Shown here: positions 1-64,000 of the stretch, in pieces
Position numbering within the stretch: position 1 is the first letter of the stretch
How the letters are laid out: every line of letters begins with the position of its first letter
NCBI RefSeq assembly: GCF_012427845.1
Contig: NZ_CP038498.1
Location: 4,340,001-4,404,000 of the forward strand
Reading direction: 5' to 3'
DNA length: 64,000 nt
From: Pectobacterium punjabense
Lineage (GTDB): Bacteria; Pseudomonadota; Gammaproteobacteria; Enterobacterales; Enterobacteriaceae
The notes under the pieces: model-generated
Database searches by the model: none
Told to the model about the DNA's origin: nothing
What the model saw: only the letters and a program-made list of their open reading frames with translations
Made by a program: the position numbers and the translations under genes

Positions 1-30
1 TCACCTAAACACGCATAAGAAGGTAGCAAA

Positions 31-867
31 ATGGACGTAAGACAAAGTGTACACAGTGAGCATGCGAAAACGCTTGATACCACCGAGCTGAGAAAGAAAT
101 TTCTCATTGAGAAGATATTTACGCCAAACCACTACACCATGACTTACAGCCACATCGACCGTATTGTTGTGGGCGGGATCATGCCGGTGGATGGCGAGAT
201 AACGTTTGATGACGGCATCGGCAAACAGTTTGGCGTGAATTATTTTCTTGAGCGGCGCGAACTGGGGCTGATCAATATCGGCGGCCCGGCAGAAATCGTC
301 ATCGACGGCACAAGCTATCAGGTTGGCAACGAGGAGGCGCTCTATGTCGGCAAGGGAGCCAAGGCCTTAGCCTTTAGTAGCCTCGACAAGACTAAACCGG
401 CAAAACTGTATTATAACAGCGCCCCCGCGCATGCCGTTTACCCGACACGTATCATCACGCAGGATGACGCGATAAAAGCGCCGTTGGGAGACGTCACGAC
501 CTGCAACAAACGGACGATTTGCAAATATCTGGTGCCGGAAGTGGTAGAAACCTGTCAACTGAGCATGGGATTAACGCGTCTGGCAGAAGGCAGCAACTGG
601 AATTCAATGCCAACGCATACCCATGAACGCAGAATGGAGGTTTACTTCTATTTTGATATGGCGGAAGACACCATTATTTTCCATATGATGGGTGAACCGC
701 ATGAAACGCGTCATCTGGTGATGCATAACGAACAGGCGGTGATCTCCCCCAGTTGGTCGATTCACACCGGTGTCGGCACCAAAAACTACGCCTTTATCTG
801 GGGCATGATCGGCGAAAATCTGACGTTTGACGATATGGATCATATCGCGATGTTGGATTTACGCTAA
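31..867 (+). CDS. kduI: 5-keto-4-deoxyuronate isomerase KduI
   Basis: KduI converts 5-keto-4-deoxyuronate (4-deoxy-L-threo-5-hexosulose uronate) to 3-deoxy-D-glycero-2,5-hexodiulosonate in cytoplasmic pectin breakdown. The 278-residue length is usual for this cupin-type isomerase. The stretch around residues 190-205 ([18 protein letters not shown]) holds the His/Glu metal ligands, and [16 protein letters not shown] near the C terminus is typical of the family. The ATG has an AAGAAGGT ribosome site 8-10 nt upstream. Only 30 nt lie before the start inside the window, so the promoter and any KdgR box are not visible. A strong terminator follows, and the next gene is convergent. Identification is secure from family recall. 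Confidence 0.95.
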
Positions 868-900
868 TCCCTTCCGGCGTGATGCCACAAGAGTAAAAAA

Positions 901-930
901 ACAGGGTGAACCACGTTCACCCTGTTTTTT
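901..930. terminator. Bidirectional intrinsic terminator after kduI
   Basis: An 11-bp perfect stem (ACAGGGTGAAC, loop CAC, GTTCACCCTGT) is followed by five T on the plus strand and preceded by a seven-base A run. It can therefore terminate both kduI and the convergent gene ending at 935. Confidence 0.9.
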
Positions 931-934
931 AGCA

Positions 935-1489
935 TCAATAATCCAGTTCTACTGGCACAGGGTAATCCTGCAATTTCGCCGCTCCGCCTAACGCTTCACG
1001 AAGGGTGGCCGAATAGCGCGTGGTTCCTACGCCACCAACAAGATTATCCAGCTCGCTAAAGGCAAAACGTAGCGCCCGGTTATGCGCCCAGTTCTCCAGT
1101 GGCGTTAAACGATAAGTGAAATACACCACCGCCAGTTCCTGAGTCACGCGATCGACTTTCTCAATGCGCTCCACCTGCATCCTGCCGTAACACAAGTCAC
1201 CGTACTGACGCCAGTTTTTATCCCCTATGGGCGATAAACGGTATACCGTGCTGGTTCCTTCCGGCGTGGCATAAGCCAGACCCGCATCGACCAACGCGTG
1301 CAAACGCCCAATGTTCCAAGGTGCGTCACCTTTAGGGCTATGCACCGGCCACTGTTTCTCGCCCAGACACAAAGGCGATCCTGCATCAAAAAAATCCTGT
1401 ACCCGCTGCTGATAATCCCGCTCGCTAAGCTGTGCCAACGCCCCGAAAGGCAAAAGTAGTCCTGCTGCGATTAACATCGGCGTTTTCAT
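935..1489 (-). CDS. Secreted protein of unknown function (184 aa)
   Basis: Not recognised with confidence. It begins with a clear Sec signal peptide (residues 1-19, MKTPMLIAAGLLLPFGALA). The mature part of about 165 residues has two cysteines (LCLGEKQWPV and LCYGRM) that could form a periplasmic disulfide. Its start overlaps the stop of the upstream gene by 4 nt (ATGA at 1486-1489), so it is the last gene of a three-gene operon running from 2890 to 935. Function may be shared with its two secreted neighbours. No catalytic motif was seen. Confidence 0.75.
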   Translation of the reverse strand: MKTPMLIAAGLLLPFGALAQLSERDYQQRVQDFFDAGSPLCLGEKQWPVHSPKGDAPWNIGRLHALVDAGLAYATPEGTSTVYRLSPIGDKNWRQYGDLCYGRMQVERIEKVDRVTQELAVVYFTYRLTPLENWAHNRALRFAFSELDNLVGGVGTTRYSATLREALGGAAKLQDYPVPVELDY

Positions 1490-2022
1490 TTTGCTAGCAT
1501 TGCCTCATCGACTTCCTTGTAGGCCTCATCGACGGATTGGTAGGCATTTTGCGTTACCACACGCTTGCGTTCTGACCATTCATACAACGGTACACCCGGA
1601 TCGTCCTGCGACGAGTTGAAACCGTAAATCGTCAAAATCACTTTTGCAGGATCAAAGGCGTTTTCCCCTTCCTTCCTCGCCGATACCAGAAAGTAGCGAC
1701 CTCCAGACAGGAACAGTTGGTTATCCTGTACCAGAAAATCAGCAGCGGCGGACAGCCGATAATCAAACCAGGTAAATGTATTACTGTTGGCAACTGGCAT
1801 AATGCTGTGTCCGCCATCCGGCCGTTGTATAAAGAAAGTCAGCCCGAGATGAGGATGCGAGGTATTGTTGTCAAACTGCGCCACGACAACATAGTCTTGC
1901 CCACCGTCCTGATTCAGATCCAATCGGTTAATGCCGTCTTTCAGCACCACGGGAGACAGTGCAGCGGCAGCGCTGCTGATGGCGCAGAGCACCACCCCAC
2001 CAACGAATTTATTTATCACCAC
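1486..2022 (-). CDS. Periplasmic protein with calcium-loop-like motif (178 aa), possibly CarG-like
   Basis: The start region is hydrophobic (VGGVVLCAISSAAAALS), consistent with a signal peptide of about 22 residues. Residues ~31-48 contain INRLDLNQDGGQDYVVVA, an Asp-rich DxNxDGxxD loop like those of EF-hand or FG-GAP repeats. Length and this motif resemble what I recall of CarG-type carbapenem intrinsic-resistance proteins, but I could not verify that, so no symbol is given. It overlaps the upstream SUMF1-like gene by 14 nt and the downstream gene by 4 nt, which implies translational coupling. Confidence 0.7.
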   Translation of the reverse strand: MVINKFVGGVVLCAISSAAAALSPVVLKDGINRLDLNQDGGQDYVVVAQFDNNTSHPHLGLTFFIQRPDGGHSIMPVANSNTFTWFDYRLSAAADFLVQDNQLFLSGGRYFLVSARKEGENAFDPAKVILTIYGFNSSQDDPGVPLYEWSERKRVVTQNAYQSVDEAYKEVDEAMLAK

Positions 2023-2890
2023 GCGTCCTTACCAATCGAAAACCGATATCCGGCATGAAAAAACCGGGCGTATGCAGATCGCAGCTTGCCAGGCTATGCA
2101 CCTGTTCCAGATAACTTCCGCCGCAAAAGTAGAACATCGTTTTGCCGCCTTCTACCGCATAGGGCTCATTCAACCACTCAGAGACATTGCCACTCATGTC
2201 GTAAAGACCCAGTGAATTGGGGCGCTTCGATGCCACTGGCACCGTTCCAAACAACGGCTTTTCCGAAGGAAAATGCGCCACGCGCTCCGGCTGTTCGCTG
2301 CCTGCATAGCGAGCGCCGTAAGTGGCATCCGCAAGTCCCTTCTTACCGCCTCTGGCCGCTATTTGCCATTCCGCCAACGTCGGCAAGCGGTAACCTGATG
2401 CCTGCGGATTCTCACGCATCAACTTGTCGTTATCGTCTTCTGGAGCACGCTTCAGCGTCTTACCGTCAATAGTGAGGTAACGAGGTTGCAGTTGCTGCCG
2501 CTCGCTGAGTGCATTGGCAAAAATCACCGCATCCCACCATGAAACATTGGTCACGGGGTGTTGCCCACCATCCTGCTCAGGTGGCAAACAATCTTCAAAC
2601 GTCGCGCCATTGCAGCCGCCACTCAGCTGATAACCGTGTGCGTCCGCCCAATCTTGCAGTGCATGGTACTGCTGATAGGTGATTTCTGTTTGCGTCATGG
2701 AAAAAGAGGTGATCGACGTGTTGGCATGGGCCGCATAGTCTTCTGGGCCAAAGACAGAACCCACATAAAAATTGCCGCCGTCGACGTTAATTTCCGCCAT
2801 CCCGTTCACCTTAGCTTCCATGACGGGTAGCGCTGCGGCATGCGATAGCACTAAGCACAGCCCTGAAAAGATAAAACCGTTCTTTAACAT
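2009..2890 (-). CDS. Secreted SUMF1/FGE-domain protein
   Basis: A formylglycine-generating-enzyme (SUMF1) fold protein of 293 residues with an N-terminal signal peptide. Family hallmarks in order are: MTQTEITYQQY (~66-76), NVSWWDAVIFANAL (~115-128), GYRLPTLAEWQIAARGG (~166-182), GLYDMSGNVSEW (~228-239), CGGSY (~256-260) and GFRLVR at the end. I do not see the full Cys pair expected of a catalytic aerobic FGE, so it may be a binding or structural member of the family. First gene of the operon; promoter presumably in 2891-3000. Confidence 0.85.
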   Translation of the reverse strand: MLKNGFIFSGLCLVLSHAAALPVMEAKVNGMAEINVDGGNFYVGSVFGPEDYAAHANTSITSFSMTQTEITYQQYHALQDWADAHGYQLSGGCNGATFEDCLPPEQDGGQHPVTNVSWWDAVIFANALSERQQLQPRYLTIDGKTLKRAPEDDNDKLMRENPQASGYRLPTLAEWQIAARGGKKGLADATYGARYAGSEQPERVAHFPSEKPLFGTVPVASKRPNSLGLYDMSGNVSEWLNEPYAVEGGKTMFYFCGGSYLEQVHSLASCDLHTPGFFMPDIGFRLVRTRGDK

Positions 2891-3035
2891 AACAATCCGT
2901 GTTGACCGTACTGAGGAGGGAACATCATTTATTTATTCGCCGCCGAAGTATATGCCTCTGCCTACGGTTTGAGCTAGCCGTAGAATAGACTTTTCATCGT
3001 CTTAGCGGTTCAAGCGAGGGGGCTGTAGAGGGGAG

Positions 3036-3074
3036 AAAAAACAGCATCGGGTGCCAAAACAACGCGCCCGATGC
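3036..3074 (-). terminator. Terminator of the ABC permease operon
   Basis: An 8-bp stem GCATCGGG (3044-3051) / CCCGATGC (3067-3074) is followed on the minus strand by six T (plus-strand A run 3036-3041). It lies 36 nt past the permease stop codon. Confidence 0.8.
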
Positions 3075-3109
3075 CAACACAGCTTAGCTTAGCGAATGAG
3101 TCAACGCAC

Positions 3110-4522
3110 TTATTCCCCTCGCAGCGCCGTTGCGGGAGACTGCCGGTAAGACAGCATCGCTGGGATCGTGAGGACAACAGCGGCAACCAGCAACAGGAGC
3201 AGGACGAAGTGGATATCTTCCCATTCCAACGTCACTGGCAGCACGAAGCCGCTTTTTTCGCTCATGACTACCGCAATCGCACGTGCCGCAAGGTAGCCAA
3301 GACCGACACCCAGCAACACGCCGACGCCCACCAGCGACATCAATCCGCTCCAAATCAGCGTAAAAATGCCGTAGCGCGGCGCGCCAAACGCCCGGAGTGC
3401 ACCGATCTGTTTCTGCCGCTGACGCAGGTGGATAACTGCCACCATCGCCACAGCCACGCCGACTAATCCCTGTGTCCCCAGCGAGATATAGGTCAGCAGT
3501 TCGCGTATATCACCCAGCATCGAGTACAACTTCACCAGCACTTCACCGGGGAACACCGCCAGCGTCGTGTTGCTGCGATACAGCGAACGCAGTTGATAAG
3601 CCCCTGCAATTGTTTTTGGTTTCACAACAATCGCAGGCAGCCCCGCCTGATGTTTGTGCTCGTGCGCCTCTTCTTCGCCGTGCTCGTCAGCATGTGCTGC
3701 CGTAGCAGGGTTCGCGGCCTCAGCAGGGTGGTCACGGCTTCCCGAACCTTCCGCAGAATGAGCTTCATCGTGATCTTCATCAGCATGCGCCTCATCTTCC
3801 GTGTGCGCAGCGTCATCATGCCCATGTTCACCTTCATGTTCATGTTCATGTTCATGTGCGCCATGGTCGTGGCCATCGTGGTGTGCATCATCCGCATCAT
3901 GCGGTGGATGGATTCCATGTACCCGCCATACCGCGTTCACCGGAACCAGAATCGCTTTATCCCACGCGCTGCCGTCAGCAGGCAACACACCGACAACGGT
4001 GTAGGTGACGTCATCGTGCGCGTGCGCGCCTTCTGTTCCCACCTGACCATGAATCGGGCTGAACGTACTCCCCACCGTCAGCCCGGTTTGCGCGCCGACC
4101 ACAGCTTCAAAACCATCGTTGAAGAGACGTCCGGCGGTGAGCTGTCGCTTGCCGTTATCCGTCACCAGCGGCGGCGTGGTGCCGATAATCGGCATCCCTT
4201 GATAAAAATCACCAAACGCGACCGGAGCCGTCCACGCCACCAGTGGATTCTTCTCCAGATCGGTCAGCACCTGCGCGGGAATCAACGTTAGCGCAGACGG
4301 TTGCAAAAATACGGATGACAGCACGAGCTGTGTTTCGCTTCCCGGCGCACCAATCACCAAATCAAAACGATCGGCAGCCTTGGCGCTGCCCATACGTAAT
4401 GCTCTTTCCTGCAAACTCACCGAAATACTTAATGCTGTCGCCACCGCGATCAGCAACACCACGACCAGCACACCCGGCCATAGCCGACGCCAGTCGACCC
4501 AGATAAGACGCCATGGAATCAT
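3110..4522 (-). CDS. FtsX/MacB-type ABC permease with His-rich extracytoplasmic insert
   Basis: A 470-residue FtsX-superfamily permease. One TM helix lies near residues 16-36, a large periplasmic domain spans about 40-320, and three C-terminal TM helices lie in about 345-460. Residues 202-291 form a striking insert with more than 20 His plus many Asp/Glu (HDHGAHEHEHEHEGEHGHDD and similar), almost certainly metal-binding. The start overlaps the ATPase stop by 4 nt. From what I know of Pseudomonas PA4063-PA4066, a zinc-responsive ABC/DUF3299 cluster has a separate His-rich protein; here the metal-binding stretch is inside the permease. Substrate unproven; zinc-related is the best inference. Confidence 0.85.
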   Translation of the reverse strand: MIPWRLIWVDWRRLWPGVLVVVLLIAVATALSISVSLQERALRMGSAKAADRFDLVIGAPGSETQLVLSSVFLQPSALTLIPAQVLTDLEKNPLVAWTAPVAFGDFYQGMPIIGTTPPLVTDNGKRQLTAGRLFNDGFEAVVGAQTGLTVGSTFSPIHGQVGTEGAHAHDDVTYTVVGVLPADGSAWDKAILVPVNAVWRVHGIHPPHDADDAHHDGHDHGAHEHEHEHEGEHGHDDAAHTEDEAHADEDHDEAHSAEGSGSRDHPAEAANPATAAHADEHGEEEAHEHKHQAGLPAIVVKPKTIAGAYQLRSLYRSNTTLAVFPGEVLVKLYSMLGDIRELLTYISLGTQGLVGVAVAMVAVIHLRQRQKQIGALRAFGAPRYGIFTLIWSGLMSLVGVGVLLGVGLGYLAARAIAVVMSEKSGFVLPVTLEWEDIHFVLLLLLVAAVVLTIPAMLSYRQSPATALRGE

Positions 4523-5211
4523 GCACGATCCTCCTGATAGGGCTTGTCCGCCACAAGGCGTCCTTTTTCCAGTTGAATACAGCGCGACATCTGGGAAGCC
4601 AGACGCGCATCGTGCGTAATGGCGATAAGCGTTGCGCGACTTTCGCGCGCCAGCGTCACCAGCAAGTCAGCAATCTGCTCACCGCTCTGTGCATCCAAAC
4701 TGGCCGTTGGCTCATCGGCGACGATGATGTCTGGGTTGCTGAGCAAGGCTCTTGCTACCGCCACCCGCTGCTTCTCGCCACGTGATAACACCTCAACCGG
4801 GCGTTTTCCCGTATCCAGCCCGACCTGTGCCAGCAAATCTGCCGCCCGTTGCCTGAGCGACGTGGGTATCCGCCAGTGATGAAACTGTGCGGGTAGTAAG
4901 ACGTTCTCTATCGCATTCAGACCGGGAAAAAGGTGGAAATCCTGCATCACCAGTCCGATATGCTTTGCCCGCCAACGGTCACGTTCTGCTTCATTCAACT
5001 GCCAAATGTCCTGCTTTTCCCACTGCACCTGACCCGTTCCACTGTGATCCATGCCAGTGATGGCATTCACCAACGTGGTTTTACCGGAGCCAGAAGGCCC
5101 CATCACCGCCACTCGTTCGCCAGAACGAATCGACAGTGCGGGAATATCCAGCACGGCCTCAGACGTATCGGGGAAGGTCACACTCAGGTGTTGAATCAAT
5201 AACTCAGCCAT
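4519..5211 (-). CDS. ABC transporter ATPase (LolD/MacB type)
   Basis: A 230-residue ATPase of the group that serves FtsX/MacB permeases. Walker A is GPSGSGKTTLV (residues ~39-49), the Q-loop is VMQDFHLFP, the signature is LSRGEKQRVAVARAL, and Walker B with D-loop is IIVADEPTASLDAQSG, followed by the ITHD switch. It is coupled to the permease gene by an ATGA overlap and starts 8 nt after the DUF3299 gene stop. It presumably powers the His-loop permease as a homodimer. Confidence 0.92.
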   Translation of the reverse strand: MAELLIQHLSVTFPDTSEAVLDIPALSIRSGERVAVMGPSGSGKTTLVNAITGMDHSGTGQVQWEKQDIWQLNEAERDRWRAKHIGLVMQDFHLFPGLNAIENVLLPAQFHHWRIPTSLRQRAADLLAQVGLDTGKRPVEVLSRGEKQRVAVARALLSNPDIIVADEPTASLDAQSGEQIADLLVTLARESRATLIAITHDARLASQMSRCIQLEKGRLVADKPYQEDRA

Positions 5212-5219
5212 CAGCGCTC

Positions 5220-5699
5220 CTAAAGGGTATCGAACGTCGCTTCACGCAGTCGCAGCAGGCTGACAAAACCCGTTTCGGGATCGGTCCACGATCCGTGCTC
5301 CAACACGCCTTCTACTTCAATCATGGTGTTGTTCTGTACGAAGGTCTGACGTTTGGCGAGATAGACCACAACGATATCTTCGGGCCAGTCCGCATCAGAC
5401 GAACAGAAGGGGCACAGCGCCATCGGCATTTTAGTTAAAACAAAGAATTGTGACTCCGCCTTGAGCGGCGGTGCCATGAAGCCGTGCATCTTTACCCGTT
5501 TGCCGGAAAGTGCTTTGACGTCATTGGAGAATTCAAGACCCAGCACGCCGTAAGAGGCATACAGCTTATCGAAGGAGAGTTCAGACTGCGCGGCGTTCAC
5601 GGGTGCGATGCCACCAAGGAGCAGCAACACCAACACCGCACGCAGCCAAGAGAATAAAAGCGGGGTTACCCCCGCTTTGCTGCATTTCGCATTATTCAT
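5220..5699 (-). CDS. DUF3299 family exported protein
   Basis: A 159-residue exported protein with a long signal or anchor segment (hydrophobic ~14-36, ending PVNAAQ). DUF3299 features are visible: KRVKMHGFMAPP, then CPFCSSDADWPEDIVVVY with a CxxC pair that could bind metal or be redox-active, and a C-terminal GFVSLLRLREA. DUF3299 proteins recur beside ABC-FtsX modules in zinc-associated loci. It starts only 12 nt after the alkaline phosphatase stop, so all four genes look co-transcribed. Confidence 0.85.
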   Translation of the reverse strand: MNNAKCSKAGVTPLLFSWLRAVLVLLLLGGIAPVNAAQSELSFDKLYASYGVLGLEFSNDVKALSGKRVKMHGFMAPPLKAESQFFVLTKMPMALCPFCSSDADWPEDIVVVYLAKRQTFVQNNTMIEVEGVLEHGSWTDPETGFVSLLRLREATFDTL

Positions 5700-5711
5700 A
5701 GCGTCGTAGGA

Positions 5712-7457
5712 TTACTTTTTGTCTTGCGGTTTTACCGCCAGTGCATCAACAATCACGCGGAACAGATCGGTGTTTTCCATGTAGCCACGGATACGTTCTG
5801 CACCTGGGCCACTCGCCTGAATCACCATATCGTCAACGGCATGAACACCTGTGTCGGAAGAGCGTGGCAGAATCCCTTCACGGAATACCGCACCCGGCAC
5901 TTTCTCATAGGCTTTGTTGGCAACGTACTCATCTTTTTCGTTCTTGATAGCAGGCACGAACTGGCCATCCAGCTTCGGACGGAATGTTTCGTAATAGTCA
6001 GGGTAGTTGTTGAAGAATACCGCCAGACGTTTGGAAACGTTCAGATCATCCGGGTAGCCGTCTTTGTTGGCGTCTTTATAGTTCGGATAGCCAGCGTCTT
6101 CATACACGCCGACTTTCTCACGCATCTCGGTGCCTGGTTTGCTGTCATCGACCGTACCGATAATAGACAGACCGTGAGTATGGTCACCCGTTACGATGAT
6201 CATCGTGTCTGGGTTCTTCTCCACGAACTTCTTGGCGATCGCGACAGACTGATCCAGCATGATGGTGTTCGTAAACGCACGTTCCCAATCCAATGGGTGA
6301 GAGGCTTTGTCGATCAGCGCGGATTCCACCATCAGGAAGAAGCCATCTTGGTTTTTGGACAGCACATCCAGCGCCGCCTGCGTCATTTCAGTCAGGTCAG
6401 GCTGATTAGGGAATTTCTTGGCCACGTCATTTTTCAGGAAACGACGATCCATCACGCCGTCCATATTACCGGTGTGGAACAGCCCCAGCAGCTTGGTAGC
6501 CTGTGACGCGTTTTTCTTCAGAGAATCCGCATCGGTAACCAGTGAGTAACCCGCCTGCTGGAATTTCTCAACGTAGTTGGTTTCGTCTTTACGCTTTGAT
6601 CCCGGCGTGCTTTTCGGCAGGAAGTAGGCTGAACCGCCGCCCAGCATGACTGTCGGCTGCACGTTGTAGAACATCTCGACGATTTCAGCTTTATCCGCAC
6701 GGCGGCGAGTGTGGGAAACCACCGCGGCTGGCGTCGCATCCTGAAGTTCAGCATCACTGACGACGCCAACAGACATTTTGGTAGAACGAGTCAGCAGTTC
6801 ACCCAGCGTTTCCTGCTTTGGGTGATCCAGTGAATTTTTGCTACGGCTGACGTACACACCCAGCGCATTCACACCGGATTTGTGGCCGGTCATGTAAGCA
6901 CTCATGGTGTTGGCGCTGTCGGCCGCGATGGAGTCAGTACTGGAAGTACCGCCAAACGCCATATATTGCAGATCATCAATCGCCAGACGACCGTCTGCTT
7001 TCCCTTCCGTCACGCCTTTCGACAGGATGCGTGCGCCGGTGCGGTGTGCGACGGACAGGCCATCGCCGATGAACAGAATCACGTTTTTGGCTTTACGCGT
7101 ACCGGACGCGGAATAAACGTCCCAGCTCACCTGTGTTTTTTTGCCTTTTGCTTCCGCTTCTACCACATACTTGCCTGCTTCTGGCAGGTTCACGTCTCGC
7201 AGCCAGATCGTAGAGGCGTTGCCGCCGTCTTCACGCTCAACAAACGAGGCCGTTTTGCCCAGCACCTGCTGGTAATCTTTGCCGTTGATCAGAATGCGAA
7301 TATCTTCCGGCTTGAGTACTTCATCAAACTCGACTTTAAAATCGAATTTTCCGCCTGCCAGCATCGTGGCGCGGTCAATGGGATAAATGGCCTGAGCCTG
7401 CACCATTCCTGGCAGTGCAGCAGAAATCAGTAAAGGCAGTAACCAGCGAGCTTTCAT
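5712..7457 (-). CDS. Alkaline phosphatase, exported (581 aa)
   Basis: An alkaline phosphatase-fold phosphomonoesterase with signal peptide MKARWLLPLLISAALPGMVQA. An N-terminal beta-rich domain (~25-115) precedes the catalytic domain, which begins at KNVILFIGDGLS (metal Asp). The nucleophile region is TDSIAADSANTMSAYMTGHKSG, further metal ligands lie in FFLMVESALIDKASH, and TGDHTHG holds another pair. It is much longer than E. coli PhoA (471 aa) because of the extra N-terminal domain, so no symbol is assigned. The family needs zinc and magnesium, which fits the co-directional metal-type ABC genes 12 nt downstream. The ribosome site sits inside a hairpin (7459-7495). Confidence 0.9.
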   Translation of the reverse strand: MKARWLLPLLISAALPGMVQAQAIYPIDRATMLAGGKFDFKVEFDEVLKPEDIRILINGKDYQQVLGKTASFVEREDGGNASTIWLRDVNLPEAGKYVVEAEAKGKKTQVSWDVYSASGTRKAKNVILFIGDGLSVAHRTGARILSKGVTEGKADGRLAIDDLQYMAFGGTSSTDSIAADSANTMSAYMTGHKSGVNALGVYVSRSKNSLDHPKQETLGELLTRSTKMSVGVVSDAELQDATPAAVVSHTRRRADKAEIVEMFYNVQPTVMLGGGSAYFLPKSTPGSKRKDETNYVEKFQQAGYSLVTDADSLKKNASQATKLLGLFHTGNMDGVMDRRFLKNDVAKKFPNQPDLTEMTQAALDVLSKNQDGFFLMVESALIDKASHPLDWERAFTNTIMLDQSVAIAKKFVEKNPDTMIIVTGDHTHGLSIIGTVDDSKPGTEMREKVGVYEDAGYPNYKDANKDGYPDDLNVSKRLAVFFNNYPDYYETFRPKLDGQFVPAIKNEKDEYVANKAYEKVPGAVFREGILPRSSDTGVHAVDDMVIQASGPGAERIRGYMENTDLFRVIVDALAVKPQDKK

Positions 7458-7458
7458 T

Positions 7459-7495
7459 GTTATGTCCTTGGTTGCGTAGTTTAGCAGGACATAAC
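7459..7495 (-). promoter_or_regulatory. RBS-sequestering hairpin before the alkaline phosphatase gene
   Basis: On the mRNA strand a perfect 10-bp inverted repeat, GUUAUGUCCU ... AGGACAUAAC, encloses a 17-nt loop. Its 3' arm contains the Shine-Dalgarno AGGA and ends one nucleotide before the AUG (7457). As RNA this would block ribosome binding; as DNA it could instead be an operator. Seen directly; the function is inferred. Confidence 0.65.
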
Positions 7496-7581
7496 GTAGT
7501 TACCTTTTTTTACAGTTTGATGAATTTCACCATAAATTATTGCATCTACATCTATTTTCAATAACAAATTCAATCTGGCTG

Positions 7582-8580
7582 TTACGTTTCAAATGCATTC
7601 TCCTGACGCCATTTTCCGGGTGTCAGCCCCAGATGCAGCCTGAAAATACGGTTCAGATGGCTGGGATCGGAAAAACCGGTATCTGTCGCAATTTGGGACA
7701 AGGTACGAGAAGTACGTAACATCAACCAGCACGCCTGAGCGATCTTCATGTCCATGTATGCCTGCTGGATGGTGCGGCCAATACTCTTTTGCAACGACCT
7801 ATCCAACTGTCTACGCGACAGGCCGCTGCGCTGGGCAATCTCCTCAGAACTAAGCCTGCTTGCCAGACTCTGGCGCATGATAATCAGCGCCCGCCGTACC
7901 GACATCGGCATGGCTTCAAGCTCAGAGCTGTTCCATGTCAGGTTAGACGGTGGCACAAATCCGCCGACCAACATATCTGACAACCCCTTGATAGCCCTTT
8001 CCCTGCCCAGTTTTTTTTCCAGAAGAAAGGCCGCCAGCTCGATAGTGGCACTGCCTCCGGGGCAGGAATAGAGGTTCCCTTCTTCCATGACGTTCTTGTC
8101 TGTAACAGGAGTAATCGATGGAAACCGCGCTTTAAATTCATCAAAATGACGCCAGTGGACAAGAATACGTTTGCCGGAAAAACCCGTCTCCGCGAGGAGA
8201 AAGGCGGCGTTATCGACACTCACGAGGGGGATTTTGCTGCGTCGAAGGTGCCGCAGCAGCGGGAGGTAAGAAGCGGTATCCGATAATATTTTTGCTGGCG
8301 TATTCCCACCAAAGATGACGAAATAATCGCAGTTTCCAGCATGGATTTGCCGCGTTGAAACCGCCTGATCCGGTATGAGTACAGCACCACAGCTGGCTGT
8401 CACAGGGTGGCTATCCAGCGCTGTCAGCGTCCAGGAACAGGTCAACTGACGGCTATAGTCCTCTTCATCGCTGGAGAACCGCAGCTTGTCAAGAAACCCG
8501 CCGACCGACAAAAGAGAAAACCCCGGCATCAGCAGCAGAACAAATTTTACCTGGGGATTGACCATTTTACACCTGCTCAA
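7582..8580 (-). CDS. GlxA-type AraC-family transcriptional regulator
   Basis: A 332-residue regulator with an N-terminal DJ-1/PfpI-like domain (~10-190, including VKFVLLLMPGFSLLSVGGF and a CPGGSATIELAAFLLE segment) and a C-terminal AraC double HTH (~225-325: LSSEEIAQRSGLSRRQLDRSLQ and LSQIATDTGFSDPSHLNRIF, ending GLTPGKWR). Such proteins control amine or carnitine-type catabolism in other bacteria, but the ligand here is unknown. The convergent-free neighbour is a LysE-type exporter on the same strand, a possible target. Confidence 0.88.
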   Translation of the reverse strand: MSRCKMVNPQVKFVLLLMPGFSLLSVGGFLDKLRFSSDEEDYSRQLTCSWTLTALDSHPVTASCGAVLIPDQAVSTRQIHAGNCDYFVIFGGNTPAKILSDTASYLPLLRHLRRSKIPLVSVDNAAFLLAETGFSGKRILVHWRHFDEFKARFPSITPVTDKNVMEEGNLYSCPGGSATIELAAFLLEKKLGRERAIKGLSDMLVGGFVPPSNLTWNSSELEAMPMSVRRALIIMRQSLASRLSSEEIAQRSGLSRRQLDRSLQKSIGRTIQQAYMDMKIAQACWLMLRTSRTLSQIATDTGFSDPSHLNRIFRLHLGLTPGKWRQENAFET

Positions 8581-8671
8581 AAAACGGATCGCGACAGCGC
8601 AATCCAGACAGAGATAACCCTATTTTACGCCTCAACAGGGAAAGCGTCTTTCTCAGAACCAGACCCGCCGT

Positions 8672-9286
8672 TTACTGCATAAACAGCACCAGCCCGCCAA
8701 CCGTCATAAAGATGGCACCGCAGACCATGCTGAAGGCTTTTCCATGTACCGCGAGATAAGATCGGAACCGTCCCGCTGTCAGATTGATAGCCAGTTCAAC
8801 CAGAAATTCCACAGCAGCAAAGGTGGCGACCATCACGACAAATTGCAGCAAGGTGTCCTTTGTCGGATCGATAAATTGAGAGAGAAACGCTCCGAAAAAT
8901 AAGAAGACTTTCGGATTCGCTCCCGCCGACGCGGCCCCCTGAGTAAAAAGAGATAACCGACTTATCGATGCCGCCAATGGCGCAGACTCACCGATATTCA
9001 GCGTCCTTAACCGCCATTGCCTGAAGCCCAGCCAGATAAGATACATGCCGCCAGCAAATTTTATGTAAGTCAGGAAAGAAGGATACATGTTAAGCAACAC
9101 ATCAATGCCAAACAGGGACACCGTCATCAGCAGTGCGAAGGCCAGTATTCCGCCCAAAATGGTATATAGGGTGATAGCAGGCCCGAACCGGATACTGTGC
9201 GTGATGACCAGTAACGCATTCGGTCCAGGGGTCAACGTAAGGCCGCAACAGGCAAGCGCAAAGTAAAACCATACATGCATATCCAT
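8672..9286 (-). CDS. LysE/RhtB-family amino-acid exporter
   Basis: A 204-residue inner-membrane protein with about six hydrophobic segments. The N-terminal family signature TPGPNALLVITHSIRFG is at ~18-34 and a GAxxGANPKVFLFFGAF motif follows the hydrophilic loop (~115-130). The family exports amino acids such as lysine, threonine or homoserine lactone; the substrate is unknown here. A perfect 11-bp inverted repeat (9317-9349) lies just upstream and may be its operator. Confidence 0.9.
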   Translation of the reverse strand: MDMHVWFYFALACCGLTLTPGPNALLVITHSIRFGPAITLYTILGGILAFALLMTVSLFGIDVLLNMYPSFLTYIKFAGGMYLIWLGFRQWRLRTLNIGESAPLAASISRLSLFTQGAASAGANPKVFLFFGAFLSQFIDPTKDTLLQFVVMVATFAAVEFLVELAINLTAGRFRSYLAVHGKAFSMVCGAIFMTVGGLVLFMQ

Positions 9287-9316
9287 AACATCTCCTCTTT
9301 TACAGAGGTATTAGAG

Positions 9317-9349
9317 CGAACTGTTCAGCGTGAAGAAATGAACAGTTCG
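9317..9349. promoter_or_regulatory. 11-bp perfect inverted repeat upstream of the LysE-type gene
   Basis: CGAACTGTTCA (9317-9327), an 11-nt spacer, then TGAACAGTTCG (9339-9349). There is no T tract on either side, so an operator is more likely than a terminator. It lies 31 nt upstream of the exporter start and downstream of acrD. Confidence 0.55.
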
Positions 9350-9431
9350 GACTAAATAGTGTTATTTATGGACACCCAGTCAGCCGCCATTCGGCTAAGT
9401 TCATCAAGCCTTCGGCAATGCTACCTGCTCT

Positions 9432-12400
9432 CTATTCCGAGATCTTATCTCTCAACGGGAAGCGACGGCGCACGACAACAAAGAACAAGGGCACGAAGAA
9501 GATGGCGAGGAAGGTGGCCGCCAGCATACCGCCGATCACGCCCGTTCCCACCGCATGCTGGCTGGCCGAGCCCGCACCGCTGCTGGTCGCCATCGGTAAT
9601 ACGCCGAAGATAAACGCCAGCGATGTCATCAAGATGGGTCGCAGACGCTGGCGGGAGGCTTCCAGCGTGGCCTCAACCAGATCCTTCCCTTTCTGGTTCA
9701 TCTCGTTGGCGAATTCCACAATCAGGATGGCGTTCTTCGCCGATAGCCCGACCACCGTCAGTAACCCAACCTGAAAATAGACATCGTTTTCCAGACCGCG
9801 CGCCCAGGTCGCTACCAGCGCTCCAAGTACGCCCATCGGCACCACCAGCATGACGGAAAACGGCACTGTCCAGCTTTCATACAGCGCCGCCAGGCACAAG
9901 AACACCACCAGCAGCGAAACGGCATACAGCGCCGGTGCCTGCGCCCCGCTCAATCGTTCCTGTAAGGACATCCCCGTCCACTCCAATCCAAAACCTTCCG
10001 GTAGCTTCGCCACCAGTGATTCCATGATCGTCATCGCCGTACCGGTACTGACACCCGGCGTCGCCTCACCGACAATTTCCAGCGACGAGTAGCCGTTGTA
10101 ACGCTCAAGACGCGGCGAACCGGTTTCCCAGATGGTTTGTGCAAACGCGCTGAACGGCACCATCCCACCGCTGTTGTTGCGAACATACCATTTGCTGATG
10201 TCATCCGGCAGCATACGGAACGTCGCCGCCGCCTGAACGTAGACTTTCTTCACCCGACCACGGTCAAGGAAGTCATTCACATAGGTCGACCCCCAGCCCG
10301 TTTTCAGCGTGCTGTTAATGTCATCCACCGACACCCCCAGCGCCTGTGCTTTGCGCTGATCGATATGAATCCGCAGTTGCGAGCTGTCATCCAGCCCGTT
10401 GTGCCGCACGCGCGTCAGTTCGCGATTGCCGTCAGCCATGTTCAGCAGTTGATCCCGCGCCGCCATCAGCGCATCGTGCCCTAATCCACCGCGATCCTGT
10501 AACCGCATGGCGAAGCCCGCAGCGCTACCCAATCCGTTAATCGACGGCGGGCTGCTGGCGAATACTCGCGCTTCCTTGATAGTGCGAAATGCTTTGGTCG
10601 CGCGTTCGATCACGGCAAACGAGCTACTCTCTGGCGCGGTGCGTTCATCCCAGTCTTTAAGACGCACAAACAGCCGCGCCACGTTCTGCCCGTTACCGCC
10701 AGGCCCCGAGCCAATGGTGGAAAACACGGATGTCACCGTGTCCTTTTCCTGCGTGAGATAATACTGCTCGATCTTGTTGACCACCTGTAAGGTCTGCTGT
10801 TGCGTCGAACCCGGGGGAAGCTGCACTTGTGTCGTGAACACGCCCCGATCTTCCTGCGGCAGAAACGAGGTTGGCAGCCGGAAAAACAGGAAGGCCATAA
10901 TCCCGATAATGCCCATATAGAGCAGCAGCCAGCGCCCGCTACTGACCAATATTTTGCCGACGCCGCGCTCATACTTCAGCGACGTGCGGGTAAAGCTGCG
11001 GTTGAACCAGCCGAAAAATCCTTTACGACCGTGGTGTTGGCCTTTGGCAAGCGGCTTGAGCAGCGTCGCACACAGCGCAGGCGTCAGAATCATCGCCACC
11101 AGCACCGACAGAATCATTGACGTCACAATCGTGACGGAGAACTGACGATAAATCGCCCCCGTGGTGCCGCCAAAGAAAGCCATCGGCACAAATACGGCGG
11201 ACAGCACCAGCGCAATCCCGACCAGCGCCCCTTGCACCTGCCCCATCGATTTTCGCGTCGCGTCGCGTGGTGAGAGCCCCTCTTCGCTCATCACCCGCTC
11301 CACGTTTTCCACCACCACGATGGCATCGTCCACCAGCAGGCCAATCGCCAGCACCATCGCGAACATCGTCAGCGTATTCAGGCTAAAGCCGAAGGCATAC
11401 AGCACGGCAAACGTACCGAGCAACACCACAGGCACGGCAATCGTGGGAATCAGCGTGGCGCGGAAATTCTGTAAGAACAGGTACATCACCAAAAACACCA
11501 GCAGCACCGCTTCAAACAGGGTTTTCACCACATCGGTGATAGAGGCTTTAACAAAGGGGGATGTCTCGAAGGCGATTTTGGCTTCCAGCCCGTGTGGGAA
11601 GTATTGCGATAGCTCCTCGATACGTTCTCTGACGCGTTTATCGGTTTCCAGCTCATTCGCGCCCGACGCCAGTTTTACGCCCAGCCCGGAGGCGGCCTGA
11701 CCGTTAAAACGGCTGAGAAAATCGTAACGTTCAGAACCCAACTCCACTTCCGCGACATTAGCCAGCGTCACGGCAGAACCGTCTTGATTGACCCGCAGCG
11801 TAATATCGCGAAACTGCTGCGGTGTCTGTAACAGGGATTGCGCGTTGATCGTCGCGTTCAGCGCCTGATTATCTACCGACGGTACACCGCCGACTTGCCC
11901 TACCGAAACCTGACTGTTCTGCGATTCGATAGCCCGCACCACGTCGCTGGTCGTCAGCGCATAATCCATCAGTTTGGCCGGATCTAGCCAGATGCGCATC
12001 GCATACTGTGACCCATAGGAATCAACCTCGCCCACCCCGCTGATGCGGCTGATCGGCTCCTGAATATTCGTCGCGACATAATCGGCGATATCCTGTTTGT
12101 CCATGCTGCCATCGGTAGAGACAAACGCGACCATCAGGATATTGGTATCACCCGTTTTACTTACGGTAACCCCCTGCTGCTGTACATCCTGAGGCAGCTT
12201 GCGGGTAGCGGACTGCAACTGATTTTGCACCTGCTGACGAGCTTCATCAGGGTCAGTGCCTGCTTCAAAGGTCAGCATAATTCGGGACTGCCCGGTATTG
12301 CTGCTGTCCGAGGACATGTACATCAGGTTATCCAGCCCGGTCATGCTTTGCTCGATAACCTGCGTGACGGTATTTTCCAACGTCTGTGCTGATGCACCGG

Positions 12401-12548
12401 GGTAGTTAGCCGTGATCCTTACGCTGGGCGGAGCCAGATCGGGATACTGTTCTAGCGGTAATGACTTAATCGCCAACATACCGCACAGGCTGAGAAGGAT
12501 AGCCAGCACCCACGCAAAAATAGGACGGTCGACAAAAAAATTCGCCAT
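9432..12548 (-). CDS. acrD: RND multidrug efflux pump AcrD
   Basis: A 1038-residue inner-membrane RND transporter (drug/proton antiporter). It is almost collinear with E. coli AcrD (1037 aa) from [19 protein letters not shown] to the [15 protein letters not shown] end. TM4 contains the paired acidic residues in [22 protein letters not shown], and the second-half repeat has [16 protein letters not shown]. As in E. coli the gene stands alone without a membrane-fusion gene, so it would use AcrA and TolC encoded elsewhere. AcrD exports aminoglycosides and anionic drugs. It could only be confused with AcrB, but the match to AcrD is closer. Confidence 0.93.
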
Positions 12549-12658
12549 CGCTTCTACACTCCTCAGCCATATTTTGATGTGGCTGCTTCATGAGCAGCCT
12601 ACTTATAATCGAACAGAATCGGGTTCATTCAACCCAGAGAAAACCCTGCATACAAGGT

Positions 12659-12679
12659 CATGCTGATCGCTTCAGCATG
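12659..12679. repeat. Small hairpin in the acrD-bioH spacer
   Basis: CATGCTGA / TCAGCATG with a 5-nt loop. The 376-nt spacer (12549-12924) also holds a short GCATTT/AAATGC palindrome near 12730 and the structured repeat at 12757-12840; no gene is apparent in it. The acrD promoter must lie at its left end. Confidence 0.45.
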
Positions 12680-12756
12680 GATTTACTCGCCCAGTTCCTG
12701 TGCTCGCCCTGACGGACTGCCACAAGTGGCATTTAAAATGCGTTTGCATTTTATAA

Positions 12757-12840
12757 GGGGAAACACGGGGATGAGGTTCCCGTAGGGATGCCTCACACCG
12801 TGGTCGCCCCGGTATCTCGAGCTTGAAACGACCGACATTA
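12757..12840 (+). repeat. Interspersed structured repeat, copy 1
   Basis: About 84 nt that reappear at 26231-26314 with roughly 80% identity. It folds as nested stems: GGGG (12757-12760)/CCCC (12807-12810), CACGG (12764-12768)/CCGTG (12798-12802), TGAGG (12772-12776)/CCTCA (12791-12795) and TCCC/GGGA around a GTA loop. A conserved tail, roughly TATCTCGAGCTTGAAACGA, follows. It lies between the bioH 3' end and acrD. Confidence 0.7.
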
Positions 12841-12924
12841 TGCATACAGCGTGCCGAATAACCTTAACTGCCAGCATCGGTTAAATCGTGGAGAAATTGA
12901 GGAGAAAATGTAAATTATCGTCGG

Positions 12925-13692
12925 CTACGCCTGAGCGAACGCGATTATCTGCTCGGAGAAGGCATCCGGATGCGAAATAAACGGCGCATGTGCGGCCTTT
13001 GGCATCACCACCGACGTCGAGTTCGGCCACGGGTCATCCAGCAATACAGCGACCTTGCGCGGCACCAGCCCATCTAACGCACCGTAGAGCCGTAGGAATG
13101 GCACGGTCAAGTCGGCTAACGGCTGGCGTAAATCGGCTTCACGCAGAATCGCCAGCCCACCGTTTAACACCTCGACTGACGGCATCGGCTGTTCCAACAC
13201 CACGCTTTTTAACAGCCTTGCATCCTGCCGTGCGCTCTCCGTTCCTAGCGTTTGCAGCGCCAGAAATCGCTCAACCGTACGCTGAAAATCTTCACTGAGC
13301 TGCTGCTGAAACCCCTGCAATACTTCCGGTTTGATGCCCGGCCAGCCCTCTTGTGCACTGAAACAGGGCGACGACGCCACGGTAATCAGCTTTTCCACCT
13401 GTGTAGGGGCGCTTAGCGCAATTTGGCTGGCAACCAGCCCACCAAGCGACCACCCCAGCCAGACGGCGCGATCTGGAGCCTGCGCCAACACGCAGTCCGC
13501 CATGTCATTCAGGGACATCGGCCCGAATCCCTGGCTTCTGCCATAACCCGGTAGATCGACAAGATGCAGGCGAAAATGCGGGGCGAGTCGCGCAACCATG
13601 CTCTGCCATACCTGCGCATTCAATCCCCACCCGTGCAGCAACACAAGATCCGTATTTCCTGCACCTTCAGTCTGCCAATACAACGCTGCCAT
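12925..13692 (-). CDS. bioH: Pimeloyl-[ACP] methyl ester esterase BioH
   Basis: An alpha/beta hydrolase of 255 residues that removes the methyl group of pimeloyl-ACP methyl ester and so ends pimelate assembly for biotin. The triad is visible: nucleophile Ser in GWSLGG (~80-85), Asp in [12 protein letters not shown] (~207) and His in [11 protein letters not shown] (~235). The oxyanion segment is [12 protein letters not shown]. The length matches E. coli BioH (256). It is divergent from gntX, as in E. coli. Confidence 0.95.
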
Positions 13693-13775
13693 CCGTTATC
13701 TTCCTTTCTCAGGAACCCCCTTCACGTTTGCATGGGGTCAATATATTTCAGGGAAAACGATCGTTAAGGAAAACA

Positions 13776-14477
13776 ATGTTAACCATCTCCGCACGCTGCT
13801 GGCTATGCTTATTGCCGCTTCATAACGGCCAGCAGGGAATTTGCTCGTACTGCCAGCGCCATTTGCCGCGTTTACCTGCCTGCTGCCCACGTTGTGGTTT
13901 ACCCTCCGGCGACACAACGCGTCAGTGCGGGCGCTGCCTGCAAAATCCACCGCCCTGGCAATCGATGACCTTTATCAGCGACTACGCGCCGCCGTTTAAC
14001 ACGCTACTTAAGCATTTCAAGTTTACGGGTAAAACCGAGCTGGCAGCAGTACTTGCGCGACAGCTGTTATTACGCTGGCAGATGGCATACCGCGAGCGAA
14101 AGTTCACCGGGCAGGTTCCGCTGTTCCGCCCCGACCGCCTGTTCACCGTTCCCCTGCATCGGAACCGCCAGTGGCGTCGTGGCTTTAACCAGACCGAGTT
14201 GCTCGCTCACCCTCTCGCCCGCTGGCTGAACTGCGCTTACGATCCACGCGAGTTGCTGCGCACCCGACGCACGCCGTTGCAGCAAACGCTCAACGCCAGC
14301 GCACGGCGCAGAAACCTGAGGGGCGCATTTTCCTGTGATGTCTCGCTGTCCGGGCAACAGGTGGTTTTATTGGATGATGTGGTCACGACGGGCAGTACCG
14401 CCGCTGAAATTAGCAGGCTATTGTTAGCTCAGGGCGCAGCAGGCGTTCAGGTCTGGTGTTTGTGCCGAACCTTGTAG
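13776..14477 (+). CDS. gntX: GntX/ComF-family phosphoribosyltransferase-like protein
   Basis: A 233-residue ComF-type protein. The N-terminal zinc-ribbon cysteines are visible (CWLC, CSYC, CCPRCG, QCGRC), and the C terminus has the PRPP-binding motif VVLLDDVVTTGST (~205-217). The ATG at 13776 has AAGGA 5 nt upstream; longer reading to 13728 would add 16 residues unlike the family. In E. coli gntX (yhgH) lies between bioH and nfuA exactly as here. Its role is associated with gluconate use and DNA-uptake-like functions, not firmly established. Confidence 0.9.
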   Translation: MLTISARCWLCLLPLHNGQQGICSYCQRHLPRLPACCPRCGLPSGDTTRQCGRCLQNPPPWQSMTFISDYAPPFNTLLKHFKFTGKTELAAVLARQLLLRWQMAYRERKFTGQVPLFRPDRLFTVPLHRNRQWRRGFNQTELLAHPLARWLNCAYDPRELLRTRRTPLQQTLNASARRRNLRGAFSCDVSLSGQQVVLLDDVVTTGSTAAEISRLLLAQGAAGVQVWCLCRTL

Positions 14478-14537
14478 TCAGGGGGAGGATGGGCGTATTA
14501 TAACCGATAAGTGCAGTCAACTATCGAGCTTACTATT

Positions 14538-15113
14538 ATGATCCGTATTACCGATGCTGCTCAGGAGCATTTCCTGAAACTGTTGGCAAAACAGGAAGAA
14601 GGCACACAGATTCGCGTATTTGTTATTAATCCAGGTACGCCAAACGCCGAGTGCGGTGTTTCTTACTGCCCGCCGGATGCCGTAGAAGCCAGCGATACCG
14701 TACTGAAGTTTGAAAAGATCTCCGCTTATGTGGACGAACTGAGCGCTCCTTATCTGGAAGACGCTGAAATCGACTTCGTGACCGATCAATTAGGTTCTCA
14801 GCTCACGCTGAAAGCGCCAAACGCCAAAATGCGTAAAGTGGACGACAGCGCCCCGCTGATGGAACGCGTTGAATATGTGCTGCAATCGCAGATCAACCCA
14901 CAGTTGGCCGGCCACGGCGGCCGCGTGACGCTGATGGAAATTACCGATGACGGCCTGGCGATCCTGCAATTTGGCGGCGGCTGTAACGGCTGTTCTATGG
15001 TTGACGTCACGCTGAAAGAAGGGATTGAGAAAGAGCTGCTACAAACCTTCCCTGAGCTGAAAGGCGTGAGAGACCTCACCGAACACCAGCGCGGCGAGCA
15101 CTCCTACTATTAA
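14538..15113 (+). CDS. nfuA: Fe-S biogenesis protein NfuA
   Basis: A 191-residue Fe/S carrier that delivers 4Fe-4S clusters to targets such as lipoyl synthase and aconitase. An N-terminal degenerate A-type domain (~1-95) is followed by the C-terminal Nfu domain with the cluster-binding [16 protein letters not shown] (CxxC ~149-152). It matches E. coli NfuA nearly residue for residue, including the GEHSYY end. ATG 14538 is chosen from that alignment; an in-frame start at 14511 would add nine extra residues. Confidence 0.96.
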
Positions 15114-15140
15114 TCCTCTCCCCTGTTGATTTGTCTTTGC

Positions 15141-15168
15141 TTTTCCTCCCCGACTCAGGGGAGGAAAA
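15141..15168. terminator. Terminator between nfuA and malQ
   Basis: An 11-bp perfect stem TTTTCCTCCCC / GGGGAGGAAAA with loop GACTCA lies between the two convergent genes. The A/U ends of the stem could serve as the U tract in both directions; there is no separate long T run. Confidence 0.65.
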
Positions 15169-15183
15169 GTGTTCGTTTTGTTG

Positions 15184-17268
15184 TTAGGCTTTTTGCGTTT
15201 TCATCGGCGCACCGCGGCGCAAATCCACATCCCGAACCAGTCGTTCAAGGCAGCGGTCAGCGAAGATCGATTCCAGCGGACGCGTCAGCTTGCGTCGCCA
15301 GTTAGGGTATTCGCGGTTGGTGCCCGGTACATTCACCGGCGTGGCCATATCCAGCCAGTCTTCTAGTTGAAACCCGACCAGTGCGCTGGCGCTATCGGCA
15401 ACATAGCGATGAACACCACGGCTCAGCGGCGCGCCCATTGTCGTCAGCGCCGAGTTGCGGCCAACGCGCTGCGGCAACAGCCCGTAATGGTGTAATGCGT
15501 TAAGTAGCCCCTGTTTCGCTTTTTCGCGCTGCTGCATCTGCTCTTGTAACAACGCCTCCACAGGGTACAGCCCTAACTCGCGCCCAAGCGATAAATCCAC
15601 GGTTTGCCAGTAACCGCGTAGCGTCGGAAGGTCGTGAGTGGTAATGGTTGCCATCGCCTGGCGCGGGTAATCCTCTGGAGGACGAAAGTGGTTCTCTCCG
15701 TCCTTTTCAAAAAACAGTACCTTGTAAGAATAGATACCGTAGTCGTGCAGTTTGCTGACAATTTCCGGCGGAACCGTGCCTAAATCCTCACCGATAATCA
15801 AGCAGCGATGACGCTGACTTTCCAGTGCCAGTACCGCCAGCAGATCGTCGACCGGGTAATGTACGTAGGCTCCGTTGCCAGCCGACTCCGCCTTCGGTAT
15901 CCACCACAGGCGCAAGAGCGCCATCACATGATCGATACGCAACGCGCCGCAGTGCGCCATGTTGCTACGTAGTACATCGATAAACGGTTGATAGCCCCGA
16001 AGCTGCATCATGGTGGGGTTCATCGGCGCAAGCTGCCAATTTTGTCCCTGTGGCCCAAGCGGATCGGGCGGTGCGCCGATTGAGGCATCAAGGCAATAGA
16101 GCTGTCGTTCATCCCAGGTTTCTGCACCACCCTGTGCGACGCCGACGGCCAAATCGCGATACAGCCCTAACGGCAGGCCAAGCTGTTTGCTGTGCGCGTA
16201 GCAGTCTGCTAACTGCTCATGCGCTACCCATTGCAGCCAGCTATAGAACGTAATCTCATCGCTGTTTTCACGGCGGAATGCTTTTACCGTTTCACTGTGT
16301 ACATCATGATAGCTGGCAGGCCATTGATGCCAGTCCGCATAATTCTCGCCCTGTTTTTTCAGGTGAGCCTGCAACGCATCAAACGTCGCCTGAAGTTGCA
16401 GACTTTGGCCACCGCTGACAACAAACTGACGAAACGCACTAATGCGCGGGTCCAGCGCACTACGAGTCGTAAAATAACGGTACGCCAGCCGCAGGGCCGT
16501 CAGCTTAAGCTGCGTCACCGGTTCATAATCAACCCAGCGCCCCGCCCGCAGTGCTGCGATGGCGCTTTGTGTCTCCTCTCGGTGCCACCACGCCTGCGCT
16601 TCCCCGCTCTGCTGAAAATCATCAATCCGATTTACATCGATGTAAATAATGTTCAGCCAGTGGCGGGACGACGGGCTGTAAGGGCTCGCCGCCTCTGCCA
16701 ACGCCGGGTATAGCGAATGCAGTGGGTTCAGCCCCACAAAGGCTCCGCCACGTCGGGCAATCTGTTCTACCAGTTGGCGCAGATCGCCAAAATCCCCTAT
16801 GCCCCAGTTGTTGTGCGAACGCAAGGTGTAAAGCTGCACGGTCACACCCCACCAGCGTTTTCCCTGTTGTAAAGCTTCGGGTTCATAGCAGCGATGCGGT
16901 GCAACAATAATCCGACAACTCCAGCGCTGGTCAGCCTGCGTCAGCGTCAGGTAGTGGTAACCCAGCGGCAGCACGCCCGGCAGAGCTAACGTTGAACCAC
17001 CGGTTATCTGCCCTTGAATTTGACCGCCGTTTTCATACATCAGCGTCCAGAAGAATTCACCGTGACCAGCAAGCTCGATGACCGCATCTCGGCCTTGCAA
17101 AAAGACACGGACAGGCGGCAGGGGCGCATTGCCGCTATCAGAAACGTCCATCATCGCCTGAATCTGGTTTCTGACTGCGGCAGCAACAATGTGCTCTTTG
17201 CCATAGGCATCGGTATAGCTTTCCGCGATGCCGGTCTGCTGGCTTGCCAGTTTATCCACCTTGAACAT
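15184..17268 (-). CDS. malQ: 4-alpha-glucanotransferase (amylomaltase) MalQ
   Basis: A 694-residue GH77 enzyme that transfers glucan chains between maltodextrins, releasing glucose and making longer chains for MalP. Seen motifs are WWGVTVQLYTLRSHNNWGIGDFGDL, FVGLNPLHSLYP, ALRIDHVMALLRLWWIP (nucleophile Asp), IIGEDLGTVPPEI (acid/base Glu) and TTHDLPTLRGYW. The length matches E. coli MalQ (694). It starts 12 nt after the malP stop, so the two are one operon. Confidence 0.95.
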   Translation of the reverse strand: MFKVDKLASQQTGIAESYTDAYGKEHIVAAAVRNQIQAMMDVSDSGNAPLPPVRVFLQGRDAVIELAGHGEFFWTLMYENGGQIQGQITGGSTLALPGVLPLGYHYLTLTQADQRWSCRIIVAPHRCYEPEALQQGKRWWGVTVQLYTLRSHNNWGIGDFGDLRQLVEQIARRGGAFVGLNPLHSLYPALAEAASPYSPSSRHWLNIIYIDVNRIDDFQQSGEAQAWWHREETQSAIAALRAGRWVDYEPVTQLKLTALRLAYRYFTTRSALDPRISAFRQFVVSGGQSLQLQATFDALQAHLKKQGENYADWHQWPASYHDVHSETVKAFRRENSDEITFYSWLQWVAHEQLADCYAHSKQLGLPLGLYRDLAVGVAQGGAETWDERQLYCLDASIGAPPDPLGPQGQNWQLAPMNPTMMQLRGYQPFIDVLRSNMAHCGALRIDHVMALLRLWWIPKAESAGNGAYVHYPVDDLLAVLALESQRHRCLIIGEDLGTVPPEIVSKLHDYGIYSYKVLFFEKDGENHFRPPEDYPRQAMATITTHDLPTLRGYWQTVDLSLGRELGLYPVEALLQEQMQQREKAKQGLLNALHHYGLLPQRVGRNSALTTMGAPLSRGVHRYVADSASALVGFQLEDWLDMATPVNVPGTNREYPNWRRKLTRPLESIFADRCLERLVRDVDLRRGAPMKTQKA

Positions 17269-17280
17269 CCTCTCCTTTTC

Positions 17281-19803
17281 CTAATGATGCGCTTGCCAAA
17301 TACGCGTCTGGTAATCATGAATCGCCCTGTCCGAACTGAACATCCCCATTCTGGCGGTATTCAGCACACAGCGACGCGTCCATTCATCCGGCTCACGATA
17401 AAGCGCATCAACACGCTGCTGCACCTCACAATACGGTGCAAAATCGGCCATTAACATATAGGGATCGCCCAGCTTCAGCAGGCTATCCAACAGTGGGGCA
17501 AACGCGTTTTTATCCCCCCGGCTGAATGCACCACTCGCTAGCTCATTCAGTATTTCGCGTAGCAGAGGCGTCACAGCAAGATAGTCTGACGGTTCGTAGC
17601 CCTGAGCCTGTAACGCTTTGACCTGCTCTACGGTATGGCCGAAAATGAACAGATTGTCCTCACCGACCTGCTGCGCCATTTCTACATTTGCCCCATCCAA
17701 CGTGCCAACGGTCAACGCGCCATTCAGCGCGAGTTTCATATTGCCCGTGCCAGAAGCTTCCTTACCTGCCGTCGAAATCTGCTCAGAGACATCAGCAGCA
17801 GGAATCATCCGTTCAGCCAGAGAGACACGATAGTCCGCCGGGAAGATCACCTTTAGGCGATCGTTAACGCGGCGATCCTGATTAATGACCGCAGCGACCC
17901 GATTAATGGCATAAATGATATTTTTTGCTAAGACATAACCCGGTGCCGCTTTGGCACCGAACAGAAAGACGTGCGGCACTATATCCAGATGCGGATTGTC
18001 ACGCAATTGACGATATAGCGCGAGAATATGAAGTAGGTTCAAATGCTGACGTTTGTATTCATGCAATCGCTTAATTTGCACATCAAACAGCGCCAGAGGA
18101 TCGATCACAATGTCATACTGTTGGCGGAGATAGCTCGCCAGTTGCGTTTTATTATCGGCCTTGATTTGTCGATAACGCTCACGAAAACCGGCATCGTCAG
18201 CATAGGGCTCCAGCCCTTGCAGCGCGGGTAAATCATTTACCCATGGCGTATGTAGCGTGTCATCAATCAACGCAGACAGCGCCGGATTACACTGCTTTAG
18301 CCAACGACGTGGCGTAATGCCGTTGGTGACATTGTGGAATTTGGTCGGCCATAGCAGGTGGTATTCGGGGAACAGGTCTTTCACCACCAGTTCCGAGTGC
18401 AGCGCCGCCACGCCATTGACCGCAAAGCAGCTCACCACGCACAGGTTTGCCATGCGAATCTGACGCTGGTGGCGAATGGCAAGCTTCGCCCATATCTGCC
18501 GATCGCCGGGCCATTGTTGCTCGACCTGCACCTTAAACTGCGCATCAATTTGCCGGACAATCGACAAGTGGCGAGGCAGCAAGCGGCCAAACAGCCGTTC
18601 ATCCCAGCGCTCAAGCGCTTCCGGCATCAGCGTATGATTGGTGTAGGCAAAGGTGCGTCCGGTTATCGACCAGGCGTCGTCCCAGGCTAGCTGATGTTCA
18701 TCCAGCAGCAGGCGCATTAACTCAGGGATCGCCAGCGTCGGATGGGTATCATTAAGCTGGATGACTTCATAATCTGGCAGCGCAGACAGAGCACGCCCCG
18801 CGCTAAGATGGCGACGCAGGATGTCAGCCACCGAGCAGGCACAGTGGAAATATTGCTGCATCAAACGCAAACGCTTGCCTGCGGCATGATTATCATTGGG
18901 GTACAGCACGCTGGTCAGACTGGCCGCGGAAATACCCGCCTGCGCCGCGCGCAAATAGTGGCCTTCATTGAATAAGGTTAAATCAAACGGATCGCGATGC
19001 GTCGCACGCCACAAACGTAACGGCTGCGCGGCACCATTTTGATAGCCAATCACCGGCAGGTCACAGGCTTCGCCTCTGAAAACCATATCCGGTAGCCAGC
19101 GCAGGCTACCATCCGTCAGGGGTTGCAGACGTCCGCCGAACCCAACCTCTACCGCCAGCTCAGCACGCGGTAAAAGCCATGGATAGGTGTCACGCTGCCA
19201 GTCATCAGCCGTTTCCCGTTGCTGCTCTTGCGCGAAATGCTGACGAAACAGGCCGTACTGGTAATTGAGGCCGTAACCCGTTGCAGGCTGCCCCACCGTC
19301 GCCATCGAGTCCAGAAAGCAGGATGCCAGCCGGCCTAATCCGCCGTTGCCTAAACCCGGATCGGTTTCCTGCTCCAGCACATCACTCAGATTTAGCCCCT
19401 GCTCTGCCAGTACGTCGGCGACAGCATCATACCATCCCAGATTCAGCAGGTTGTTGCCCGTCAAACGACCGGGCAGAAACTCCATCGACAGGTAATTCAC
19501 ATGGCGCTGAGGCGAATGGTCAGGGGAAGAGGTTGGCGACGCGGGATGCATCAGCAGTTGTTCCGCTAGCGCGAGACTGACGGTACGCCAGCACTGCACC
19601 GGCGTCATCGCTTTCAGGGAAGCGACGCCACCGAGCCGCTGTTGACGAAGCAGCGCAGCGGCAAACTGTGCTGCATCAAAGGCGATAGCAGAGTGATTGG
19701 AAGAAGCAGGCTGAGTCAAAAAATCTGACTTTTTTACCGCTCCTGAACGCGTTAAAGAACCTGACTTTTCTGAAGAACCCGGCTTTTTTGCAGAATCTGA
19801 CAT
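17281..19803 (-). CDS. malP: Maltodextrin phosphorylase MalP with N-terminal extension
   Basis: A GT35 phosphorylase (840 residues from ATG 19803) that releases glucose-1-phosphate from maltodextrins. The PLP site [17 protein letters not shown] and the [15 protein letters not shown] segment are clear. ATG 19803 follows a perfect AGGAGG; an upstream ATG at 19827 lies before that site. Compared with E. coli MalP (797 aa) there are about 40 extra N-terminal residues, Ser/Lys/Gly-rich ([16 protein letters not shown]) and built from imperfect short repeats. malT is absent next door; instead glpR ends 42 nt upstream on the same strand. Confidence 0.92.
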
Positions 19804-19845
19804 CGTGCCTCCTCCTTTGTCCATCATGGAAAAGGCACATCGGGT

Positions 19846-20604
19846 TCAACACAACTCCAACTGTACCTTATGCTGTTCAATAATTTTCAGTACGCTGGGT
19901 GGTGGTGACTGATCGGTAAAAAGATAGTCGATCAAATCCATGTTGCCCAAGTTCACCATCGCATTACGGCCAAACTTGGAATGATCCGTCACCAGCATCA
20001 CGCAGCGAGAATTTTCAATAATCGCCCGTTTTGTGCGCACTTCATGATAATCAAACTCCAGTAATGACCCATCCATGTCAATACCGCTGATGCCCAAAAT
20101 GCCAAAATCCAGACGGAACTGAGAGATAAAATCGAGCGTCGCCTCCCCCATAATACCGCCATCACGGGTGCGTACTTCGCCACCGGCCAAAATCAGGCGA
20201 AAATCCTCTTTTGCGGTCAGTAGCGTTGCTACATTCAGGTTATTGGTGACCACGCGCAGATCCTTATGCTGCATCAGCGCATAGGCCACCGCTTCGGGCG
20301 TGGTGCCGATATCAATAAACAAGGTCGCCCCGTCTGGAATCTGGCTCGCCACCCGACGGGCAATACGTGCCTTTTCATCCGACCACATCATTTTACGATC
20401 GTGATAAGCCGTGTTAACCGAACTGGATGGCAATGCCGCACCGCCGTGGTGGCGATGGATTTTATTTTGCTCGGCCAGATCGTTCAAATCGCGACGAATA
20501 GTTTGCGGGCTCACCGCAAAATGATCCACCAGCTCTTCAGTACTGACATACCCCTGCCGACGCACCAGTTCAATAATGGCGTCATGCCGTTGTGTCTGCT
20601 TCAC
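19846..20604 (-). CDS. glpR: Glycerol-3-phosphate regulon repressor GlpR
   Basis: A DeoR-family repressor of 252 residues, the length of E. coli GlpR. The N-terminal HTH is QGYVSTEELVDHFAVSPQTIRRDLNDLAEQ (shown in part: residues ~15-44) and the effector domain begins around DGATLFIDIGTTPEAVA. It represses glpD, glpABC and glpTQ until glycerol-3-phosphate is present; candidate operators are seen at 26915-26950 and 63189-63206 in this window. It starts 24 nt after glpG, forming glpGR. Confidence 0.95.
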   Translation of the reverse strand: MKQTQRHDAIIELVRRQGYVSTEELVDHFAVSPQTIRRDLNDLAEQNKIHRHHGGAALPSSSVNTAYHDRKMMWSDEKARIARRVASQIPDGATLFIDIGTTPEAVAYALMQHKDLRVVTNNLNVATLLTAKEDFRLILAGGEVRTRDGGIMGEATLDFISQFRLDFGILGISGIDMDGSLLEFDYHEVRTKRAIIENSRCVMLVTDHSKFGRNAMVNLGNMDLIDYLFTDQSPPPSVLKIIEQHKVQLELC

Positions 20605-20628
20605 ATTTATCCCCTAAGACGCCCCGAT

Positions 20629-21462
20629 TTACCGGGGGTTTGTTTTATTATACGTGTCCCAAAAGGCCATCAATAGCCCGACAATCAGCCCTGCCACATG
20701 CGCGGCATTCGCTATCGACATACCTAAAATATCGAAATATCCGGCGACCAACCACAGTAAAGCGAAGGCCATCAGGCTGCGCGGCATGGCCAAATAACCG
20801 TCAGGTTCTCTTTCCCCTCGTAGCCAGACGTAGCCCATCAGCGCATAAACGACGCCAGACAGGCCACCAAAAGAGGTGCCGCTAAACCAGGACTGCGCCC
20901 AGCCGCTGACCAATGCGGAAACCAGCGTGATGACCAGCAATTTTCCGGTACCCAACACTTTCTCAACTGGCCCACCCAGATACCACCACCACATCAGATT
21001 GAACAAAATATGCAGCAGGGAAAAGTGCAACAAAGCATGACTGAACCAGCGCCATAGCTGTGCCTGTTGCCCTTCAGCCGGAAAGGCTAGCCAGGCCATC
21101 ACGCTCTCATAGCCCGAAATCTGCATCAGGATAAACACCGCAATCGTCACCACCATCACGGATAGCGTCAGCGGCCCAGCCTTTTGTTTCAAGGTTTGCA
21201 GGAAAGAATAGCGTTGGTATTGAATACCGGTGTCCATCGATCCCGTTTGCCAGCTGGCTGCCAAATAGCGTGGGTTTGTCGGATCGCGCAGAAAAATCTC
21301 CAGCGCCTCCTGAACGTTTCTCAGCTGTGTTTCATCGTCTAGCCACAGCTCAGCTTCATGCCCCTGAGGCCGCATCTCCAGATGGATCTGCTGCGTACGC
21401 ATGTAATCGACAAATGCCTGAGCCAGACGCGGGTTGGAGAGAGCAATAACGCGGATTGGCAT
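20629..21462 (-). CDS. glpG: Rhomboid intramembrane serine protease GlpG
   Basis: A six-TM rhomboid protease of 277 residues with a small cytoplasmic N-terminal domain. The catalytic Ser is in [19 protein letters not shown] and the catalytic His in [34 protein letters not shown] forms the L1-TM2 region. Start 21462 is picked by alignment with E. coli GlpG; the frame is open to 21504 (14 more residues) and neither start has a strong ribosome site. In E. coli it sits in glpEGR; here glpE is 4.3 kb away. Confidence 0.92.
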
Positions 21463-21665
21463 GGGTGTGTATCCGTAGCGAATAGATTTACCTAAAAATA
21501 TCATATTGCTTCGCGGGCAGGGGCGGAAAAAGTAAAAACGGCCTTCTTAACCGATAACATTCTACCAACTTCCGTTTACTTCCGTTTCACCGATCATCCT
21601 ATGACAGTAGTCACTTTTTAGCCGCAGACTCTCCTTTAGGCTCATAACCAACAACTGAGGTAAGC

Positions 21666-22877
21666 ATGTTTCTAGAAGAAAGACGTAATCAGATTCTGGC
21701 CTATCTGGCCAAACATGAACGCGCCAGCGTCGATTATCTGGCAACGGCCTTTGCCGTTAGCAAAGAGACTATCCGCAGTGATTTGAATCAACTGGCACGG
21801 TTGAACCTGATTCAACGCTGCTACGGTGGAGCCATGATCGTACGACGTCTCTTACAGTCCGAATTAATCGCCCCGTCTGGCGAGAATTTCGAAGTGCTGC
21901 TGAAGCGGTTAGAAAAACAGAACAGACATCAAACCAGCAAACAGAAAGGAAATTCGATGAACGGCAAGGTGTGTATTTTAGGATCGTTCAATGTTGATAT
22001 CGTCGCCAAGGTGATGCGTTTTCCCAAGGGCGGCGAATCCATCATGGCGCAGGGCAGCGCGATCGGCCCTGGGGGCAAAGGCGCTAACCAGGCAATGGCT
22101 GCCAGTCGGGCAGGTGCACAGGTTTATTTCATCGCTAAAGTGGGTACCGACCAATTTAGCCAGTTTGCCTACGATCATTTTACGGCATCAGACATTCACT
22201 CGTTCAAGTTGTACCAGTCAGATAGTGAACCTACGGGTAACGCGATCATTTACGTCTCGCAGCAAAACGGCGAAAACATGATCGCCATCCACCCCGGTGC
22301 TAACCAAACCATTACCGATGACGAAGTGGCCGCCATTGCGTCAGAGCTCACCACCTCAGACGTGCTGCTGGTACAGTTAGAGAATAACTTTTCTGCAACG
22401 CTGAACGCGATCAAGCTGGCCCATACGCTGGGCAAGAAAGTGATTCTTAACCCCGCCCCCTACTCCAGTGAAATTCTGCCCTATCTGGATTATCTCGATG
22501 TCATCACGCCTAACGAGACGGAAGCCTCGCTTTTATCCGGCATTGATATTCACGATGTTGACGATGCCAAAGAAGCGGCGCTGAAAATCGCTGCCATGGG
22601 AGCCAAACGCGTGATTATCACCATGGGTTCCCGCGGTGCGCTGTTATTGGACGGCAAGCAGTTCCAGCATATTCCTGCCTTTCCGGCACTGGGTGTCGAT
22701 ACGACCGGCGCAGGGGATGCATTCAACGGCGCGTTTGCCGCCGCGCTCGCTAACGGGCAGAACCTGGTGCAGGCCGCCACGTACGCCTCCGCCTTTGCCT
22801 CCCTCGCCGTTGAGCGGGAAGGGGCCTCTAACATGCCTGAGCATCAACAAGTTATTGCACGTTTATCGCAACGCTAA
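21666..22877 (+). CDS. PfkB/ribokinase-family sugar kinase fused to DeoR-type HTH
   Basis: A 403-residue fusion. Residues ~1-60 are a DeoR HTH (FLEERRNQILAYLAKHE, VSKETIRSDLNQLARLNLI), about 35 linker residues follow, and from ~98 a complete ribokinase starts (CILGSFNVDIVAKV, GPGGKGANQAMAASRAGA, ILNPAP, DTTGAGDAFNGAFAAAL with the catalytic Asp). ATG 21666 has a good GAGGTAA site. An internal Met at 21957 could give the kinase alone. It probably phosphorylates the substrate of the cassette and senses or regulates it; the substrate is unknown. Confidence 0.87.
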   Translation: MFLEERRNQILAYLAKHERASVDYLATAFAVSKETIRSDLNQLARLNLIQRCYGGAMIVRRLLQSELIAPSGENFEVLLKRLEKQNRHQTSKQKGNSMNGKVCILGSFNVDIVAKVMRFPKGGESIMAQGSAIGPGGKGANQAMAASRAGAQVYFIAKVGTDQFSQFAYDHFTASDIHSFKLYQSDSEPTGNAIIYVSQQNGENMIAIHPGANQTITDDEVAAIASELTTSDVLLVQLENNFSATLNAIKLAHTLGKKVILNPAPYSSEILPYLDYLDVITPNETEASLLSGIDIHDVDDAKEAALKIAAMGAKRVIITMGSRGALLLDGKQFQHIPAFPALGVDTTGAGDAFNGAFAAALANGQNLVQAATYASAFASLAVEREGASNMPEHQQVIARLSQR

Positions 22878-22921
22878 CGCGGAAAATCGCCCGCAACCGC
22901 TGTTTTTTGGAGAATAAAGAA

Positions 22922-23845
22922 ATGAAAACAATTGATGGTATCGTCCCTGTCATGCTGACCCCGTTCACCGAACAGAACGACGTCGATTATCCCGGTCTGG
23001 CGAAGCTCATTGACTGGTACATAGACAAAAACGTCGATGCGCTGTTCGCCGTGTGTCAGTCTAGCGAAATGCAGTTTCTCTCGTTAGAAGAACGCGTGGC
23101 CGTGGCACGCTTTGTGGTGGAACACGTGCAAGGCCGTATACCCGTGATTGCCTCCGGCCATATCAGCGACGATCTCAACGCACAGGTTGAAGAACTTTCT
23201 GCGATGGCGGAAACCGGCATCGACGCACTGGTACTGGTCACTAATCACCTCGATCCACAGAAAGCGGGCAGCGATACCTTCTTTGCCAATCTGAATCATC
23301 TGTTGGACGCCCTGCCGAAGACACTGCCACTCGGCCTCTATGAATGCCCAGCCCCTTATCGTCGGCTATTGAGTGATGAAGAGCTGACCTATTGCGCCAA
23401 TACAGGCCGTTTTGTGGTGCTAAAAGACGTCAGCTGTGACCTGGCTACCGTCACCCGCCGTGTGGAGTTGGTGCAGGGAACGCCGCTCAATATCATTAAC
23501 GCCAATGCCGCTATCGCATTCCCCGCGATGAAAGCGGGTTCACGCGGCTTTAGCGGCGTGTTCACCAATTTCCATCCTGAACTTTATGTATGGTTATATC
23601 ACCATTATCAAGAGAACCCTGCGCTGGCAGACGAACTGGCCGACTTCCTGTCACTGGCCGCCGTGACTGAAACCTTGGGCTACCCGAAAAATGCCAAGGT
23701 TTACCATCAGCGCCTCGGCACCTTTACCAGCATTCAGTGCCGCGTCAATAAAGATGACGTACTGGAGAAACATTGGGGATTAACCGTCATCCTCGATCAA
23801 ATTCGGCACGGAACGGAACACTACCAGAAAAAAATCACACGATAA
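22922..23845 (+). CDS. DHDPS/NAL-superfamily aldolase
   Basis: A class I (Schiff-base) aldolase of 307 residues related to dihydrodipicolinate synthase, N-acetylneuraminate lyase and 2-keto-3-deoxy sugar acid aldolases. The N-terminal IDGIVPVMLTPFTE, the catalytic Tyr in LGLYECPAPYRR and the Schiff-base Lys in FVVLKDVSCD are visible. ATG 22922 has GGAG 10 nt upstream. It is 44 nt after the kinase and in the same cassette as an ACS transporter, so it likely cleaves a phosphorylated or free keto-deoxy acid. The exact substrate cannot be read from sequence. Confidence 0.88.
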   Translation: MKTIDGIVPVMLTPFTEQNDVDYPGLAKLIDWYIDKNVDALFAVCQSSEMQFLSLEERVAVARFVVEHVQGRIPVIASGHISDDLNAQVEELSAMAETGIDALVLVTNHLDPQKAGSDTFFANLNHLLDALPKTLPLGLYECPAPYRRLLSDEELTYCANTGRFVVLKDVSCDLATVTRRVELVQGTPLNIINANAAIAFPAMKAGSRGFSGVFTNFHPELYVWLYHHYQENPALADELADFLSLAAVTETLGYPKNAKVYHQRLGTFTSIQCRVNKDDVLEKHWGLTVILDQIRHGTEHYQKKITR

Positions 23846-23930
23846 AAATAAGCGTCTATGGGTAACGGGAATAAATAAACCTTCTTGTTACCCTCTATAA
23901 AAAACCGCATTCACAGGGGAATATTTTATT

Positions 23931-24413
23931 ATGATTATTTGCGATCAGCGCGATTGGGCGCAGGAAAAGCATGCCCTGCACCCTATTATCCAAAAAGGGA
24001 TTGATTATATTAATCAAACTGATTTCGCCAGATTAACACCAGGGAAATACGATATTATTCCAGGCAAGATGTTTTGCCTGCTGCAAGAAACCGCTACGGT
24101 GCCTGCTGCACAAATGCGGGCAGAGTCGCACTTTAATTTTGTTGATATTCAATACCTCATTTCTGGAGAAGAGAGTATTGGTGTGGCGCGTGGCGCCAAA
24201 GAGCATACGGTTATCGAAAATAAAGCGGAACAAAACGATATCGTATTTTATACCGACACGCGAAACGAATCCTTTATTCATCTGCTGCCCGGAATGTTTG
24301 CCGTATTTTTTCCCGAAGATTTACATCGCCCTTGTTGTCAAACGCACGGTGAATCTTTTATCCGCAAAGCGGTAATCAAGATTCACCTCAGCCTGTTTAC
24401 GGAAAATAAATAA
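23931..24413 (+). CDS. YhcH/YjgK/YiaL family protein (DUF386)
   Basis: A 160-residue cupin-like protein of the YhcH/YiaL/EbgC family. Typical features are LTPGKYDIIPGKMFCLLQE, ESHFNFVDIQYLISGEE with metal-binding His, and FAVFFPEDLHRPCCQ. Family members (NanQ in sialic acid use, EbgC, YiaL) act as anomerases or accessory proteins in sugar catabolism. AT-richer than its neighbours. The next gene starts 1 nt after its stop, so it is coupled to the transporter. Confidence 0.88.
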   Translation: MIICDQRDWAQEKHALHPIIQKGIDYINQTDFARLTPGKYDIIPGKMFCLLQETATVPAAQMRAESHFNFVDIQYLISGEESIGVARGAKEHTVIENKAEQNDIVFYTDTRNESFIHLLPGMFAVFFPEDLHRPCCQTHGESFIRKAVIKIHLSLFTENK

Positions 24414-24414
24414 A

Positions 24415-25713
24415 ATGAAACAGACAACTGCCTCATCTACACCTGCTGCTGTAACGCAACCTTCGCAGAAAATATCTCGTCTGCGTTGGAATATTATCTT
24501 CATATTACTGATTGCTGCCGTGGTGAATTATCTTGACCGCGCTAATCTCAGTATCGCCAACACCACCATTTCAAAAGAGTTTGGCTTCAGTTCCACACAG
24601 ATGGGACTCCTGCTCTCCGCATTCTTATGGCCGTATGCCATCGCGAACCTGCCTGCTGGCTGGCTGGTCGATAAGTTCGGTCCGAAAAAAATGTTCTCCT
24701 GGGCTCTCGGTCTCTGGTCTGGGTTCACCATTCTGGCAGGCTTCGTCAATGGCTACGCCATGTTCTATGGCCTGCGTATGTTACTCGGGGTGTCTGAATC
24801 ACCGTTCTTCACCTCCGGAATTAAAATCACCCACCGTTGGTTCCCAAGTAATGAACGCGGCCTACCCACCGCCATCATCAATACAGGTTCGCAAATCGCC
24901 AACGCCATTGCGCCACCGATTTTGACCATTCTGCTGTTAACCATGGGTTGGCGTGGCATGTTTATCGCCATTGGGCTGGCGGGTATTCCGCTCCTGCTGG
25001 TCTGGATGAAGCTCTACCGTAACCCAACGCCACAGGAAGAAGTTGAAATCCATGGTCCTGTTGCCGCCCCGGAAACGCAAAAGCCAGACGCGCCAAAAGC
25101 AAGCTGGGGCTCTCTGTTTAAACACAAGACGACCTGGTTCATGATTCTGGGCAATTTCTCCATCATGTTTACCATTTGGGTCTATCTAACCTGGCTACCC
25201 AGCTATCTGGAGCGTTCTCTTGGATTCAGCTTGATGAAAACAGGTTGGGTCGCCTCTATTCCGTTCATGGCTGGTATTTTGGGCGTGCTGTGCGGAGGGA
25301 TAATTTCAGACCGTCTGATTCGTCGCGGCACCAATACCATTACCGCACGCAAAATTCCTATTGTATGCGGGGCAGCTCTCGCGGCGTGTTGCGTCGCTCC
25401 TGTGCCGTTCGTCAGTGACACAACATTATGTATCGCGCTGCTTTCTCTGGGATATTTCTTTTCTCAGATGCCTTCTGGCGTGATCTGGACGCTGGCGACC
25501 GATATCGCCCCGAAAGCACAGGTTGCCTCCCTGGGTGCCATCCAGAACTTCGGTGGTTTTCTCGGCGCGGCCAGTGCTCCCATCGTCACGGGTATCATTC
25601 TTGATATGACAGGCGCTTTCACCAACGTGTTTATCTTCGGTGCCAGTTTACTTATGCTAGGTGCTATCAGCTACGGCGTATTTGTCAAAAAGCCGTTGCC
25701 GGCTGAGCAATAA
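24415..25713 (+). CDS. MFS transporter, anion:cation symporter (ACS) family
   Basis: A 432-residue, 12-TM major facilitator. It has the ACS features AAVVNYLDRANLSIANTTI in TM1, GWLVDKFGPKKMF (A-like motif after TM2) and RMLLGVSESPFFTSGIKITHRWFP in TM4-5. ACS members import hexuronates, glucarate, galactonate and similar acids, which fits the aldolase and kinase of the same cassette. A hairpin at 25721-25746 ends the unit. Confidence 0.9.
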   Translation: MKQTTASSTPAAVTQPSQKISRLRWNIIFILLIAAVVNYLDRANLSIANTTISKEFGFSSTQMGLLLSAFLWPYAIANLPAGWLVDKFGPKKMFSWALGLWSGFTILAGFVNGYAMFYGLRMLLGVSESPFFTSGIKITHRWFPSNERGLPTAIINTGSQIANAIAPPILTILLLTMGWRGMFIAIGLAGIPLLLVWMKLYRNPTPQEEVEIHGPVAAPETQKPDAPKASWGSLFKHKTTWFMILGNFSIMFTIWVYLTWLPSYLERSLGFSLMKTGWVASIPFMAGILGVLCGGIISDRLIRRGTNTITARKIPIVCGAALAACCVAPVPFVSDTTLCIALLSLGYFFSQMPSGVIWTLATDIAPKAQVASLGAIQNFGGFLGAASAPIVTGIILDMTGAFTNVFIFGASLLMLGAISYGVFVKKPLPAEQ

Positions 25714-25720
25714 TGGTTCG

Positions 25721-25750
25721 CCTGCTGCGCCGTCAAACGCAGCAGGTTTC
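25721..25750 (+). terminator. Terminator of the sugar-acid cassette
   Basis: A 9-bp stem CCTGCTGCG (25721-25729) / CGCAGCAGG (25738-25746) is followed by TTTCC. It separates the cassette from the convergent glpE. Confidence 0.65.
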
Positions 25751-25755
25751 CACTT

Positions 25756-26130
<375 letters not shown>

Positions 26131-26230
26131 TCATTGTAACCTGCCTTTGGCAGCATAAAACCTATATGATTATAAGGTTATTAAGAAAAACAGCGCTTCG
26201 CATAATACGGATCACTTAAGCCCATGATTA

Positions 26231-26314
26231 GGGGAAACGCAGGGGATGGTTCCCGCAGGGACGCCTCACCCCTGTGGTCGCCCCATATCTCTCGATGCTT
26301 AAACGATCGGCATT
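26231..26314 (+). repeat. Interspersed structured repeat, copy 2
   Basis: Same element as 12757-12840. Stems are GGGG (26231-26234)/CCCC (26281-26284), CAGGGG (26240-26245)/CCCCTG (26269-26274) and TCCC/GGGA around GCA. Compared with copy 1 the second stem changes a C-G pair to G-C, a compensatory change that argues for a real structure. It ends about 35 nt before the VOC gene start. Confidence 0.7.
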
Positions 26315-26348
26315 AGGGCTTCGCATGGCGATAAAAAACGGTAATCCT

Positions 26349-26777
26349 ATGACACAAACCTACTGGAACCGCATGGTACCTGAACTTACCGTGACGGACT
26401 TTTCCACCTCTCTGCATTTCTACGTGAACATACTCGGTTTCGCCATAACGATCCGCCGTGAGAATCCAGAATTTGCCTATCTCAGTCTCGGCGAAGCACA
26501 GCTAATGCTGGAAGCGTTTCACGATGGAGGATGGAACACGGAGGCGCTAATCAGGCCTTTGGGACGGGGTATCAATCTTCAAATTGAGGTGGATGACGTC
26601 ATGCCGCTACTGGACAACCTGGCACATCATCGCATCCCGCTTTACCGACCGCTGAGAGATAACTATTACACAATAGACGCCAGCGAGAACGCGACAAAAG
26701 CCTGCCAGCGAGAGTTTTTGGTGCAGGACCCCGATGGTTATCTCTTACGCTTCAGCCAATATATCGAGCAACCGTAA
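26349..26777 (+). CDS. VOC superfamily (glyoxalase/bleomycin-resistance-like) protein
   Basis: A 142-residue VOC protein. It has the betaalphabetabetabeta beginning VPELTVTDFSTSLHFYVNILGF, a middle LGEAQLMLE, and the C-terminal FLVQDPDGYLLRFSQ with the metal-type Asp/Gly turn. It is probably a dimeric bleomycin-resistance-like binder or a small dioxygenase/glyoxalase relative; the substrate is unknown. ATG 26349 is preferred because longer reading frames run into the structured repeat. It is inserted between glpE and glpD, which are neighbours in E. coli. Confidence 0.85.
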   Translation: MTQTYWNRMVPELTVTDFSTSLHFYVNILGFAITIRRENPEFAYLSLGEAQLMLEAFHDGGWNTEALIRPLGRGINLQIEVDDVMPLLDNLAHHRIPLYRPLRDNYYTIDASENATKACQREFLVQDPDGYLLRFSQYIEQP

Positions 26778-26839
26778 CGCCTACAGGGGCAATATCGTCA
26801 AGAAAAGCCCCAAAAACCCGCTAATACCCCTTATTTTAA

Positions 26840-26855
26840 TGTGACAATTATCACC
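26840..26855. promoter_or_regulatory. Predicted CRP site upstream of glpD
   Basis: TGTGA-CAATTA-TCACC matches the CRP consensus TGTGA-N6-TCACA at nine of ten positions. It lies 126 nt before the glpD start and implies cAMP-CRP activation of aerobic glycerol-3-phosphate oxidation. Confidence 0.7.
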
Positions 26856-26914
26856 ATATTGTTAGCTCCATCACGCATAAATGTTTTTATTTGGTTAACC
26901 ATTGGCTGATTTGT

Positions 26915-26950
26915 TTGTTTTCGATTATTATAATGCTCGAAAACGAACAT
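26915..26950. promoter_or_regulatory. Predicted GlpR operators of glpD
   Basis: ATGCTCGAAAACGAACAT (26933-26950) closely matches the GlpR consensus ATGTTCGATAACGAACAT. A weaker half-site copy (TTTTCGATTATTATAATG) abuts it at 26915-26932. glpR is in this window, and the sites lie 30 nt before the glpD start. Confidence 0.8.
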
Positions 26951-26980
26951 TTTGATTTATTCGAGGGTGGAGGAAGAAAC

Positions 26981-28483
26981 GTGGAAACCAAAGATCTCAT
27001 CGTTATCGGCGGCGGAATTAACGGTGCAGGCATCGCCGCAGATGCGGCTGGGCGGGGTTTATCAGTCCTGTTGTTGGAAGCACAGGATCTCGCCTGTGCC
27101 ACGTCCTCCGCCAGCTCCAAGCTGATTCACGGTGGCCTGCGTTACCTTGAGCACTATGAGTTTCGTTTGGTCAGCGAAGCGCTGTCTGAGCGTGAAACGC
27201 TACTGAAAATGGCCCCGCACATTATTTTCCCGATGCGCTTTCGTTTGCCCCATCAGCCGCACCTGCGTCCAGCCTGGATGATTCGTATCGGCCTGTTTAT
27301 GTATGACAATATTGGCAAACGCGTTAGCCTGCCTGCCAGTAAGGGACTGAAATTCGGCGCAGAGTCGGTGCTTAAACCTGAACTGAAGCAAGGCTTTGAA
27401 TATTCGGACTGCTGGGTGGACGATGCGCGTCTGGTGGTGTTAAACGCGCAGGAAGTGACAAAACGCGGCGGAGAAGTCCGTACCCGCACCAAAGTGACCC
27501 GCGCTCGCCGTGAACAAGGCGTGTGGATTGTCGATGCCGTCGATTCACTGACCGGCGAAACCTTCACCTGGCGCGCCAAAGGCCTGGTGAACGCAACCGG
27601 CCCGTGGGTGAAAGAATTCTTCGATAATGGTCTGCAACTGAAATCGCCTTACGGCATCCGTTTGATCAAAGGCAGCCACATCGTGGTGCCAAAAGTCCAC
27701 AACCAGCCGCAGGCCTATATCCTGCAAAACAAAGATCACCGTATTGTGTTCGTGATCCCGTGGCAGGACGATTATTCGATCATCGGCACCACTGACGTGG
27801 AATACAAAGGCAATCCGCACGATGTGAAGATCGATGACAACGAAGTCGGCTATCTGCTGGATGTGTATAACGACCATTTCAAACAGCAGCTCACGCGTGA
27901 CGATATCGTTTGGACTTATTCCGGCGTGCGTCCGCTGTGCGATGACGAGTCCGATTCTCCACAGGCGATTACGCGTGATTACACGCTGTCAGTGGATGAT
28001 GATAACGGTCAGGCTCCTCTGCTTTCCGTGTTTGGCGGCAAGCTGACGACGTACCGTAAGCTGGCAGAGCACGCGCTGGACAAATTGCACAAATACTATC
28101 CGCAGGCAGGCAAAGCCTGGACGAAAGGGGCAGTACTGCCGGGTGGCGATATCTCGGGTACGCGTGATGACTACGCCGCCGCGCTGCGTCGCCGTTTCAA
28201 TCTGCCTGAATCACTGACGCGCCGCTACAGCCGTACCTACGGTTCAAACAGCGAACTGATTCTGGCAAACGTGAAAGGCCTCAGCGATATGGGTGAAGAT
28301 TTCGGTCATGACCTGTATGAAGTAGAGTTGCGCTATCTGGTCGAGAAAGAATGGGCCGTCACGCTGGACGACGTCATCTGGCGTCGTACCAAACTGGGCA
28401 TGCGCTTTGATGACGCGCAGAAACAGCGCATCAGCGACTGGTTAGCCAGCTACCGCCAACAGCAAGTGGCAAAAGCGGGTTAA
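26981..28483 (+). CDS. glpD: Aerobic glycerol-3-phosphate dehydrogenase GlpD
   Basis: A membrane-associated FAD enzyme of 500 residues that oxidises glycerol-3-phosphate to DHAP and feeds electrons to ubiquinone. The FAD motif DLIVIGGGINGAGIAADAAGRG is at the N terminus, SSKLIHGGLRYLEH and SGVRPLCDDESDSPQ follow, and FGGKLTTYRKLAEHALDKL is near residue 350. The start is GTG 26981 after a perfect GGAGGAAG site, giving the E. coli N terminus (M/VETKDL). Regulated by the CRP and GlpR sites just upstream; a terminator follows. Confidence 0.97.
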   Translation: METKDLIVIGGGINGAGIAADAAGRGLSVLLLEAQDLACATSSASSKLIHGGLRYLEHYEFRLVSEALSERETLLKMAPHIIFPMRFRLPHQPHLRPAWMIRIGLFMYDNIGKRVSLPASKGLKFGAESVLKPELKQGFEYSDCWVDDARLVVLNAQEVTKRGGEVRTRTKVTRARREQGVWIVDAVDSLTGETFTWRAKGLVNATGPWVKEFFDNGLQLKSPYGIRLIKGSHIVVPKVHNQPQAYILQNKDHRIVFVIPWQDDYSIIGTTDVEYKGNPHDVKIDDNEVGYLLDVYNDHFKQQLTRDDIVWTYSGVRPLCDDESDSPQAITRDYTLSVDDDNGQAPLLSVFGGKLTTYRKLAEHALDKLHKYYPQAGKAWTKGAVLPGGDISGTRDDYAAALRRRFNLPESLTRRYSRTYGSNSELILANVKGLSDMGEDFGHDLYEVELRYLVEKEWAVTLDDVIWRRTKLGMRFDDAQKQRISDWLASYRQQQVAKAG

Positions 28484-28520
28484 TCTGCGGTCACAGCAAA
28501 CGCCTTTTACTGCAATACAA

Positions 28521-28554
28521 AAGCGCCGTAGGTTGTTGCCTACGGCGCTTTTTT
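28521..28554 (+). terminator. glpD terminator
   Basis: A 12-bp perfect stem AAGCGCCGTAGG / CCTACGGCGCTT with a 6-nt loop is followed by a T run to 28554. Confidence 0.92.
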
Positions 28555-28572
28555 CATATCATCAACACGTCA

Positions 28573-28656
28573 TCACAGCCGTATCGGTTTACTATTCCAG
28601 ATAGCTTCCGCATATTCGCCGATGGTGCGGTCAGACGAGAAATAGCCCATGTTGGC
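28573..28656 (-). pseudogene. Detached duplicate of the glgP 3' end
   Basis: On the minus strand this encodes the last ~27 residues of glycogen phosphorylase ([18 protein letters not shown], then WNSKPIRL and a stop). It is about 88% identical in DNA to the true glgP end at 29331-29414, with several silent differences. Homology stops abruptly at 28656. It is in the same orientation as glgP, 758 nt away, and with the true end brackets an AT-rich small gene. Confidence 0.85.
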
Positions 28657-28774
28657 AGCAGTGCAACGGGGAATACCGAACACGCCAATGCAGATTAAAG
28701 TTGTCTGAATATATCAGGATGATACAGTATAAATATTGGCTTTAATGTTATGGATAATACGATTAAGGATGATG

Positions 28775-29194
28775 ATGAGCAGGAATACATGTTTAAAAAC
28801 AGAGAATAATAGAGTGATAATAAATAAATCATCTATTATTAAAATTTTTTTATTACCCACCTTTTTTTGGTGTTTCTTATCATTTTTATATGTTTTTTTT
28901 TGCGGCGATCGATATAGTGAGACGAATTTTTTTAATAGCTGGGATTTTTTAGCTTGGATTATGTTCTCCGGTTACATCATCTTTATTGGGGTTGTATCTA
29001 TTTGTTTACATTTCATAATGAAAAAATATTTCATCGGCGCGATGGCGATTATCATTTTTTTATTTATCATGGCAACTATAGATTTTGATTACGAGCTTTC
29101 ATCTTTACTGTTTATTATTATGTTCACCATCCCAATCTTTGGTTCGTTGACGTTGAAATATCTGCATAAAAAACACGACCAGCATATGGAATAG
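28775..29194 (+). CDS. Small AT-rich membrane protein, unknown
   Basis: Not recognised. It is about 140 residues, rich in Phe/Ile/Lys, with four predicted TM segments (roughly IIKIFLLPTFFWCFLSFLYV, FLAWIMFSGYIIFIGVVSI, FIGAMAIIIFLFIMA and SLLFIIMFTIPIFGSL). It ends in a charged KYLHKKHDQ tail. Three consecutive ATGs at 28769-28775 make the start uncertain; AAGGA precedes the last by 6 nt. Base composition is far more AT-rich than all neighbours, which suggests recent transfer. It lies between the two glgP 3' ends and has its own terminator. Confidence 0.65.
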   Translation: MSRNTCLKTENNRVIINKSSIIKIFLLPTFFWCFLSFLYVFFCGDRYSETNFFNSWDFLAWIMFSGYIIFIGVVSICLHFIMKKYFIGAMAIIIFLFIMATIDFDYELSSLLFIIMFTIPIFGSLTLKYLHKKHDQHME

Positions 29195-29268
29195 CGACCT
29201 CATTAGAAAACATTAAGATGAATCATTGAAAATTCGCATACATCCGATAAAAATGCTAACCATAATAT

Positions 29269-29300
29269 ACAGGCGTTCATTGAACGCCTGTTGTCTTTTT
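29269..29300 (+). terminator. Terminator of the AT-rich small gene
   Basis: A perfect palindrome ACAGGCGTTCA / TGAACGCCTGT is followed by TGTCTTTTT on the plus strand. Confidence 0.8.
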
Positions 29301-29330
29301 AAAAATTAACCCTCAATGAAGTTCCCGTAA

Positions 29331-31787
29331 TCACAACCGTATCGGTTTGATATTCCAGATATCTTCCGCATATTCACCGATGGTGCGGTCAGACGAGAAA
29401 TAACCCATGTTGGCAATATTCTGTATGGCGCTGCGCGCCCATTCGTCCTTTTTCTCGTACAGCTCATCCACCCGATCCTGCGTATCCACATAGCTGCGAT
29501 AGTCTGCCAGTAGCTGGTAGTAATCGCCAAAATTCACCAGTGAATCAAACAAATCGCTATAACGGCGGCTATCATCAGGGCTAAAAGCCCCTGTGGTGAT
29601 TTGCGTCAGCACGCGGCGTAGTTCTTCGTCCTGATCGTAATACTGCCGTGGGTTATAGCCGTTCTGCCGTAGTGCTTCAACCTGGTCGGCCGTGTTACCG
29701 AAGATAAACATATTCTCTTCGCCAATATGTTCCAGCATTTCGACATTCGCCCCATCCAGCGTACCGATCGTCAACGCACCGTTCAGGGCAAACTTCATGT
29801 TGCTGGTCCCGGACGCTTCCGTTCCCGCTAGCGAGATCTGTTCAGACAGATCCGCCGCCGGAATGATCAGCTGTGCCAGACTCACGCTGTAGTTCGGGAT
29901 AAAGACGACCTTCAGCCGATCGTGCAGTGCCGGATCGTTGTTGATCACCTTTGCGACATCGTTGATCAAGTTAATAATGTGCTTCGCCATGTAATAAGCC
30001 GATGCCGCCTTGCCCGCAAAGATAGCAACGCGCGGAACACGTTCGACACCTGGATCGTCCTTAATGCGGTTATAGAGCGTGATGATGTGCAACACATTCA
30101 GCAGTTGCCGTTTGTATTCGTGAATGCGCTTAATCTGCACATCAAACAGTGATTCCGGGTTAACCACAATATTCAGGTTTTCCGCCATGTAGGTCGCTAA
30201 ACGCACTTTGTTCTTTAGCTTCACCTTGCGGATTTTCTGCACAAACGCCGGATAATCGATGTGCTGTTTCAGTTCGCTCAGTTGGCTCAGATCGGTACGC
30301 CAGGTCTGCCCGATGGTGTCATCCAACAGCTTAGAGAGCGACGGGTTGGCCAGCGCCAGCCAGCGCCGCGGCGTTACCCCATTGGTTTTATTACAGAAGC
30401 GATTGGGGAAAAGTCGGGCAAAGTCAGCAAACAGGGACTGCACCATCAGATCCGAATGCAGCTCCGATACGCCGTTCACTTTATGGCTGGCGATCACCGC
30501 CAGCCACGCCATCCGTATTTTACGCCCATTGTTTTCATCAATGATGGAAACCCGTGCCAGCAGCTCGTTGTCATCGGGAACTTCTTTCTGCACGTACTCG
30601 AGAAAATGTTCGTTAATTTCGAAAATCAATTGCAGGTGGCGCGGCAGAATTTTACCCAACATATCAACCGGCCAGGTTTCCAGCGCCTCTTGCATCAGCG
30701 TGTGATTGGTGTAGGAAAAGACTTTCCTCACGACCGTCCACGCCTCTATCCACTTGAATTTATGCTCATCAATCAGCAAGCGCATCAGCTCAGGGATCGC
30801 CAGCACCGGATGCGTATCATTCAGGTGGATAGCGAATTTTTCCGCCAAATTGGCATAGGTCTTATGCATCATCCAATGGCGGTTGAGGATGTCCTGCACT
30901 GTCGCGGAAACCAGAAAGTATTCCTGGCGCAAACGCAGCTCACGACCAGAATAGGTGGAATCATCGGGATACAGCACACGCGACACGTTTTCCGAGTGGT
31001 TTTTATCTTCTACCGCCGCAAAATAGTCGCCCTGATTGAATTTACCTAAATTGATTTCATTACTGGCCTGCGCGCCCCACAGACGCAATGTGTTGGTGGC
31101 ATCGGTATCGAAACCGGGAATGATTTGGTCGTAGGCGCACGCGATAACCTCTTCCGTTTCCAGCCAGCGCATTTTGCTGCCTTCCTGCTGGATACGTCCC
31201 CCAAACCGCACTTTGTAACGCGTGCTGTGGCGTGGAAATTCCCATGCATTGCCGTATTCCAGCCAGTAATCCGGCGATTCGGCCTGCTTGCCGTTAACGA
31301 TATTCTGTTTGAACATGCCGTATTCGTAGCGAATGCCGTAGCCGCGCCCCGGCAGGGCCATCGTCGCCAGCGAATCGAGGAAACAGGCGGCCAGACGCCC
31401 CAGGCCACCGTTCCCTAAGCCGGGATCATTTTCTTCCTGTAGCAGATCGTCCAGTTCCAGCCCCATACCATCCAGCGCCGCTTTCAGATCATCATACAAT
31501 CCCATCGCCAGCAGCGCGTTCGACAACGTCCGCCCCAGCAAAAACTCCATCGACAGGTAATACACCTGCCGTACATCCTGCGAAAGCTGTGCCCGATTCG
31601 AGCGCAGCCAGCGCTCCACCATCCGGTCGCGCACGGCCAGCAGCGTGGCGTTCAGCCAGTCATGTTTATTCGCAATCGAGGGATCTTTCCCCACACTAAA
31701 CATGAGCTTGTAAGCAATAGAGTGTTTCAGCGCTTCCACACTGAGCGTTGGTGAAGTATAGATAAACGGCGAGTTCATAATATTCAT
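29331..31787 (-). CDS. glgP: Glycogen phosphorylase GlgP
   Basis: A GT35 phosphorylase of 818 residues that releases glucose-1-phosphate from glycogen ends. The PLP motif [19 protein letters not shown] is at ~650-670; [13 protein letters not shown] and the [20 protein letters not shown] loop are conserved. It resembles E. coli GlgP (815 aa) rather than MalP, which is encoded separately at 17281-19803. ATG 31787 is used; a second ATG at 31778 is the E. coli-like start. Last gene of glgBXCAP; the 3' end is partly duplicated at 28573-28656. Confidence 0.95.
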
Positions 31788-31853
31788 TCCCAAGTGAGTG
31801 TTACCCTACCCTGTCGTTTTCAGATTGCACGCGGATGACGCACCGCAGGAAAA

Positions 31854-33293
31854 CTAGTGGGTATGCAAGCGTTGATAGAGCGCACCATAAGCCTGAGCAG
31901 AAACCTGCCAACCAAAATCCATCGCCATCGCCTGACGCTGCACATAGCGCCATAGCGTAGGTCGGGACCACAACACGAACACACGACGAATCGCGCGGGA
32001 TAGCGATCCCACACTGCAATCGTTAAAGACAAACCCGCTTGCCAGACCATCTGCCAGATTCTCTAGCGAACAGTCAGATACCGTATCCGCCAGCCCACCC
32101 GTTCGGCGCACCAGCGGCAACGTGCCATACTTCAAGCCATAGAGCTGCGTTAACCCACAGGGTTCAAATCGGCTGGGCACCATGATGACATCCGCACCGC
32201 CAATAATGCGGTGTGAGAAGGCTTCGTGATAGCCAATCTGCACGCCAACCTGACCGTGATATTCGGCTGCGGCGGCCAGAAAACCTTCCTGCAAATCGGC
32301 ATCTCCGGCCCCCAACACCACCAGTTGCCCACCCTGTTCCAGCAAATCCGGTATCGCGCTTAACGCAATGTCGAGCCCTTTTTGGCTGGTCAGGCGGCTA
32401 ACAATGGCGAACACCGGGATCTTGTCATCCACTTTCAGGCCCATCGCCGTTTGCAGATGCCGCTTGTTTTCCGCTTTGTTCGCCAGCGCATCGCGGCTGT
32501 AATGGCTTGTGAGCAACGGATCATCCGCCGGATTCCAAATCGTTTCGTCTACGCCATTGAGAATGCCAGACAAGCGCCCCTCTTCTTCACGCGCCTGTAG
32601 CAAGCCTTCCATGCCATAACCATAGGCTGGCAGCGTAATCTCGTGCGCGTAGGTCGGGCTCACGGTCGTAATGTGGTCGGCGTAGAACAAACCTGCCTTG
32701 AGGTAAGAAATCTGGCCGTAAAACTCCAGCCCGTAGACCTGAAAGAAGTCTCTCGGTAAGTGGAGATCCGCCATATGTCGGGCATCAAACAGCCCTTGAT
32801 AAGCCAGATTGTGCACGGTAAAAACCGATTTCGCCGGGCGATTACGCGCCGCCAGATAGGCGCAGGTCAACCCCGCGTGCCAGTCATGAGCATGCACAAT
32901 ATCGGGCCGCCAATAGTGGTCCAGCCCGCACGCCATTTCACACCCCATCCACCCTAGCAGCGCAAACCGCAGGTAGTTGTCGGCATAGGCGTAAAGCGCC
33001 GGGTCGTGATAAGGGCTGCCCGCGCGTTCATACAGCTCAGGCACATCAATCAGATAAATGCCGACGCCGTTAAAATGGCCAAACAGTAAGGTGACATGTC
33101 CGGCAAACGTATCCAGCTCACGCACAACCTGTATATCAGCGATCCCTTTTTTCAAATCGGGGAAGGCAGGCAGGATGACGCGGGCATCCATCCCCGCCGC
33201 AATTTGCGCGCCGGGCAACGCACCTGCCACATCCGCAAGACCGCCGGTTTTCAATAGTGGAAACAGCTCTGAACAAACATGTAAGACCCGCAT
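31854..33293 (-). CDS. glgA: Glycogen synthase GlgA
   Basis: A GT5 ADP-glucose glycogen synthase of 479 residues. The substrate-binding [13 protein letters not shown] is at ~15-27 and the C-terminal catalytic [25 protein letters not shown] is clear. ATG 33293 ([14 protein letters not shown]) follows GGGAGT and matches E. coli. The frame extends 40 residues further upstream into glgC's 3' end but that part is unlike the family. Confidence 0.96.
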
Positions 33294-33321
33294 TATGACT
33301 CCCATTTTGTGCCGATGGCGT

Positions 33322-34599
33322 TTACAGCTTTTCCAACATCGATCGCGTGACCAGTACGATCCCTTCCTCCGACCGGTAAAAACGGCGGCTATCCTCTTCC
33401 GCGTTTTCACCAATCACCATGCCTTCCGGCAAGTGGCAGGCACGGTCAATCACGCAACGGCGTAAACGACAGGAGCGTCCCACGTTGACATCCGGCAGGA
33501 TCACCGTCGAATCGATACTACAAAATGAATTGACCCGCACACGCGGGAACAACACCGAATGCGTGACAACCGAACCGGAAACGATGCAGCCCCCCGATAC
33601 CAGCGAGTTCATCGTCATGCCATGGCTGCCAGAGCGGTCCTGAACAAATTTAGCTGGCGGCAGCGATTCAATAGCGGAACGAATCGGCCAATGCCGATCG
33701 TACACATCCAATTCCGGCGTGACGGACGCCAGATCGAGATTGGCGCGCCAGTAAGCTTCCAGCGTGCCGACATCCCGCCAATACTGGTGCTCATCTTCAC
33801 CCGACGTGACGCACGACAGAGTAAAAGGGTGCGCCCAGGCCAGACGCTGCGAGACGATCTTCGGGATCAGATCCTGACCAAAATCGTGGTTAGAGTCCGG
33901 CGCATTGCGATCCGCTTCCAACAATTGATAAAGATAGTCCGCATTAAAAACATAGATCCCCATGCTCGCGAGCGCCATGTCGGGGTTATCCGGCATCGGT
34001 GTCGGGTTATCCGGTTTTTCGGAAAAATCGAGGATGCGATGCTGTTTATCCACGCTCATGACGCCAAAGGCATTGGCTTCTTCCAGCGGCACAGGCAGGC
34101 AGGCGACTGTACACTCTGCCCCCTTCTCCACGTGATCAATCAGCATCCGTGAGTAGTCCATCTTGTAGATGTGATCGCCCGCGAGGATCACCACATACTC
34201 CGCACGGTAGCGCCGAATAATGTCGAGATTCTGACAAACGGCATCTGCGGTTCCCCGATACCAATGATCGGTAGAATGGCGTTGCTGTGCGGGAAGCAGA
34301 TCGACAAACTCGTTCATTTCCGCATTCAAAAACGACCAGCCGCGCTGAATGTGTTGCACCAGCGTATGCGACTGATATTGCGTAATCACACCAATACGGC
34401 GGATGCCGGAGTTCAGACAGTTGGACAGCGCGAAATCAATAATGCGAAATTTGCCGCCAAAATGGACGGCAGGCTTGGCGCGCAATGCCGTCAGCCCTTT
34501 CAGTCGCGTTCCACGGCCTCCTGCCAAAATTAATGCCACGGATTTCAGAGGGAGCTGTCTTGCCAACATCAGAGGGTCATGCTTATCGTTGTTCACCAT
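33322..34599 (-). CDS. glgC: Glucose-1-phosphate adenylyltransferase GlgC
   Basis: ADP-glucose pyrophosphorylase of 425 residues, the regulated first step of glycogen synthesis. N-terminal activator/catalytic [29 protein letters not shown] (residues ~24-52, shown as motif), [14 protein letters not shown] and [12 protein letters not shown] are all present, followed by a C-terminal beta-helix. The start has AGGAGA 6 nt upstream. It sits 36 nt after glgX and 28 nt before glgA. Confidence 0.96.
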
Positions 34600-34635
34600 G
34601 GCTATCTCCTGATTATTCTTTTTAATGGCTTGCGC

Positions 34636-36612
34636 TTAGGCGGTCTGTTTTATCAAGACGCATACCGCCTGCGCGTGTCCGTGCCAAATTCCGCCTTCAG
34701 GCGGGTTCGTCTCATCAAACGGCGGTGAAACCTGCCAGTGGCCTTCTGGCAAAATGAACGTTCCGGCATGCAGACTGGCGTTAACCAGCACAAGCCAATG
34801 ACCGGAAAGTAAAATCTGTAGCTGATGCTCCCCGTGCTCCCACTGCTGCGGCGTTAAAGGCTGCCCTTCTCGGTTCAGCCACTGCACCGCGCCATCCCCT
34901 TCCTGCCACCACGTTTCCTGCTGTAATGCCGGGATTGTGCTGCGCAGTTGGATCAACCCAGCGACAAATTCACGCAAGCCACGATCTGCATTTTTCCAGT
35001 GCAGCCAGGTCAATTCATTATCTTGGCAGTAGGCGTTGTTGTTGCCCTGCTGGCTGTGCCCCAGTTCATCGCCCGCCAGCAGCATTGGTGTACCCTGCGA
35101 CAAAATCAGCGTCGTCAGCAGCGCCTTCTGGCTAGCCAGCCGGCGTTGACGAATGTCGTCATCGGCTTCTAACCCTTCCGTGCCATGGTTGTTGCTGAAG
35201 TTACTGTCCGTGCCGTCACGGTTACCTTCACCGTTCGCGTCGTTATGCTTGTGGTTGAAACTCACCAGATCGCGCAGCGTAAAACCGTCATGCGCCGTCA
35301 GTTTGTTGATAGAGGCGTAAGGCAGGCGATCGCGCTGCTGGAAGATGTCGCTGGAGGCGGCAAAACGGCAGGCAAATGCGCCGAGAGAAATATCACCATG
35401 CAGCCAAAAGCGGCGCATGTCGTCACGATAGCGATCGCTCCACTCGGCAAACGGCGTCGGGAACTGACCCAGTTGATAGCCGCCATGCCCGATATCCCAC
35501 GGCTCAGCGATCAGCTTGCAGCCCTGTAAGCGACTATCGTTTTTCATCGCGGACAGCAGCGGTGCGGCAGCGGTAAAATCTGGGGTACGCCCCAGTACCG
35601 TTGCCAGATCGAAGCGGAAACCGTCAACGTGGCAGACTTCACGCCAGAAGCGCAGACAGTCCATCACCCAGTCAATCACCGCAGGGTGATTCAGGCGCAG
35701 CACATTGCCGCAGCCGGTCCAGTTATGGTATTCGCCGTTGTCATCCAGCCAGTAATAGCTGCGGTTATCGATGCCGCGCTGGCATAACGTGGGACCTTCG
35801 ACATCCAGTTCTGCACTATGGTTGAATACCACATCCAGAATGACCTCGATCCCCGCGTGATGCAGCGCTTTCACCGCATCGCGAAATTCATTCAGCGCGT
35901 CGTCACCCGCAGCCAGACTGTTATCCACCGCGAACGGCAGCAGCACGTTATAGCCCCAGTAGTTACGCAGCCCCAATTGCTGAAGCCGCGGTTCATCGGC
36001 ATGTTGTTGCACAGGAAGCAGTTCCAGCGCCGTCACGCCCAGCGACGTCAGATAGTCAATCATCACTGGATGGCCTAACGCCGCATAGCTACCGCGAATA
36101 TCCTCGGGGATATCAGGGTGCAGTTGCGTCAGCCCGCGAACGTGTGCCTCATAAATCACCGTCCGGCTCCAGGGGGTTTGCGGATGCTGGTCATTCTGCC
36201 AGTCGTAATCCTCCGTCGTGACCACGCACTTCGCCATGATGTCAGCGCTATCGCGTTCATCTCGCTGGTCAATCCCGCCTTGCAGGCAAGCGTCATCCAC
36301 CACCCAGCCATCAAGCTGACGAGCGCACGGATCTAACAGCAGTTTATGCGGATTGAAGCGTAAACCCTGTGACGGCTCGAACGGCCCATCGACCCGAAAA
36401 CCGTAGCGTAAGCCGGGCTGTGCATCAGGGAGATAACCGTGCCAAATATCACCGCTGCGCGCGGTCAGTTCGATGCGCTGTTCCTGCTGGCGTTCATCAA
36501 ATATGCACAGCTCAACCCGCTCGGCATCCGCCGAAAACAACGCGAAATTCACGCCGCTGCCGTCAAAACTCGCCCCCAGCGGCGTCGGTTTGCCCGTCTG
36601 CAATTCCGCCAT
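34636..36612 (-). CDS. glgX: Glycogen debranching enzyme GlgX
   Basis: A GH13 isoamylase-type enzyme of 658 residues that removes short side chains left by GlgP. It has the N-terminal CBM48 ([21 protein letters not shown]), then [27 protein letters not shown] (nucleophile Asp), LIAEPWDIG (acid Glu) and [21 protein letters not shown]. Its ATG directly abuts the glgB stop (36613), so translation is coupled. Confidence 0.96.
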
Positions 36613-38790
36613 TTACACCTCCTTCACCAGATACAGCGTGGCAAGCGGCGGAATGGTCAGCACGAGAGAATGTTGACGCTGATGGCTGCCCCACTCCTCA
36701 CTGTAAATCGTCCCAACATTGCCCAAATCGCTACCGTTGTAGTGAACAGAATCGGTGTTGATGGCCTCTCGCCAACCGCCGGGCTGGTTGATGCCAATCC
36801 GATAGCCGTAACGTGGCACTGGCGTAAAGTTGCTGACCACCAGCACTTCATTGCCCTGTTCATCACGTCGGACAAAGGCAAAGACCGAGTTTTCTCGGTC
36901 ATCTACCACCAGCCATTCAAAGCCCTGCGGCTGAAAATCCAACTGATACAGCGGCGGCTGCTGGCGATAGCAGTGGTTAAGGTCGCGCACCAGCGTCTGC
37001 ACGCCGCGGTGCCACCCTTCCGGCTCATCCAGCAGATGCCAGTCCAAACTGGCGTCGTGGTTCCATTCACGTCCCTGCGCAAATTCGCCCCCCATAAACA
37101 ACAGTTTCTTACCGGGATAGGCCCACATAAAACCGTAATAGGCGCGTAAATTGGCAAATTTCTGCCAGACATCGCCGGGCATGCGATCCAGCAGCGAGCG
37201 CTTACCGTGTACCACTTCATCGTGAGACAGCGGCAGCACGAAATTCTCGCTATAGGCGTACAACATGCCGAATGTCAGCAAATCGTGATGGTATTTGCGG
37301 TGAACCGGATCGTGCTGCATATAGGCCAGCGTGTCGTGCATCCAGCCCATATTCCACTTGTAATGAAACCCTAACCCGTTGCAATCCGGCGGCAGCGTAA
37401 CGCCCGGATAATCGGTCGACTCTTCAGCCAGCGTGATCGCCGCAGGCGCGGCATGACCCAGCGTGTGGTTGGTGTAACGCAGAAACGCAATCGCTTCGAG
37501 GTTCTCTTTACCACCGTAATGATTCGGCACCCACTCGCCTTCACTGCGGCTGTAGTCGCGATAAATCATGGAGGCCACGGCGTCTACCCGCAGCCCGTCG
37601 ATGCCATAGCGTTCCATCCAGAACAGCGCGTTACCCGCCAGATAGTTACGCACCTCATGACGGCCATAGTTATAAATCAGCGTATTCCAATCCTGATGAT
37701 AGCCTTCACGCGGATCGGCGTATTCATACAGCGCGGTGCCGTCAAACTGTGCTAAACCGTATTCGTCACCGGGAAAATGCCCCGGCACCCAGTCCAGCAA
37801 GACGTTGATGCCCGCATCATGGAGCGCATCAACAAACGCTCTGAATTCCGGCGCCGTGCCGAAGCGACGCGTTGGCGCATATAGACCCAGCGGCTGATAG
37901 CCCCAACTGCCGTCAAACGGGTGTTCGTTAATCGGCATCAGTTCCACATGCGTGAAACCCATGTACTGCACATAATCAATCAGTTGCTTCGCCAGTTCCT
38001 GATAGCTCAGCCAGAAATTGTTATCCGTATGCCGTCGCCAGGAACCGAGGTGGACTTCATAAATAGAGATAGGGGAACGCAGGCCATTCGCCTCACGGCG
38101 AGCCTCGTTGGTCGGGACTTTCTCAGGCAGCGGCGTAATCAGCGAGGCGGTATCCGGGCGCATCTGCGCTTCAAACGCATAAGGATCGGCCTTCAGCCGG
38201 ACGCTACCGTGGCTGTCGATCATTTCATATTTGTAGAGCTGCCCCGCTTTCACATCGGGCAGAAACAACTCCCAAATGCCATTCTCCCTACGCAGCCGCA
38301 TCGGGTGTCGGCGACCATCCCAAAAGTTGAATTCTCCCACCACCGAAACACGCTGCGCATTGGGTGCCCACACGGCAAAGCGCGTACCTTCGACCCCATC
38401 CAGCGTTTCCAGATGTGCGCCTAATCGTTCGTAAGGTCGCAGGTGGGTGCCTTCGGCCAGCAACCAAATATCCATATCCTGCAACAACGGGCCAAAACGA
38501 TAAGGATCTTCAATTACCCAGGTTTCTTCACGCCAGGTCACAGCCAATTGATAGTGAAAAGCATTTTTCCGGCGTGGCACTAGACCACAAAAAAAACCGC
38601 GCTCGTCTATACGTTCTAGTTCGACAATTTTTCGCCCATTGCTGGCATCAACAACCCACGCTGCCTGCGCATCCGGCAGCAATGCTCGAACTTCAAGACC
38701 TTCGGAGGAATGATGCATACCTAACAGCGAAAATGGATCGGCATAATGCCCGGAAATAAGTGAATTAATCGCATCAGAAAACGCTGACAT
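36613..38790 (-). CDS. glgB: 1,4-alpha-glucan branching enzyme GlgB
   Basis: A GH13 enzyme of 725 residues that adds alpha-1,6 branches to glycogen. It has N-terminal CBM48-type domains ([19 protein letters not shown]), then [31 protein letters not shown] (nucleophile), [12 protein letters not shown] (Glu) and [18 protein letters not shown] 38790 (MSAFSDAI) is chosen because AAGGA lies 7 nt upstream; two in-frame ATGs further up (38799, 38814) lack proper spacing. First gene of glgBXCAP. Confidence 0.95.
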
Positions 38791-39158
38791 GGTATTCATC
38801 CTTTGATTAACCATTTGAATTAAATAAATAAGCGCTATAAAACGTTATGTGGCGCTTATATTTTTCCCAAACTTTATTTTCGATAAAACTCAATAAAAAT
38901 AATGAGTTATTAGCTTGCTAACGAATAACGGCGACATGTAAAAATAATGAATACTATGAAAGGGTTCTCGCACTACGCCCCTTCATTTAGCGTAGTCAAA
39001 GAACGGAGAAATAACCGAGAACTGATCAAATTTTTCCGTTTATATTTATATGAATAAGTTATGACACAGAGCAATTAGCATTTTTCGTTCAAAGAACGAT
39101 TCGTCCGCGAGTAAAAAGCAGTACAATTTGGCGGATTTTGAATGACGAGACACCGACC
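38791..39158. promoter_or_regulatory. Divergent spacer glgB / btsS
   Basis: This 368-nt AT-rich spacer must contain the glgB and btsS promoters. A TCGTTC-AAA-GAACGA palindrome at about 39085-39099 is the only notable symmetry; I cannot assign a regulator. No gene was seen. Confidence 0.4.
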
Positions 39159-40877
39159 ATGGTTAGCCAGATTGATCTGATTCTTTCCCTATTACAGCAG
39201 ATGTGTGTTTATCTGGTGATCGCTTATTTGCTCAGTAAAACACCGCTATTTATCCCGCTGATGCAGGTCACCATTCGTCTGCCACACAAGCTGGTCTGCT
39301 ATCTGGTTTTCTCCGTGTTTTGCATTATGGGAACCTACTTCGGCTTGCATATAGACGATTCTATTGCCAATACCCGCGCGACGGGCGCCGTGCTCGGCGG
39401 CATGTTGGGTGGCCCTTCAGTGGGCTTTCTCGTCGGGTTAACGGGCGGGTTACACCGCTATTCCATGGGTGGCATGACCGCACTGGCCTGTATGCTATCG
39501 ACTATTGCCGAAGGACTGCTCGGCGGGCTGCTACATCGCTATCTGGCACGCCGCAACCGTATCGATTTGCTCTTTAAGCCCCTCGTCGTCGGCCTGACCG
39601 CACTGGTTGCAGAGATACTGCAAATGGCGATTATTCTGCTGGTCGCCCGCCCCTTTGATAATGCCGCTGAACTGGTGAGAGACATTGCACTACCGATGAT
39701 GATCACCAATACCATTGGTTCTGCCATGTTCATGCGTATCTTGCTCGACCGACGCGCTATTTTTGAAAAATATACCTCTGCATTTTCCGCCAAGGCGCTG
39801 CAAATCGCTGCCCGCGCCGAAGGGGCGCTGCGTCAGGGGTTCAACCCACAAAACAGTATGCGTGTTGCCCGTATTTTGTATGAAGAACTGGGTGTGGGAG
39901 CTGTAGCCATTACCGATCGCGACAAATTACTGGCGTTTATCGGGCTGGGCGATGACCACCACAACGTCGGAGCACCCATTACGTCATCACACACGCGCCG
40001 GGCGATAGACAATAATCAGGTGGTGTACGCCGATGGTAACGAGGTGTCTTACACCTGTTCGGTGTCGTCGCACTGCAAGCTAGGTTCCACGCTGGTGATC
40101 CCACTGCGTGGCGAAGATCAGCGCGTTGTCGGCACGATCAAGCTTTATGAACCCAAAAACAAGCTATTTTCCAGTATTAACCGTACGCTAGGAGAAGGGA
40201 TCGCCCACCTGCTTTCCGCACAGATTCTAACAGGCCGCTTTGAACAGCAGAAACAACTGCTGGCACAGTCAGAAATCAAGCTACTGCATGCACAGGTCAA
40301 CCCGCATTTTCTATTCAACGCACTGAACACGCTGTCCGCCGTGATACGACGCAATCCCGACCACGCCCGCCAGTTAGTGCTATCTCTGTCGACGTTTTTC
40401 CGTAAAAACCTTAAGCGGAGTAACGATGAAGTGTCGCTCAATGACGAGCTGGAGCACGTTAACGCCTATCTGGAAATCGAAAAAGCACGCTTTGCCGATC
40501 ACCTGACGGTAGAGATTTCTCTGCCAGAAGCGCTGCGTGAGGCTAGATTACCGGCGTTCTCTCTACAGCCGATTGTCGAAAATGCGATTAAGCACGGCAC
40601 CTCGCAGATGATTGAACACGGGCACATCCACATTAGCGGACGTCTGCACGCCAACACGCTAGAGCTGTCAGTGGAAGATAACGCGGGTACCTATCAACCC
40701 CGCAGCGGTGGCGATGGGCTAGGCATGAACCTGGTCGATCGCCGCATCAAAGCACGCTATGGCAACCGCTATGGCATCACGGTAGTCAGCGAAGCGGATA
40801 AATTCACCCGGGTCGAAGTACGCGTCCCACTGATCTCACCCCGCCAGGTATTGGAGCAGCTTGATAGCGTAGCGTGA
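39159..40877 (+). CDS. btsS: Pyruvate-sensing histidine kinase BtsS (YehU)
   Basis: A LytS-type sensor kinase of 572 residues. Residues ~1-195 form a multi-TM 5TM-5TMR_LYT sensor (SIANTRATGAVLGGMLGGPSVGFLVGLTGGLHRYSMGGMTAL region), then a GAF domain (~220-355), the His-kinase dimerisation box HAQVNPHFLFNALNTLSAV (phospho-acceptor His) and a C-terminal ATPase (QPIVENAIKHG, GLGMNLVDRRI). It follows E. coli BtsS closely throughout. ATG 39159 is used. In E. coli btsS is next to btsR; here no response regulator is adjacent. Confidence 0.92.
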   Translation: MVSQIDLILSLLQQMCVYLVIAYLLSKTPLFIPLMQVTIRLPHKLVCYLVFSVFCIMGTYFGLHIDDSIANTRATGAVLGGMLGGPSVGFLVGLTGGLHRYSMGGMTALACMLSTIAEGLLGGLLHRYLARRNRIDLLFKPLVVGLTALVAEILQMAIILLVARPFDNAAELVRDIALPMMITNTIGSAMFMRILLDRRAIFEKYTSAFSAKALQIAARAEGALRQGFNPQNSMRVARILYEELGVGAVAITDRDKLLAFIGLGDDHHNVGAPITSSHTRRAIDNNQVVYADGNEVSYTCSVSSHCKLGSTLVIPLRGEDQRVVGTIKLYEPKNKLFSSINRTLGEGIAHLLSAQILTGRFEQQKQLLAQSEIKLLHAQVNPHFLFNALNTLSAVIRRNPDHARQLVLSLSTFFRKNLKRSNDEVSLNDELEHVNAYLEIEKARFADHLTVEISLPEALREARLPAFSLQPIVENAIKHGTSQMIEHGHIHISGRLHANTLELSVEDNAGTYQPRSGGDGLGMNLVDRRIKARYGNRYGITVVSEADKFTRVEVRVPLISPRQVLEQLDSVA

Positions 40878-40960
40878 CAGGGAAATAAAGGCGTTGTGGG
40901 TTGAATAGTTGAATGCCATGACGACAGAGCAAAATAAGTTTAACAATACAAGGAATCGTT

Positions 40961-41452
40961 ATGACCGATACCGCACTTTATGCTGCATTTGAACAGGCAG
41001 TGCCCGGATTTTCAGCACGAGATATCATTACGCCAGCATTAGATCAGTCGCATGGTGAATATGCGCAGATCTATTGGCTGGATGATTTATTGGGGGAAGA
41101 TTTTCTTTGTTATATCGAATGGAAAGAATTTGATCTTCGGGCTCTGGAGGCGTTAATTCCTATTAAGCAAGCAGGGGTCGCGTTATCAGTGGACAGTTTG
41201 TTTGACGAACAGGGTTTTCCAATCGGAGACATCACTCCTGAAGAGTTCTTCTATGATGCATCCGGTTTTTTCCTGCCAGTGTTACAGCAACAGCTACAAC
41301 AATCCGAATTGCAGTTGCTTGAAGTTGGATTACTTCAGAACGGCGACGTCTATTTGCATGAAAATCCACGTTTTATCTGCACCACGACGGCTAACGACAA
41401 CGTGGAACAGTTGAACCAGTGTCTGCAACAAAGAGGCTTGGTCCTTTGCTGA
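40961..41452 (+). CDS. Acidic cytoplasmic protein of unknown function (163 aa)
   Basis: Not recognised with certainty. No signal peptide or TM segments; rich in Asp/Glu, Leu and Gln. It contains YIEWKEFDLRALEALIP and DITPEEFFYDASGFFLPVLQQQLQQ, giving an impression of DUF6630- or immunity-protein-like single-domain folds. The start has AAGGA 8 nt upstream. Lies 83 nt after btsS, between blocks that are contiguous in E. coli (glgB-asd), so it is an accessory insertion. Confidence 0.7.
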   Translation: MTDTALYAAFEQAVPGFSARDIITPALDQSHGEYAQIYWLDDLLGEDFLCYIEWKEFDLRALEALIPIKQAGVALSVDSLFDEQGFPIGDITPEEFFYDASGFFLPVLQQQLQQSELQLLEVGLLQNGDVYLHENPRFICTTTANDNVEQLNQCLQQRGLVLC

Positions 41453-41553
41453 AAATGTCAGTGAGTGATACACGCCTTGGACGCTGGCCGTTCTGAAATA
41501 CCCAGCCCGTCGCGGTTCTCGAAAATATACGAGTGAAGAAATACGAGTAGAAA

Positions 41554-41583
41554 CTGGCGCAACACCGACCGATGTTGCGCCAG
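41554..41583 (-). terminator. asd terminator
   Basis: An 11-bp perfect stem CTGGCGCAACA / TGTTGCGCCAG with an 8-nt loop; on the minus strand it is followed by TTTCTAC. It lies 22 nt past the asd stop codon. Confidence 0.75.
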
Positions 41584-41605
41584 CAAGATCACTACATCGA
41601 GATAA

Positions 41606-42709
41606 CTACAGCAGGATGCGCAGCATACGGCGCAGCGGTTCAGCGGCTCCCCACAGCAGCTGATCGCCGACCGTAAAGGCGGACAGGTATTCCGGCCCCA
41701 TGTTCAGCTTACGCAGACGGCCTACCGGCGTAGAAAGCGTACCCGTTACCGCAGCAGGCGTCAGCTCACGCATGGTAATGTCGCGATCGTTCGGCACCAC
41801 TTTCACCCAGTCGTTGTGGGTAGCCAGCAGTTGTTCGATCTCCGGCAGTGCCACATCTTTCTTCAGTTTGATAGTGAACGCCTGGCTGTGGCAGCGCAGC
41901 GCGCCAACGCGCACGCAGAGGCCGTCAACCGGAATCACGCCGCTAGTACCCAGAATTTTGTTGGTTTCCGCCTGACCTTTCCACTCTTCACGGCTCTGGC
42001 CGTTATCCAGCTGTTTGTCGATCCACGGAATCAGACTACCCGCCAACGGCACGCCAAAGTTATCAGTCGGCAGCGAACCGCTACGGGTCAGCGCTGTCAC
42101 TTTACGCTCGATATCCAGAATCGCAGAAGCCGGGTCCTGTAATTCTTTCGCGACTTCACCGTGCAGTGCCCCCATCTGAGCCAGCAGTTCACGCATGTGA
42201 CGCGCACCGCCGCCAGACGCCGCCTGATAGGTCGCAGCAGAAACCCATTCCACCAGATTGTTCGCAAACAAACCGCCCAATGACATCAGCATCAGGCTGA
42301 CGGTACAGTTACCGCCCGCAAAGGTTTTGATGCCTTTATCCAGACCTTGCTGAATCACACCGTGGTTCACTGGGTCCAGAATAATAATCGCGTCATCTTT
42401 CATACGCAGCGAGGATGCGGCGTCGATCCAATACCCCTGCCAGCCACTTTCACGCAGCTTTGGGTAGACTTCATTGGTATAATCGCCGCCCTGACAGGTA
42501 ATGATGATGTCCAGCGCGCGCAGTGCTTCGATATTATAAGCATCCTGCAACACGCCTTGATGACCGCCCAACGCCGGAGCAGCTTCGCCGTGCTGAGACG
42601 TTGAAAAGAACACCGGGTGAATAACATCAAAGTCGCGTTCTTCCACCATGCGCTGCATGAGAACCGAGCCGACCATACCGCGCCAGCCAATAAAACCAAC
42701 ATTTTTCAT
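41606..42709 (-). CDS. asd: Aspartate-semialdehyde dehydrogenase Asd
   Basis: NADPH-dependent enzyme of 367 residues (E. coli 367) that makes aspartate semialdehyde for lysine/DAP, threonine, methionine and isoleucine. NADP motif [17 protein letters not shown], active-site Cys in [16 protein letters not shown] and His in [12 protein letters not shown] are visible. The neighbour yhgN is divergent, the same order as in E. coli. Confidence 0.97.
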
Positions 42710-43000
42710 GGTAACTGTCCTGCTTTGGGGGTAACAAAAAAGAATTCCGGCTAACGTCGAGGGCGCATAGTTAGTGCTGACTCAGTGAACTGCCGCAGAG
42801 GTTGCGCGTGCCGTGCCGTAAATCTGTAAATTATCGTGTCGTTCAACCTTACAAAATGTACATAAAGTCGCAAGTGAATTTATTCGATAGTACGGCATTT
42901 TTCAGCAGTCATTCTAATATCATCAACCTGACTCACGATAAGAACCGCGACCAATACATCATATCGCTGCCACCGTCAGGTAACAGGAGCAATAACCAAC

Positions 43001-43594
43001 ATGACAGAAATGATCTCCGCAACGGTGCTGCTGTTGCTCATTATGGACCCACTCGGCAACTTGCCCATTTTCATGTCCGTACTCAAGCACCTCGATCCCA
43101 AACGCCGACGTGTGGTGCTGATCCGCGAGATGCTGATTGCACTTGGGCTGATGCTGATTTTCCTGTTTGCTGGCGAACACATTCTGGCGTTCCTGAATCT
43201 GCGTACTGAAACCGTGTCCATTTCCGGCGGTATCGTCCTCTTTCTCATCGCGATTCGGATGATTTTCCCCTCGCAGGAAGGCAATAGCAGCGGTCTGCCA
43301 GCCGGCGAAGAACCGTTTCTGGTGCCGATGGCGATTCCATTGGTCGCCGGGCCGTCGATCCTCGCGGCATTGATGCTCCTTTCTCACCAGTATCCCAATC
43401 AGTTACCCCACCTGACGCTGGCATTGTTTATCGCCTGGACGATCTCCTTCATCATCCTGCTGCTGTCAGATGTGTTCTTACGTTTATTGGGTGAAAAAGG
43501 CGTGAGCGCGCTGGAGAAATTGATGGGGCTGATTCTGGTGATGCTGTCGACGCAAATGTTCCTCGACGGCATACGTGCGTACATGAAGTTATAG
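43001..43594 (+). CDS. yhgN: MarC/NAAT-family membrane protein YhgN
   Basis: A 197-residue MarC-family inner-membrane protein with six TM segments (e.g. ATVLLLLIMDPLGNLPIFMS, LIALGLMLIFLFAGEHILAF, PMAIPLVAGPSILAALMLL). The length and synteny with asd match E. coli yhgN. Despite old names suggesting antibiotic or amino-acid transport, no function is established. A weak TCTTAGTC/GACTAAGA hairpin (43615-43642) follows. Confidence 0.92.
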   Translation: MTEMISATVLLLLIMDPLGNLPIFMSVLKHLDPKRRRVVLIREMLIALGLMLIFLFAGEHILAFLNLRTETVSISGGIVLFLIAIRMIFPSQEGNSSGLPAGEEPFLVPMAIPLVAGPSILAALMLLSHQYPNQLPHLTLALFIAWTISFIILLLSDVFLRLLGEKGVSALEKLMGLILVMLSTQMFLDGIRAYMKL

Positions 43595-43722
43595 GTGCGT
43601 CATTCTCGCCTGTGTCTTAGTCACATTTTATGCCGACTAAGAGGTGGTTTCGTGCGCGATAATACCGCAATTTCCATGCTACCCCGTAGCACGCGCCCGA
43701 CGCAGGGCGCTTGTATCTTTCT

Positions 43723-43913
43723 CATGTAGTGATTAGCTATCACTACATGAAACAGAGTGAGCTTCCGCAGGGCGCTAAGGCTATCAACCTTGCGATTGAG
43801 TTTAAGCCCTCTGTTTCACCTTTCACGCCAGCATTAACATTGAACGGTTACCTAGAGCACTGACTCTGAATGTACAAGCGGAACGGGCGTGACGGCTTCA
43901 GTGAAAGGGGGAC
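43723..43913 (+). ncRNA. IS110 bridge RNA (target- and donor-binding loops)
   Basis: The 5' stem-loop is CATGTAGTGAT (43723-43733)/ATCACTACATG (43739-43749). The target-binding loop is closed by AAACAGAG (43750-43757)/CTCTGTTT (43809-43816); its left guide CGCAGGGCGCT (43766-43776) equals the left flank 43701-43711, and its right guide GCGATTGAG (43792-43800) pairs with right flank CTCAGTCGC (44930-44938) with one G-U. The donor loop is closed by CCTTTCAC (43819-43826)/GTGAAAGG (43901-43908); ACGGTTAC (43844-43851) equals the right end, and TGTACAAG (43871-43878) complements left end CTTGTA. Layout and the AACCTtTGCG-like core resemble IS621. Confidence 0.85.
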
Positions 43914-43916
43914 ATT

Positions 43917-44905
43917 ATGTATTACATCGGCATTGATATCAGTAAACGTTTTATCGATGTGTGCTTATTGGTTGATGGCATTAAAGGTAAACGGAAGACG
44001 AAAGTTTTACCCAATGACCCCAACTCAGCACAGGCTTTGGCTCGATGGTTAATCCTGCAAAAATGTGACCCGAGTCAGGCTCATATCATCATGGAAGCCA
44101 CTGGGATTTATCACGAACACCTGGCCTATGGTCTCCATCAGGCTGGTATTCTGGTGTCCGTGATAAACCCGCATCGGGTGCGTGAATTCGCCAAAGGAAT
44201 GGGGATATTGACTAAAACGGATAAGGTTGATGCTTATGTGCTTGCCTGTTATGGCTGCCTGAAACAACCAGAAAACTGGCTCCCGCCTCTCAAGAAATAA
44301 GGAAACTCAAAGTCTTGTTACAGCACAGGGATAGTCTGCTGAATGATAAACAACGCATAGAAAATCGACTGAGCACGTTAAAATCCACCACGGCCCCAGA
44401 AGAAGTCCTGACCTCGCTGGAGTCGATTGAGCGAAATTTGAAGAATGAGCTGGCAAGGATTGAACGCCTGATAGCGGAGCATATAGATAAGCATCCTGGG
44501 CTAAAAAATGACCTGAAACTTCTGCAATCGATTGATGGAGTTGGAGAGCAAATCGGGTGGAATATGTTAGCCATCATCCGGGGCAATAACTTCAGGAGCG
44601 CGGAACAGGTGGCGGCGTACCTGGGAGTTATCCCGGTTGAACATCGTTCAGGCACCTCGGTGTGTGGCAGGGCCAGACTGTCGAAAATAGGTCCGCCGGG
44701 TATCCGGGCAAAACTGTATATGGGAGCCATAGCGGCTATCAGTTGGAACAGTCATGTGAAAGCCCTCTATGAAAGACTGCGGCTAAAAGGAAAAGCGAAG
44801 ATGGTGGCGATAGGGGCGGCGATGAGGAAACTGGTTCATCTGTGTTATGGCGTGCTGCATACGCAGCGGCCATATGACAAAAATTATGCGATGACGCCCC
44901 ATTAA
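43917..44905 (+). pseudogene. IS110-type transposase, interrupted by a -1 frameshift
   Basis: Frame 1 (43917-44300, 127 aa) has the RuvC-like DEDD half: YYIGIDISKRFIDVC (Asp), IIMEATGIYHEHLAYGL (Glu) and LTKTDKVDAYVLA (two Asp). It ends at a TAA (44298). Frame 2 carries on from about 44282 (SQEIRKLKVLLQHRDSLL...) to 44905 with the helical linker, the HhH-like LQSIDGVGEQIGWNML and the C-terminal Ser motif SVCGRARLSKIGPPGIRAKLY. A single missing base near 44280-44290 explains the break. No slippery run is evident there, so programmed shifting is unlikely, though sequencing error is possible. Confidence 0.85.
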
Positions 44906-44931
44906 AATGCTTGACCGGCAACACGGTTACT

Positions 44932-45110
44932 CAGTCGCCGCCGCCCTGCGAACCCAGGCTTCCGGCTAAATCATGCCGCTACGCGGTGCCATCGGCGTTC
45001 ATGATCACCCTTCGAGCCGCCAGTGACGCGTTCCATACGCGGCACTGGCTTTCGCGACGTCCTGTCGCTCACTCGGTGCTCATGATCACCGCTGCATAAT
45101 TTTTACGCCG
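44932..45110. repeat. REP-like palindromic region flanking the IS
   Basis: It holds the right arm of the rebuilt target palindrome (CGCCCTGCG, 44942-44950; the left arm CGCAGGGCG is at 43701-43709). A second hairpin GCCAGTG-a-CGCGT / ACGCG-g-CACTGGC lies at 45019-45049, and the direct repeat TCATGATCACC occurs at 44999-45009 and 45080-45090. No gene. Confidence 0.6.
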
Positions 45111-45121
45111 GATTAATGTCA

Positions 45122-45150
45122 AAACCCTCCCTTGTAAGAGGGGGGTTAAA
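45122..45150 (-). terminator. Terminator of the gluconate permease gene
   Basis: On the minus strand an AACCCCCC/GGGAGGGTT-type stem (with one mismatch pair) ends in TTTT, just beyond the permease stop codon at 45155. Confidence 0.7.
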
Positions 45151-45154
45151 CACA

Positions 45155-46531
45155 TTAGAGCAAAATACTACCAATCACCGCCAGCAAGAAGGCGATGGTG
45201 CCGAGCAGCGTTTCCATCACCGTCCAGGTTTTCAGGGTTGTTTTCTCATCCATTTCGAGGAAGCGGCTCACCAGCCAGAAGCCAGAGTCGTTCACATGCG
45301 ACAGCACGGTCGCACCACCCGCAATCGCCACCACAATAAAGCACAGATCAAACTGGCTTAAGCCCGTGGTCGCCGCCACGGTGGGTGCCATCAGCGCCGC
45401 CGTCGTCGTCAATGCCACCGTCGCCGAACCCTGCGCCACACGCAGTGCAGCAGACACGACAAACGCGGCCACAATCACTGGCATCCCCGTATCCGCCAAG
45501 GCACCCGCCAACGCGTTACCAATGCCGCTGGCGCGCAATACACCACCGAACATTCCGCCCGCGCCAGTGACCAGAATAATCGAACAAATCGGTCCTAATG
45601 CCCCATCACAAATTTTCTCAAGGTGTGAGCGGCTCTTATCGCCACTAAAGACCATCAACGCAAAGAACACCGTGATCAGTAATGCAACTGGCGTTTTACC
45701 CAACATGCGTAAGAACTGCACCAAGCCGTTATCACCGCTCACTACCCCCATCACCGTTAGCGTATTCAGCCCGGTATCGAGAAAAATCAGCACTAATGGC
45801 AGCAGCAGAATACTCAACACCACGGAAAAGCGTGGTGGTTTAACGCTCGTATCGGTTTCAACCGCAGACAAGAAGCTTGCAGGCAGCTTGATATCGAATT
45901 TTTTACCGGCGTATAACCCATAGAGATAGCCGCCGAAATACCAGGTGGGTAACGCAATAAGGCCACCAATAATCACTAACAGGCCGATATTGGCACCCAG
46001 TAACTCACTGGCCGCAACCGGACCGGGATGCGGCGGCACCAAAGCGTGCATGGCAGCAAAAGCACCCGCCGCGGGAAAGGCATATTTTAATGTTGAGCCG
46101 CCAAAGCGTTTCGCCACGCTGAAAATAATCGGCAACATCACAACCAGACCGGCGTCGAAGAAAATCGGGAAGCCAAACAGCAGCGACGCAATACCCAGCG
46201 CAAAGGGAGCACGCTGCTCGCCGAATTTGTTGATCAGCGTATCGGCCAAAACCTTCGCGCCACCAGTAACTTCCAGCAGCCGGCCAATCATTGCCCCCAG
46301 ACCAACCAGCAGAGCAACAGAAGCCAGCGTACTACCAAAACCACTAAGTAATGTTGGGACAATCTTCTCATATGGAGTTTTTGTCACCAGCGCAGTGACC
46401 AGACTTACCAGTGTCAAAGCCAAAAAAGCATGCACTTTAAAGCGCATAATCAACACCAGTAACAGTGCGACCGCGCCTGCGGCGATGGTTAATAGCACAC
46501 TGGCGCTATAGGCGGATGTTATTTCTGTCAT
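45155..46531 (-). CDS. GntP-family gluconate:H+ symporter
   Basis: A 458-residue, ~12-TM permease of the GntP family. Signatures are HALVPPHPGPVAASELLGANIG, LRVAQGSATVALTTTAALMAP and GGATVLSHVNDSGFWLVSRFL. It is divergent from gntK with CRP and GntR-like sites between, so gluconate (or a related sugar acid) is the expected substrate. It occupies the place of E. coli gntU, but sequence does not distinguish GntU, GntT or GntP clearly, so no symbol is given. Confidence 0.9.
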   Translation of the reverse strand: MTEITSAYSASVLLTIAAGAVALLLVLIMRFKVHAFLALTLVSLVTALVTKTPYEKIVPTLLSGFGSTLASVALLVGLGAMIGRLLEVTGGAKVLADTLINKFGEQRAPFALGIASLLFGFPIFFDAGLVVMLPIIFSVAKRFGGSTLKYAFPAAGAFAAMHALVPPHPGPVAASELLGANIGLLVIIGGLIALPTWYFGGYLYGLYAGKKFDIKLPASFLSAVETDTSVKPPRFSVVLSILLLPLVLIFLDTGLNTLTVMGVVSGDNGLVQFLRMLGKTPVALLITVFFALMVFSGDKSRSHLEKICDGALGPICSIILVTGAGGMFGGVLRASGIGNALAGALADTGMPVIVAAFVVSAALRVAQGSATVALTTTAALMAPTVAATTGLSQFDLCFIVVAIAGGATVLSHVNDSGFWLVSRFLEMDEKTTLKTWTVMETLLGTIAFLLAVIGSILL

Positions 46532-46577
46532 CGTTAATCATCTCTCTTAGACACCGGGCCAAAATTGGCTGATTGTT

Positions 46578-46593
46578 TGTGAGGCGTATCACA
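46578..46593. promoter_or_regulatory. Predicted CRP site, gluconate intergenic region
   Basis: TGTGA-GGCGTA-TCACA is a perfect CRP core. It lies between the divergent permease and gntK genes. Confidence 0.8.
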
Positions 46594-46601
46594 TCATCAT
46601 T

Positions 46602-46630
46602 TGATACCGGTAACATGATACGGGTAACAT
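46602..46630. promoter_or_regulatory. Predicted tandem GntR operators
   Basis: TGATACCGGTAACAT (46602-46616) and ATGATACGGGTAACAT (46615-46630) overlap by two bases. Both resemble the E. coli GntR operator pattern ATGTTACC-like/GGTAACAT. gntR is two genes away. They would repress both divergent genes when gluconate is absent. Confidence 0.7.
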
Positions 46631-46689
46631 GTTAAAGTCTGGAACCATTAAGTATCATTTAATTTACAGTTTGAGATAGAGATCAAATT

Positions 46690-47202
46690 ATGTCAGGTCG
46701 AAGCATTATTCTGATGGGCGTATCAGGCAGTGGAAAATCCTCAGTTGGCGCTGAACTTGGCCGCGCCATTCAGGCAAAATTTATTGATGGCGACGATCTG
46801 CATCCGCGCGCCAATATCCAGAAAATGGCCAGCGGTACGCCGTTGAATGACGACGACCGCGCACCGTGGCTGGAGCGGCTCAGCGATGTCGCCTACAGCC
46901 TGGCGCACAAAAATGAAACGGGCATTATCGTCTGTTCCGCGCTGAAAAAGCGTTACCGCGACCGCCTGCGCGAAGGGAACGAAAAGATGGTGTTTATCTA
47001 TTTGAAAGGCAGCTTTGAACTGGTTCTGGAGCGTCACAAAGCCAGAGCGGGACACTTTATGCCAACAGACCTGCTGAAAAGCCAGTTCGATGCACTGGAA
47101 GAACCAGGCAGTGATGAACCGGATGTCCTGAAGATCGACATCGACGGCACGCGGGAAGACGTTGTGCAGCGTTGCGTTGACGCACTGCGTGCAGCAGGCT
47201 AA
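46690..47202 (+). CDS. gntK: Gluconokinase GntK
   Basis: Thermoresistant-type gluconokinase of 170 residues (E. coli 175), converting gluconate to 6-phosphogluconate. The P-loop is ILMGVSGSGKSSVGAELG (~6-23); FIDGDDLHPRANIQKMASGTPLNDDDRAPWL and IIVCSALKKRYRDRLR are diagnostic. Convergent with gntR (9-nt gap) and divergent from the permease. Confidence 0.95.
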   Translation: MSGRSIILMGVSGSGKSSVGAELGRAIQAKFIDGDDLHPRANIQKMASGTPLNDDDRAPWLERLSDVAYSLAHKNETGIIVCSALKKRYRDRLREGNEKMVFIYLKGSFELVLERHKARAGHFMPTDLLKSQFDALEEPGSDEPDVLKIDIDGTREDVVQRCVDALRAAG

Positions 47203-47211
47203 CGTCGCGGC

Positions 47212-48210
47212 TTAGAGGCTTTCGCCATCCAGCACGGTAAAACCGACATCAACCATTTCCTGCTCCACCGGCTCGCCTCTCAGGCGGGCCAGCAGGCGTT
47301 CGGTGCCGACGCGCCCCATGTGTTCACGCGGCGTCAGTACGCTAGCCAGCTTCGGCACCATCGCTTGACCAATGTCGTGCCCGTGGAAACCCGCTACGCC
47401 AATGTCATCTGGCACGCGTAACCCCTGCCGCTGACATTCGAACATCGCACCGACGGCTAAGTCGTCATTGGTGCAAAATACGCTATCGACCTGCGGATAT
47501 TCCGCCTGCGTCTGCCGCAGTAGCTCACCGCCAAGCGAATAGGAAGATGCCCGCTCGCTCATCACGCAATAACTTTTGAGATCGCTTTCCAACATCGCTT
47601 GTTCGTAACCTCGGCAACGCATAATCGTACGTTCATCCTGTCGCGCGCCGAGATAGACGATGTGACGATGCCCCAGCGCGACCATACGCAACGTCATCTG
47701 GCGCGCGGCTTCAACGTTATCGAACCCGACCGCCATATCCAGACAAGGCGACACAGAATCCATCAGTTCCACCACCGGAATACCCGCAACATCCAGCATC
47801 TGGCGCGTTCGCGGCGTGTGGGTGCGTTCGGCCAGAATAAGCCCGTCAATGTGATAGGACAGCAGTGAGGTCAGGCGCTGTTCTTCTCTGTCAGGATGAT
47901 AGCCATAGTGCGCCAACATAGTTTGGTAACCGTGCGCTTCCGCCGTACGTTCAATTCCACGCAATACTTCAGCGAAAACCTGATTGGTTAATGATGGCAG
48001 CAACACGCCAATCGCCCGGCTGGTCGAACTGGCGAGCATGTTAGGGGCGAGATTAGGGATGTAGCCCAGCTCATCCAACGCAATGGCGATCTTTGCCTGC
48101 AACGCGACCGACACTTGAGCGGGATTACGTAAATAGCGGCTTACCGTCATTTTGGTAATCCCAACGCGGTCGGCAACATCCTGGAGAACGGGTCTTTTCT
48201 TCTTCATCAT
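47212..48210 (-). CDS. gntR: Gluconate repressor GntR (LacI family)
   Basis: A LacI-family regulator of 332 residues that tracks E. coli GntR along its length. N-terminal HTH is VLQDVADRVGITKMTVSRYL (~8-27) and hinge IALDELGYIPN; the effector domain has LLPSLTNQVFAEVLRGIERT and AGFHGHDIGQAMVPKL. It controls the divergent permease/gntK region with tandem operator-like sites and perhaps other Entner-Doudoroff genes. Confidence 0.95.
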   Translation of the reverse strand: MMKKKRPVLQDVADRVGITKMTVSRYLRNPAQVSVALQAKIAIALDELGYIPNLAPNMLASSTSRAIGVLLPSLTNQVFAEVLRGIERTAEAHGYQTMLAHYGYHPDREEQRLTSLLSYHIDGLILAERTHTPRTRQMLDVAGIPVVELMDSVSPCLDMAVGFDNVEAARQMTLRMVALGHRHIVYLGARQDERTIMRCRGYEQAMLESDLKSYCVMSERASSYSLGGELLRQTQAEYPQVDSVFCTNDDLAVGAMFECQRQGLRVPDDIGVAGFHGHDIGQAMVPKLASVLTPREHMGRVGTERLLARLRGEPVEQEMVDVGFTVLDGESL

Positions 48211-48249
48211 CGACTAAAAGCGTCTGAAAAACAGTGCCCTAAGTCTAGC

Positions 48250-48269
48250 AAAAAAAGCCCGTCGAGGCT
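48250..48269 (-). terminator. Terminator of the GH3 gene
   Basis: On the minus strand a short stem AGCC/GGCT around a C/G-rich loop is followed by seven T. It is 17 nt past the GH3 stop codon and just upstream of gntR. Confidence 0.6.
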
Positions 48270-48285
48270 CCCCCAGAGACACGTT

Positions 48286-50241
48286 TTACTGTAGCCCAAA
48301 GCCGGAAAAATAGAGCGGTGCGGGCGAATCATGCGGTATATCGCCGCGTTGCTGTTCCACTGCCTTCATCGAAGAGGGCAATTCAAACGGCAAACGGGCA
48401 GTGTAGCGCCGCTCATGCATCAGAGAACGCAGCAGGATCGTATCACTGACGCCAAAGTTAGCCACCAGAACACTGGCCTTATCTTCAATCGCGGTCAAGA
48501 TAGCCGGGCGATCAAGATAAACCGTCACGATCGTTGGCACATAGCGAGCCGCATTCACAATTGCTTGATACTGTTCATTATCTTGGCGGAAATCTAGCGC
48601 ACCTTCATGGTACATCGCGCCAAAAAAGAAATTCTTGTGCGGTTGCTCATACGGTGCCGTCGCTCGTATCAACGCCACATCGGCCTTGACGGGGTGATCA
48701 ACAACAACCAGGCCAGCATTACGCACGACATCGGGATTCATTCCCCACACATAAATTTTCTTCCCCTTCTGCAACGGCAGAATTCCCTGTCGTTTTTTCA
48801 GCAACACTAACGCGTCATATTGCGCCTGTTCAGCTTGTGCCGTGATGGATGGGCGCTGGAACACCTGCTGCGTCCTTTCTGGATCGACAAACGGCACCTC
48901 GAATTGACCGAGCTGGAATTTTTGTTCCAAAATACGCAAGACCGATTGGTCAACGCGCTGCGGCGAAATCTTGCCTTGCTGCACCGCTTGCACAATGATG
49001 GAAGAGTCATCTACCCCACCAAATTGATCAATACCCGCGTCGATCGCTTTAACAAAGCGCTTAGCTTGAGATAAATGCTCAACGCCCCAAGGAATGCCAA
49101 TATCAATACCGGGTTTCTCATTTTCTGGATATCCGGTAATACAGGTTCCGACGCAGTCTTTCGTAATGAGCCAATCGCTGATCACGACACCACGAAAACC
49201 ATACTCACCACGCAGCACATCCTGTAGTAAGAAACGGTTAAAGCCGACGCCCACCTGCTCAATCGGCTGACCTTTATAGACCGCATCTTTCAAAATCGGG
49301 TAGGTAGGCATCACCCCCGCGACATTCGCTTCAAACGCGCCGGTAAACGGGTAAACATGCGTTTCCAGAGCGTCGCTATCGCCGAAAGAGGCAAAACGGC
49401 CATAGTAGTGGTGGCCATCAAAACCGTTATCCGACGCGCCGTATCCAACCCAATGTTTCACGACTGAACTCACGCTCTGCCGGTTTAATCCGCCCGCCCC
49501 ATTTTGCATTCCCGTGATGTAGCCCCGCACCATGCGTTTGACCAGCTCACTATTATCACCAAACGTGCCATCAATACGTGACCAGCGCGGTTCTGTCACT
49601 AAATCAGCGATAGGTGACAATGCCTGAGTGATCCCCACCGAACGGTATTCCTGACGGATGATATCAGCATAATGACGAGCAAACGCTTCACTACCCATTG
49701 CGGCGATACCGGGGGGCGTCGGCCATTTGGAGAAACCATCAACAGTTGGGGTCGCATTCACTGAATAGGTATAGACACTGCGCGGATCGGCGCTGAGGGT
49801 TAACGGAATCCCCAGGCGGGACGATTCGGCGATTTCTTGCAGCAAATTATTCTGGCGAGCAAATTCTTCTGGTGTAGCCTTATCCAACCGCGTAATAAGG
49901 CTGTTGACCTTTTTATCCACAATCAGTCTGCGGTTAGCGGCCAGATCGTAGATTGCACCACGGCCGATGGCATCCCCAATAGACGGTGCGGAGCCATGCA
50001 TCATGATGCCAGCCTTCTCATCCAGCGTCATTCTGGCCAGTAAATCACGGGCTCTCACCTCCGCAGTTAAGCGCCAGTCCTCATACGGTGCCAGTTTTCC
50101 ATCATGGTTCAGGTCACGGAAGGTCAACCCATCCTGATGAATCAATTTGCTCCAGCGGTAGGTTAATTCAGGTTGTTCTGTCGTCGCACTCACTGGCAGC
50201 GCACTGCATAGAAGACACAACGACAATAATGCTTTGTTCAT
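48286..50241 (-). CDS. bgxA: Exported GH3 beta-glucosidase/xylosidase (BgxA-like)
   Basis: A 651-residue glycoside hydrolase family 3 enzyme with signal peptide MNKALLSLCLLCSALPVSA. The N-terminal (beta/alpha)8 domain contains MTLDEKAGIMMHGS, VKHWVGYGASDNGFDGHHYY and the nucleophile segment GFRGVVISDW (Asp); a second alpha/beta domain follows (LVLLKKRQGILPLQKGKKIYVWG). Length agrees with my recollection of Erwinia chrysanthemi BgxA, which splits beta-glucosides and xylosides from plant cell walls; the symbol rests on that recall. ATG 50241 heads the signal peptide. Inserted in an otherwise E. coli-like gntR-yhhW order. Confidence 0.8.
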   Translation of the reverse strand: MNKALLSLCLLCSALPVSATTEQPELTYRWSKLIHQDGLTFRDLNHDGKLAPYEDWRLTAEVRARDLLARMTLDEKAGIMMHGSAPSIGDAIGRGAIYDLAANRRLIVDKKVNSLITRLDKATPEEFARQNNLLQEIAESSRLGIPLTLSADPRSVYTYSVNATPTVDGFSKWPTPPGIAAMGSEAFARHYADIIRQEYRSVGITQALSPIADLVTEPRWSRIDGTFGDNSELVKRMVRGYITGMQNGAGGLNRQSVSSVVKHWVGYGASDNGFDGHHYYGRFASFGDSDALETHVYPFTGAFEANVAGVMPTYPILKDAVYKGQPIEQVGVGFNRFLLQDVLRGEYGFRGVVISDWLITKDCVGTCITGYPENEKPGIDIGIPWGVEHLSQAKRFVKAIDAGIDQFGGVDDSSIIVQAVQQGKISPQRVDQSVLRILEQKFQLGQFEVPFVDPERTQQVFQRPSITAQAEQAQYDALVLLKKRQGILPLQKGKKIYVWGMNPDVVRNAGLVVVDHPVKADVALIRATAPYEQPHKNFFFGAMYHEGALDFRQDNEQYQAIVNAARYVPTIVTVYLDRPAILTAIEDKASVLVANFGVSDTILLRSLMHERRYTARLPFELPSSMKAVEQQRGDIPHDSPAPLYFSGFGLQ

Positions 50242-50344
50242 ATCACCATCCATGAGTCAGAAGTAATGAATACCGAAAAATAGTTCGCTACATTCAGAAC
50301 GACAGCGTTAAGGACTGTATGCAAAGCGCATCAATTAACAGGCA

Positions 50345-50417
50345 TAAAAAAACCTAAACACACCAGCCAGTAGCCATCGTATACGGCACGATGCTGCCAG
50401 CTGGGACGTTTAGGTTT
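50345..50417 (-). terminator. Large bulged stem-loop with U tract (yhhW terminator or small RNA)
   Basis: AAAACCTAAAC / GTTTAGGTTTT forms the outer stem (plus-strand ends ~50349 and 50417), CCAGC / GCTGG a middle stem, and CATCGT / ACGATG the tip. On the minus strand it ends in seven T. It lies ~140 nt past yhhW in a 318-nt spacer (50242-50559) otherwise holding only the GH3 promoter. Confidence 0.65.
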
Positions 50418-50559
50418 TGCCTGCTTGAACAGTAACAATCCTAAGACAGAGCCGAAATAGGTATTCATCAATAGATTAACTGCATCTTAAAAACAGTGAA
50501 TCTATTCACACTTCAAAGGATGAGCCGGCACAAAGCGGTCTGGTAAAGGCCGTGAATCG

Positions 50560-51255
50560 TTATACCGCCGGCAAATCAAACAGCAGAATTTCACTGTCTG
50601 CGCTGGCGTGTACGGAAATCGCCGTTTCGTCCCAGACCGCAAACGCATCGCTGGTTTCCGCTTTCTGCCCGCTAATCTCTACACTGCCGCGCACCACTTG
50701 AACCCAAACGCGACGATCGGCCTGGATCTGATACACCGATTGTTCCTGTGCTTTCAGCGCCCAACGCCACAGCGTCATATCCTGAAAGACCTTCAGCGAG
50801 CCTTCACGTGCATCCGGGGAGAGCACTAGTTGACGCCCTTGCTGCACATCAAAGCGTTTCTGCTCGTAGCGCGGCGTTAGCCCGGTTTTTTCTGGGATAA
50901 TCCAGATCTGATACAGGTGCAGCGGTTCGTCCTTACTGGCATTGTATTCAGAGTGACGAATGCCCGTTCCCGCGCTCATAATCTGGAATTCACCCGCGGG
51001 CACCTGCTCTTTATTTCCCATGCTGTCCTGATGTTCAACCGCACCGGACAACACATAGGTGAGAATTTCCATATCTTTATGCGGATGTGTGCCGAAGCCC
51101 TGACCGCCTTCGATAACGTCTTCGTTAATCACGCGCAGTGCTGAGAACCCCATGAAATCAGGATCGTAATAATCGGCGAATGAGAATGTATGCCAGCTGT
51201 CGAGCCAGCCATGGTTAGCATGTCCGCGATCTTGCGCTTGACGTAAATAGATCAT
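50560..51255 (-). CDS. yhhW: Pirin-family quercetin 2,3-dioxygenase-like protein YhhW
   Basis: A bicupin of 231 residues matching E. coli YhhW in length and synteny (downstream of gntR). Metal ligands are in GFGTHPHKDMEILTYVLSG (two His) and GAVEHQDSMGN (His, Glu); MSAGTGIRHSEYNAS is also conserved. E. coli YhhW cleaves quercetin in vitro, which would suit a plant-associated bacterium; the real substrate is unknown. Confidence 0.93.
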   Translation of the reverse strand: MIYLRQAQDRGHANHGWLDSWHTFSFADYYDPDFMGFSALRVINEDVIEGGQGFGTHPHKDMEILTYVLSGAVEHQDSMGNKEQVPAGEFQIMSAGTGIRHSEYNASKDEPLHLYQIWIIPEKTGLTPRYEQKRFDVQQGRQLVLSPDAREGSLKVFQDMTLWRWALKAQEQSVYQIQADRRVWVQVVRGSVEISGQKAETSDAFAVWDETAISVHASADSEILLFDLPAV

Positions 51256-51398
51256 GTTCTTTCCTCCTGCGTTTCTGATAAGGAAAGTGTAACGGGCAGT
51301 GGTAAATAAGATAGCGCAAAAAACTCACCGCTCTGTTCGAAAAATCAGAACGGGATAGAGGGCTGCCGGGGCATCTCATGAACATCCCCGTCTCTTAG

Positions 51399-52310
51399 CT
51401 ATTTCGTTTTCAACCACGCCATAAAATCGTCAATAAACACACGCGTTTTCAGCGGCAACAAACGGTTTGGTAATGTAATGGCGTAGGTCGTCATTGGCAT
51501 GGGATTCTCAATACGCCAGTCTGACAGCACGCGTTTCAAGCGGCCGTTAAGCAAATAACTATTTGCGATAAACGTTGGAATCAGTGCTATACCCACCCCC
51601 TGTAATATCGCATCAATCATCGCATCACTGTTATTGATCATCAACCTTGGGGTAAGCAGCACGCTTTCCATTTGATCATGTCGCCAGAAGCACCACTCGC
51701 CGCGAAACTGTGAATCGTTAGGAAAGAAAATATTGTGCTGGCTCAGGAAGCTTGGCGTCTGTGGCAGGGGCTGTTCGTATTCCCGCGCGCAGACTAATAC
51801 ATAATCAATAGGCATCAGTGCGCGTGCGACCATGTTGGCCGGGGGCGTATCCGTCACACGTAGCGCAAGATCATAGGAGCCATTCATCAGATTTTCTATC
51901 TGATCAGTGAGGTTCAACTCGATATTAATCTCTGAATAGTCGCGTAGAAAACCAGGAAGAAACGGAGTAAGCAGAATTTTCCCCAATGTAATTGGAGCGG
52001 TAATACGCAGCACGCCTTTAGGTTTGTCACTATAACTGTCTGCCTGTGAGAAAAGTGAGCTGGTGGCAGCAAGAACAGTTAACGCTTGATGATATATTTC
52101 CTGCCCAGCTTCTGTAACCGAGAGCGAACGAGTGGTACGAGTAAATAAAATCAGATTGAGGCGTTTCTCCAGCCGGTCAATCATGCGACTGGCAGAAGAA
52201 GGAGTCATAGAAAGCGCACGAGCGGCAGATGAAAACCCACCTTTTTCAACAACTTGAACAAAAAGCATTAAGCTCGGTAAAACTTCAGTTAGCTCATTGA
52301 TGTTCTTCAC
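51399..52310 (-). CDS. LysR-family transcriptional regulator
   Basis: A 303-residue LysR protein. The N-terminal winged HTH is GGFSSAARALSMTPSSASRMIDRLEKRL (~19-46, shown as motif) and the effector-binding domain starts near PKGVLRITAPITLG. It is divergently arranged (117-nt gap) from the oxygenase/ligase cluster that begins at 52428, so it is the likely cluster regulator. Effector unknown. Confidence 0.88.
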   Translation of the reverse strand: MKNINELTEVLPSLMLFVQVVEKGGFSSAARALSMTPSSASRMIDRLEKRLNLILFTRTTRSLSVTEAGQEIYHQALTVLAATSSLFSQADSYSDKPKGVLRITAPITLGKILLTPFLPGFLRDYSEINIELNLTDQIENLMNGSYDLALRVTDTPPANMVARALMPIDYVLVCAREYEQPLPQTPSFLSQHNIFFPNDSQFRGEWCFWRHDQMESVLLTPRLMINNSDAMIDAILQGVGIALIPTFIANSYLLNGRLKRVLSDWRIENPMPMTTYAITLPNRLLPLKTRVFIDDFMAWLKTK

Positions 52311-52427
52311 GCATAACTCTTTTGCTTTTCAACTATCTATTCAAATTATCACCGAACCGTATGATGTTCAACAGAGGCTTACATGTCGAAAATATGACTA
52401 TTATTAACCTTTTCTGATAGGTTCCCT

Positions 52428-53398
52428 ATGTATGAACAATCGATAATTAAACGTATTCAACAGCATAATGTTCTGAATGTTGGCGTCAGTTTAGGGTTTA
52501 AAGGGCTGTCGCAACGTGATGCAGTCAGCAACGCCTGGGAAGGATTTGATATCGATTTAGCACGCGCAGTGGCAATCTCAGTATTGGCTGACAGTGGCAA
52601 AATTCATTTTGTCCCGTTGCAATCGGCAGACCGTTTTCAAGCATTACGAGATGGAGTAATCGACTTGGGTACTTTTAACTCAAGCGTTACCTTTCAGCGC
52701 GAAGTCGAATTTGGCGTCAGCTTTGTCCACCCGATGCTATTTGATGGCGAAGTGCTGATGACTTCATATAATAATCTGACGCAAGCAACACCACAGGCTC
52801 AATTTACCCGCCAACGTCGTATTGCTGCGATGCGTGGCTCGACTACCGAAGAGAATCTTACACGCTACTTCGCTGGACTGAATTTGTCATGTGACATCAT
52901 CTTATTTGACTCCCCCCGCCAGGCTCGTCGTGCCTACCAACAAGGAGAATGCGACATTTATTGTCTGGATAGTTACCTTCTGGCTGGAGAGCACGTACAA
53001 CTGGCAGATAAAGAGCAGCATTTAATTCTAGATGATCGCATTTCGTTGGAGGTCATGGCGCCAGCTATCAATTCACAAGATCCACAGTGGCACACCGCCA
53101 CCCGGTGGGTAATGCGTGCGCTAATTGAGGCAGAAAACCTTGGCTTGAATAGCCATAATTCAGTGCAAAGAGCGATAATCCTGTCGGTTATCTACGTACC
53201 TTTCTCTTTCCAGACCCAATCCTCTGCCAGCATCTGGGTCTGCAACCCGAATTTATTCGCGACATTATTCGTCAGATAGGAAATTACGGTGAAATATTTG
53301 AACGTCATCTGGGAAAATATTCAGAATTAAAACAACCGCGCAGGGATAATAAAACGTGGATTGAAGGTGGAATGCTCTGGTCACCTTTATTCATCTGA
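52428..53398 (+). pseudogene. Solute-binding-protein-like gene without signal peptide, frameshifted
   Basis: It resembles amino-acid-type periplasmic binding proteins of the AapJ group (WEGFDIDLARAVAISVL, LQSADRFQALRDGVIDLGTFNSSVTFQREVEFGVSF, GECDIYCLDSYLLAGE) but starts right at the mature domain with no signal peptide. The open frame diverges after NSHNS and stops at 53279. The -1 frame continues the family end from ~53162 (SAKSDNPVGYLRTFLFPDP ... GNYGEIFERHLGK ... GGMLWSPLFI, stop 53398). A single lost base near 53155-53162 explains this. The protein may once have been a cytosolic enzyme or sensor for the cluster. Confidence 0.75.
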
Positions 53399-53451
53399 TT
53401 ATTCCCCTTTAATACCTTAACCTCTACAAAGAATATTGACAAAGGACTATC

Positions 53452-54342
53452 ATGAATGAATTGTTAGCTACAGAACCAAAGAGAAAATATTTGACAGGGT
53501 CTTCCAAATCTAACTTTGGTTATTTAGAGTCAACAGATGGAGAAATTGATTTCTCTATTGTAAAGAACATTATTCTTCATGGGCATCATAACGGTAACGT
53601 ACTTTATATTATCCGTAATTATGCTCATGAAGCAGTATGTAAGGCCATAGCTGATACATTTAATCGTGTAGTGGTAGAAAATGGAAGAAATCGTCCAGAT
53701 GATGGTTTCGTTTTGACCAACCAAGTCGGTGCCACGCAGTTCTCTCGTAATGGGCAGCAATATATTTACGAAGTCAATCGCGTGAATCAGTGCGTTGCCG
53801 ACCTCATGGCGATGACCGATGAACACGGCAATGAATCCCTCTTCCTTAATCGTACCTTAGAAGCGGAGTTTCTGAATCACGGTATCCATTTTGGCCCTGC
53901 ACGTTTTAAAAATGGTTATGCCTGCTTTGCAACCTTCCGCCGCTGGCTGGACAATGGTGTAATGTCACTGATGCCACACGAAGACATGGCGCAGGTTGAT
54001 TTTGCTCGTGAAGATGGTTTCGAGATCGCCAACACACAAACAGTTACAGCCTACAACGCCTGCCTTGAAGGCGCTAAAGGTGGCGGCCAGTTGAAGATTT
54101 GGAACCTGATACCTGATGACCAGTGCCGCAAAAGCTTGGGTGTTAGTCGAACGGGCTATCCTTACCCACCACATCTATTGGAAGGAATTGAGTCTCTCTC
54201 TGTACAGCTTAACGCAGGAGACCTCTACTTTATGAATGCCTGCCATCTACATGGTGTCAGCAGCGTCAGTGAAGGAAGTCGACTCACCGCAGGGCGCTTT
54301 ATTGGCAAATTGAGCGACCGTAAAGTCGTTTACTGGACGTAG
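53452..54342 (+). CDS. 2-oxoglutarate/Fe(II)-dependent oxygenase-like protein (cluster gene)
   Basis: A 296-residue predicted 2OG-Fe(II) oxygenase. Candidate iron ligands are H176-x-D178 (MPHEDMAQ) and H265 or H267 (NACHLHGVSS), with Arg 277 or 282 (GSRLTAGRF) to hold 2-oxoglutarate. The fold motif LSVQLNAGDLYFMNACHLHG is typical of the double-stranded beta-helix end. No signal peptide. First intact gene of an operon with a second oxygenase, SDR, ATP-grasp and exporter. Substrate unknown. Confidence 0.75.
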   Translation: MNELLATEPKRKYLTGSSKSNFGYLESTDGEIDFSIVKNIILHGHHNGNVLYIIRNYAHEAVCKAIADTFNRVVVENGRNRPDDGFVLTNQVGATQFSRNGQQYIYEVNRVNQCVADLMAMTDEHGNESLFLNRTLEAEFLNHGIHFGPARFKNGYACFATFRRWLDNGVMSLMPHEDMAQVDFAREDGFEIANTQTVTAYNACLEGAKGGGQLKIWNLIPDDQCRKSLGVSRTGYPYPPHLLEGIESLSVQLNAGDLYFMNACHLHGVSSVSEGSRLTAGRFIGKLSDRKVVYWT

Positions 54343-54404
54343 TCCAATAGTTTACATCCTGAATAGACTTCTACGTTTCTGTTTTAAAAATGGAGGCATG
54401 AATT

Positions 54405-55145
54405 ATGGAATATGCAAAGCATCTTTCCAGGCAGGGCTACGCCTTTATTCCTGGTCAACATTATCAATCTATTGAAAATATGCAGTTTAAAAATAAAGAA
54501 TTATTTACTTCTGAACTAAATATTTTAAAGAGAAGCTACCAAGATTTAACCCTCGACCCTTATTCTCCAGGAAATCGCTGGCGGGGGTATGCCCAGTGTC
54601 AACGTAATGAAAAAGGGGAATTACTGTTTGGAAAGTTCAGCCCATATAAGCAAACAAAAGCTTATAACCCGGATACCGGCGATATTGTGCGCGATTATCC
54701 ATTATTGCCAGAGCACATCACTGGCAATCGGCTGCTGCAAACTTTACTGATGGATGACTTCCGTCTGGTTGAGGCATACGAACACATTGGCCCACTGGAA
54801 AATCTAACCATTGGTATTCATTTGTTTCGTTATCAGGCAGATGTTGATACCCCAGCATACAGTTCCCCAGTGTGGCTACACAAAGACGATGAAGATATCG
54901 TTTTTGTCCATTTGATTAATGTCTCTTCCAATATGTTGGGTGGTGACAGCTTGATTGCCAGTCACCCACGCGGTATCGAACGGGTACTGCGTCTCGAACA
55001 GCTTTTCGACACTTTGGTGGTCAATCACGACAAGCTTCATGCCGTCACTCCCGTAGGTGCACGTGCGGACAGCGGCGTCGCACAGCGCGATATCATACTG
55101 ATTACTTTCCAGCGAAATCAAAAGGACATCACATGTGCAGCCTGA
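54405..55145 (+). CDS. 2OG-Fe(II) dioxygenase, amino-acid hydroxylase type (PF10014-like)
   Basis: A 246-residue protein resembling the IDO/HilB group of free amino-acid dioxygenases, which hydroxylate Ile, Leu or related residues. Metal ligands are visible as H159-x-D161 (VWLHKDDEDIVFVHLIN) and H212 (DKLHAVTPV), with 2OG-binding R228 (GVAQRDIILITF); NMLGGDSLIA is the family's Gly-Gly turn. Its 3' end overlaps the SDR gene by 13 nt, so oxidation of the hydroxylated product by the SDR is an attractive inference. Confidence 0.82.
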   Translation: MEYAKHLSRQGYAFIPGQHYQSIENMQFKNKELFTSELNILKRSYQDLTLDPYSPGNRWRGYAQCQRNEKGELLFGKFSPYKQTKAYNPDTGDIVRDYPLLPEHITGNRLLQTLLMDDFRLVEAYEHIGPLENLTIGIHLFRYQADVDTPAYSSPVWLHKDDEDIVFVHLINVSSNMLGGDSLIASHPRGIERVLRLEQLFDTLVVNHDKLHAVTPVGARADSGVAQRDIILITFQRNQKDITCAA

Positions 55146-55867
55146 CACACACAGCTTTTATTACCGGTGCATCCAGCGGTATTGGTCGCGCTCTGGCCAG
55201 CGCGTTTTTGGCGGAGGGCTACCATGTTAATGGCATTGAACGTTCGCCTTCCGCTTTTGAAGAAGAGCCATCTTATCAGCATCATCAGTTGGATGTTACC
55301 GACTCAGTTCATCTCGCTGAACTGTTTGAAACAACAGAATATGGTGAAACCAATAATGTACTGATCAACTGCGCCGGCACTCGAGAAATTTGCAGTATTG
55401 CTGATTTGACCTTAGCCCTGTGGGAAAACGTATTTGCCCTGAACGTTACCGCCAGCTTTGTAGCAGGCCGCGCCTTTTGCCAACAACTGCTGAAACGGAA
55501 ACGCCCTGGCAATATGGTCAACATGGCTTCAGTTTCCGGCCTGATGGGGGAGCCCAATCGCACCGCATATGTATCGTCTAAACATGCGGTCATCGGTCTG
55601 ACTAAACAGCTAGCTCTAGAGTACGGCAAACACCATATAAGGGTGAATGCCATTGCACCCGGCGTGATCCGTACGCCACTCACAGAAGCTTATTACCACA
55701 ACGCCACACAGTTGGAAAAAATCCAACGTGGGCAGTTTTTACCGGTTTTCGGGGAGACGCGTGACATCGCTGATGCCGCACTCTATCTCACCTCGCCCCA
55801 GGCGCGTTTTGTCACCGGTTCTACGCTGGTGATTGATGGCGGCTGGACGCTTGGCAAAGACCTTTAA
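55133..55867 (+). CDS. Short-chain dehydrogenase/reductase (cluster gene)
   Basis: A classical SDR of 244 residues: cofactor loop TGASSGIGRALASAF (~11-25), LDV at ~54, NCAG, and the catalytic Ser...YVSSK (Ser in MASVSGLMGEP, Tyr-x-x-x-Lys after it). The C-terminal TGSTLVIDGGWTLG is typical. It overlaps the dioxygenase gene, which suggests it acts on that enzyme's product, for example turning a hydroxyl group into a ketone. NAD versus NADP choice cannot be read. Confidence 0.88.
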   Translation: MCSLTHTAFITGASSGIGRALASAFLAEGYHVNGIERSPSAFEEEPSYQHHQLDVTDSVHLAELFETTEYGETNNVLINCAGTREICSIADLTLALWENVFALNVTASFVAGRAFCQQLLKRKRPGNMVNMASVSGLMGEPNRTAYVSSKHAVIGLTKQLALEYGKHHIRVNAIAPGVIRTPLTEAYYHNATQLEKIQRGQFLPVFGETRDIADAALYLTSPQARFVTGSTLVIDGGWTLGKDL

Positions 55868-55914
55868 TGTTGTGAGCCACGTTGGGGGCTCGAATATAAT
55901 TTGGGAGAAAGTAT

Positions 55915-57171
55915 ATGGAAAATCGTTACCTCTTAATTTTAGGAGGCGAATTTGCGCTTCGTGAACGCGTGCTGGCAGGAGCACTCAGAGCCTCCAGCGG
56001 TATGCGTGTACTCACCATGGCCAAAAACCGCACCACGCCCACAATCAAGTTTTTCGATGGTTACTTATCGGGTGATGTGGCCGATGAGCAAGCCGTATTA
56101 GAAGCAGTAAAAACCTATGAACAGAAAACGGGGAGCACTCCAGCAGCAGTCATCCCAATGAATGACTTCACCGTCCGCGCCGCAAGTCTGGTAACCGAAC
56201 ACTACGGTTTGGCAGGCAACAGCCGTCAAACTATTCATAACTGCCGCGACAAATTTGTAATGAAGCAATTGTTGAAAGATGCTGGACTACCGGTGCCACG
56301 CTTCGCTGCTTTCAGTACGTTAGAGGAACTCAAAGATCACATTAGAGAGATTGGCCTGCCAGTCGTGATCAAACCACGTGAAATGGCTGGCAGTCTGGGT
56401 GTGTTAAAAATTACGTGTGAAGAGGAAATTGAGCCGAGTTTTTCCCGCAGCGTGGCCGATGTTATTTCGTTGAATGGTGAATCCCACGCGCCGGAAGATC
56501 TCTTTCAGGTAGAAGAGTATGTTACGGCCAGACAAGAGGTGAGTGTCGAGGTGATTAATCAGGGAGATTACCATCGTGCCATTGCAGTCACCGACAAATA
56601 CCTGGGTAATGAGCCGCATTTCGTGGAGATCGGCCATACCGTACCCTCGGTACATTCCGACAATACCCAACTACGCGATATCGCCGAACGAGCCTGCCAT
56701 GCACTTGGTGTCCATTACGGTGTCGCACACTTTGAGGCACGAATAACGCCTGCGGGCGAAATCAAAATCATTGAGGTAGGTGCCCGTACCGGCGGCGACA
56801 CCATTATGGATCTGGTTGAACGTAGTTATGGTATTAATCCATATGAACTTCACATACTTAGCCACTTGAACGCACTGAAACCGCTGCCAGACACCTTGCT
56901 GCCGAGAGGTCTAAGCGCTGTGGCCTTTATCAAAGCTCCGCTTGGTGTGATCGAGAAAGTAACACTCCCTACCAGTCTGCCGGATCACATCGTCAATATG
57001 CAGATAACCGCAAAACCGCTGGATGTATCGAAAAATCTGGAGTCATGGAAAACGCGCGAGGGTTCGGTGGAATTCTTTTGGCCTAACCGTGAGCCGGAAG
57101 AAGGCTTCAATGAACATCTAAAGACGGCGGATGAATACGCGAGCTCACTTTTTACCCTACGTCACGTCTGA
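55915..57171 (+). CDS. ATP-grasp carboxylate-amine ligase (cluster gene)
   Basis: A 418-residue ATP-grasp protein of the BacD/carbamoyl-phosphate-synthase-like type: LKDAGLPVPRFAAF, PVVIKPREMAGSLGV (ATP-binding Lys and loop), VEEYVTARQEVSVEVI and the Mg-binding EIKIIEVGARTGGD. Such enzymes join a carboxylate, often an amino acid, to an amine, making dipeptides or amides. Between an SDR and an exporter it likely links the modified amino acid to a second building block. Product unknown. Confidence 0.85.
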   Translation: MENRYLLILGGEFALRERVLAGALRASSGMRVLTMAKNRTTPTIKFFDGYLSGDVADEQAVLEAVKTYEQKTGSTPAAVIPMNDFTVRAASLVTEHYGLAGNSRQTIHNCRDKFVMKQLLKDAGLPVPRFAAFSTLEELKDHIREIGLPVVIKPREMAGSLGVLKITCEEEIEPSFSRSVADVISLNGESHAPEDLFQVEEYVTARQEVSVEVINQGDYHRAIAVTDKYLGNEPHFVEIGHTVPSVHSDNTQLRDIAERACHALGVHYGVAHFEARITPAGEIKIIEVGARTGGDTIMDLVERSYGINPYELHILSHLNALKPLPDTLLPRGLSAVAFIKAPLGVIEKVTLPTSLPDHIVNMQITAKPLDVSKNLESWKTREGSVEFFWPNREPEEGFNEHLKTADEYASSLFTLRHV

Positions 57172-57222
57172 TGAGAACTGAGCCGCTACCCAGCGACTCT
57201 TGGATCAGGATTGAGGAATTTT

Positions 57223-58464
57223 ATGAACGGCGACAACTTTGGTTTAAAACGTTTCGTCTTTTCCCGTTTTGTAGGTGCACTGTGCGATCAGTTTCTGCTG
57301 TTTGCCGTTCCGCTCGCGATTCTAAAAGCCACTGGCTCACTCACGTTTGCATCTCTGGCTTTTGTCATTGAGTGGCTACCGCGCATCATCTTTTTCCCAC
57401 TGTCTGGTTTTATGGCCGACCGTATTAAGCCCCGTTTCATCTTCTTTAATGTCGATGCGGTTCGTGCAGTGTTGATGATAGTGACTTTTGTCGCTCTCTA
57501 CCTGTACCCACAAGCCACGTTTCCAGCCCTAGCCACAATGATGGCTCTGCTATCGGTGGCCTATGTGCTTAACTTTGTTGCCACTGATGCCCTACTACCA
57601 CGTCATATCTCGTCCGACGCGTTGCCTAAAGCCCATACCATGCTACAAGGCGTCGATCAGATAACCATGGTGTTAGGTCCAGCAATCGCCGTCATCATTT
57701 CAGCTTACGGTGGCATTAACAGTATTCTGCTCGTGGCTGCGGTACTTTTTGCCATTTCCGCCATCAACTATCTCTTTCTGGAAACACACGATCTAGATGT
57801 CACGGAAAAAATGGGATTGGGTACGCTTATAGAATCTAACCGCACGGCACTAACGGTACTGAAGCAAAATAAAATCCTGTTGCACCTTTGTGCGCTAACG
57901 TGGGTAGTGAATTTAGTGTACGGCTCAGCTCTGGTAGTGAGTGCTGCTGTGATTCTTCAGGAGTTTAACCTATCGGATCGTTACTTCGGCGTATTACAGA
58001 CCACTGCCGCCGTAGTAACGATTATTACGTTTTTCTTCGTACCGCGATTTGCCCGTCGCTTTGGCCTGTCATCGCTGGGTACCTTATCATTTTGTGCCAT
58101 GATCTTGGCAGGAGCAGTGATGTCTCTGTCCATCGATTACACGATGTATCTAATCGGTTATGCGGTACTGATGGCGTTTGACGGATCTTTCAGTGTTTAC
58201 CTACGTACACTGCGCAGCCAAGTCATACCTAAAGAACACTTAGGCAAAACCATGGGACTGATTGGCTTGATGAATATGTGCTCAGTGCCAGCCAGCGGAG
58301 CAATCGTGTCACTGCTCTCAGGTAGCTTCATGCCTCTGCAAATTATCGCCATAATTTTGGTTGCAGCACTGATATTCGGGATTGCGCTGATTGTGTTCGG
58401 TCGCCGTGCCTTTGGCTATCGTAGCTGGCTACCGCCTGTCATCACGGCTAATGCTTCAAGCTAA
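57223..58464 (+). CDS. MFS exporter of the biosynthetic cluster
   Basis: A 413-residue, 12-TM major facilitator similar in layout to EntS-type efflux proteins. N-terminal FVFSRFVGALCDQFLLFAVPLAIL, GFMADRIKPRFIFFNVDAVRA after TM2, and a second-half FDGSFSVYLRTLRSQVIPKEHLGKTMGLIG. ATG 57223 has GAGGA upstream; a TTG at 57211 is less likely. As the last gene of the operon it probably exports the product and protects the producer. Confidence 0.86.
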   Translation: MNGDNFGLKRFVFSRFVGALCDQFLLFAVPLAILKATGSLTFASLAFVIEWLPRIIFFPLSGFMADRIKPRFIFFNVDAVRAVLMIVTFVALYLYPQATFPALATMMALLSVAYVLNFVATDALLPRHISSDALPKAHTMLQGVDQITMVLGPAIAVIISAYGGINSILLVAAVLFAISAINYLFLETHDLDVTEKMGLGTLIESNRTALTVLKQNKILLHLCALTWVVNLVYGSALVVSAAVILQEFNLSDRYFGVLQTTAAVVTIITFFFVPRFARRFGLSSLGTLSFCAMILAGAVMSLSIDYTMYLIGYAVLMAFDGSFSVYLRTLRSQVIPKEHLGKTMGLIGLMNMCSVPASGAIVSLLSGSFMPLQIIAIILVAALIFGIALIVFGRRAFGYRSWLPPVITANASS

Positions 58465-58552
58465 TTATCTTACGGCAGGGTAATTTTAGAGATTATCGTT
58501 TATGGATAGTGAGGTCGTGGCTCATTTCTATTGATAATCAAAAAAGTATGGC

Positions 58553-58580
58553 AAAAAAAAAGCCAGCACCCGAGCTGGCT
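58553..58580 (-). terminator. glpABC terminator
   Basis: AGCCAGC / GCTGGCT stem with a 6-nt loop; on the minus strand it ends in eight or more T. The remaining 58465-58790 spacer has no gene; a Fur-box-like stretch lies at about 58685-58705. Confidence 0.85.
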
Positions 58581-58790
58581 AAATAATACTGGAAGCAATG
58601 TGAGCAATGTCGTGCCTTCACAGGGAAACCGGCTCGTCATCAACACCACTAACACAGGCATATGACACCGTTCCCCGGAACGCACAGCAATAATAATCAT
58701 TATCATTCGCAGTTGTAAAGTGCTTTTTGCGATAAATTCTTATTCTCAATACGGACTGAGGAACAGCCCGTTTTGCTCCCCTGCTGTTTG

Positions 58791-60002
58791 TTACTCTGGC
58801 TGCGCCAATGACCTCGCCAGCAGTGTGATCGGATGTTCACACCGTTTGCTGGTCGACATCTCAATCTGCCATTTACACGTTTCGCAGTCTGTCACCACAA
58901 TATCGACGCCGCTCTCTTCAATCTGCTGAAACAGCGGAGCGCCAATCCCTTGCGAGGTCGCGTAATTCTCTTTTTTAAAACCGTAGGTGCCTGCAATACC
59001 GCAGCACTGGGAATCCAGCATCACCAGTTCAAGACCAGGAATACGTTGCAGCAGCGCTAAGGTATACGCCGTCCAGCCCATACGTTCCAGATGGCAGGGC
59101 GTGTGATACGCCACCCGCAGCGGCAATTTACGCAGCGGCAGCGTTCGCCCTTCTTCTTCCAACAGGCGATAAAGCTGGCGCGTCACCAGTTCGACACCAT
59201 CACGCACGTGGCTGTTATCCACACCCAGCAGGTGCGGGTATTCATCCCGCAGCGTGAACGTACAGCTGGATGACGTCGCGACCACCGGCAGGGATTTCTG
59301 ATTGATCGCCTCATCCAGTGATGTGATATTCGCATGCGCTTGTTTTCTAGCCTTGTCGTGAAAACCATTGGCGATCAGCGGCACACCGCAGCATTTCTCT
59401 TTATTCAGCAACTGGACGCCAATGCCCATCGCGTTAAAGACCTGAACCAAATCTTTACCCAGCTGTGGATGGTTGTAGTTCACATAGCAGCCGTGGAAGT
59501 AAGCGATCTGTTCATCATAGTTCTGCTGCTTTGCCGCTTGCTGACGATACCAGCGCCGAAAAGTACCGAACGAATATTTCGGCAGTTGGCGACGATGGTC
59601 AATTTTCAACGCTTTATCCAGCAGTTGGCGCACGGGCTTCAGGCTGGTAGCCGTATTAACCAGCGGCGCAAACGGCGTGGCAATCGACCCCATGAAGTCG
59701 GTATGGCTCAGAATCGCGTCACGCAATGTCGGCTTGTGGCTGCTGTGCGTCGCTTTCGCACGCTGAATGATGTCGCCAATTTTGACATCTGACGGGCAGG
59801 CGACTTCACAGCGTTTGCAGTTAGTACAGTATTTCAGCGCATCATCGTACAGCGCCGGATCTTTACGCCGCAGACGTTCACCGTCTGGCCCAGCCTGTTT
59901 CGGGCCAGGGTAAAGCGGGTTCACACGCGAAACCGGACAGTACGTGGTACAGACCGTACACTTGATGCAATCTTCAAAACTGTTATCGCTAAGCAGGCTC
60001 AT
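58791..60002 (-). CDS. glpC: Anaerobic glycerol-3-phosphate dehydrogenase subunit C GlpC
   Basis: A membrane-anchoring Fe-S subunit of 403 residues. Two 4Fe-4S motifs, CIKCTVCTTYCPVSRVNP and CTNCKRCEVACPSDVK, precede two CCG-type domains (LNKEKCCGVPLIANG, LDSQCCGIAGTYGFKKENY). ATG 60002 follows GGAGGGCAACCC and overlaps the glpB stop as ATGA. It passes electrons from GlpAB to menaquinone for fumarate or nitrate respiration. Confidence 0.96.
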   Translation of the reverse strand: MSLLSDNSFEDCIKCTVCTTYCPVSRVNPLYPGPKQAGPDGERLRRKDPALYDDALKYCTNCKRCEVACPSDVKIGDIIQRAKATHSSHKPTLRDAILSHTDFMGSIATPFAPLVNTATSLKPVRQLLDKALKIDHRRQLPKYSFGTFRRWYRQQAAKQQNYDEQIAYFHGCYVNYNHPQLGKDLVQVFNAMGIGVQLLNKEKCCGVPLIANGFHDKARKQAHANITSLDEAINQKSLPVVATSSSCTFTLRDEYPHLLGVDNSHVRDGVELVTRQLYRLLEEEGRTLPLRKLPLRVAYHTPCHLERMGWTAYTLALLQRIPGLELVMLDSQCCGIAGTYGFKKENYATSQGIGAPLFQQIEESGVDIVVTDCETCKWQIEMSTSKRCEHPITLLARSLAQPE

Positions 60003-61261
60003 GGGTTGCCCTCCTTCAAAATCTGTTCGGCAACATGAAGCGCACTGAGCAAGGAAACCCCCGCTCCGCATCCCTGTACAATAGGGTCGAACCCTTCCAG
60101 CACCGCACCAATCGCATACAGGTTGTTGACCGTTTCTCCCCCGATACGCGGATGCAGATGTTCATCGACAATCACACCAAATTGCATATAAGGCTGTGGC
60201 GCAAACACATCCTGCTGGCTCCAGCCCTCACGCTGCTCTGCAAACCGAACGTCCAGCCCAAAGACCGGCTCAGTCACCCGATCGAACTGCGTCACCAGCC
60301 CGTTGCTGAAGAAGCTACCACTCGCCAGCACCGCGTACTTCGCCCGTAGCGGGATATCACGGTGATGGTGGCTGTGAACGGCAATCTCCTGCGAAGACAG
60401 CGATGCACGCACCGCGCGATCGCCCGGCATCACCATGCCACCCAGTTGACGGAAACGCTGCGACAGCGCCTGATGCAAACGTAACCCGAGTACTGACGGC
60501 GGTAAGGTTGGCAGCAGCAGCACCGGTTTACCTAACGCATCAGCGAGTTCACGCACGATCTCGGGGCTATCCAATCCCAGACAGGCAGGCATGATGATGG
60601 CATCGTTACCGTTGGCCAGAAGCGACAGTTCGTCCACCAGCGCCGCACGATTTTCTGGTCGATCCAGCACACGGGCGATGTTTACCGCACGGAATTCGCT
60701 GGGGTTTTGACGTAACCGATCCAACACGGGCAGCTTGAGCTCATCGCTGCGCGCCGCAATACCCTGCGTCTGAAGCGTGCCGGCCACAATACGAGACTGA
60801 AAATCCAGAAAGCCTTCAATACCGGCAATCAGCGGGTTGTCGCCAAAACGGGAATCCGGCAGACCACGCATTACGCCATCAACCGGGCTTAGCCAGCATG
60901 CACGAAACTTACCTAACGGCGTCATACGCCAGTGGTTCTGCTGATGGTTGCCCAACAGGGAGATAGTGCTGCGTTCCAGCAACGCCTCGACCTGTGGCAA
61001 CAGTGCGGCAATCGCGGCCGCCCCCATACGAGAATAAGGGTGATGAGGAGCCTGGCTCGCTAGCGCACCCAGTGCCTCAAGCGGCTGGCTAACGGGCTGC
61101 CCGTCAGGAAGATGGGAAAGTAAATCCAGCGCACCGGAAGAAAAATGCAGCGCATTCTGCCCAGCGCTAACAATTGCGCAGCGTTTTCCCTGCTCCGCCA
61201 GGCGAATGCCGCAGGTCAGCCCCGCCAACCCGCCGCCGATAATCACAACGTCATAGCGCAT
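59999..61261 (-). CDS. glpB: Anaerobic glycerol-3-phosphate dehydrogenase subunit B GlpB
   Basis: FMN/FAD-binding subunit of 420 residues. The N-terminal dinucleotide motif YDVVIIGGGLAGLTCGIRLAEQGKR and the C-terminal LYAIGAVLEGFDPIVQGCGAGVSLLSAL are conserved. Overlaps glpA by 11 nt and glpC by 4 nt, a tightly coupled glpABC operon. Confidence 0.96.
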   Translation of the reverse strand: MRYDVVIIGGGLAGLTCGIRLAEQGKRCAIVSAGQNALHFSSGALDLLSHLPDGQPVSQPLEALGALASQAPHHPYSRMGAAAIAALLPQVEALLERSTISLLGNHQQNHWRMTPLGKFRACWLSPVDGVMRGLPDSRFGDNPLIAGIEGFLDFQSRIVAGTLQTQGIAARSDELKLPVLDRLRQNPSEFRAVNIARVLDRPENRAALVDELSLLANGNDAIIMPACLGLDSPEIVRELADALGKPVLLLPTLPPSVLGLRLHQALSQRFRQLGGMVMPGDRAVRASLSSQEIAVHSHHHRDIPLRAKYAVLASGSFFSNGLVTQFDRVTEPVFGLDVRFAEQREGWSQQDVFAPQPYMQFGVIVDEHLHPRIGGETVNNLYAIGAVLEGFDPIVQGCGAGVSLLSALHVAEQILKEGNP

Positions 61262-62921
61262 GACGATCCTCCTGACTGTCGCTGGCCGTCAGGCCGCACA
61301 GTCCCTGATAAATCCAACTGGTAAACTCGCTTTCGCGTAGCGCATTGCCCCATGCGACGGGGCGAATGCCTTTCCAACGTTCGTTCAAAAACTGGCTGAG
61401 CTGCGTAAGCGACTGCTCTGGCGTCGCGGTTCCCAGGCGGCATAACAAACCTGCCGCGCGACAGGCGCACAGCTCACCCTGACAGGTGCCCATGCCAACA
61501 CGAGTACGCCGACGCAAATCAATCAAGTTATTCACCTGCAACGATTCCACGGCGTAGCGCACTTCCCCTGCCGTCACGGCTTCACATTCACACACCAGAC
61601 TGCGATCCAAACGTTCACCGGACAGCATTCGCCCGGCACGCTCACCGTGGCGATAGATCGCCGAACCGCGCAGTGGCGCAGAGAGCGGTTTTGCCGCAGG
61701 GTAAGCTGACAGGGCGTGGGGGGCTGTTCTCACCTCTTCCAGCGATTCTGAGCCGGGCAGCGGCGTCTGCGCCGTCGAACACGCGACGTCATGACCCAGC
61801 TTTTTACAGATAGCGTCCGTCACCCATTCAGCCATCAGGCGATAGGTCATCAGTTTGCCGCCGGTGATAGTAATAAACCCTTCCAGCCCGTCACGGCTGG
61901 CATGGTCAAGCAGCACAATGCCGCGGCTCACGCTACGCCCGCTAGGGTCACTATCGTTGGCAACCAGCGGGCGCACGCCTGCATAGGCGCGTAGAATTCT
62001 CGTGCTTGCCAGCGACGGCGCCAACATCGAGCCTTCCCGCATCAGCGTTTCCACCTCGGCAGGCGTCACCAGCATATTGTCGATCTGATCGTAGTCGATG
62101 TGGGTTGAGGTGGTGCCAATCAGCGAAATGGTATCGCCCGGCACCAGAATGTCGGCATCCGCCGGTTTACGGCAGCGGTTGATCACCATGTTGTTGATAC
62201 GGTGTCCAAGAATCAACAGCGCGCCTTTTGCCGGGAACATGCGCACACGCAGATCGGCATATTCCGCAATCTGTTGTCCCCAAATACCGCCAGCATTAAC
62301 CACCACCTGCGCATAGATTTCTGTTTCTACACCTTTTTTGTGGTCGAAAACGCGCACACCGGTAATGCGATCGCCCTGACGAATCAGCCCGATAACTTCA
62401 TGATAGGTTAGGACTTCCGCGCCATGCTCGCAGGCATCAATCATGTTGGCCGCCGTCAGGCGAAAAGGATCGACAGAGCCATCTGGCACGCGAACCGCGC
62501 CAATCAATGTAGGGTTTGCCGCCGGCTCAAGCCTAAGCGCTTCCTGCGGGTCTATCGCCTGTGCGCGAATCCCCGCCTGCTGGCAAGCGGTAATGAATTG
62601 CGTCTGCCAGCCGAGGTCATCTTCCGGCAAGGTGATAAACAGGCCATCGGTAGGTTCAATGCAATGGCGAGCGATCCGCCGGAGAATCTGGTTCTCTTCA
62701 ATACATTCGCGGGCAGATTCGCCATCGGTTACCGCATAGCGGGCACCGCTGTGTAATAAACCATGATTACGCCCGGTCGCACCGGTCGCAATATCATAGC
62801 GTTCAAGCAACAGGCAGCGCAGTCCACGCAGGGCACAATCCCGTGCCGTACCCGCCCCCGTCGCACCACCGCCGATGACAACCACGTCAGTTTCACGCCA
62901 GTTCCCAGTGTTTTGCATCAT
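61251..62921 (-). CDS. glpA: Anaerobic glycerol-3-phosphate dehydrogenase subunit A GlpA
   Basis: Catalytic FAD subunit of 556 residues. FAD motif VVVIGGGATGAGTARDCALRGL, then ATGRNHGLLHSGARYAV, ITGGKLMTYRLMAEWVTDAIC and the C-terminal BFD-like Fe-S site CECEAVTAGEVRYA ... TRVGMGTCQGELCACR. It follows E. coli GlpA except for a slightly longer N terminus (two Met codons, first after GGAGCG). Divergent from glpT with GlpR/CRP sites between. Confidence 0.97.
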   Translation of the reverse strand: MMQNTGNWRETDVVVIGGGATGAGTARDCALRGLRCLLLERYDIATGATGRNHGLLHSGARYAVTDGESARECIEENQILRRIARHCIEPTDGLFITLPEDDLGWQTQFITACQQAGIRAQAIDPQEALRLEPAANPTLIGAVRVPDGSVDPFRLTAANMIDACEHGAEVLTYHEVIGLIRQGDRITGVRVFDHKKGVETEIYAQVVVNAGGIWGQQIAEYADLRVRMFPAKGALLILGHRINNMVINRCRKPADADILVPGDTISLIGTTSTHIDYDQIDNMLVTPAEVETLMREGSMLAPSLASTRILRAYAGVRPLVANDSDPSGRSVSRGIVLLDHASRDGLEGFITITGGKLMTYRLMAEWVTDAICKKLGHDVACSTAQTPLPGSESLEEVRTAPHALSAYPAAKPLSAPLRGSAIYRHGERAGRMLSGERLDRSLVCECEAVTAGEVRYAVESLQVNNLIDLRRRTRVGMGTCQGELCACRAAGLLCRLGTATPEQSLTQLSQFLNERWKGIRPVAWGNALRESEFTSWIYQGLCGLTASDSQEDRHAL

Positions 62922-63051
62922 ATTCTCGCTCCAGGCGGAGGATATAGAGGGTATATATGTTGCTATTGGGACACAAAAAGGAGGGTTAATGTTTGATAAA
63001 GAGCAAAAACGAACACTAAACGAAAATAAATGAGAGTTTAAAAACGATAAG

Positions 63052-63067
63052 TGTGATTTACATCACT
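63052..63067. promoter_or_regulatory. Predicted CRP site between glpA and glpT
   Basis: TGTGA-TTTACA-TCACT is a near-perfect CRP core in the 320-nt divergent spacer (62922-63241). GlpR-like half-sites AACGAACAC and AAACGAAAAT at about 63008-63027 lie on the glpA side. Confidence 0.75.
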
Positions 63068-63188
63068 AAAACCACACTGTGTAATTTTCCGATTCTGTTA
63101 ACATGAGCGCAAAAATCGTCACAGTTTCATAAAAGTGTAACATTAGCGTCATGAATCACACTCATTTGCACGCTATCCCCTTACAATA

Positions 63189-63206
63189 ACGTTCGTAATA
63201 GAACAA
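63189..63206. promoter_or_regulatory. Predicted GlpR operator of glpT
   Basis: ACGTTCGTAATAGAACAA resembles the GlpR consensus (TGTTCG-N4-CGAACA), 35 nt before the glpT start. Confidence 0.6.
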
Positions 63207-63241
63207 AAAAGCTATCGTTTTTTTTCGCATTGGAGATATCT

Positions 63242-64000
63242 ATGCTGAGTATTTTTAGGCCCGCAGCCCACCAGCCACGCGTGTCGCAGGATCGTGTCGA
63301 TCCCCTCTATCGCCGCCTACGCTGGCAGATTTTCATGGGGATCTTTTTTGGCTACGCCGCCTACTATCTGGTACGTAAAAATTTCACCCTGGCCATGCCT
63401 TACCTGATTGAGCAGGGTTTCTCGCGCGGCGATCTTGGCTTTGCGTTGTCCGGTATCTCCATCGCCTACGGCTTTTCCAAATTCATCATGGGTTCGGTAT
63501 CTGACCGTTCCAACCCACGGGTTTTCCTGCCTGCCGGTCTGATTCTGGCGGCCGCCGTGATGCTGTTCATGGGCTTCGTGCCGTGGGCAACATCAAGCAT
63601 CGCGGTTATGTTCGTCCTTCTGTTCCTGTGCGGCTGGTTCCAGGGAATGGGCTGGCCACCGTGCGGGCGCACCATGGTTCACTGGTGGTCGCAGAAAGAA
63701 CGTGGCGGCATTGTGTCAGTATGGAACTGTGCTCATAACGTCGGCGGCGGGCTTCCACCTCTGCTGTTCCTGCTGGGTATGGCCTGGTTTAACGACTGGA
63801 AAGCCGCACTCTACATGCCAGCCTTCGCCGCGATTCTGGTTGCACTCATCGCATTTGCCTTAATGCGTGATACCCCGCAATCCTGTGGTCTACCACCAGT
63901 CGAAGAGTACAAAAACGACTATCCGGTTGATTACAATGAAAAAGATGAAGAGGAACTGACGGCTAAGCAGATTTTCATGCAGTACGTTTTCCCGAACAAA
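63242..64000 (+). CDS. glpT: Glycerol-3-phosphate:phosphate antiporter GlpT (5' part)
   Basis: The first 253 codons of an MFS organophosphate antiporter, cut by the window edge; the E. coli protein has 452 residues. The N-terminal [13 protein letters not shown], the long identical stretch [16 protein letters not shown]...[14 protein letters not shown], and [21 protein letters not shown] leave no doubt. It imports glycerol-3-phosphate in exchange for phosphate. ATG 63242 follows TTGGAGATATCT. glpQ would be expected next, outside the window. Confidence 0.97.

What the first reader, a model, noticed from the sequence alone, without database searches (positions are those of the whole stretch)
43710..44931. 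IS110 element with a readable bridge RNA: all four guide halves match its own flanks and ends
The 5' non-coding region (43723-43913) folds into a stem-loop plus two internal-loop hairpins like the IS621 bridge RNA. Read by eye: (1) left target guide CGCAGGGCGCT equals the left flank 43701-43711; (2) right target guide GCGATTGAG pairs with right flank CTCAGTCGC at 44930-44938 with one G-U; (3) left donor guide ACGGTTAC equals the right end 44923-44930; (4) right donor guide TGTACAAG complements left end CTTGTA. The CT core and CTTGTAT left end are as I recall for IS621. This fixes the exact boundaries of an element that has no inverted repeats and records its native target in its RNA.
Basis: partly seen in the sequence, partly recalled or inferred. 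Interest (0 to 1): 0.9.

Follow-up and report, generated by a model that had tools for sequence, protein, structure and literature searches.

The report
Bridge-RNA-guided IS110 insertion element
A small jumping gene in a soft-rot bacterium appears to carry an RNA whose two loops spell out where it lands and what it carries; it looks like the well-studied element IS621 and is a good new example of a known kind rather than a new mechanism.

Summary
Window 43710-44931 is an IS110-group element (1218 bp between two CT cores). The genome has two more copies with flanks of the same type. Six of six orthologous sites that I read in other species are empty with one CT, which fixes the boundaries. A covariance model built from 15 elements of other genera finds the bridge RNA at 43716-43880, E 5e-27, the only hit in the window. 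The structure covaries: 25 of 28 pairs changed on both sides. Left guides follow their own flanks across 26 distinct elements (0 of 20000 permutations; right guides, weaker, 23 of 20000). Correction: the right donor guide is 43870-43878 and pairs discontiguously, as in IS621. Additions: a -35/-10 pair formed only at the circle junction, and a dispersed palindromic repeat as target. The window copy's recombinase is frameshifted; the other two copies have a 329-aa frame. New member of a known kind. Oddity: one P. aroidearum copy sits in a site that fits the window element's left guide better than its own.

The parts
43710..44931 (+). whole IS110-group element counted with both CT cores (43710-43711 and 44930-44931); 1218 bp between the cores, 1220 with one core
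   Evidence: three copies with identical ends; six empty orthologous sites
43701..43711 (+). left target (LT) with CT core at its end
   Evidence: identical to LTG 11/11; single CT in empty sites
44930..44938 (+). right target (RT) with CT core at its start
   Evidence: pairs with RTG, 8 Watson-Crick + 1 G-U
43714..43719 (+). -10-like TATCTT, proposed to act only at the circle junction
   Evidence: 17-nt spacing from TTGACC across the joined RE|LE junction; sequence match only
44911..44916 (+). -35-like TTGACC in the right end
   Evidence: sequence match only
43716..43880 (+). bridge RNA core (5' stem-loop, target loop, donor loop)
   Evidence: cmsearch 104.6 bits, E 5.4e-27, only hit in the window; covariation
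43722..43750 (+). 5' stem-loop
   Evidence: z -5.1; 7 of 8 pairs with changes on both sides
43766..43776 (+). left target guide (LTG)
43792..43800 (+). right target guide (RTG)
43844..43851 (+). left donor guide (LDG)
   Evidence: equals right end 44923-44930
43870..43878 (+). right donor guide (RDG), discontiguous AT[GT]ACAAG
   Evidence: pairs with CTTGTAT at 43710-43716; same pattern as described for IS621 (passage)
43917..44300 (+). 5' piece of the recombinase gene (127 aa, RuvC-like DEDD domain)
   Evidence: PF01548, E 2.4e-19; frameshift near codon 124 relative to the two other copies
44315..44905 (+). 3' piece of the recombinase gene (Tnp domain with the conserved serine)
   Evidence: PF02371, E 1.8e-22

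Best explanation
This is an IS110-group insertion sequence of the IS621 kind. Excision joins the right end to the left end around one CT, which brings together a -35 and a -10 box and drives a bridge RNA from the left end. The RNA binds the DEDD/serine recombinase. Its first loop pairs with the target (left guide to the bottom strand, right guide to the top strand) and its second loop pairs with the circle junction. The recombinase then joins the two at the CT core. The guides of this element address the loop of a dispersed palindromic repeat, so copies land in repeats. The window copy has lost a full-length recombinase by a frameshift; it could move only with protein from the two other copies. 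Shown here: ends, empty site, other copies, guide-flank matches, RNA structure, conserved catalytic residues. Inferred from IS621: circle, transcription, protein binding and strand exchange.
For: Three copies with guide-matching flanks. Six of six orthologous sites read are empty with one CT. Covariance model built without any element of this genus hits the window once at E 5.4e-27. 25 of 28 pairs changed on both sides, 0 of 500 shuffles as good. Left guides fit own flanks in 26 distinct elements, 208 against a permuted mean of 163.4, 0 of 20000; right guides 185 against 173.8, 23 of 20000. The protein of the third copy matches IS621 (8wt6) and ISCro4 (9t56) at E 3.4e-51 and 2.4e-51, with IS621 D11, E60, D102, D105, S241 aligned to D7, E60, D102, D105, S245. 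NCBIfam NF033542 'IS110 family RNA-guided transposase', 210 bits against a cut-off of 140. Junction TTGACC-17-TATCTT. No inverted repeat joins the two ends.
Against: No expression, circle or recombination data. The donor loop does not fold better than shuffles by itself. The right-guide match alone is weak; in many distant relatives the right guide is no better than chance, and within the genus the right guides of the two main types do not tell the sites apart. One P. aroidearum copy fits its own left guide poorly. G007, with a third guide, matches 7 of 9 on each side.
Confidence: 0.95

Rival explanations
1. The guide-flank matches are coincidence, or the leader merely carries a copy of flanking DNA picked up by chance; target choice is by protein only.
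For: The right-guide match alone is reached by 297 of 20000 shuffles, and a floating-guide scan finds 18 other CT sites in the window.
Against: Left, right and donor matches together are reached by 0 of 20000 shuffles; left guides follow flanks across 26 distinct elements; within the genus, elements with another left guide (G002, G024) sit in another subfamily of the repeat in 4 of 5 cases.
Confidence: 0.02
2. It is an IS1111-subgroup element, with its RNA in a long right end and with subterminal inverted repeats.
For: Same wider family and same RNA-guided principle (PMC11187229, abstract start in a search listing; passage of PMC11208160).
Against: The RNA is in the 205-nt left end upstream of the gene, and only 24 bp lie between the stop codon (ends 44905) and the right core (44930). 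The model of left ends fits end to end. None of nine inverted pairs found joins the two ends.
Confidence: 0.01
3. The RNA is really there but the window copy is a dead relic whose guides no longer matter.
For: Its recombinase gene is frameshifted.
Against: Its left end is identical to that of both copies with an open 329-aa frame, so it could still supply a guide or be moved in trans. This rival concerns activity, not identity.
Confidence: 0.3

Closest known systems
IS621 (E. coli; bridge RNA, PMC11208160 and PMC11208158, passages; PDB 8wt6)
   Same: Layout (long left end with RNA, short right end), CT cores, 5' stem-loop plus target and donor loops, discontiguous right donor guide, junction -35/-10, catalytic residues, insertion in a palindromic extragenic repeat
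   Different: Recombinase 121 of 313 aligned residues identical, 39%; different guides, aimed at a Pectobacterium repeat; right target starts CTCA (natural IS621 target ends CTAC)
ISCro4 (PDB 9t56)
   Same: IS110-group recombinase, E 2.4e-51 over query residues 1-322
   Different: Its bridge RNA was not compared here
IS110 elements of P. aroidearum L6, Yersinia thracica and E. coli (one plasmid, one truncated chromosomal copy)
   Same: The bridge RNA model fits P. aroidearum and E. coli copies at 97.8 to 99.3 bits; Yersinia was in the training set
   Different: DNA 84% (P. aroidearum), protein 69% (Yersinia) and 56% (E. coli plasmid); other left guides in P. aroidearum and Yersinia. In the plasmid collection the best listed match was 56.8%

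Membership tests
IS110 family, IS110 group (IS621-like) | N-terminal RuvC-like DEDD domain (PF01548) and C-terminal PF02371 domain with conserved serine | tested here: met
   in the window copy split by a frameshift, in the other two copies one 329-aa frame
IS110 family, IS110 group (IS621-like) | CT core at both ends, one CT in the empty site, no long terminal inverted repeats | tested here: met
   nine inverted pairs found, none between the ends
IS110 family, IS110 group (IS621-like) | long left end encoding a bridge RNA with 5' stem-loop, target loop and donor loop | tested here: met
   the donor-loop fold is weak by energy
IS110 family, IS110 group (IS621-like) | target guides complementary to left target bottom strand and right target top strand, covarying among relatives | tested here: met
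   right side much weaker than left
[quoted passage not shown]
   left donor guide 8/8, right donor guide 7 pairs with 2 nt skipped
IS110 family, IS110 group (IS621-like) | sigma70-like promoter reconstituted only in the circle | tested here: met
   sequence only: TTGACC-17-TATCTT; no transcription data
IS110 family, IS110 group (IS621-like) | circular intermediate and RNA-programmed recombination | not testable with these tools
   needs RNA and recombination experiments
IS1111 group | short left end, long right end, long subterminal inverted repeats | tested here: not met
   right end 24 bp from stop to core, RNA in left end, no inverted repeat between the ends

The most novel reading that the evidence does not exclude
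Bridge RNAs of sibling elements may work on each other's circles. In P. aroidearum one copy (L019) sits at the exact site that a copy of the window's element occupies in the window's genome. Flanks are 93% and 91% identical, and 12 of 25 genomes show an uninterrupted repeat there. The P. aroidearum element is only 83.5% identical, and its own left guide pairs 7 of 11 positions with this site while the window-type guide pairs 11 of 11, wobbles included. Both types have the same donor-guide letters and the same end letters, so a window-type RNA could have sent the other element's circle there. No window-type element was found in that genome, so it would have to be lost; mismatch tolerance, or replacement of an older copy by homologous recombination, is not excluded.
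Probability: 0.15. Interest if true: 0.55.

Novelty: new member of a known kind. Interest (0 to 1): 0.3.

Why it matters
It shows that bridge-RNA anatomy can be read nearly correctly from raw sequence, and it gives a natural IS621-like system at 39% recombinase identity with defined guides, native target, empty sites and copies with an open frame. The genus offers a natural experiment in guide-target matching: two main guide types, one repeat family with two subfamilies, and one site used by both.

Tried and rejected
Rfam at gathering cut-off found nothing at the element (only RyhB elsewhere), and a lax search of the target repeat found no RNA family. Megablast against 5426 E. coli genomes found matches in 178 but none covering 80% of the element; tblastn in the plasmid collection found 2708 records, the listed best at 56.8% identity. 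Weaker NCBIfam matches below cut-off (NF051857, TIGR-Tas NF052498) were not followed. A floating-guide control in the window had no power and is not used as evidence. Two more divergent kinds of RNA-model hit in the genus, G013 (1) and G014 (4), were looked at: in the four G014 loci my left-end motif was not found, and in G013 the one motif found does not lie where a left end of the model hit should start, so their guides were not read. Guide test: I gave 32 of the 80 loci plus 10 genus loci; 38 of these 42 had a readable left end (not L054, L055, L059, L060), 34 of 38 had both flanks (dropped: L032, L040, L041, L042), and 26 were distinct by target loop. Loci where the own flank is no better than others are kept in the counts (for example L034, L046, L063). 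Literature: the full-text search 'IS110 + Pectobacterium' listed 10 papers (titles and abstract starts seen, one read in passages, PMC11092175), and with 'bridge RNA' added 0. So I saw no report of this element's RNA in the held library; ISfinder could not be consulted and the element may already have a name. Searches on IS621 + REP and Pectobacterium + repeats were seen as listings only. PMC11208160 and PMC11208158 were read in passages; PMC11187229 only in a listing.

Full report
What is there. Window 43710-44931 holds an element of 1218 bp between two CT dinucleotides. It sits between a gene I recognise by recall as yhgN (MarC family) and a gluconate transporter gene; no call named them. 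The genome belongs to Pectobacterium by inference: four matching loci of genome G024 coincide in contig length and position with P. aroidearum L6 NZ_CP065044.1, and G024 is in the same genus as the window.

Boundaries. The genome holds two further copies whose ends are identical to those of the window copy and whose flanks are of the same type. At the window's site, six of the 24 other genus genomes gave a full or nearly full match to the left flank; all six read straight through the target with one CT and no element. The other 18 were not read at this site. This fixes the insertion to a single CT position. None of nine inverted pairs in the element joins its two ends.

Guides. The left target guide matches 11 of 11, the right target guide 9 of 9 with one G-U, and the left donor guide 8 of 8. 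The right donor guide was slightly misread: it is nine nucleotides, 43870-43878, that pair with seven donor bases with two skipped, which is the pattern reported for IS621 (passage in PMC11208160). For the third copy the left flank differs by one base, which leaves a wobble, and the right flank pairs perfectly.

Chance. Shuffled left ends reach the left match in 3, the right match in 297, the left donor match in 44, and all three in 0 of 20000 cases. With guide positions held fixed, the native junctions score 20 of 20 and the best of 6536 CT sites in the window 18 of 20. In 34 loci with both flanks (26 distinct), from this and other genera, left guides match their own flanks far better than permuted ones (208 against a mean of 163.4, 0 of 20000); right guides do so weakly (185 against 173.8, 23 of 20000). 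Sixteen of 34 loci have 9 of 9 on the left, four of these being the window type (three copies in this genome and G018).

RNA. Alignment of 20 left ends gives a 5' stem-loop, a target loop with an apical stem, and a donor-loop apical stem: 93.2% of cells paired, 25 of 28 pairs changed on both sides, 0 of 500 shuffles as good, slid controls 35 to 45% paired. A model built from 15 left ends of other genera has one hit in the window at E up to 10: 43716-43880, 104.6 bits, E 5.4e-27. In 25 genus genomes it finds 15 hits in 7 genomes. Against: the donor loop alone does not fold better than shuffles, and the minimum-energy fold pairs part of the left guide with a stretch that reaches into the right guide. 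The outer donor stem (CCTTTCAC with GTGAAAGG) can be read in the Pectobacterium and Yersinia rows but is not in the wider consensus.

Promoter. Joining right end to left end gives TTGACC-17-TATCTT. Of 23 copies examined, 13 (8 distinct elements) have TTGAC plus A, C or T at 17 nt from TATCTT, and the other ten, more distant ones do not. In the integrated element the two boxes lie about 1.2 kb apart. That excision builds the promoter is known for IS621 (passage) and inferred here.

Recombinase. Copies two and three have an open frame of 329 aa; the window copy has a frameshift near codon 124, which separates the RuvC-like part from the Tnp part. The protein of copy three aligns with IS621 at 121 of 313 residues identical and keeps the DEDD and serine positions.

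Target. The right part of the left flank belongs to a dispersed repeat: in 25 of 25 genus genomes the listing shows matches to it (10 to 30 matches per genome for the whole query, gene part included, candidates capped). The 21-mer around the CT occurs 1 to 10 times per genome in 25 of 25, with the reversed control at 0. In the window's genome one such 21-mer is empty and three sites of this type are filled; a shorter 16-mer has two exact empty sites, and 12 sites with up to 2 mismatches against 5 in its reversed control. The CT lies in the loop of a palindrome (CAGGGCG ... CGCCCTG, read), much as IS621 uses REP elements (passage).

Oddity. The third copy's site is orthologous to a P. aroidearum insertion (flanks 92.8% and 91.1% identical over 1501 and 1323 bases). 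Of 25 genomes, 2 are occupied, 12 show an uninterrupted repeat (three of them of the other subfamily) and 11 show no repeat in the stretch printed. The two elements are 83.5% identical, so two separate insertions at one nucleotide are likely. The P. aroidearum copy pairs its own left guide at 7 of 11 positions but would pair the window-type guide at 11 of 11; the other eight of nine sites scored fit their own left guide better, while right guides do not tell the sites apart.

Verdict. The element is a new member of the IS110 group with an IS621-type bridge RNA. The mechanism is established for IS621 and inferred here.

Noticed in passing
L007 and L019 (G000 4200186-4201410; G024, P. aroidearum, 553816-555045): Two element lineages (83.5% identical) occupy the same nucleotide of an orthologous repeat in two species, and the P. 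aroidearum one fits the other's left guide better than its own.
   Followed up: partly
window about 43610-43711 and 44930-45017; L136-L142, L145, L146: A dispersed repeat of roughly 100 bp or more, with palindromes, with matches in 25 of 25 Pectobacterium genomes examined; no Rfam match. Its ends, origin and function were not studied.
   Followed up: partly
window 54288-54298 (+): Another exact copy of the 11-nt left target outside the element, with 7 of 9 right-target fit.
   Followed up: no
L179 (G013) and L180, L183, L186, L188 (G014): More divergent bridge-RNA model hits (67.7 and 56.3 bits), four copies in G014, suggesting further IS110-group elements in the genus; guides not read.
   Followed up: partly
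window 58554-58619 (-): RyhB small RNA, 88.9 bits.
   Followed up: no
L046 (Halomonas beimenensis): An element copy whose left flank looks like a piece of another copy of the same element (end of its left end plus start of its gene); its left target fits its guide only 5 of 9.
   Followed up: no
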